Virus record (IMG/VR): IMGVR_UViG_3300030329_001927
Coordinates: 1-28,037 of that record
Origin: a virus
Length of the DNA stretch: 28,037 nt
Direction: 5' to 3' (one strand)
Shown here one piece after another: positions 1 to 28,037 of the stretch. A program made the position numbers and the translations under genes. A model generated the notes under the pieces. That model was not told where the DNA came from. It did no database searches and saw nothing but the letters and a program-made list of their open reading frames with translations. Within the stretch, counting starts at the first letter, position 1. The number at the start of each line of letters is the position of its first letter.

Positions 1-99
1 CACATGGACAGTAGATAGTGCAGCAGTTTCAGCAGGAAAAGTAATTTTAGCATTTTTTAGGTCAGATAGTGTCAACTCTGACTACAGTATTCAAGTAAC
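1..99. repeat. Terminal direct repeat, left copy (circular join)
   Basis: Bases 1-99 are identical, base for base, to 27939-28037. A reading frame continues correctly across the join when the two copies are merged. The simplest reading is that a circular or circularly permuted genome was assembled and the contig ends share an overlap of assembler k-mer length. A genuine short terminal repeat of the virion DNA is less likely, because the repeat lies inside a coding region. Confidence 0.95.
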
Positions 100-121
100 A
101 GTAAAATATCATTTAACTTAG
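2..121 (+). CDS. 3' end of fibre-like virion protein gene (continues from 27268)
   Basis: This open frame enters the window at base 2 and stops at TAG 119-121. Its first 32 codons repeat those at the right end of the window, and seven more codons (ending in residues KYHLT) complete the protein. It is not a separate gene: joined at the circular junction with the frame starting at 27268, it gives one protein of 263 residues. The next gene follows after a short gap containing AGGAG at 120-124, so the junction gene and the gene at 132 probably share a transcript. Confidence 0.9.
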   Translation, partial: TWTVDSAAVSAGKVILAFFRSDSVNSDYSIQVTVKYHLT

Positions 122-131
122 GAGTATAATT

Positions 132-1652
132 ATGGGAGCAGGAGCAGGATCAGCAGGATCAGGGTCAGGAACAGCTTATTTCGGTACAGGTGTTTCTGTA
201 TATAGATCTAAAACAGATTATTCAAAGCCAGTAAACACAAAAACAAAGTCAGTTACATATAGTGCTACTGTGAATGACTTATTATTAGATTTAGCACCTG
301 CATCTGACATAGAAACAAACACTGCGACAGATCCTATAAGTGCAGTAAGAGTCAGAAATGACGGATATGTGTCAGGTCTTGCTATATTTGCATTTACAAG
401 ATACACAGCAGAAACAACAGAAGGCAATACGGAATATGTCCATTTTCTATTAGCACCAAATGAGGAAATAACTATCCCTGCAACAAGAGCAATTATAGTA
501 GACAGTTCAGACCAATTTGATGGAACAGCAGTAGCTGCAACAGCTCCTGATAGCAATATGTATGTTGCAAGTGGATGTCTATTAGATGAAGGAAGTAATA
601 TAACAGACTCTGTTACTAATTTCACAGTAGATGATGGTGATTATTTTCATGTAGGTGATTTAATAAGATTAGATAATGAGATAATGGAAGTGACATCTAT
701 ATCTACAAATGAATTATATGTTATAAGAGCAGTACATGGCTCGGCAGCAGCTACTCATAATGATGATGTAGCAATTAGGCTTCCATTCTTTAATGCTTAC
801 CATGACTTTGACAAATATAGTGTAGTTCAGACAGACAGTTCAGGTAGATACAAAGCTACCAATTTTGCAGGATATGGTAGAGTCGCAGCAAACGAAGGTG
901 GTGTGACAGCAGGGTCTATTGCTATACAGTTTTATGAAGCAGGTTACTCTCAATTAGGATTAACTGATATTACAGCTAATACTGAATCAGGACTAACTGC
1001 TTCAACAGCATATGAATTTGATATTCAAGTAGATGGTGGAACTAATTATGACAATTTATCATTTACTACAGATTCCTCTAATACAAAGTTTGGTGGATCT
1101 GATGGGATTATAGCAAAGATACAAGATGCACTTAATACCCAATATTATACAGCAGGTAATCTATTTGAAAAGAAAGTAACAGTATCATTAGAAGGTGGGG
1201 ATGTAGTATTTAGGTCAGGAAGTAATCTGTCTACATCAGCAATAGCATTAACAGCAGGTAGCACTGGAACAGCAGAGTTCTTTGGAACAGGTAGAATACC
1301 TGCTGCATCAGCAACCACAGCAGTAGCTGCAAGATTACAACAAGAAGTTGATTATGATCCTGTAACAAACTCATCTACTTATAAAAATATATTTGTAAGG
1401 GATGATGGAAAAGGAAATCTTATTTATAAGAATAATATAACTGTAGGAACAATTAACTATGAAAGTGGTGCAGTTGATTTTACAGTAGCAGACAAACCTA
1501 ATGCAGAATTTGTTGTTAGCTTGTTACATACATCAGCCATGAGTGGAAAGCTATCAACAGCAGGTAGTGGTAGAGCAAACTCATTAAGACAAGTATTTGG
1601 AAACACTCCACAGCAGAAGTGTGAAGCTGTATTAACTGTGGAAACATTTTAG
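132..1652 (+). CDS. Virion structural protein, probably tail- or fibre-associated (506 aa)
   Basis: The ATG follows AGGAG (120-124) at a good distance. The protein opens with a Gly/Ala/Ser-rich stretch (residues 1-14). It is rich in Thr, Ser, Ala, Val and Asp with few Lys or Cys, a composition typical of beta-rich phage virion proteins. No enzyme motif or membrane segment is visible. It sits between two fibre-like genes and the head-tail connector gene, and is closely followed by the latter (12-base gap). Its size and position would fit a tail or head-surface structural protein; a fibre or decoration role is inference. I do not recognise the family with certainty. Confidence 0.75.
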   Translation: MGAGAGSAGSGSGTAYFGTGVSVYRSKTDYSKPVNTKTKSVTYSATVNDLLLDLAPASDIETNTATDPISAVRVRNDGYVSGLAIFAFTRYTAETTEGNTEYVHFLLAPNEEITIPATRAIIVDSSDQFDGTAVAATAPDSNMYVASGCLLDEGSNITDSVTNFTVDDGDYFHVGDLIRLDNEIMEVTSISTNELYVIRAVHGSAAATHNDDVAIRLPFFNAYHDFDKYSVVQTDSSGRYKATNFAGYGRVAANEGGVTAGSIAIQFYEAGYSQLGLTDITANTESGLTASTAYEFDIQVDGGTNYDNLSFTTDSSNTKFGGSDGIIAKIQDALNTQYYTAGNLFEKKVTVSLEGGDVVFRSGSNLSTSAIALTAGSTGTAEFFGTGRIPAASATTAVAARLQQEVDYDPVTNSSTYKNIFVRDDGKGNLIYKNNITVGTINYESGAVDFTVADKPNAEFVVSLLHTSAMSGKLSTAGSGRANSLRQVFGNTPQQKCEAVLTVETF

Positions 1653-1664
1653 GAAAGGAAAACA

Positions 1665-2651
1665 ATGGCTACTGATTTTAAATATGCAAGTCAAAGTGAT
1701 ATGCAAAGATATGTAGGTGATATAGTTGCAGATGCAGATAACAAAAGACAAGTTTATAATTTTCAAGCTACAGACACAACAAATCAATATCAAGCATTTA
1801 ATACAGGCTTTATTGAACAACTATTTTTTGATGGTATAGAAGGAACATCTGTTGATGATGATCCAAATGCTAATTATGAATATAATTGGTCTGCTGCAAC
1901 AGATTCTGTCCAAGTATTTATATCAACTGCTGATCCTAACGATATGATTATAGAAGCAGGATTTGACAATGCAACTTACTATGACCAAATGCTTGTAGAT
2001 GCTTCAATGGAACTAAACAACTTGCTTGATGCAAGGTTTCCTGTGCCTTTGCCTAAATATGACCAGTATGATGCAAATACAACTCATTCAGCAGCAACTA
2101 AGGAGTATGATGCACTTATAATTAAAGTAACTTGCTATTTAGCAGCATCTAATGCACTCAGAGCAATAGGAGAGATAGAGAAAGCAGATTATTATTATGA
2201 TTTAGTGACAAATGCAGAACGAACAGGGGTTATAGATAGATTAAATGCAGGTGAATTTAAATTAGCATTTGAAATAGACTCATCTGACAGTCAAGGTAAA
2301 GTGAGAACTATAACTAAGTCAGGATCTATGGATGTGGTAGAAACAGCAGGAGAATGGAGTGGAGAAAACTATGATGTATGTAGAATAACCTGTACAACAA
2401 CAGGAGCATATGGAACTGCAATAGTAAAAGCAGAAACATATGGAAATGACAAGCTATTTGGAACTACAACTGAAAATATAAAAGTATCAGGCACTATGGA
2501 TTCTATAGTCAATGGTCTATATATAAGATTTCAAGGTGCATCTATGACACAGAACGATCAATGGGAAGTAACTGTGACAAATGAAAATAGAAAACGAAGC
2601 AATCCAATGACAAGTGGTATTAATCTGACAAGAGGAGCAAGAGGAATTTAA
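1665..2651 (+). CDS. Head-tail connector (adaptor) protein with added C-terminal beta domain
   Basis: The start is ATG after AAAGGA. Residues about 105-200 form an alpha-helical section with repeated small and acidic residues (YYDQMLVDASMELNNLL, then an Ala-rich helix and an EKADYYYD helix). This resembles the gp6/YqbG-type connectors that dock under the portal. The first ~100 residues (including an Asp-rich loop near 60-70) and the last ~125 residues are not part of such a core; the latter reads as a beta-sandwich. Typical connectors are 100-150 residues, so 328 is long. The gene joins the next one through a TAATG overlap, and its position just before a terminator-like and a tail-tube gene supports a neck role. 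The assignment is from pattern and context. Confidence 0.6.
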   Translation: MATDFKYASQSDMQRYVGDIVADADNKRQVYNFQATDTTNQYQAFNTGFIEQLFFDGIEGTSVDDDPNANYEYNWSAATDSVQVFISTADPNDMIIEAGFDNATYYDQMLVDASMELNNLLDARFPVPLPKYDQYDANTTHSAATKEYDALIIKVTCYLAASNALRAIGEIEKADYYYDLVTNAERTGVIDRLNAGEFKLAFEIDSSDSQGKVRTITKSGSMDVVETAGEWSGENYDVCRITCTTTGAYGTAIVKAETYGNDKLFGTTTENIKVSGTMDSIVNGLYIRFQGASMTQNDQWEVTVTNENRKRSNPMTSGINLTRGARGI

Positions 2652-3091
2652 TGGCTGTCACTTATGATGATATATCCTATAAGTATATAGAAAAAGGATT
2701 GAAAACAGTTATAAATGATGAATTTAAGAATGTATATATTTCGCCTGTATTTACTATGCGAGGAACTGAGTGTATCAGAATATCTGCTGAGTCCAGTAGT
2801 AATCAAGAAACTACCAATGCTTATGACAGGAGGGTATTTGCTGTTATGATAAGATATTATCAGAAAGGAGATGTCAGATCCGAGAAAGTCTATGCAGCTA
2901 TAAGAAGAAAAACAGACAGATTAAGAAAGCATCTGCTTGATAATCAAGTAAAGAATACAAGCACAGCTAAATGGGTAGCACTTGATATAGACACAATAAC
3001 ATTTAATGTACAAGACGAAGAAAACGAAGAAATTGATAATCTGAACATAACGGAGTTCTCATTATCAGTCACACATCATAATCCGTTATAA
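2651..3091 (+). CDS. Probable tail terminator / tail completion protein (146 aa)
   Basis: This gene overlaps the connector stop by one base (TAATG) and precedes the major tail protein gene by 13 bases. The protein is a small mixed alpha/beta fold candidate: an N-terminal helix (about 8-25), a strand-rich middle, a basic helix near residues 78-97 (ending in a run of Arg/Lys), and C-terminal strands ending in HHNPL. Length and gene order (connector, this gene, tail tube) match the tail terminator that caps the tail tube and joins it to the head in siphoviruses. No specific motif proves it. Confidence 0.55.
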   Translation: MAVTYDDISYKYIEKGLKTVINDEFKNVYISPVFTMRGTECIRISAESSSNQETTNAYDRRVFAVMIRYYQKGDVRSEKVYAAIRRKTDRLRKHLLDNQVKNTSTAKWVALDIDTITFNVQDEENEEIDNLNITEFSLSVTHHNPL

Positions 3092-3104
3092 GGAGTAAGA
3101 GGAA

Positions 3105-4115
3105 ATGGCGCAATCGCAAATATATAATCCAAGTCAAAATGTATCAGTTTGGATTCAAAACGAAGCTATTGTTGGAACTGAGCCAGATGATGCAGCATTA
3201 AAAAGATTACAGGCAGTATCTTTTACAATTCCTGAAGCATCTGTTCCCTTAGAGTTCTCATCACCGAGAAGTGGACAATTCATAACAACAGCAACACAAG
3301 GACATCATTCAGAAGGAACTAAACTGTGGACTTTTGAAACTACACTTAGAGGAACACCAACATCTGTGCTATTAGCAACAGAAGCAGTGTTTGAACAATC
3401 ATCGTCAACAGCTGAACTTGATAATGACTATATATTCCCGACAACTGGATATACAGTTGCTACAGGGTCAGGAGCAAAAACTTTTGACATTAGATTTGTC
3501 AATGGTGGAACTAAAGCAGCAGCAGAAACAATAGAATGTGCTGGATGTGTTGGAACAGGCTTTACATTATCAGAAGATATTGGAAGTGAAGGTGGCGAAC
3601 TTGTATGTACTATAAGTTGGGCGACAGGTTTTATGCCTGTACATTCTGCTACAGATATATCATCTCCTGCATATGATGAAGGCACACCAAAGAACATTAG
3701 AAATCTTGCTTTAACTACAGCAGAACTTGGTAGTGGAAATGATTTGGTTGTTTCATCATGGGAAATTTCCTGTAATAGAACTATAGAGAGAGTTCATTAT
3801 GCAGATATAACATCAGGAACATTTGCACCCTTTGGATATGCAATGACAGGTGGCTTTGAGATTTCAGGATCATTAACAGTTATTAGAAATGAAACTGTGC
3901 ATGATATCCTTGCAAGTTTCTATAATAGCACAACACTTGATCTAAAATTAGCAGAAGCATCTAATTTCAGCATAGATATGGACAAAGTTCTATTAGGAGA
4001 ATCAACTGTAGACAATGGTGGTGCTGTATTAATGCAGACAATACCTTTTACAGCAGTAGCTGATGAAGATATTGGTGGATCAAGTGAGCAGGTGTTAGGG
4101 ATAACAATAGCATAA
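3105..4115 (+). CDS. Major tail protein (tail tube), 336 aa
   Basis: The start follows a clear AGGAG/GAGG region (3091-3102). The protein is beta-rich, acidic, low in Lys and high in Thr, Ser, Ala and Gly, as expected for tail tube proteins. It begins with a short region typical of tail tubes (a VSVWIQNE stretch, then a SFTIPEAS stretch). Residues about 110-190 look like an extra module carrying most of the cysteines (ECAGC at about 146-150). The tail-tube assignment rests mainly on position: it comes immediately before the frameshifted chaperone pair and the tape measure, the standard order in long-tailed phages. It probably polymerises as rings around the tape measure. Confidence 0.7.
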   Translation: MAQSQIYNPSQNVSVWIQNEAIVGTEPDDAALKRLQAVSFTIPEASVPLEFSSPRSGQFITTATQGHHSEGTKLWTFETTLRGTPTSVLLATEAVFEQSSSTAELDNDYIFPTTGYTVATGSGAKTFDIRFVNGGTKAAAETIECAGCVGTGFTLSEDIGSEGGELVCTISWATGFMPVHSATDISSPAYDEGTPKNIRNLALTTAELGSGNDLVVSSWEISCNRTIERVHYADITSGTFAPFGYAMTGGFEISGSLTVIRNETVHDILASFYNSTTLDLKLAEASNFSIDMDKVLLGESTVDNGGAVLMQTIPFTAVADEDIGGSSEQVLGITIA

Positions 4116-4116
4116 T

Positions 4117-4374
4117 ATGAAAAAAATAGTAAAAGGCGAAAATGCTAAGATAGAAGTTGAATTTAAAGATGCTACTCTTGATGAAAGAAAGCAATTCAAC
4201 GACATCTATCACACAAGTATGTACGGACAAGTTAAATGGTCTGATATGGTTGAATGTGTATTAATAGCAACAACATTGACTGAAGATGATTTGAACGAAC
4301 TTACTGATGTGGATGTTATAGAAATAGCCAAAGAATGCTATTTAGTTCTGAATAAAAAAAAATTGAAGAAATAA
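4117..4374 (+). CDS. Tail assembly chaperone, short form (lambda gpG-like role)
   Basis: ATG at 4117 follows the major tail protein stop by one base; no strong Shine-Dalgarno is visible, so it may be translationally coupled. The product is 85 residues, acidic in the middle and Lys-rich at its end, where an A9 run (4354-4362) encodes the last lysines before LKK-stop. It lies exactly between tail tube and tape measure, the position of the gpG-type chaperone that wraps the tape measure during tail assembly. The A9 run allows a -1 shift into the next frame, which gives the longer GT-type form described separately. Confidence 0.75.
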   Translation: MKKIVKGENAKIEVEFKDATLDERKQFNDIYHTSMYGQVKWSDMVECVLIATTLTEDDLNELTDVDVIEIAKECYLVLNKKKLKK

Positions 4375-4778
4375 AACTTCGATTAAATATTCAGATTTGT
4401 CTGAATGGATCTCAGGGTAAGGCATCTTTGCCTAATACTTTTCCATATAGTGCTGTGAATCCTATGACTGCAAAAGACAAAACATTTAATAACATTGATG
4501 ATGTTTATAAAGTTTTGATAGAATGCTATGATAAGTGCGTAGCAAAGGGGTATGATCGATTGGGAGAAGCATTGCATCAACAAGCATTATTTATTGTTAA
4601 TGAAGAATTAATCTTGGATCAAGACATTCAGCTAACAATAAAAAAGCATCAGTATTGCAAACAATTCAACTGTCCCCCTTATCCCTCAATGATAGAAACA
4701 CCTGCAAATGTAATAGATGACTTCATGGTAATAGAACAAGAAATGACTCAATTCGGAAACAAGGAAAAGAATGGCTAA
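4117..4778 (+). CDS. Tail assembly chaperone, long form made by -1 ribosomal frameshift (gpGT-like)
   Basis: The frame starting at 4117 ends at TAA 4372-4374, but the -1 frame is open from the A9 run to TAA 4776-4778. A slip on the last seven A bases (4356-4362) would add 138 residues beginning IEEIKLRLN to the first 82, giving about 220 residues. The downstream segment has no ATG near its beginning and no good ribosome site, so it is best explained as the T part of a G/GT pair. Its end overlaps the tape measure start by 8 bases. Frameshifting here is a well-known conserved feature of long-tailed phages; its use in this phage is inferred from sequence. Confidence 0.8.
4354..4382 (+). promoter_or_regulatory. 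Programmed -1 frameshift site: A9 slippery run plus hairpin
   Basis: Nine A bases (4354-4362) are read AAA AAA AAA in the upstream frame, giving a perfect A-AAA-AAA slippery heptamer. Directly after it, TTGAAG (4363-4368) can pair with CTTCGA (4377-4382), including one G-T wobble, enclosing the upstream stop codon in the loop. The -1 frame stays open for 139 codons from there. Together these mark the usual tail-chaperone frameshift. Confidence 0.75.
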
Positions 4779-6699
4779 TAAAACTACATATAAAATAGAT
4801 GTCAAACAAAAAGGTGCAAAAAAGGCACAAGCCAGTTTAAAATCACTTGCAAAATCAGCAGCAGGATTAGCAGCAGCCTATATGGGTGTATCAACTGTAA
4901 TGGACAAAATGTCTGAATCAATCGAGTTGTTCGGTGTTCAGGATCTTGCAGTCCGTAGAGTAGAAGCTGCATTAAAATCTACTAAAGGTGCAGCAGGGGT
5001 TACTTCAAAAGAACTGCAAAAACTTGCTTCTTCATTGCAGGGTCTTTCTACTTTTGGTGATGAAGCCACACTTGAAATGACTGCATTGCTGCTTACTTTT
5101 ACACAGATAAAAGGGCCTGTACTTAAAGATGCTATAGGTATGGTGCAGAACATGGCTTCAGCTATGGGAACTGACATGAAAACTCAGGCACTTATGCTTG
5201 GTAAAGCACTTAATGCTCCTGTTATAGGTATTTCAGCTTTGTCAAGGGTTGGAGTTCAATTAACAGATCAACAACAAGAACAAATAAGAAGTTTTGCAGC
5301 AGTTAATGACATAGCATCAGCACAGCGTGTTATTTTAGCAGAATTAGGAACTCAATTTGGTGGTATGGCTGAAGCAGAAGCAAAATCTTTTACAGGTCAA
5401 ATGACACAGATGTGGAATGCTATCGGAGATGTTCAAGAAGTGCTTGGTGGTAAATTAGCACCTGCACTAACAGCAGTAGCTAATTCAGTTTTAAATTATT
5501 TAGCCGTGTCACCTATAGATGAACTTATAGCAGAAAAAGCAGAGTTCAATGCTTTATTGACAGTTTTACAAGATACAAATATTTCTACAGATACAAGAAC
5601 AAAAACAATTAAACGATTAAAAACCGAGTACAAAGATTATCTTGGAGGATTGGATCTCGAGAAGGCAAAATTAGAAGAAATACAAGAAATACAAAAGCAA
5701 TCAAATCAACAAATGATAGATGCTATAATACAAAAGAAGTTAGACCTTAAAACACAAGATTTAAGAAATAAAATTGCAACTGCTGAAGTAGATATATTTG
5801 ATGCTCAAGTAGCAAAACAAGAGGAATTAGCAAATGGCTTTGAAGGATTAGAAAATCAAAATGGTAAATATTTTGTATCATATTATGATAATGCAGGAAA
5901 AGCAGTTATTTTAGAAACACAAAGGCTAAGACAAGCAAAAGAAACAATAGAAGCTTCAGAAGCATTAATTGTACAACTAAAGGAAGAATTAGCAGCCGAA
6001 GAAGAAAAGCAAAGACAATTCATAGAATCACGAAAACTTGCTGATGAAAATAAAAACAAAACAGTTGAAATATTAGATATAAAACAAACAGATATAGCGA
6101 CAACAGAAGAACAAGGTCGGTCTTTAAGCGACTATTTAGAAACAGCTAATACTTCAGCAGATGTTATAGACCATATGGCTATAGCAGAACTAAAATTAAT
6201 AGAAGCTAAAAAAGCAGCTATAAGTGTTGGACTTTCACAAGCAGGAGCAAACAAAACTATGGCTGGTGCAGCAATAGATGCTTCATCATCAGTAGTAGAT
6301 GCTTATTTAACAGAAACAATAGCAGCATATTTAAAAGATAATGTCAAATGGTTTGCAGCAGTTCCTCCTCCATTTAATGCAATGTTATTAGCAGCAACAG
6401 GAGCAGCAGCAGCAACTGGAATGAAACAAATGCTAAATACTGCAACAAATTGGGCAAAAGAATCAACTGGTGCGCAATATGGATTTGAAGGAGTTGTATC
6501 AGAGCCAACGCAATTCACAGTTGGTGAGGGTGGAGCAGCAGAGTATGTATCTGTGCAACCACTTGAAGGGGTAAACAATGCAGGTGGTCAAGGTGTCACT
6601 GTAAACATATCAGGCAATGTAATGAGTCAAGACTTTGTAGAATCAGAATTATCAGAACGAATACAGGAAGCAGTTAGAAAGGGTGTCAGTTTCGCATGA
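4771..6699 (+). CDS. Tape measure protein (642 aa)
   Basis: The ATG overlaps the end of the chaperone frame; GGAAAAG just upstream can serve as ribosome site. The protein has features of tape measures: an N-terminal Lys/Ala-rich region, long predicted helices, a Gln/Glu/Lys-rich coiled-coil section (about residues 300-430), and hydrophobic Ala/Gly-rich stretches near 25-45 and 520-550 that could act at the membrane during DNA entry. At about 0.15 nm per residue (rule of thumb), 642 residues imply a tail of roughly 95 nm, short for a siphovirus. It directly follows the frameshifted chaperones, which normally bind it. It shares ATGA with the next tail gene. Confidence 0.88.
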   Translation: MANKTTYKIDVKQKGAKKAQASLKSLAKSAAGLAAAYMGVSTVMDKMSESIELFGVQDLAVRRVEAALKSTKGAAGVTSKELQKLASSLQGLSTFGDEATLEMTALLLTFTQIKGPVLKDAIGMVQNMASAMGTDMKTQALMLGKALNAPVIGISALSRVGVQLTDQQQEQIRSFAAVNDIASAQRVILAELGTQFGGMAEAEAKSFTGQMTQMWNAIGDVQEVLGGKLAPALTAVANSVLNYLAVSPIDELIAEKAEFNALLTVLQDTNISTDTRTKTIKRLKTEYKDYLGGLDLEKAKLEEIQEIQKQSNQQMIDAIIQKKLDLKTQDLRNKIATAEVDIFDAQVAKQEELANGFEGLENQNGKYFVSYYDNAGKAVILETQRLRQAKETIEASEALIVQLKEELAAEEEKQRQFIESRKLADENKNKTVEILDIKQTDIATTEEQGRSLSDYLETANTSADVIDHMAIAELKLIEAKKAAISVGLSQAGANKTMAGAAIDASSSVVDAYLTETIAAYLKDNVKWFAAVPPPFNAMLLAATGAAAATGMKQMLNTATNWAKESTGAQYGFEGVVSEPTQFTVGEGGAAEYVSVQPLEGVNNAGGQGVTVNISGNVMSQDFVESELSERIQEAVRKGVSFA

Positions 6700-9600
6700 T
6701 CCCACTGCCTGAAAAAATACTGAATGACTTTTCATCAAGCGCATATAGTCTTGAATACTTACTTCAAATAGAAACAACTCCAAATATATTTATAGGAACA
6801 ACCAAACAAACATTTGGATCTGATGGTGCATATTATGAGGACTTAGACCTTAAAGTGTCCAATATAAGCGAGAAAATAGACCTAAAAACAAAAAAAGTGC
6901 AATACAGCGATATGACATTCACATTATCAAATTTCTATCAAAATGAGCAGTATTTATCAGATAGACTTTCTGAAGCTATGGGATCTAATATCAATTTATA
7001 TTTGAAAACACAAAGCTGTGAACTAATTGATGACTGCTTGTTAATTGCTAAATTAAAAATAAGAAAGATTGACCATAACAACAAGGTTGTTAATATTGTA
7101 GCAAATGATATTAATCTTGAAACATTATATGTTAATCTACCTAAAAAAACATTAGAAAGTGGAGTTGATACTAACGAAGCAGGGAATCTGAAGCCTGTGC
7201 CTATATTGTACGGACATTTAGAAGATGCTCCTGCTGTAGTTTATATAGAAGAAGACCAAACAACAAAGTTGATCCCTGATGATTCATATTTTTCTGATAA
7301 TGAAAAAGAAATAGAAGGAATAAAACAATTTTATGTTGCAAAGCAGGATGGATATGATGCAGAATTAATGGATAGAGAATATGACCATTTAATATCACCT
7401 AATGCAGTAAAAGTCAATCTTGGTAGCACTATCTGTGATGTTCCATGTTTACCCTTTGTTAATTCTTTATATACTAAAGACAGTAGTCATGTAGAAAATT
7501 TAGTCATCAGATTGTTTAAAAAAAATCAATATGAAACATTCCAAGATTATGTGACTTTGAACAATTTTTCAGATTATTATAGTAATGAAAGTATTTTAAA
7601 AAACTACAACGCACTTTGGATTAGCAAACTATCAGATTTGAAACTAAGTAAAGAATTTTCATATAGTTATTTCCAAGATGGAACATATAGATTTGATTCT
7701 CTTGGACTAACTTCAAGATGGTTGTGGCAATCAACTACTCCTGATTTTGATTTTATGGACAACACAGAAACTCATAGGGTGGGATTTCAAGTATATGAAT
7801 TTGAAAACATTGAAGGAGCAGAAAGGCTTGAAACTAAAATATCAGATATAGATATATTCCCTGTAGATGTTCATTTTATTGGCAATATGAATATACAAAC
7901 TTATGGAGAAGGTGTTATTACTGACCATATAAGATTTCCAAGAATTAATATATTTTTTTCAAACTTAAAAGATGATCCAGTGCAACAATCACACATGGTT
8001 GGTGGTTGGGAGTTTGGCTCACCTGATGAATTTACTATAACAAATAATGGATCAGCAGTTAATACTAATTTTGAAGGAAGGTTTTGGAATACACAAAAGA
8101 TTGAACTTCATGCACATTCAGAGTTATATGATGAAATATCTATTGTTGATGGGTTGAGAAATCAATATATAACATATTTATTGTCAGACTGGAATAATAA
8201 TACAGATAATGGTGGGAATTATTGGCAATCTATATATTCTTCTACTGTAGATGGATTAAGAAAAGGTTTAAGTTCTAATATTATGGTTATGGCTTATTCT
8301 CCTGATATGCAAAGTGGTTGGGAATTTACAGAAAATCCAAACACAGATCTTTCTATATCCACTAATGTATCAGATATGAAAGTAAGAAAGATGTGGGCGA
8401 ATAAAGATATGATGAATAAAGATTTTCATGTTAATGCTAAAGGCAGAGTTGATACTAATATTGAATATAACAATATTTACAAGATAAAGGGTAAAATTAA
8501 AGTTTTAACAGAAAAGATTATACCATTTGATGATCCTGCCATACCTGCTCTTGGAGTTCGATCAGAAACAGTAGCTTATGAAAACAAGCATCAAATAGAA
8601 TTGTTTAAGTTATTAACCAATAGCAAATACAAAACAAAATTAATAAACAACGAAGTACATGAGTTGATGATTAAGTATGAAGCCTTTAATGGTGAAGTGT
8701 CATACTTATGGGATATTGATGTTAATAATATGAATTTAGCAGAATATTATGGTGACAGTGCTTTTGAAATGATTGTAGATGATGAACTTAGAGAAGACAA
8801 GCAAGGTTGGGTCTACGACATAACTGCTAAAAATTATAATTTAGGTGCGTCACACATAAATGCAGATGGTGAATTGGTGGGTTATTGGTTTAAAAATATT
8901 GAACTTGTATATGCTAAAATTAACTGGTTTGATGAAGCCACAATAGGGAGTATAGTAGAAGCACCTGTAGAGGTTTCATCCGAATTACAGGGATTTAATG
9001 ATAACAAAGGTTGGACAGAGCCAACATTAGACTCTCAATATGAGGGAATAGGATATTGCTATGTAATATGGCTTCCTGAAAACATGGAACTTGCATATAA
9101 GTTAGCTGATACTCCTCCATATATTGTTAAAGATATTTTAACAAATGAAATGAATATAACTACAGACCAAATAGATATAGCAAAACTACAAAAGGCTGAA
9201 GATGCAGTTAAGAACAATAAAATGGCTTTTTCTATAACCGAACAAAGAGAATCAAGAGAAATACTTGAAGATATATGTAAACAATCAAGGCTAACTTTTA
9301 GATTTAGACCATCAGACAACTTTGCTGTTGTAGATGCAATATATAATAACTATGATTCAGATATAGATTTTGATAAAGAAATAGATTTAGACAATACTAT
9401 CAATTATAACTTTTCTAAAACGAAGATAGAGGATCTTAGTATAGGAGGAGTTAAAATTAGTTATGGTTATGATTATGCTACTAAAAAACCTGATAAAGAA
9501 GTAGAGGTTGCACTTGGTGATTCACTTGAAGAATACAAAGCACACTATGGAATTATAAAAGTAGAAGATTACAAGATTGAAATGAATGCTCCGTTTATAA

Positions 9601-9887
9601 GTAGTGAGCAATCTGCACTGGAACTTGCAAACTATTTGTTGAACTATTATAAGCATCAACATTTAATTGTCAGGTGTAGTGTTCCATGTAAAGATGGATT
9701 TGAATTGGAAGTGGGAGATATTTTGAAATTTAATACAAATAAAACTGCCTTTGGTAAAAGTCTATCTGATAGACAAGAGAATATTGACCAAATAATATAT
9801 CCTTTGTTTTATATAACTAAGATTAATAAGACATTAAGCAAGGTAGACATAGAGTGTGTGCAACTACATAACTTGGATCAAGCATAA
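6696..9887 (+). CDS. Tail tip / baseplate hub protein (1063 aa)
   Basis: The largest protein of the genome starts at ATGA shared with the tape measure stop. Directly after a tape measure, a protein of this size is normally a distal tail or tail-tip hub protein. The first ~150 residues are strand-rich (IFIGTTKQTF, then LDLKVSNI), like distal tail domains. A section near 840-950 (KLQKAEDAVKNNKMAFSITE, then a RFRPSDNFAVVD stretch) is reminiscent of hub domains of the gp27/gpJ type that bind the tube end. The middle (about 200-800) is aromatic- and Asn/Asp-rich with no motif I recognise. No peptidase signature was found, so host-wall cutting by this protein is not supported. Confidence 0.7.
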   Translation: MIPLPEKILNDFSSSAYSLEYLLQIETTPNIFIGTTKQTFGSDGAYYEDLDLKVSNISEKIDLKTKKVQYSDMTFTLSNFYQNEQYLSDRLSEAMGSNINLYLKTQSCELIDDCLLIAKLKIRKIDHNNKVVNIVANDINLETLYVNLPKKTLESGVDTNEAGNLKPVPILYGHLEDAPAVVYIEEDQTTKLIPDDSYFSDNEKEIEGIKQFYVAKQDGYDAELMDREYDHLISPNAVKVNLGSTICDVPCLPFVNSLYTKDSSHVENLVIRLFKKNQYETFQDYVTLNNFSDYYSNESILKNYNALWISKLSDLKLSKEFSYSYFQDGTYRFDSLGLTSRWLWQSTTPDFDFMDNTETHRVGFQVYEFENIEGAERLETKISDIDIFPVDVHFIGNMNIQTYGEGVITDHIRFPRINIFFSNLKDDPVQQSHMVGGWEFGSPDEFTITNNGSAVNTNFEGRFWNTQKIELHAHSELYDEISIVDGLRNQYITYLLSDWNNNTDNGGNYWQSIYSSTVDGLRKGLSSNIMVMAYSPDMQSGWEFTENPNTDLSISTNVSDMKVRKMWANKDMMNKDFHVNAKGRVDTNIEYNNIYKIKGKIKVLTEKIIPFDDPAIPALGVRSETVAYENKHQIELFKLLTNSKYKTKLINNEVHELMIKYEAFNGEVSYLWDIDVNNMNLAEYYGDSAFEMIVDDELREDKQGWVYDITAKNYNLGASHINADGELVGYWFKNIELVYAKINWFDEATIGSIVEAPVEVSSELQGFNDNKGWTEPTLDSQYEGIGYCYVIWLPENMELAYKLADTPPYIVKDILTNEMNITTDQIDIAKLQKAEDAVKNNKMAFSITEQRESREILEDICKQSRLTFRFRPSDNFAVVDAIYNNYDSDIDFDKEIDLDNTINYNFSKTKIEDLSIGGVKISYGYDYATKKPDKEVEVALGDSLEEYKAHYGIIKVEDYKIEMNAPFISSEQSALELANYLLNYYKHQHLIVRCSVPCKDGFELEVGDILKFNTNKTAFGKSLSDRQENIDQIIYPLFYITKINKTLSKVDIECVQLHNLDQA

Positions 9888-10372
9888 TGGAAATAACAAC
9901 AACATCTAATGAAGTACATCTAAATTATTCAGAAGCACCTAAAAAAATGATTATAAGTTACTCAGGAAGTTTTGTTGGAGAAGTTTTTGGTGATTGTATA
10001 GTTAGATTAAGTAGAAAAAATATTATAATAGAGTTTCAAGAAGATCCACCAAGTCTGTTGATGTCATATACAGGTAAGTTTGCAATTATAAGTGTATCAG
10101 CATACGATAAAATGGATAATACGATATACACAAATCGAGTTGTCAAAGAAGACAAATGGAACTTAATAGTAGGAGATTATGCAAACAACACAAATAAGTA
10201 TCCTGATTATAATCAATCTATTGGGTATAATTTTGTAGATAAAACACTATTAGCATATAAGCATAACAATGAACAGCATTATTTGAATCAAAAGGGAATG
10301 TTAAGGCCTGATAGAGATAGTATGGAAATAAAAAAATTAAACAGAATTAGAGGTAATTATGGCATTAAGTAA
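9887..10372 (+). CDS. Tail-associated protein of unknown function (161 aa)
   Basis: The start shares one base with the upstream stop (TAATG), so translation is probably coupled to the tail tip gene. The protein has beta-strand patterns in the first ~90 residues (KKMIISYSG, then a LLMSYTGKFAIISVSAY stretch) and a Tyr/Asn-rich polar second half. No signal peptide, membrane segment or catalytic motif is visible. Lying between the tail tip gene and the last tail gene, it is likely a minor tail protein or fibre-attachment adaptor. I do not recognise the family. Confidence 0.65.
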   Translation: MEITTTSNEVHLNYSEAPKKMIISYSGSFVGEVFGDCIVRLSRKNIIIEFQEDPPSLLMSYTGKFAIISVSAYDKMDNTIYTNRVVKEDKWNLIVGDYANNTNKYPDYNQSIGYNFVDKTLLAYKHNNEQHYLNQKGMLRPDRDSMEIKKLNRIRGNYGIK

Positions 10373-11477
10373 TAGTGTATATGGGTCGGTAGCAACTCCA
10401 AGAATATATGTTGATTATATTCAGTATGCAAAGGCGATAGGATATGTAGAGGACTATTCAACATCTGTAAATATATTAGGAGATCCAAGAGCAGCCTTTG
10501 ATATGAATCCAGTTAATATGCAACAATATGAATTAACACAGGATGATTGGGTAATTACTAATGCAGTTAAATTTAAAAATTATACAAATGATGATAGACA
10601 ATTTGCTACCTTATTGCAAACAACAAACTACTACGGATTATTAGGACATAGATTGGCTGTGGACACAAGCAACTATGATCATGTTGGAATGATAGCAGCA
10701 AGTAATGTCCCAAATTATGACTATTATGATTGGACAGTAGGTGGTCATTCAGGTATACTTGGCGATCCTGATTCAAATGCAAGTGTAGGCTATAGCTTAT
10801 ATTCTATAGACAGCCCTATATCATTATCAAAAGCATCTCGATTGTCATTTAATATTTACAAAGGAACAAGTGCTTCCAATCTTGGATATGCAACAGGAGA
10901 TGTTGTCCGTATTGGTAGTTGGACAGCAGGTAGATACTTTGACTTTCCACATAGTGCAAATCTGCAAATGAACATAAATCATAGTTTTGATGGAGTTAAG
11001 AGCAAAAGAACAGCAGGTGGATCTGATATTACAGAGATATTATATACAAAGCCAAATTGGGGTGATTTACCTGCATGGGAACACATAGACACCTCTGACT
11101 ATGATAACCCTGCTGAATATATAACAAATGAAAACTATAGCAATGTTACTAATAGAGCAAGAAGGTCATGGGATTTAACATTCAGCTTTTTAGCTAAAGA
11201 TGACACATTCCCTAAATCACCTGATGGAACAATTATAGGTGAATACCTGCAATCTGTAGGACAAACAGACACACCCATCTTTGGAACTAAAATTAAAGAT
11301 AACATAGTGTCATCATTGAATGCACTTACATTGGGTGGTCAGATTCCATTTATATTTCAACCTGATAAAACTAAAAAAGATATATGTATGTGCAAGTTAA
11401 GGTCTAATGGATTAAGTATTCAGCAGACTGCTCCACAGCTATATACTTGTAAATTATCTTTTGTAGAAGTCTGGTAA
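10359..11477 (+). CDS. Distal tail structural protein, last gene of the tail block (372 aa)
   Basis: ATG at 10359 lies inside the end of the previous gene (14-base overlap) with AGAGG about 8 bases upstream. The protein is rich in Tyr, Asn, Asp, Ser and Thr and looks beta-rich. Short segments such as YYDWTVGGHSGILGDP suggest surface loops. The C-terminal section is more regular (PFIFQPDKTKKDICMCKL). A strong terminator follows 34 bases after the stop, so it closes the long structural transcript. By position it could be a receptor-binding or tail-tip side protein; this is inference. Confidence 0.65.
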   Translation: MALSNSVYGSVATPRIYVDYIQYAKAIGYVEDYSTSVNILGDPRAAFDMNPVNMQQYELTQDDWVITNAVKFKNYTNDDRQFATLLQTTNYYGLLGHRLAVDTSNYDHVGMIAASNVPNYDYYDWTVGGHSGILGDPDSNASVGYSLYSIDSPISLSKASRLSFNIYKGTSASNLGYATGDVVRIGSWTAGRYFDFPHSANLQMNINHSFDGVKSKRTAGGSDITEILYTKPNWGDLPAWEHIDTSDYDNPAEYITNENYSNVTNRARRSWDLTFSFLAKDDTFPKSPDGTIIGEYLQSVGQTDTPIFGTKIKDNIVSSLNALTLGGQIPFIFQPDKTKKDICMCKLRSNGLSIQQTAPQLYTCKLSFVEVW

Positions 11478-11510
11478 GATTCCCTCCGACTACTCCGTGT
11501 AGAAGGCTAA

Positions 11511-11545
11511 AAGAGCATCTCTCCTCGTGAGAGGTGCTTTTTTTT
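11511..11545 (+). terminator. Rho-independent terminator closing the structural operon
   Basis: GCATCTCTC (11515-11523) pairs with GAGAGGTGC (11529-11537) over nine positions with one G-T wobble, loop CTCGT, followed by eight T bases (11538-11545). Upstream A bases can extend the stem into the T run. It lies 34 bases after the last tail gene stop. It is the strongest intrinsic terminator seen in the window. Confidence 0.9.
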
Positions 11546-11604
11546 GCATATATATTAAAATAATGCAATCTTTTCTTGCATATATTCTCCAAATAGGTTA
11601 ATTT
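11544..11604 (+). promoter_or_regulatory. Candidate promoter/operator with three TTGCAT-type half sites
   Basis: TTGCAT occurs at 11544-11549 and 11576-11581, and its reverse complement ATGCAA at 11563-11568. Both TTGCAT copies continue into an ATAT-rich run ending in ATT. The second copy could act as a -35 box with TAATTT (11599-11604) 17 bases downstream as -10, driving the small gene at 11642. The half sites could bind a regulator at the start of the early region. This is pattern only. Confidence 0.4.
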
Positions 11605-11641
11605 GGTAGTGTTCGTATTAATAAATAATAAGGAGATACAA

Positions 11642-11848
11642 ATGTTAAATATATTATTATCAAATTCAAAAGATAGAAAATGGGTTGAAAGAGAACTTGA
11701 AGAATTTTCAGATTCTAAAGGTTATTGCAACTTAAAAGATCCCTTAATGTATTGGTTAAATTTCTTCAAAAAATCAAAATATCCTGTAAAAAAATTCATT
11801 GAATTTAAAAACAATTTTTTAAATACATATAAAAATGAAATTAAATAA
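11642..11848 (+). CDS. Small protein of unknown function, first gene of the early region (68 aa)
   Basis: The frame is open from 11603, but AAGGAG at 11629-11634 sits eight bases before ATG 11642, so this start is chosen. The product is helical and charged (a KDRKWVERELEEF stretch) with an aromatic patch (MYWLNFFKK) and a Lys/Asn-rich end. No known motif. It is isolated between two terminators, so it is probably its own short transcription unit, as expected for an early host-takeover or regulatory peptide. Function is unknown. Confidence 0.6.
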   Translation: MLNILLSNSKDRKWVERELEEFSDSKGYCNLKDPLMYWLNFFKKSKYPVKKFIEFKNNFLNTYKNEIK

Positions 11849-11853
11849 CAATT

Positions 11854-11881
11854 AAGGGGAGTGTAATGCTCCCCTTTTTTT
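11854..11881 (+). terminator. Rho-independent terminator after the 68-aa gene
   Basis: GGGGAG (11856-11861) pairs with CTCCCC (11869-11874), extendable by flanking AA/TT, followed by seven T bases (11875-11881). The hairpin core is nearly the same sequence as the one after the capsid gene at 23201. Confidence 0.85.
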
Positions 11882-11900
11882 ATATAGTTTTGTAGTGAAA

Positions 11901-11944
11901 TATCCCTTTTTTTCGCAAAATAGGGATAAATAGCTACATATAAT
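11901..11944 (+). promoter_or_regulatory. Inverted repeat and TATAAT box before the replication genes
   Basis: TATCCC (11901-11906) and GGGATA (11923-11928) form an inverted repeat separated by T-rich then A-rich sequence that can extend the pairing. TATAAT occurs at 11939-11944, but no good -35 box is present and a start point there would leave an unusually short leader before the ribosome site (AAAGGAG, 11950-11956). It could be an operator, a weak third terminator, or part of a promoter for the genes from 11963 on. Confidence 0.35.
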
Positions 11945-11962
11945 AAGATAAAGGAGAATCAA

Positions 11963-12181
11963 ATGACTTATTCAATACCTAATGATGATTTAATTATTAT
12001 TAAGAAAAAACTCAAGCTAACAGGATGGGGTGCAAAAGAAATCTGTGGATATATCAGTGGTGAGGATTATTACAAAGTCAAATTAAAAGAAGATGACGGA
12101 TATACGATCCTAACTATGCGTAAAACAGGAAGAATTATGCACATTTTAACTGACACATCAACTAAACTACATCTAAGATAA
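11963..12181 (+). CDS. Hypothetical early protein (72 aa)
   Basis: AAAGGAG stands at 11950-11956, giving a convincing start. The small protein begins with a basic helix-like part (DDLIIIKKKLKLTG) followed by strands (GEDYYKVKLKEDDGYTILTMRK). No cysteine pair, membrane segment or catalytic motif. It leads the gene row that continues with the annealing-protein candidate 12 bases downstream, so it may act in early regulation or recombination. I do not recognise it. Confidence 0.6.
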   Translation: MTYSIPNDDLIIIKKKLKLTGWGAKEICGYISGEDYYKVKLKEDDGYTILTMRKTGRIMHILTDTSTKLHLR

Positions 12182-12193
12182 AGGAGTAAACTA

Positions 12194-12670
12194 ATGCCTA
12201 TAGAAATACACGGAAAACAATATGTTACTGTAGCAGAGCGAGTACAGATGTTGCATGAGTCTGACTTAATGGAAATTAGCTTAACAACTGAGATACTACA
12301 TGATGATGAACAAAGTGTCGTAATGAAAACAACTCTTGAAATAGATGGGAGTATATTTACTGGAATCGCACAGGAGTTCAAAGGATCTTCAAATATTAAT
12401 AAAACATCTGCACATGAGAATTGTGAAACAAGTGCAGTTGGTCGAGCATTAGGCTTTGCAGGATATGGCTCTGTAGAATCAATAGCAAGTGCTGATGAAG
12501 TTGCTCATGCAGTAGCTAATCAAGAGCCAAAACTTGCATCAGATAAGCAAATCAATTACATAAAAAGACTTGCTGAAGAAAAGGACATGGAAATTACTGA
12601 TGAACAGTATGAGAAAATGACTATGGAAGAAGCAGGGAATCTAATAGAACACTTAAACAAAAGTGTTTAA
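12194..12670 (+). CDS. Putative single-strand DNA annealing/binding recombination protein (ERF/Rad52-like group)
   Basis: The start follows AAAGGAG (12180-12186). The 158-residue protein carries a signature common in phage annealing-protein candidates: a strand region (residues 25-65), then HENCETSAVGRALGFAGYG (about 76-94) followed by SIASADEV. After a short linker comes a C-terminal module starting SDKQINYIKRLAEE (about 117-130), a separate helical domain often attached to phage DNA-processing proteins. It lies upstream of an SSB-like protein, a replication initiator and a RusA resolvase, a coherent recombination set. The exact family (ERF, Rad52/Sak3-like) cannot be fixed by eye; a simple ssDNA-binding role is an alternative. 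Confidence 0.55.
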   Translation: MPIEIHGKQYVTVAERVQMLHESDLMEISLTTEILHDDEQSVVMKTTLEIDGSIFTGIAQEFKGSSNINKTSAHENCETSAVGRALGFAGYGSVESIASADEVAHAVANQEPKLASDKQINYIKRLAEEKDMEITDEQYEKMTMEEAGNLIEHLNKSV

Positions 12671-12827
12671 GGTTACATCAGGAAACAAGTGTATATCTTG
12701 CTATACTAAAAAAAACATATATTACTGTTTTACAAGTATAGAGGGTAAGACTTGGGAAAGCTGTGAAAGTTGTTTAGACAAGGTTAGAGAAATAAGAAAA
12801 AAATACTTTAATAAGGAGCGAAAATGA
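12663..12827 (+). CDS. Cysteine-rich microprotein, possible zinc ribbon (54 aa, GTG start)
   Basis: A frame opened by GTG at 12663 overlaps the end of the annealing-protein gene by 8 bases and ends in an ATGA overlap with the next gene. The product has paired cysteines CISC (residues 10-13) and CESC (about 34-37) with 20 residues between them, the spacing of a small zinc ribbon, and a Lys/Arg-rich tail. No clear Shine-Dalgarno is visible, so expression would depend on coupling. The overlaps on both sides and the cysteine pattern support a real gene; the function is unknown. Confidence 0.6.
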   Translation: MFKVTSGNKCISCYTKKNIYYCFTSIEGKTWESCESCLDKVREIRKKYFNKERK

Positions 12828-12970
12828 AAACTATTAATGTACATTGCAGGTCTTGTAATAAGAAGTTCTCAGTTTATGGTGAGAGCAAGGGTGGAATGTT
12901 TATGAAATTTGTTGATAGAAGTCATATTAGACATGATTGTAAGCCAAGAGAAAGGAAGGAGCAAAAATGA
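12824..12970 (+). CDS. Small Cys/His microprotein, possible zinc finger (48 aa)
   Basis: AAGGAG (12813-12818) lies upstream of ATG 12824, which overlaps the previous stop (ATGA); its own stop overlaps the next gene the same way. Residues include CRSC (8-11), then His at 34 and 37 and Cys 39, compatible with a single zinc site. The ends are basic. It is one of two consecutive cysteine-pair microproteins between the annealing protein and the SpoVG-like gene. Function unknown; nucleic acid binding is a guess. Confidence 0.6.
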   Translation: MKTINVHCRSCNKKFSVYGESKGGMFMKFVDRSHIRHDCKPRERKEQK

Positions 12971-13242
12971 AAATAACAAGAATGACTAAGGGAGAATGGG
13001 GCCATGTAAGAGCATTCTTTGATGTAGAGGTAGTAGAAGGAATAACTGTTAAGGGATTTAAATTGGTAGTAAAAGATGACAGATTAAGGTTGGTCACTGC
13101 ATCAGTTAAGAAAAAAGATGATTCAGGGTATGACCAAATTGTTATCTTAGATAAAATGCAGTACATCACATTAAATAACTTAGCTAATGATTATTACAAG
13201 AATGGTGGAGATCCAAGAGAAGATGATCCAATTCCATTTTAG
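12967..13242 (+). CDS. SpoVG-like protein with SSB-type C-terminal tip (91 aa)
   Basis: The start overlaps the previous stop (ATGA) with AAGGAG at 12956-12961. Residues 1-75 match the SpoVG pattern as I know it: an N-terminal strand, a VRAFFDVEV strand, a VKGFKLVV strand, then a KKKDDSGYDQIVI segment and a final helix. SpoVG proteins bind nucleic acids and affect regulation in Gram-positive bacteria; related forms occur in phages. The end, EDDPIPF, strongly resembles the acidic DDxIPF tip by which bacterial SSB recruits repair and replication proteins. A phage SSB substitute is a reasonable inference. Neighbours in recombination and replication support it. Confidence 0.55.
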   Translation: MKITRMTKGEWGHVRAFFDVEVVEGITVKGFKLVVKDDRLRLVTASVKKKDDSGYDQIVILDKMQYITLNNLANDYYKNGGDPREDDPIPF

Positions 13243-13251
13243 GGGGGAATA

Positions 13252-13515
13252 ATGATAGTTGATTTTAATAAATCAGAAATAAATATAATAAAAGAAGCAT
13301 TAGTTGAATGTGCTTTTGAAAAGTATGAAAACAAACATGATATAGACAATATATATAAGTTAGCAATTATTGAACATAAAATAGTTAAAAAACAAGTAGA
13401 GGAAGGTTTTTTAAAAAAAATAACAGGCAATCTTAAATGTTGGTGGATGTGGACACATACAGATAAAAACTATAGAAAAAGGATGCTTTGGAATAAAAGG
13501 AGTTCTAAACGATGA
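13252..13515 (+). CDS. Hypothetical charged protein (87 aa)
   Basis: AGGGGGGA (13242-13249) provides the ribosome site. The N-terminal half is helical and charged (IVDFNKSEINIIKEALVECAFEKYE); the end is basic and Trp-rich (CWWMWTHTDKNYRKRMLW, then RSSKR), possibly a nucleic-acid contact region. It overlaps the next gene by four bases. No family recognised. Confidence 0.6.
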   Translation: MIVDFNKSEINIIKEALVECAFEKYENKHDIDNIYKLAIIEHKIVKKQVEEGFLKKITGNLKCWWMWTHTDKNYRKRMLWNKRSSKR

Positions 13516-13712
13516 TAATATATGAAGTTAATTTCAAGGATATAGACGGAAGCAAACAATCTGTCTATTTTCCAAACAGAAGAACTGCAAATTCTTTTGT
13601 AGCACAGAATAAAAAGTCACTAAAAAGCATTAAAGTGACTCTACATGGTGTAGAAAGTTCAAAATCAGAGATCTTATCATTCTTAAATAGGGGAAACAAG
13701 ATATATGGATAA
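13512..13712 (+). CDS. Small basic hypothetical protein (66 aa)
   Basis: ATGA overlap with the previous gene and AAGGAG (13498-13503) eight bases ahead support this start. The sequence alternates as beta strands (IIYEVNFKD, then KQSVYFPNRR) followed by a helix and further strands. Its overall layout, strand-strand-helix-strand, would suit a small nucleic-acid-binding fold, but there is no diagnostic motif. It overlaps the winged-helix candidate downstream by 8 bases. Confidence 0.6.
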   Translation: MIIYEVNFKDIDGSKQSVYFPNRRTANSFVAQNKKSLKSIKVTLHGVESSKSEILSFLNRGNKIYG

Positions 13713-14028
13713 GCCAATACTTATGGGAATCACCTTAGAAGTTTTATATATGATTAAACAGAGGACTCACAACTCTCCAGTTAAATCAGCACACATTCAG
13801 CAATACCTCAATATCTCAGGTGTGGTAGTTAGAAAGTGTATAGCAGAACTTCGTGTGATACATAAAATGCCTATATGCAGTGGATCTCGAGGATATTATT
13901 TTGCACCAAACAAGGCCCATTGGGACAGAACAAAGGCACAGTTGTTGTCAAGAGCAAAAGAACTTAGAAAAGCAGCAACTAATCCTGATGAATATTTTTA
14001 TGATGGCGAACAATCAAAGATGTTTTAA
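13705..14028 (+). CDS. Winged-helix DNA-binding protein (107 aa)
   Basis: Residues about 8-65 read as a winged helix-turn-helix: a first helix (LEVLYMIKQRT), a second (SAHIQQYLNIS), a recognition helix (GVVVRKCIAELRVIHKM), and a wing ending in SRGYYFAP. The remaining ~40 residues form a basic helix and an acidic tail. Phage proteins of this kind act as regulators or assist replication initiation. Its position just before the methyltransferases and initiator fits either. The start overlaps the previous gene; AGGGGA lies at 13689-13694. Confidence 0.55.
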   Translation: MDKPILMGITLEVLYMIKQRTHNSPVKSAHIQQYLNISGVVVRKCIAELRVIHKMPICSGSRGYYFAPNKAHWDRTKAQLLSRAKELRKAATNPDEYFYDGEQSKMF

Positions 14029-14034
14029 GGCAAG

Positions 14035-14865
14035 ATGATGGATAATTTATTAATAGGTGATGTTAGGGAAAAGCTAAAAGAACTTGATGATCGCTTTGTT
14101 CAATGTTGTGTTACAAGTCCACCATACTGGGGGTTGAGAAATTATCAAGAAAAAAAACAGCTTGGACTTGAAGAAACACCTGAAGAATATGTAGAAAATA
14201 TGGTTAAGGTGTTTAGAGAGGTTAAGCGAGTGTTGAAAGATGATGGAACTTGTTGGCTTAATCTTGGTGATAGTTATTATAATAAAAATTTAGCAGGAAT
14301 ACCATTTAGAGTAGCATTTGCTTTGCAACAAGATGGGTGGTATTTAAGGCAGGATATTATATGGAATAAGCCGAATCCGATGCCTGAGAGTGTTCAAGAT
14401 AGATGCACTAAATCACATGAATATATATTCTTATTAACAAAATCAGCTAAATATTATTATGATGCAGATGCGATCAGAGAGCCATTTGCTGAAAGTTCTA
14501 TTGGTAGATTAGAACAAAATATAGACAATCAAATAGGAACAACAAGGGCAAATGGTGGTGCAAAATTAAATGGTAATTTTAAGGCAGTAGGAGATGTTGA
14601 TAAGGGTGCTAACAAAAAAAGTGTATGGACTATAACCACAAAACCATTTAAAGATGCTCATTTTGCTGTATTCCCAATAGAGATACCAGTATATTGCATT
14701 AAAGCAGGAAGCAAAAAAGGAGATACTATTTTAGATATATTTATGGGAAGTGGAACAACAGCACTTGCAGCACAAGAACATGGAAGAAGGTGGGTGGGGG
14801 TGGAACTAAATCCTGAATATGTAAAAATTATTAAGAAAAGGACACAACAACAAGTAATTTTATAA
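14035..14865 (+). CDS. DNA N4-cytosine/N6-adenine methyltransferase, beta class (276 aa)
   Basis: Motif IV TSPPYWGLRNY lies near the N-terminus (SPPY at 28-31) and the SAM-binding motif DIFMGSGTT near the C-terminus (234-242), followed by GVELNPEY. This order is that of beta-class amino methyltransferases. SPPY is most common in N4-cytosine enzymes but also occurs in adenine enzymes, so the base is undecided. Length fits the family. Two adjacent ATG codons exist (14035 and 14038); the second has better spacing from AAGG (14027-14030). No restriction endonuclease is nearby, so it is an orphan enzyme that probably protects phage DNA from host restriction. The target site cannot be read from sequence. 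Confidence 0.88.
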   Translation: MMDNLLIGDVREKLKELDDRFVQCCVTSPPYWGLRNYQEKKQLGLEETPEEYVENMVKVFREVKRVLKDDGTCWLNLGDSYYNKNLAGIPFRVAFALQQDGWYLRQDIIWNKPNPMPESVQDRCTKSHEYIFLLTKSAKYYYDADAIREPFAESSIGRLEQNIDNQIGTTRANGGAKLNGNFKAVGDVDKGANKKSVWTITTKPFKDAHFAVFPIEIPVYCIKAGSKKGDTILDIFMGSGTTALAAQEHGRRWVGVELNPEYVKIIKKRTQQQVIL

Positions 14866-14875
14866 TGGAGAACGA

Positions 14876-15511
14876 ATGAAAGTTTTAGAACTGTTTGCAG
14901 GGTCAAGGTCTTTTAGCAAAGTTGCAGAAAAACATGGAATGGAAACACATACTACAGACTATAAGGACTTTGAAGGAATCGACCAAGTTTGTGATATATT
15001 TGACTTTGACACTGGATCTGTACCATTTATCCCTGACATAATATGGGCATCTCCACCTTGTCAAACATTTTCTATAGCAAGTTGTTATGTTCATTATAGT
15101 AAAGATAATGATGTTTTTAATCCTAAAACACTATTGGCTAAAAATGGTTTAAAAATAATAGAAAAAACAAAAGAAATAATTTTACATTATACTGAATTAA
15201 ATAATGATTTGTGTTTTATTATAGAAAATCCAAGAGGATTGTTAAGGAAAATGCCTGAGATGAATACATTGACTCCATATAGAAAAACTGTGTGGTATTG
15301 TCAATATGGAGATACAAGAGCAAAGCCAACGGATATATGGACTAATGCAATTTGGACACCAAGACCAGTATGTAAGAATGGTAATCCTAATTGTCATCAT
15401 GCAAGAGCACCAAGAGGATCAAAAACAGGAACACAAGGACTTAAAGGCAATTATGATAGGTCTAAAGTTCCTGAAGAACTGTGCGAAGAAATTTTATTGT
15501 CTGTATTGTAA
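14876..15511 (+). CDS. DNA cytosine-5 methyltransferase, short phage type (211 aa)
   Basis: Motif I VLELFAGS (3-10), motif IV SPPCQTFS (59-66, catalytic Cys 62) and an ENPRG version of motif VI (117-121) identify a C5-cytosine methyltransferase fold. A YCQYG...KPTDIWTN stretch (141-157) is typical of the short phage forms. A possible zinc or target-recognition patch follows (C166, C173, H174, H175). At 211 residues it is much shorter than standard enzymes (300-400) and lacks a clear motif X and a large target domain. GGAG stands at 14865-14868, seven bases before the start. Together with the preceding methylase it forms a two-enzyme modification pair without a nuclease. Confidence 0.85.
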   Translation: MKVLELFAGSRSFSKVAEKHGMETHTTDYKDFEGIDQVCDIFDFDTGSVPFIPDIIWASPPCQTFSIASCYVHYSKDNDVFNPKTLLAKNGLKIIEKTKEIILHYTELNNDLCFIIENPRGLLRKMPEMNTLTPYRKTVWYCQYGDTRAKPTDIWTNAIWTPRPVCKNGNPNCHHARAPRGSKTGTQGLKGNYDRSKVPEELCEEILLSVL

Positions 15512-15557
15512 TTTTCATTTTATTTAATTAAGTTAAAAAACAAAAAAGGGGCAGAAT

Positions 15558-16421
15558 ATGCGTAATAGAATCCTACAAAAGTCATTTTGGACATCATCAG
15601 AAATCATAGAACTTGAGATCCATGAAAGATTATTGTTTCTTGGAATGACCAACCATGCAGATGATGAAGGTATCATTAAAACTGCTCCAAGAGCCTTGAA
15701 AGCAAAGATATTTCCTGCTGATAATATGTCTGTAGAAAAAATCGAGAATGCATTGTTTAAAATGAGAGAATTAGGCTTAATCATATTTAATGAAGATGCA
15801 ACTTTATGCAGGTTTGTTAACTGGTTTGAATTTCAGAAAATCAATAGACCATATCCATCTAAATTTAACTTTGTCGAGGAGAAAAAAAGTGATTCAGTGA
15901 ACATTCATGGAACATTCAGTGAGCATTCACTCCCTAATAATAATAATAATAGTAATAATAAAAAGAAAAAGAATAATAAAAATAAAACTAATAAGTCTGT
16001 CTTTTCTAATGAATTTGAATCTTTTTGGAAAACATATCCAAGAAAGGTAGCCAAGAAAAAGTGTTACGATAAGTTTAATAGCTTACTTATAGACTTTAAA
16101 TTAGAGGAGATAATAGAAGGATCATCTTTATGGATACAATACTGGAAAACAGCCAAAACTCGCAATGAGTATATACCACATCCATACACCTTTCTAAATC
16201 AAGAACGGTTTATAGACATTCCTGATGAATTGCAGGGAGATTATGAGTTGGAGTTTAGATTAGACACATCAGGCAATTTTTTTATAGGATACTGTGCAGG
16301 TTGCAATGAGAGTTCATTCTACAGAAAAGAAGAATTAACAAGAGATTCAAGATGCTGTGGAAAGAACATTAATCCTGAACGAGAAATGGTGCGAATACAA
16401 GAAGTAAATGCAAAGGCTTAA
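15558..16421 (+). CDS. Replication initiator (winged-helix / O-like) with C-terminal zinc site (287 aa)
   Basis: Residues about 1-95 form a phage initiator-type winged-helix domain (FWTSSEIIELEIHERLLFLGM, then a DDEGIIKTAPRALKA stretch and VEKIENALFKMRELGLI). A low-complexity Asn/Lys linker follows (about 125-150). A second domain begins FSNEFESFWKTYPRK and contains HPYTFLNQERF. The end has CAGC (246-249) and a CC pair (266-267), a probable zinc ribbon. This two-domain layout matches phage initiators that bind the origin and load the host helicase. The gene contains iteron-like repeats and an AAT-rich tract at its linker, as in lambda O. GGGGC (15548-15552) is a modest ribosome site. Confidence 0.78.
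   Translation: MRNRILQKSFWTSSEIIELEIHERLLFLGMTNHADDEGIIKTAPRALKAKIFPADNMSVEKIENALFKMRELGLIIFNEDATLCRFVNWFEFQKINRPYPSKFNFVEEKKSDSVNIHGTFSEHSLPNNNNNSNNKKKKNNKNKTNKSVFSNEFESFWKTYPRKVAKKKCYDKFNSLLIDFKLEEIIEGSSLWIQYWKTAKTRNEYIPHPYTFLNQERFIDIPDELQGDYELEFRLDTSGNFFIGYCAGCNESSFYRKEELTRDSRCCGKNINPEREMVRIQEVNAKA
15889..16000. other. Candidate replication origin: 11-bp iterons plus AAT-rich unwinding tract
   Basis: Three head-to-tail 11-base repeats, GTGAACATTCA (15897-15907), TGGAACATTCA (15908-15918) and GTGAGCATTCA (15919-15929), are preceded by a shortened copy, GTGATTCA (15889-15896). Seven bases later begins a nearly pure A+T tract of AAT triplets and A runs (15936-16000). Because 11 is not a multiple of three, the encoded peptide is not repeated, so the repetition is at DNA level. 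One repeat per helical turn beside an A+T-rich tract, inside an initiator gene, is the classic arrangement of a phage origin. Confidence 0.65.
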
Positions 16422-16491
16422 ATTCATGGGGTGGCTACCCTCCTTATCAATCTCATCCATGCGTACGAACATGGTCACCCTGTGAGTTATT
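16422..16491 (+). other. G+C-rich, hairpin-prone gap of unknown role
   Basis: This 70-base gap is about half G+C, clearly above the A+T-rich surroundings. It can form three small hairpins: GGGT-GGCT-ACCC (16429-16440), CCATG...CATGG with an eight-base loop (about 16457-16474), and TCAC-CCT-GTGA (about 16475-16485). It contains no convincing gene: ATG 16426 gives only 19 codons before TGA. A packaging or cos-type site, or a structured RNA leader, would fit; none is proven. Confidence 0.35.
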
Positions 16492-16641
16492 ATGCCTAAT
16501 AAGAAAGCCAAAAAAAGAAAATTTGATAGAAAGAGGAGGAGAGAAGCAATCAAAAAGTGGAAAAGGAGTCAGAAGAATGCCAAAAAAACTCTCCGAGATG
16601 AACAGAGTAGAAAAGATAAAATACTGGAAGGACAAATATAG
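16492..16641 (+). CDS. Very basic small protein (49 aa)
   Basis: ATG 16492 opens a frame of 49 codons in which 22 residues are Lys or Arg, beginning MPNKKAKKRKFDRKRRR. Such composition suggests nucleic-acid or ribosome/polymerase binding. The ribosome site is weak (GTGAG at 16481-16485). The last 65 bases overlap the next gene in another frame. A-rich DNA naturally yields Lys-rich frames, so this could be spurious. It is kept because it fills the otherwise geneless stretch and starts with ATG. Confidence 0.4.
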   Translation: MPNKKAKKRKFDRKRRREAIKKWKRSQKNAKKTLRDEQSRKDKILEGQI

Positions 16642-16750
16642 AGATACACCAAACGGATATTGGGTGTCTATGATAATTGGATCTGAGTATATCACAGAGA
16701 TGTCTATGTTGTCTACACATAAAAGAAAAAAACTAAGGAAGAAAAAATGA
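16577..16750 (+). CDS. Small basic hypothetical protein (57 aa)
   Basis: The frame is open further upstream (from 16523 with an ATG), but AGGAG at 16564-16568, eight bases before ATG 16577, favours this start. The protein has an amphipathic charged first half (LSEMNRVEKIKYWKDKY), a short hydrophobic middle (YWVSMIIGSEYI) and a Lys/Arg-rich end. Its stop overlaps the next small gene (ATGA). Function unknown. Confidence 0.55.
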   Translation: MPKKLSEMNRVEKIKYWKDKYRDTPNGYWVSMIIGSEYITEMSMLSTHKRKKLRKKK

Positions 16751-16887
16751 GTGAATTAGAAATAGGATATATATTAGCTTTGAGTTTCTTTATAGTGTTT
16801 ATGGTAGGCCTTATATTTTGGAATGCATATAAAGTTATAAAATATTTAATCGAAACGATTGTTAATCTGCATGATTTAGGCAGATGA
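16747..16887 (+). CDS. Single-pass small membrane protein (46 aa)
   Basis: Both ends overlap their neighbours through ATGA. Residues about 7-27 form one clear membrane segment (IGYILALSFFIVFMVGLIF), followed by a short helix ending HDLGR. It could be an accessory membrane peptide, for example for superinfection exclusion or lysis timing, but it lies next to a resolvase gene rather than in the lysis block. No family recognised. Confidence 0.6.
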   Translation: MSELEIGYILALSFFIVFMVGLIFWNAYKVIKYLIETIVNLHDLGR

Positions 16888-17288
16888 TTAACTTATTTGT
16901 TAGGACAAAACCAAAAACACAGCAAAGACACAGGAATCACGGAAGGTTTCATTATGATCCATCAGCAAAAGATAAGCAGGATTTTATATTTCAAGCAAAA
17001 GAACGCATTCCAAAGAAACCAACAACTTGCACATTAGATATACACTTTACATTCTGCTATAAACGACCACAAAAGCATTATAGGTCTAAAAACAAGCAGA
17101 AGATTCTAAAAGACAATATGCCTTACTATAAAAGAAGCACTCCTGATATAGATAATTTGGTTAAATTCTACCTCGATGCATTGCAGGGATATGTATACAT
17201 AAATGACTCACAGGTTACATCAATAAACGCAGTCAAAGTATATGGAGAGGAAGACTTTGTACATATAAAAATCTTTAACATAAAATAA
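16884..17288 (+). CDS. rusA: RusA-family Holliday junction resolvase (134 aa)
   Basis: The segment TPDIDNLVKFYLDALQG (about 86-102) followed by NDSQV (107-111) is the RusA signature, with catalytic aspartates expected at 88, 90 and 98. The N-terminal part with basic residues (KTQQRHRNHGRFHY) and the length (134) fit the family. RusA enzymes cut four-way DNA junctions formed in recombination or replication and help produce linear DNA for packaging. It lies 40 bases before the small terminase gene, linking replication to packaging. The start is ATGA-overlapped with the membrane peptide gene. Confidence 0.9.
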   Translation: MINLFVRTKPKTQQRHRNHGRFHYDPSAKDKQDFIFQAKERIPKKPTTCTLDIHFTFCYKRPQKHYRSKNKQKILKDNMPYYKRSTPDIDNLVKFYLDALQGYVYINDSQVTSINAVKVYGEEDFVHIKIFNIK

Positions 17289-17302
17289 ATATCAAAAAAA
17301 TA

Positions 17303-17324
17303 CACACTTTTTGAATTATATTTA
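17303..17324 (+). promoter_or_regulatory. 22-bp repeated element, copy 1, candidate late promoter
   Basis: The block reads CACACTTTTT, then G, then AATTATATTTA. It recurs at 21379-21400 with one base changed. Both copies lie in gene-free gaps directly before head genes (here terS, beginning 4 bases later). TATATT (17317-17322) could be a -10 box but no -35 box fits, so a phage-specific or activator-dependent promoter or a regulator site is likely. If transcription starts here, the terS message would be almost leaderless. Confidence 0.45.
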
Positions 17325-17328
17325 GGAC

Positions 17329-17640
17329 ATGGCACGACCTAAAAAATACAACATTGACCCAAAGGAAGTAGAGAAGTTAGCAGGATATGGATGTACTAAT
17401 ACAGAAATAGCTGATTTCTTTGGATGTAGTAAGCAACTTATATCAGATAGTTACTGTACAAATGTGACAAAAGGCAAAGCTGACCTGAAAAAAAGACTAA
17501 GAAAAGCACAGATAGATACAGCGATAGCAGGAAACGCAACGATGCTTGTATGGTTAGGAAAGCAAATGTTGAATCAGACAGATAGACAGGAGATAGAGCA
17601 TATACGACCAATAGAAGAGATAGAGTTTGATGGGATCTAA
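17329..17640 (+). CDS. terS: Terminase small subunit (103 aa)
   Basis: The N-terminal ~60 residues form a helix-turn-helix (PKEVEKLAGYGCTNTEIADF, then GCSKQLISDSY), as in terminase small subunits that recognise the packaging site. Then follows a charged helix (ADLKKRLRKAQIDTAI) and a segment AGNATMLVWLGKQML typical of the family. It directly precedes and overlaps the large subunit by 11 bases. AGGA stands only one base before ATG, a poor ribosome-site spacing, so initiation may be inefficient or leaderless. Confidence 0.85.
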   Translation: MARPKKYNIDPKEVEKLAGYGCTNTEIADFFGCSKQLISDSYCTNVTKGKADLKKRLRKAQIDTAIAGNATMLVWLGKQMLNQTDRQEIEHIRPIEEIEFDGI

Positions 17641-18892
17641 ACTGACACTATACAAAGAGGACTATCTACCACATCAATGGGAGTTCCTTACCAGTAAAAA
17701 ACCAATAACAGCACTTGTGGGCGGCTTTGGAAGCGGTAAAACTTACTCACTACTTCACAAAGTGTTTTTGTGTCATATAACAAAGTTTAATAAGCAGGGA
17801 CAATCTAATGGATGGGTCATATACCCAACAAATGAACTTGCTGAAGAATTGTTTGTAGAGCCTATGAAAGAGATACTTGAAAGAAACGGAATACAGTACA
17901 AATACAACATTCAGAAGCATAAATTTACAACACCATATGGAACAATTAAGGTATATCAACTGCAAAAGCCACAGAGAATTGTAGGTGCAGAATTAACATA
18001 CATAGCCTTTGATGAATTTGATGTAGAGAGTTGGAAGAACTGTGATATAGCATTTAAGAAGGCAATAGGTAGGATGAGAGGGTCTGATAACTGTGAGATA
18101 TTTATAGTGACATCTCCTGAAGGCTACCACTACACGCATCATCAGTTTGTAGAGAATCTTAATGACAGCAAAGAACTAATACATGGAAAGACTACGGACA
18201 ATCCATATCTACCTGATGCTTATATCAACCTATTAGAAGAAAACTATGATGACACTATGCTGAAGGCTTACAGAGATGGGCAGTTTGTAAACATCTCAGC
18301 ACTAAGCACATACTATCCATTTGAGAGGAGCAAGAATGTCAAAAGATGCGAATATGATAGATCTCAACCAGTGCAAATCGGACTCGATTTCAATAACGAC
18401 CCTATGTGCTGTATATTATTCAACACTCACAAAGTATCACCCAAAGTCAGGGTCTTTGATGAGTTCTCATTGTCACATCAAGGTCAAGGGGATCTATTAA
18501 CATCAAGGATGTGTCAGACAATTAAAGACAAATACCCAAATAACAAGTATATAGTATATCCTGATGCAAGTGGTATTCAAAGACATACATCAGCCATGCA
18601 CAGTGACATAGATATTTTAAGGCAACACGGATTTGAAGTAAAGGTTAGAAAAAGTAATCCTCCTGTGGTGAACAGGGTGAACTCGGTTAATAAAATGTTG
18701 GAGGGAAACATTTTAATTGATCCAAGATGCAAGGTGCTAATACAGGATCTTGAAAAGGTAACTAATAAGCAAGGCACGAGGGATATAGATAAGTCAAATA
18801 AACTATTGACTCATGCTACAGATGCACTTGGATATGCAGTAGAGTGGCTTTACCCAATAATTAAACCAACATTAGGAGCGATAGACAGATGA
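17630..18892 (+). CDS. terL: Terminase large subunit (ATPase and nuclease), 420 aa
   Basis: The frame opens at TTG 17627, but the next codon, ATG 17630, is the preferred start. Walker A GGFGSGKT lies at 31-38, Walker B YIAFDE at 124-129, and the coupling motif TSPEG at 161-165. The nuclease domain shows GLDFNNDP (Asp 253), YPDASG (Asp 312) and a late HATDALGY aspartate, the expected three metal-binding acids. The enzyme pumps DNA into the procapsid and cuts concatemers. Length is normal. The stop overlaps the portal start (ATGA). Which packaging strategy it uses cannot be read directly. Confidence 0.95.
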   Translation: MGSKLTLYKEDYLPHQWEFLTSKKPITALVGGFGSGKTYSLLHKVFLCHITKFNKQGQSNGWVIYPTNELAEELFVEPMKEILERNGIQYKYNIQKHKFTTPYGTIKVYQLQKPQRIVGAELTYIAFDEFDVESWKNCDIAFKKAIGRMRGSDNCEIFIVTSPEGYHYTHHQFVENLNDSKELIHGKTTDNPYLPDAYINLLEENYDDTMLKAYRDGQFVNISALSTYYPFERSKNVKRCEYDRSQPVQIGLDFNNDPMCCILFNTHKVSPKVRVFDEFSLSHQGQGDLLTSRMCQTIKDKYPNNKYIVYPDASGIQRHTSAMHSDIDILRQHGFEVKVRKSNPPVVNRVNSVNKMLEGNILIDPRCKVLIQDLEKVTNKQGTRDIDKSNKLLTHATDALGYAVEWLYPIIKPTLGAIDR

Positions 18893-20226
18893 TACCGAAC
18901 ATAGGCAAACTTTTAGTACAACAATCAAAATATGATGCACAGCAGAACGCAAAGAACAAGTGGCGAAAGATGAGGTATATTGCAAAGGACTATTATGCAG
19001 GTCAGACCAAAGGATATACATCCACCTATTTCAGCAATCAGCTATTAACTAAAGTTCCTATCGCTAATGTTAATATTACTAAAAGAATCATTGATCGTGT
19101 CAGCTTAGTCTATATGAAGCCACCTGTAAGAGAGTATTCTAATGAAACACTGCCTATATATTTCAATGAAAAGGATTTTAAATTGCAGAGAGCAGAGAGA
19201 ATGTGCAATCTCTTAGAGCATATACTGATTAAGCCTACATGGAGGAATGGTATACTGGACTATGATATAATCATGGACTTTGAGCCTATGTTTGGAGATG
19301 ATCCACTGCGACCAACAGCATTCTGTTATCCGTTGTCATTCAAAGCATCTGTTATGGATGACACTCCTGAATTAAACGCATATTGGGATGCAGAGCATAC
19401 ATTCATTTATGATAGTAGTGGTAAGATACTGGAAGATCCTGATAATCCTGAACATATCAATCCATATGGTGTATTACCATTCATTGAATGCTTTAAGAAT
19501 GGTAGACCTGAGTATAGCTACTTAGATACATCTCCTGCTAACGATATTATAGCAACTAACTTAGAAGTTAATGTGTCCGAAACAAACAGTAATGCAAACA
19601 CCATGTTTCAATCCTTTGGATATATGTATGTCAATGGATCACAGGTAGAAAAGGACACACTTGAAGTCGGTCAGGACAAGATTTCATTCTTAGGTATTGA
19701 TGGAACTATGAACATTGTATCTCCTCCTAATACTGTGGATGCATTAGCTTCTTCTGTTGAGCATTCGTACAAATTATTGGCTCAGAACTATCACTTGAAT
19801 GTTACCTTTGTTGATGGGACAGCAGCAGCTTCAGGTGTAGCAATAAAGCTAAGGAATCAGGAACTAACTGATGCAAGATTGTCTGATGTTATTAGATGGA
19901 AGAACATAGAGAACAAACTATTTGAACTTGAGTCTATTATACTTGGTGTAGAAGCAGGTATTAATGCAGGGACTATAGACAAGGTTGATTATGGTGAGAG
20001 TGTAGAGGTATTGTCCTATAAAGAGCAGATAGAGAAGTGGGACTGGGAACTAACAAACGGATTAATTGACACAGCAGACATATTAATGCAACAAGATCCT
20101 GATAGATACCCTGATAGAGAAACAGCACAAGAATATCTTGCAGAAAGAAGTGGTATAGTAGAAACAGAGGAAACAGAACAGCCACAGAACACACTTCTTG
20201 ATGCGTTAACTAAACCTGTTGAGTAA
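18889..20226 (+). CDS. Portal protein (445 aa)
   Basis: It starts at ATGA shared with the terminase gene. Portal features include an N-terminal basic region with a KMRYIAKDYYAGQ stretch, a VPIANVNITKRIIDRVSLVYMKPP segment typical of portals of the SPP1/A118 type, a wing-like beta region (about 120-220), and a long helix-rich crown with acidic C-terminus (ETEETEQPQ). It forms the ring at the capsid vertex through which DNA passes. The next gene, a MuF-type protein, follows with one shared base (TAATG), as is usual. Confidence 0.9.
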   Translation: MIPNIGKLLVQQSKYDAQQNAKNKWRKMRYIAKDYYAGQTKGYTSTYFSNQLLTKVPIANVNITKRIIDRVSLVYMKPPVREYSNETLPIYFNEKDFKLQRAERMCNLLEHILIKPTWRNGILDYDIIMDFEPMFGDDPLRPTAFCYPLSFKASVMDDTPELNAYWDAEHTFIYDSSGKILEDPDNPEHINPYGVLPFIECFKNGRPEYSYLDTSPANDIIATNLEVNVSETNSNANTMFQSFGYMYVNGSQVEKDTLEVGQDKISFLGIDGTMNIVSPPNTVDALASSVEHSYKLLAQNYHLNVTFVDGTAAASGVAIKLRNQELTDARLSDVIRWKNIENKLFELESIILGVEAGINAGTIDKVDYGESVEVLSYKEQIEKWDWELTNGLIDTADILMQQDPDRYPDRETAQEYLAERSGIVETEETEQPQNTLLDALTKPVE

Positions 20227-20942
20227 TGGCGAATCAAAAGAACATTGAGGACATAGCATTATTAATATCAGGAAAGGTTGAGCAACTACAAGGCGAATTA
20301 GTTAGGGATTTGTTAAAGCTGTCTAAGGACAAAAGATTCCAATCTATAGATGACTTCCTAATAGCAATAGAACAACTGAATGTTGAAGAATTATTGATGA
20401 TTAAAGCAGATAACATCACAAACGCATATATTTCTGCACACACACAGGTACTTGCTGATTCTGTGCTGTTTGGAGATGTAACAGAAAACACATTAAGGTC
20501 AATAACACAGTTCAGCAAATCATCTTTCACTGATTCTCTTGGTACTATGGGCAAGGTATTGAAAAAAGAGATAATAAAAGGTGCTATTTCAGGATCATCA
20601 GATAAAGACATACTTAAAGCAATACAATCACAAGCAGGACTATCACCATCAGGTATGCAGACACTTGTAACTACTGGACTTAATGACTATTCAAGGAGTG
20701 TGAGCAAGGTGCAGATGGACACGATGTCAAAAACGCAGAAATATAGATATGTAGGGGCAATAGATGACAAAACAAGACCTATATGTGTAGAGATGTGGGA
20801 TGCAGGGAAATTAACACAGGATGAAATAGAGAGCAGGTTTGGGTCTAATGTGCTTGTAGAGGGTGGTGGCTTTAATTGTAGGCATCAGTGGCTTCCTGTT
20901 GAAGCAGAAGAACAGAGCAAGGATTTTAGAAGTGCTGAGTAG
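20226..20942 (+). CDS. MuF-like head morphogenesis protein (SPP1 gp7 type), 238 aa
   Basis: The C-terminal MuF signature is clear: YVGAIDDKTRPICVEMWDAG (about 177-196) and GGGFNCRHQWLP (about 216-227). The first ~150 residues are helical. MuF proteins bind the portal, enter the procapsid in small copy number and may be ejected with DNA. Here the domain sits at the C-terminus with no toxin fusion after it. It lies directly after the portal gene and overlaps the following gene by 11 bases. Confidence 0.88.
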   Translation: MANQKNIEDIALLISGKVEQLQGELVRDLLKLSKDKRFQSIDDFLIAIEQLNVEELLMIKADNITNAYISAHTQVLADSVLFGDVTENTLRSITQFSKSSFTDSLGTMGKVLKKEIIKGAISGSSDKDILKAIQSQAGLSPSGMQTLVTTGLNDYSRSVSKVQMDTMSKTQKYRYVGAIDDKTRPICVEMWDAGKLTQDEIESRFGSNVLVEGGGFNCRHQWLPVEAEEQSKDFRSAE

Positions 20943-21366
20943 TAGCTTTTTTAAACAATTAGCATTCAAGGTGATTAAGTCTTATAAGAATCACATATGG
21001 AAAGATGGGAAAGATGTTAATGATGCAAAATTCAAGACATATACAAGCAAAGCCTATGCAAAAAGAAAGAACGCAGGAAAGCTAAAACGACAATCAGCAG
21101 AATCAAGAGGTAAGACAACACCAATAGTAAGTGGTGATTTTAAGAATGATTTTAAATTAATAAGTGCATCAGAAAAGGGATTCACATTAGGATGGGCAGC
21201 ACATGGATCTAAGGTGAACTGGTTAGCTGATAACAAGAGGTATATGACCAAGTCAAATCAACCTTTGCCTGAAGAAATATTGGATAATATAGACAAGGCT
21301 GTAAGAAAAGAAACGGAGCGACAGATCCCAAAGAATAAGGTTGTACATATTAAGGTGGGGAAATAA
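20932..21366 (+). CDS. Virion morphogenesis / neck protein (Mu gpG-like or HK97 gp10-like), GTG start, 144 aa
   Basis: The frame is open from 20863, but AAGGA (20919-20923) points to GTG 20932 as start, overlapping the MuF gene by 11 bases. The product is basic, with a Lys/Arg-rich N-terminal part, TPIVSGDFKNDF (about 64-75), a strand reading FTLGWAAHGSKVNWL, and a helical end. The pattern of a short 'loop then strand' around SGDFKND resembles gp10/gpG-type proteins that complete the neck or tail. Location among head genes rather than connectors is slightly unusual. Family assignment is tentative. Confidence 0.55.
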   Translation: MLSSSFFKQLAFKVIKSYKNHIWKDGKDVNDAKFKTYTSKAYAKRKNAGKLKRQSAESRGKTTPIVSGDFKNDFKLISASEKGFTLGWAAHGSKVNWLADNKRYMTKSNQPLPEEILDNIDKAVRKETERQIPKNKVVHIKVGK

Positions 21367-21378
21367 GTATTTATATCT

Positions 21379-21400
21379 CACACTTTTTAAATTATATTTA
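21379..21400 (+). promoter_or_regulatory. 22-bp repeated element, copy 2, candidate late promoter
   Basis: CACACTTTTT, then A, then AATTATATTTA: the same block as at 17303-17324 with one base different. It sits in the 75-base gene-free gap before the scaffold gene, 41 bases upstream of its ATG, leaving room for a leader containing AAGAGG (21430-21435). Retention of the sequence in two non-coding gaps suggests a shared function, most simply a promoter for head genes. Confidence 0.5.
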
Positions 21401-21441
21401 CTATGAAATTTTGTAAACAATAACTCACTTAAGAGGTAAAA

Positions 21442-22026
21442 ATGTCTGAACAAAATGAAACACCCATAGCTGAAAACAACAGCGTAACAAATGACGGCAC
21501 TAAAGCTGAAACAAATGACCAGTATAAAAATGTACCTGAATCACGATTCGAGGACTTGGTAGCACAGAAGAACAAGCTAAAGTCTGAAGCTAATGAGTAT
21601 AAAACCAAACTTGAAAAGTTCCAAGCAGACCAAGAATCTGCAAGAAAAAAGGATCTTGAAAAGCAAGGGGAATACAAAACACTCTTAGATGAAGCTAATG
21701 CTGAAATCAAAAGGCTATCAAAAGTTGATAAGGAATATACAGAGTACAAGACCAACAAGAGAGCATTAATTATGGAAACTATAGTGAATGATGAAGATAA
21801 GGCTATTGCAGAAGGCTTATCACTTGACAAGTTGGAATTGTTTGCTAATAGGGTGTCGCAAACAAACACATTAGGAACACCAAATCAAAGACCTGCGAAC
21901 TCTACAAAGGGAACAGGTGAATTTGGTGGCTATAGTTCTTATCAGGAATGGGCAGAAAAAGACCCTGATGATTATGTTAAAAATAATCAGACAAACTCAG
22001 CCAAAGGAATTAAGATTGGCTATTAA
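21442..22026 (+). CDS. Capsid scaffolding protein (194 aa)
   Basis: The ribosome site is AAGAGG. The protein is highly charged, Lys/Glu-rich and forms a long coiled coil (about residues 30-115: RFEDLVAQKNKLKSEANEY, then the EANAEIKRLSKVDKEY stretch). The end is polar, with GTGEFGGYSSYQEWAEKDP as capsid-proximal tail. This is the usual look of internal scaffold proteins placed immediately before the major capsid gene. No separate protease gene is recognisable in the head block, so the scaffold may leave without cleavage, or a host or unrecognised protease acts. The end overlaps the next small gene. Confidence 0.85.
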   Translation: MSEQNETPIAENNSVTNDGTKAETNDQYKNVPESRFEDLVAQKNKLKSEANEYKTKLEKFQADQESARKKDLEKQGEYKTLLDEANAEIKRLSKVDKEYTEYKTNKRALIMETIVNDEDKAIAEGLSLDKLELFANRVSQTNTLGTPNQRPANSTKGTGEFGGYSSYQEWAEKDPDDYVKNNQTNSAKGIKIGY

Positions 22027-22270
22027 GAAAAACCATAGCAAGATTCTTGGAGTGGATTATGACCCAAAAGGTGATATGAAGGTAGATGTTAAAGATGACG
22101 GAGATTGCGAAGTAAAATACAAAGGTAGTCCAATGGGCTACAATGATTATGTTGATGAACTTGAAGATAGAGCAACAAGAAAACATAATGGAAAGTCTTT
22201 AATTCGTAATTCTATGGGTGTTTTTAGTGGAGTATCTTTTGATAAGAATGGAAAAATAATTAAAAATTAA
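22016..22270 (+). CDS. Small hypothetical head-region protein, TTG start (84 aa)
   Basis: The frame is open from 21917, but AAGGA (22004-22008) is placed seven bases before TTG 22016, which therefore is the likely start, inside the end of the scaffold gene. The product has repeated Lys/Asp-rich strands (GDMKVDVKDDGDCEVKYKGS), a helix (YNDYVDELEDRATRKHN) and a C-terminal strand (GVFSGVSFDKNGKII). Sitting between scaffold and capsid, it could be a head accessory or decoration protein. No family recognised; the non-ATG start makes it less certain. Confidence 0.55.
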   Translation: MAIKKNHSKILGVDYDPKGDMKVDVKDDGDCEVKYKGSPMGYNDYVDELEDRATRKHNGKSLIRNSMGVFSGVSFDKNGKIIKN

Positions 22271-22297
22271 ACTGCTCAGTAGAGCAAGGAGAAACAA

Positions 22298-23179
22298 ATG
22301 GCTTTAACAAATACCAGTACAGCAGCAGGTGGACTCGGAAGAACCATTGGTGATTCTGTCATTGCATTTAATCATGTCAATGTAATGTTCCCACTTGTGA
22401 CAGTAAAACAAGCTGCAAGAGGATCTAATCATGTAAATTTTAGTGATTGGACAAAACTTGCATCAAGTGATGTAACAGCAGCAACTCAGGCAACAACAAC
22501 AACAGCAGTTGCTATCACAACAGCAGCAAGAACTGCTACTATCTCAGAACATGTTATCGCTTCTACAGTTAGTGATTTAGTTCTTATGGGATCAGGTGAT
22601 GATATTGTTGGACAAGCAGGAACTGCTTTAGGTAATGCAGTTGCAGCTAAACTTGATGATGACTTAGTAGAGCTTGGAAAAGGTTTTTCTCAGACAGAAT
22701 GTGGTGCAGGAACTTCACTTGCATTGTCACACATATTTGGTGCAATGCGACAGTTAAAAGCTGCATCTGCTCCAATGCCTTTGAACTTAGTTCTTTCACC
22801 AAAGCAGGTGTGGGGATCTAAAGGTTTAATTGCCTTGACACATGATGCAGCAGTAACAGGATCAAATGCTAAACCTATGTCAGTTATGGGGTCTAAAGGA
22901 AACGAAGGACTTGCTAATGGATTCATTGGATCTATAGCAGGATTTGATGTTTACTGGTCTGATCAGATTGATGAAAATGTTTCATCAGGTGGTGATGCAG
23001 CAGGTTTTGCATTCTCACAAGGTGGAATTGGTCTTGGTGTTGGTGCTGAAGGCTTATTCAGAATAGCATCAGAAAGAGATGAAATGCTAAGAGCAGTAAA
23101 CTATGTTGCTACAGGGTTCTGGGGCGAGATAGAAATTAAAGATGCTTACGGTGTTTACATTCTATCAGATGTTTCATAA
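22298..23179 (+). CDS. Major capsid protein (293 aa)
   Basis: AAGGAG (22287-22292) precedes the start. The protein is rich in Ala, Gly, Thr and Ser with few charges. An N-terminal arm (1-30) is followed by a VTVKQAARGSNHVNF stretch, a Thr/Ala-rich section (about 65-90) and an ISEHVIASTVSDLVL helix. The end is typical of HK97-fold capsids (GLFRIASERDEMLRAVNYVATGFWGEIEIKDAYGVYIL). It follows the scaffold gene and is ended by a terminator, fitting the most strongly expressed virion protein. The fold assignment is from pattern. Confidence 0.85.
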   Translation: MALTNTSTAAGGLGRTIGDSVIAFNHVNVMFPLVTVKQAARGSNHVNFSDWTKLASSDVTAATQATTTTAVAITTAARTATISEHVIASTVSDLVLMGSGDDIVGQAGTALGNAVAAKLDDDLVELGKGFSQTECGAGTSLALSHIFGAMRQLKAASAPMPLNLVLSPKQVWGSKGLIALTHDAAVTGSNAKPMSVMGSKGNEGLANGFIGSIAGFDVYWSDQIDENVSSGGDAAGFAFSQGGIGLGVGAEGLFRIASERDEMLRAVNYVATGFWGEIEIKDAYGVYILSDVS

Positions 23180-23200
23180 TAACTGATTAACTGATAACTT

Positions 23201-23228
23201 GAGGGGAGTGCAATGCTCCCCTCATTTT
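23201..23228 (+). terminator. Terminator-like hairpin after the capsid gene
   Basis: GAGGGGAG (23201-23208) pairs perfectly with CTCCCCTC (23216-23223), loop TGCAATG, followed by ATTTT. The T run is short, so it may be only a partial terminator, reducing transcription downstream of the capsid gene. The core is nearly identical to the hairpin at 11856-11874. Confidence 0.7.
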
Positions 23229-23239
23229 AAGGAGAACAA

Positions 23240-23428
23240 ATGGAAAGATATTTTAAAAAACCCAATGGGGACATCATACAGGCTCCAGAGAATCAAGATC
23301 CTGATAACTTAAAGTCTTGGGAAAGTAGGTTTATAGAGTGTGATGTAAATGGAAAAGAAATCAAAAAAGAAAAAAAGGCTCCAAAGCCTAAAGCAAAGAA
23401 GAAAGCGAAGGTAGATAATGGCGAATAG
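23240..23428 (+). CDS. Small Lys-rich hypothetical protein (62 aa)
   Basis: AAGGAG (23229-23234) precedes the start. Residues 1-40 are mixed (YFKKPNGDIIQAPENQD, then LKSWESRFIECD); the end is a Lys/Pro/Ala tail (KKAPKPKAKKKAKVD). The protein could bind DNA or the capsid surface; small proteins of this shape often follow the capsid gene. It overlaps the next gene by 11 bases. Confidence 0.6.
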   Translation: MERYFKKPNGDIIQAPENQDPDNLKSWESRFIECDVNGKEIKKEKKAPKPKAKKKAKVDNGE

Positions 23429-23927
23429 TCATAGCGATTTTACAATAATTAGAGTAACTCCTACGATAGTTGAAGATTCAGCATATGCTGATGGCGATGT
23501 ATTATTCACTGCTACTGCTATTCCTAATGCTGTTCGAGGGAATGGTGGCTGTTCTAAATTAATATCGGCATATATGATAGACAAAAGAAAACAAGCATTT
23601 GATTGCGAACTTTATTTTTGCGAACAAAATACAGCTTTCGGTACAATAGACGAAACTGCTGATATTAGTGTAGCCAATATAGAAGCTGCAAAAGTTTGCT
23701 GTGTGCTTAAAAAAGACAACGATCAAGGAGAAAACCAAGATTTAGACAATATTCATATAAATAAAATAGTTGGAATGGACGGCTCAGACGATTTTGGCTT
23801 CCCTACTTTACTACAGGCAGGAGCAGGTAGCACCAATGTATTTGTTACTGGTGTAATAGTAGATGGAACTCCAACATTTACAGAAACAGATGACCTCGAG
23901 TTGATATTCCATATTCAATATAAGTAA
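23418..23927 (+). CDS. Virion structural protein, probably head- or fibre-associated (169 aa)
   Basis: ATG 23418 lies in the tail of the previous gene, after GAAGG (23407-23411). The protein is acidic and beta-rich. Features include SDFTIIRVTPTIVEDSAYADGDVLF at the start, a cysteine-containing middle (CELYFCEQ, KVCCVL) and a strand-rich end reading TDDLELIFHIQYK. Proteins of this composition recur as minor virion proteins in marine siphoviruses as I recall. The end pattern resembles that of the junction gene (which ends in IQVTVKYHLT), suggesting related jelly-roll-like structure. Function is inferred from composition and place only. Confidence 0.55.
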   Translation: MANSHSDFTIIRVTPTIVEDSAYADGDVLFTATAIPNAVRGNGGCSKLISAYMIDKRKQAFDCELYFCEQNTAFGTIDETADISVANIEAAKVCCVLKKDNDQGENQDLDNIHINKIVGMDGSDDFGFPTLLQAGAGSTNVFVTGVIVDGTPTFTETDDLELIFHIQYK

Positions 23928-24328
23928 TGGCTAAGTTCGGAAGAACATCTAAAAATAGATTAGCTACCTGTGATGAAAGGCTACAAAAGGTATTCAATGA
24001 AGTTATTAAATTCGTGGATTGCTCAGTTCTCGAAGGACACAGAGGAAAGCAACGACAAAACGACTTATTTGACGAAGGTAAGACCAAAGTACTGTACCCT
24101 GATGGTAGGCATAATAGTGATCCCTCTCGTGCTGTTGATGTTACACCTTATCCTGTCGATTGGGACGATCGTGAGCGACAAACTCTATTCGCTGGGTTTG
24201 TACTTGGTGTCGCTAATGGAATGGGAATCAAATTAAGATGGGGTGGAGATTGGGATCAAGACTTTCAGGTGATGGACAATCGCTTTGATGATTTTCCTCA
24301 CTTTGAACTTGATAAAACAGAGGAATAA
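23927..24328 (+). CDS. M15-family peptidase, probable endolysin (133 aa)
   Basis: The start shares one base with the upstream stop (TAATG). The VanY/Ply500-type signature is present: GHRGKQRQNDLFDEG (about 37-51), then His 62, RAVDV with Asp 71, and WGGDWDQD...DFPHFEL with His 125. The two His and the Asp are the expected zinc ligands and an upstream Asp near 121-122 the likely catalytic acid. Such enzymes cut peptide cross-bridges of the cell wall (L-Ala-D-Glu or D-Ala-D-Ala type). It has no signal peptide, so a holin is needed. Its TAA stop is followed in the same frame by the open frame of the next gene. Confidence 0.88.
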   Translation: MAKFGRTSKNRLATCDERLQKVFNEVIKFVDCSVLEGHRGKQRQNDLFDEGKTKVLYPDGRHNSDPSRAVDVTPYPVDWDDRERQTLFAGFVLGVANGMGIKLRWGGDWDQDFQVMDNRFDDFPHFELDKTEE

Positions 24329-24331
24329 TAT

Positions 24332-25546
24332 CTGAATGAAATAAAAGGAAAAAATTTAGTCTGTCCTCATTGCTACCACATAGGAATGAGAAAAGAAGGA
24401 TTTAACAAAGACAGACAAAGATGGGGGTGTATATCCTGTAAACATAAAACAGTATTCCCTATATGTGATGCAGATTTAGATATAGTAAGAGAGAATGTTA
24501 GGCTTTCAAAACAGAAACAGAAAGCACAAGACAAGAATAGGATCTTTAACAAGGCATTCAGAGAACATAGCAGAATAGAGAATGCAGTTGAAGAATATAG
24601 CAAAGAATTAGTATCGCTTTTTGAAAATAACAACTTAAATCGCACTACTACAGAGCATAAAACAAACAATCAGGCTGTAGGTGTTATCCAGTTCTCAGAT
24701 GTCCACTTCAATGAACTTGTGGATTTGGAAAACAATAAATATGATTTCAGAGTTGCTTCGCAAAGGACAAGATACTTTGTTAATAGAGCCAAGCTGTATT
24801 TTAGCACAGCAAATGTGAGTAATATTGTAGTGGCTTTGACAGGGGATCTGATGAATAGTGATAGAAGATTAGACGAACTCTTGAATCAAGCAACGAATAG
24901 AGCAAAGGCTACATTTCTTGGAGTGGATATTCTACAACAAGCAATACTGGACCTGAATAAGCACTTTAATGTAACAGTAGCATCAATAGTCGGCAATGAA
25001 GGTAGAGCAAACAAAGAGATGGGATGGAGTAATATCGTAGCAACAGACAACTATGACTATACTATCTTTCAATGCCTAAGATTCTTGTTTAGAGATACCC
25101 ATGTAGAGTTTGTTCATGGAGATCCAAGCGAATTGGTTATAAATGTAGCAGGACAGAATCTTTTAATGATGCACGGACATGGATCATTCAGAGGTAAATT
25201 GGAAACATCTATAAATCAAATTGCAGGTAGATATGCTTTGAAAGGTGTACACATAGACTATGTTATATTCGGTCATGTACATAGTGCGAGAGTTGGTGAC
25301 AACTTTGGGAGATCGTCATCTATGGTTGGGGCGAATGATTATAGCGAAAAGGCTCTCAATCTCAATGGTAGGGCATCTCAGAACTGCTATATTTTCTATA
25401 GCAGTGGGAATAGGGATGGGATAAAAGTTGATTTGCAGAATGTGGATTCAAAAGGATATGATATAGACAAATCCTTAGAAGCATATAACGCAAAGTCACA
25501 TGGGAAATCAAGAAAAAGAAAAACAATATTCGAGGTAGTAGTATGA
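24332..25546 (+). CDS. Zinc-ribbon / calcineurin-like metallophosphoesterase fusion, probable CTG start (404 aa)
   Basis: The first ATG (24386) would remove the first cysteine pair of a zinc ribbon. The frame is open from 24329, and GAGGA (24320-24324) lies seven bases before CTG 24332, which is therefore proposed as start. The ribbon has Cys 11, 14, 33 and 36 with a basic middle (KDRQRWG), as in DNA-binding ribbons of transposases. A charged helical linker follows (about 45-105). The phosphoesterase domain shows FSDVHFNE, LTGDLMN, VGNEGR (GNE where GNH is usual), MMHGHG and FGHVH. These should bind two metals. It may be a DNA nuclease or phosphodiesterase. It lies in the lysis region, which is unexpected. 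Confidence 0.8.
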   Translation: MNEIKGKNLVCPHCYHIGMRKEGFNKDRQRWGCISCKHKTVFPICDADLDIVRENVRLSKQKQKAQDKNRIFNKAFREHSRIENAVEEYSKELVSLFENNNLNRTTTEHKTNNQAVGVIQFSDVHFNELVDLENNKYDFRVASQRTRYFVNRAKLYFSTANVSNIVVALTGDLMNSDRRLDELLNQATNRAKATFLGVDILQQAILDLNKHFNVTVASIVGNEGRANKEMGWSNIVATDNYDYTIFQCLRFLFRDTHVEFVHGDPSELVINVAGQNLLMMHGHGSFRGKLETSINQIAGRYALKGVHIDYVIFGHVHSARVGDNFGRSSSMVGANDYSEKALNLNGRASQNCYIFYSSGNRDGIKVDLQNVDSKGYDIDKSLEAYNAKSHGKSRKRKTIFEVVV

Positions 25547-25641
25547 TAGCAGATGTTTTAGTTTGGGTATGTATAGGAATAATAGTAGCAATATTATTAG
25601 GTGGAACATTAAAGTTTTATAAGGATAGCAATGGTAAATAA
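25543..25641 (+). CDS. Tiny membrane peptide (32 aa)
   Basis: ATG 25543 overlaps the phosphoesterase stop (ATGA); the stop overlaps the next gene. Almost the whole peptide is one membrane segment (VLVWVCIGIIVAILLGGTL, about 5-23) with a short basic tail (KFYKDSNGK). It belongs to the row of small membrane proteins next to the endolysin, so a holin-accessory or pinholin-like role is possible. AGGTAGTA upstream is a weak ribosome site, so coupling is likely. Confidence 0.6.
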   Translation: MIADVLVWVCIGIIVAILLGGTLKFYKDSNGK

Positions 25642-25876
25642 ACAAATATCACTTGGAACAGTGATTACAATATTAACGATTTTAAGCACTTTTATCTTTA
25701 CATTAGGTGCAACATCAAATAGAATAGAATCCGTTGAAATAGACATAGAGAAGAACTCACAGAAGATACTTAACAGCCAAGACAAGCAACAGAAGATAGA
25801 AGTTGACATTGGAAAGTTAGAAACCAAGTTGGATGAAGGTTTTAAAAGGCTTGAAACTTTGATTATAGAAAACTGA
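25631..25876 (+). CDS. Small membrane protein with coiled coil, holin or spanin-like candidate (81 aa)
   Basis: AAGGA (25621-25625) precedes ATG. Residues about 6-27 form a membrane segment (ISLGTVITILTILSTFIFTLGA). The rest is a charged coiled coil (IESVEIDIEKNSQKIL, then VDIGKLETKLDEGFKRLETL). One membrane segment plus a coiled-coil tail is common in phage lysis-block proteins, both class III-like holins and i-spanin-like proteins. It overlaps the previous gene by 11 bases and the next by one. Confidence 0.6.
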   Translation: MVNKQISLGTVITILTILSTFIFTLGATSNRIESVEIDIEKNSQKILNSQDKQQKIEVDIGKLETKLDEGFKRLETLIIEN

Positions 25877-26166
25877 TGGATTTTGTAGCTTTATTAGAGC
25901 AATTTGGAGTACCAATTACAATGTGCATAGCATTTGGGTACTTTATTTGGAAACAAAACAAGTGGATTCAAGATGACCTTAAAGCTGATTTAGATTCAGC
26001 TAATGAAAGATTTGAAAAAATAGTTATAGGTCTTATCAACTCACAAAAAGAGATGCAGTTAGACATTAAGGAATCAAAGACAAGCTATAGAGCAATAGTA
26101 GAGATCCTTGCATCATTGAGTGGCAATGGATTAAAAGAAAAATTTTTAAATAATAAAGATTATTAA
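25876..26166 (+). CDS. Putative holin, one membrane segment (96 aa)
   Basis: The start overlaps the previous stop by one base (TGATG). Residues about 7-24 (LEQFGVPITMCIAFGYFIWKQ) resemble the BhlA-type putative holins with a GVP...FGYF pattern, followed by a charged helical region (DDLKADLDSANERFEKI). Holins open the inner membrane to release the endolysin. Context with the M15 peptidase three genes upstream supports this. Of the small membrane genes here, this is my best holin candidate. Confidence 0.55.
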   Translation: MDFVALLEQFGVPITMCIAFGYFIWKQNKWIQDDLKADLDSANERFEKIVIGLINSQKEMQLDIKESKTSYRAIVEILASLSGNGLKEKFLNNKDY

Positions 26167-26177
26167 AAGGAGATAAT

Positions 26178-26474
26178 ATGTTTGAGAATATATTAGGTAT
26201 AGTTAGCAACAATTCAGGATTAATTGCAGGGGGTGGATCTGCTGCAATCGTTTTATGGGTATTAAAGAAGATCCCAAATGAACAGATATGTGGAGTAATA
26301 GAAACATCATGCGAAAGTTTAGGTAGGATCATCACACTTAATCTAAGTAAGTGGTCATTCTCTAAGAAGGTGTGGAATAGTACAATAGAGCCATACTTTA
26401 TAGATCTGCTTGACAATGTGTTTGGAAGTATTGTCAGAGGAACAATTAAGGGATTAAAATCAGATTCTAAATGA
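26178..26474 (+). CDS. Membrane-associated hypothetical protein of the lysis block (98 aa)
   Basis: AAAGGAG (26166-26172) gives a strong start. A short hydrophobic segment (SGLIAGGGSAAIVLWVLKKI, about 13-32) could enter the membrane. The rest contains two cysteines (QICGVIETSC) and a helical, moderately charged half. It overlaps the next gene (ATGA). Similar short proteins recur near holins in marine siphoviruses as I recall; the role is not known. Confidence 0.6.
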   Translation: MFENILGIVSNNSGLIAGGGSAAIVLWVLKKIPNEQICGVIETSCESLGRIITLNLSKWSFSKKVWNSTIEPYFIDLLDNVFGSIVRGTIKGLKSDSK

Positions 26475-26650
26475 TTGTAAGTAAATTAGTTAGCAAAATA
26501 CTGCCTTTCCTGCTCAAAGAAGTGTGGAAGGCAGTATTGCCTGAACTGAAACCATTGCAGAAATATGTATATCAACCTAATGAGTTAGATAAAAAAACCA
26601 AAAACCATGAGAAAAGAATAAAGAAACTTGAAAAGAAATTAAATGGCTAA
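26471..26650 (+). CDS. Small hypothetical protein with basic coiled-coil end (59 aa)
   Basis: This frame shares ATGA with the previous gene and overlaps the next by eight bases. The first half is amphipathic (VSKLVSKILPFLLKEVWKAVLPEL); the end is a Lys/Glu heptad-like helix (KNHEKRIKKLEKKL). No membrane segment long enough to span. No strong ribosome site, so it is probably coupled. Its function is unknown; the tight packing between neighbours supports it as a real gene. Confidence 0.55.
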   Translation: MIVSKLVSKILPFLLKEVWKAVLPELKPLQKYVYQPNELDKKTKNHEKRIKKLEKKLNG

Positions 26651-27260
26651 TGAGTTAAAATTAGAGAATCCATTATCTTCAGACACTAAGCCTGTTAAGA
26701 TAAATGATGCTGTGACAGGATTACTGCTTAAAGACAAAGATGTAGTAGTGGAAGGTGATTTAACTATTAATGGCAATATAAGTACATATGCAGGTATGAT
26801 ACTTGGATATACTGATATTGGATTAAATGAAACAGCAGCAACTTATAACTTAACAACATCTTATGTAGTCCCAACAGATGAGTTAAGTGTAGGATTTGTT
26901 GCACCCCCAAGTGGGAATGTTGAGATTGAAATACAAATAGGATGGGATGCAGGGAGTAGTAATGTAGGAGATTGTTTTGCAGGACTATCAGATGCAAATG
27001 CTACAAGTGGTTACAATAGATTAGCAGATTACCACGAGGTGGAATTATTTGATGGTATGAGCAGGAGTGCATTAAGAGTTATACGACATTCATGGACATT
27101 AACTGGATTAACAGCAGGAACATTGTATCAGTATTGGGCAGGATTTAAAACATCATCAACTCTTGGGACTCCACACTTACAATGGGGTGGTGATTCAACA
27201 GGGGAATATCCTGATTTTATTATGAAAGCAACAGCACTACCGAATACAATATCAACTTAG
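26643..27260 (+). CDS. Fibre-like virion protein (205 aa)
   Basis: ATG 26643 lies in the end of the previous gene. The N-terminal part has a fibre-like motif: DTKPVKINDAVTGLLLKDKD, then VVEGDLTINGNIS (about 37-49), the short repeating strand pattern often seen at the base of trimeric fibres. Residues 60-205 are Thr/Gly/Ser-rich strands with aromatic patches (YNRLADYHEVELFDGMS, LYQYWAGFK), like a jelly-roll tip domain. It is followed by another fibre-like gene after 7 bases. Receptor binding is likely but not shown. Confidence 0.65.
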   Translation: MANELKLENPLSSDTKPVKINDAVTGLLLKDKDVVVEGDLTINGNISTYAGMILGYTDIGLNETAATYNLTTSYVVPTDELSVGFVAPPSGNVEIEIQIGWDAGSSNVGDCFAGLSDANATSGYNRLADYHEVELFDGMSRSALRVIRHSWTLTGLTAGTLYQYWAGFKTSSTLGTPHLQWGGDSTGEYPDFIMKATALPNTIST

Positions 27261-27267
27261 GAGCATA

Positions 27268-28037
27268 ATGAGTTTAACAAATAAGACAATAGCAAACAGT
27301 TATAAGGATTTATTGCAAGTAGATAATTCTAATAGTGGAATTGATACAACGACAAGACAAATAAAAGATGGAGAGGGAACTCAGTCCTGTGCTTATATTT
27401 CAGACGATAGTCTTTTAATCAAGCCTGTAAATGATGATAGTGCTACATCATTATTAGTTAGAACAAATAGTGGAGCAAATGTGCTTGAAGTAGATACTAC
27501 AAACCAGTTAGTTGTAGCTTCAGGGAACAATGTTAATACCCAATACGCAACATTTTCTATAGGAAGCACAGAATCAACAGCATTTTCAGCTAATACGCAT
27601 CATCCTCTTGTGTATTCAGGTGCTAATTATGCTTCACAGGCTTCTATTCCTGACTTATTTGGAACAGGCACAGACCCTGCAACAAGCTACACTACAGCAG
27701 ATTCAAGTAAAGATAGAGCATCAGATTTAGTCCCATGTCTTTGGTATGTAAATGATGATATATCTATAGATGCAATCAAATCTATTGAAGGTGCAGATGC
27801 AGCTACTGGAGATACAACAAGGATGCACTTATTTAGTTATGACTTTACATCAGGAGCAACTTCTTGTCTTACAAACGGAACTTTATTAGGACATAATAGT
27901 GATGTAACTAACGCAGGGAGTGAACAACCTTATTTAAGCACATGGACAGTAGATAGTGCAGCAGTTTCAGCAGGAAAAGTAATTTTAGCATTTTTTAGGT
28001 CAGATAGTGTCAACTCTGACTACAGTATTCAAGTAAC
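27268..28037 (+). CDS. Fibre-like virion protein, 5' part; continues at 100-121 across the join (263 aa in full)
   Basis: GGAG (27260-27263) precedes ATG 27268. The frame runs to the window end and, after merging the 99-base overlap, to TAG at 119-121, giving 263 residues (792 bases including stop). The first ~80 residues (MSLTNKTIANSYKDLLQVD, later GANVLEVDTTNQLVV) form the short-repeat base typical of fibre proteins in marine siphoviruses; the remainder is a beta-rich tip ending IQVTVKYHLT. As partner of the gene at 26643, it is probably part of a tail fibre or receptor-binding complex. Confidence 0.75.
   Translation, partial: MSLTNKTIANSYKDLLQVDNSNSGIDTTTRQIKDGEGTQSCAYISDDSLLIKPVNDDSATSLLVRTNSGANVLEVDTTNQLVVASGNNVNTQYATFSIGSTESTAFSANTHHPLVYSGANYASQASIPDLFGTGTDPATSYTTADSSKDRASDLVPCLWYVNDDISIDAIKSIEGADAATGDTTRMHLFSYDFTSGATSCLTNGTLLGHNSDVTNAGSEQPYLSTWTVDSAAVSAGKVILAFFRSDSVNSDYSIQV
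27939..28037. repeat. Terminal direct repeat, right copy (circular join)
   Basis: This is the second copy of the 99-base repeat at 1-99. Removing one copy gives a circle of 27,938 bp. The repeat falls in the 3' third of the fibre-like gene that starts at 27268. Confidence 0.95.

Follow-up and report, generated by a model that had tools for sequence, protein, structure and literature searches.

A probable replication origin inside the linker-coding part of a phage initiator gene, and related 11-bp iteron arrays across a large initiator family

The DNA studied here, referred to as the window, is the whole 28,037-base stretch of virus record IMGVR_UViG_3300030329_001927, in which a direct terminal repeat of 99 bp was found; the end repeat implied by the 27,938-bp circle of a first-pass annotation is thus real. 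It contains a replication initiator gene (Table 1) whose product matches PHROG families 270, 2149 and 1408, described as 'replication initiation protein', in a profile search (E 2.2e-25, 1.7e-18 and 4.8e-18, respectively), the match to this PHROG 1408/2149/270 type extending across the N-terminal domain. Searches with the protein returned no Pfam family above the cut-off (E 0.01) and chance matches only among PDB sequences, and the PDB search with the initiator profile gave the C-terminal domains of DnaT as its sole matches. The AF2 model predicts a winged-helix N-terminal domain (H21-33, E39-41, H44-51, H59-71, E75-78 and E83-86, with pLDDT mostly 93-98 by block), a disordered linker and a C-terminal domain of the helicase-recruiting type, with helices at 150-159, 166-179 and 182-198 modelled at moderate confidence; PHROG matches over residues 123-228 include primosomal and DnaD-like families. 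The disordered segment, at about codons 112-146 between the two folded domains, is what the repeat array and A+T tract described below encode, and the predicted disorder bears out the earlier placement of both in the linker of a two-domain initiator.

Two DNA methyltransferase genes lie upstream of the initiator gene, and a RusA-like resolvase and the large terminase are encoded downstream. PHROG profiles recognised no helicase or loader gene among nine neighbouring proteins tested. Since all genes annotated here lie on one strand, GC skew is uninformative as an origin marker: it is positive across the whole window and carries no origin signal. At the C-terminal end of the initiator (16293-16358), a C-x2-C ... 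C-C pattern conserved in six of six members of the window's clade is suggestive of a small zinc-binding domain.

Table 1. Coordinates of the initiator gene and of the features in and next to it.
Feature	Position	Strand	Basis or remark
Replication initiator gene, 287 aa	15558..16421	+	PHROG matches; AF2 model
N-terminal winged-helix domain, codons 1-110, presumed iteron binder	15558..15887	+	AF2; common to array-bearing proteins
Iteron core 1, TCAGTGA	15894..15900	+	within unit 15892-15902
Iteron core 2, TCATGGA	15905..15911	+	within unit 15903-15913
Iteron core 3, TCAGTGA	15916..15922	+	within unit 15914-15924
Iteron core 4, half-site TCACTCC (shortened unit)	15927..15933	+	register kept in L004-L008
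A+T tract, presumed DNA-unwinding element	15935..15994	+	lowest stability in the window at 60 and at 80 bp
C-terminal helical domain, codons 150-198, DnaD-like-loader resemblance, presumed helicase recruitment	16005..16151	+	PHROG; AF2
Imperfect long hairpin, 17 bp, immediately past initiator stop codon	16421..16488	+	six clade members

The three tandem 11-bp repeats and partial fourth claimed by the first-pass annotation were found at 15892-15930, the units being ATTCAGTGAAC, ATTCATGGAAC, ATTCAGTGAGC and the partial ATTCAC (15925-15930). The four cores are spaced exactly 11 bp apart, with TCANTGA recurring once per 11 bp, and a pair of TCANNGA at 11 bp occurs at one place only in the window genome, the initiator linker. 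The argument that a unit length not divisible by three implies selection on the DNA itself holds. When the initiator gene was randomised synonymously 5000 times, a non-triplet tandem repeat of equal strength arose in 6 cases; over the whole window, the array's score for such repeats is exceeded by the neighbouring A+T tract alone. Single-strand folding of the array is not unusual (z -1.4), and a hairpin origin is therefore not favoured.

The tract next to the repeats, reported earlier as nearly pure A+T, has 56 A+T in 60 positions and is by nearest-neighbour energy the least stable stretch of the entire 28 kb at both 60 and 80 bp. It is C-poor on the plus strand and begins with nine TA[AG] triplets, the longest such run in the window (three at most elsewhere), before becoming A/G-rich; because it reads in frame as poly-Asn/Lys, its sequence by itself cannot be told from coding in the window phage. 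The locus presents what is looked for in an iteron-type origin, namely phased repeats at a single place, beside a tract of low stability and in an initiator gene.

Five IMG/VR contigs (L004-L008) encode initiators 55-59% identical to the window protein. The first-pass annotation had looked to relatives for repeats kept despite drift, and 11-bp phasing is present at the same place in all five, two of which carry a different unit and three eroded ones. L004 and L005 retain the phasing with the unit replaced by GGTTCAGGAAT, L006 and L008 are left with two cores and half-sites, and L007 has a single perfect core yet keeps TCA at all four registers; the one perfect core of L007 and the two and a half of L006 and L008 count against the origin reading. 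In each of the three contigs with the TCA unit, the TCANNGA pair at 11 bp occurs once, in the initiator linker. The peptide encoded by the array differs among these relatives. Where residues are identical to those of the window, codons are identical too at 12 of 16 positions in L004, 12 of 13 in L006 and 9 of 10 in L007 over the array and the start of the tract, against 28/63, 35/64 and 37/64, respectively, over the N-terminal domain.

The same core also stands in the same linker of initiators less than 35% identical to that of the window, from phages of Klebsiella, Gordonia, Corynebacterium and Streptomyces. IMG/VR was then searched by DNA alone with TCASTGANNNYTCANNGANNNYTCASTGA, which describes three phased TCANTGA cores, and with the mirrored pattern as control, giving 100 stretches for the pattern and 0 for its mirror. 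Among the matches listed, 66 of 80 loci (28 clusters at a loose cut-off, many being near-identical copies) carry the array inside a frame with the same N-terminal domain, and some of the array-bearing initiators share less than 30% identity with that of the window. A second class, with TCGCGA every 11 bp, was predicted from mycobacteriophage BIB3 and Propionibacterium phage PFR2 before the IMG/VR search, which returned at least 120 stretches for it vs 5 for its mirror; 72 of 80 loci among the matches listed lie inside such initiator frames, compared with none of the five control loci. These arrays sit at codon ~60 and at codon ~110-130. The initiator family is present in phages of Mycobacterium, Gordonia, Pseudomonas, Vibrio, Escherichia, Myxococcus and others. 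Several isolates that lack TCANTGA have other phased repeats, and several initiators with the same N-terminal domain, for example that of Mx8, have other repeats or none that are recognisable. In L046, L065, L111, L238, L242 and others, arrays are present not only in the linker but also at codon ~60, where the DNA-binding domain is encoded.

Directly 3' of the array, most family members carry a C-poor repeat tract of GGGAA (5 bp), GGGAACA (7 bp) or GGGGAACA (8 bp), and another group has TGATTCC repeats (7 bp) within the linker; these 5/7/8-bp tracts are often out of frame. The TA[AG] triplets and A/G-rich DNA are the window phage's counterpart of the C-poor tracts in distant members. Unwinding elements of the DnaA-trio and RK2 13-mer types likewise consist of a short repeated motif adjoining the initiator boxes, and the nine triplets next to the window array resemble a DnaA-trio, a likeness that the GGGAA, GGGAACA, GGGGAACA or TGATTCC tracts of other members do not share. 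In L024, L028, L032 and L223 (Gsput1, Austintatious, PSonyx and Che8), the first three kinds of tract fit by eye a G-quadruplex pattern, understood as four G-runs with short loops, at the presumed origin of these GC-rich members; the idea was not adopted, as the AT-rich tract of the window does not fit the pattern. Nor does phase variation through 5/7/8-bp coding tracts account for the triplet tract of the window.

What the array-bearing proteins have in common is the N-terminal domain, with phrog_1408 matched by 32 of 32 aligned members, whereas their C-terminal domains vary (DnaD-like, DnaT, Phg_2220_C and others), and the array therefore most likely serves the N-terminal domain, the putative binder. 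This domain occurs in 425 phage records, including proteins named 'RepA-like replication initiator' by SEA-PHAGES such as Che8 gp78, and in the position corresponding to the window array Che8 shows a weak repeat of 11 bp along with a C-poor tract. By Foldseek the best match of the N-terminal domain is 4pta, an 'MDR initiator', which is weak (E 0.06, TM 0.48 on the target), and VIA-align gave Z below 8 for all chains, with generic winged-helix matches; as no Z of 8 or more was reached, no structural relative is claimed. Iteron sequence and an N-terminal HQ-x-I-N-R-P motif appear to covary: NRP or NRK goes with TCANTGA, IDRP or IDKP with TCGCGA and ISKP with TTCAGGA, and NPH-x-KE occurs in phages with the TGATTCC tract. 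Within the window clade, L004 and L005 have ISKP for INRP and also a changed iteron. Across classes the pairing, viewed on about 29 sequences and phylogenetically confounded, is suggestive.

Taken together, these observations favour reading the window array and tract, with a probability of roughly 0.84, as an initiator-dependent (theta) origin of the phage, set within the linker-coding stretch of the gene for its initiator, binding and activity being presumed; that the array locus is the origin can be strongly inferred. In the proposed mechanism, the winged-helix domain would bind one face of the helix at the four TCANTGA-type cores, phased at 11 bp, the bound assembly would strain the adjacent A+T tract, which would then open, and the C-terminal domain would recruit the host replicative helicase, the host being proposed as its source because of the lack of a recognised helicase or loader gene among the neighbouring genes tested. 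Binding, tract opening and helicase recruitment by the initiator are established for lambda (PMC5043065), and the analogy with lambda O drawn by the first-pass annotation stands, in that the initiator gene contains iterons and an A+T tract between the parts encoding two domains. In lambda, too, the origin is found within gene O between the N-terminal DNA-binding part and the C-terminal part, and four iterons are followed by an A-rich tract with the same polarity as in the window (PMC5043065). However, the lambda iterons are inverted repeats of 18-19 bp, 20-24 bp apart, whereas the window units are of 11 bp with a short palindromic core, and the window protein, matching no Pfam family, is not a Phage_rep_O protein. 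A second precedent is RepA_N of plasmid pSK41, whose winged-helix N-terminal domain binds boxes central in its own rep gene, the linker encoded by the box region being dispensable (PMC5703833); the window initiator differs in lacking Pfam RepA_N (PF06970) and in belonging to a phage rather than a plasmid, and as to fold the comparison comes to the weak 4pta match given above, which is not significant. For RepA of cluster A mycobacteriophages, set beside the window initiator by description only, no recognisable repeats were reported and the origin was guessed to lie in or near repA (PMC7157519). The best reading is that the window origin would work like the lambda origin in gene O and the RepA_N origins while being, by sequence, a member of neither group.

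The alternative that survives best, though unlikely, is that the array is an intragenic operator, bound by the N-terminal domain to repress or count the expression of its own gene, with replication starting elsewhere. A winged-helix domain with palindromic-core sites would suit such a role, as would the second array at codon ~60 in some members and the distal arrays 18-28 kb away in some contigs. However, the array lies in the middle of the gene and not at a promoter, promoter-like sites within the initiator gene are at chance level, the least stable tract of the genome directly follows the array and the window has no other array of the same kind. Also in favour of the origin reading, in four contigs (G003, G004, G005 and G011) a TCANTGA array lies away from the initiator gene, with such an initiator encoded elsewhere in the contig, and in three of them the initiator gene also bears an array of its own. 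The outlying array of G003, G004 and G011 (the records of L068, L081 and L080) is a second one at the distance just given, which might be an additional origin, a site for titration or a partner in handcuffing. Non-coding arrays of at least ten TCAGTGA units at 11-bp spacing are present in L043 and L088, in whose contigs no initiator of the window's family was found.

Synonymous-codon permutation holds the protein and codon usage fixed and so isolates selection at the DNA level. In a non-redundant set of 37 genes, chosen for the similarity of their proteins, cores are paired at 11 bp 141 times vs 2.7 expected, and 32 of the 37 genes are individually significant at 0.01. Spacings of 11, 22, 33, 44 and 55 stand out in this set, with a few pairs at 32, 43 and 54. 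A set of 24 genes, from the window clade and isolates, gave 16 pairs vs 0.25 expected and is the less clean test, since some isolates were retained because prior matches had shown arrays. Serine codons inside the arrays are TCA or AGT only, a bias set aside as evidence in favour of the permutation test since it is partly circular, the codons being fixed by the motif. Conservation of the array at the DNA level across a large initiator family is shown here. This bears on the very improbable explanation that a conserved linker peptide (S-V/L-N-x-H-G-x-L-T/S-E-x-S-L) is what is maintained, the DNA pattern being a by-product of coding. The encoded peptide does recur in distant members, but peptide-preserving permutation destroys the 11-bp phasing, close relatives keep the phasing with a changed peptide, arrays are found outside reading frames too and the TCGCGA units of other members encode different peptides. 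A functionless recent local tandem duplication, to which the tandem layout and the identity of certain units within one genome would point, is hardly credible, as it is contradicted by the conservation of these cores, likewise positioned, in phages whose hosts are unrelated and by the zero or few matches for mirrored control patterns.

For most sequenced phages the origin has not been mapped, and the recurrence of the 11-base signature at the equivalent position of matching genes in many distantly related phages points to previously unmapped origins. On balance, though with less assurance than for the window locus itself, we favour the joint reading that one large, mostly uncharacterised phage initiator family shares one origin design together with a readable initiator-origin recognition code; the design would comprise palindromic-core 11-bp iterons in the linker coding of the initiator, often also at codon ~60, and after them, in most cases, a C-poor tract whose period is often non-triplet. 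In-gene iteron origins as such are already known. The literature searched, that outside subscription journals, contained no matching description of in-gene phage iterons with 11-bp units and no published origin for phages with PHROG 1408/2149/270 initiators; nor did it describe this iteron family, its spread or the second array where the DNA-binding domain is encoded. If the reading is true, a short DNA pattern and one protein domain would predict the origin in hundreds of phages, many of them grown in teaching and research laboratories, many in-gene origins would share one design, and the paired initiators and sites would form a natural set from which to learn how a winged-helix domain reads an origin. 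The array would also be a clear case of one stretch of DNA carrying a protein message and an origin message in different registers.

A further element of the region is a long hairpin 3' of the initiator gene in six of six clade members (the window and L004-L008), whose pairing looks conserved while the stem sequences differ. The hairpin, which lies at 16421-16488 in the window, has no U-run and no Rfam match, and it could belong to the origin region or be an RNA element.
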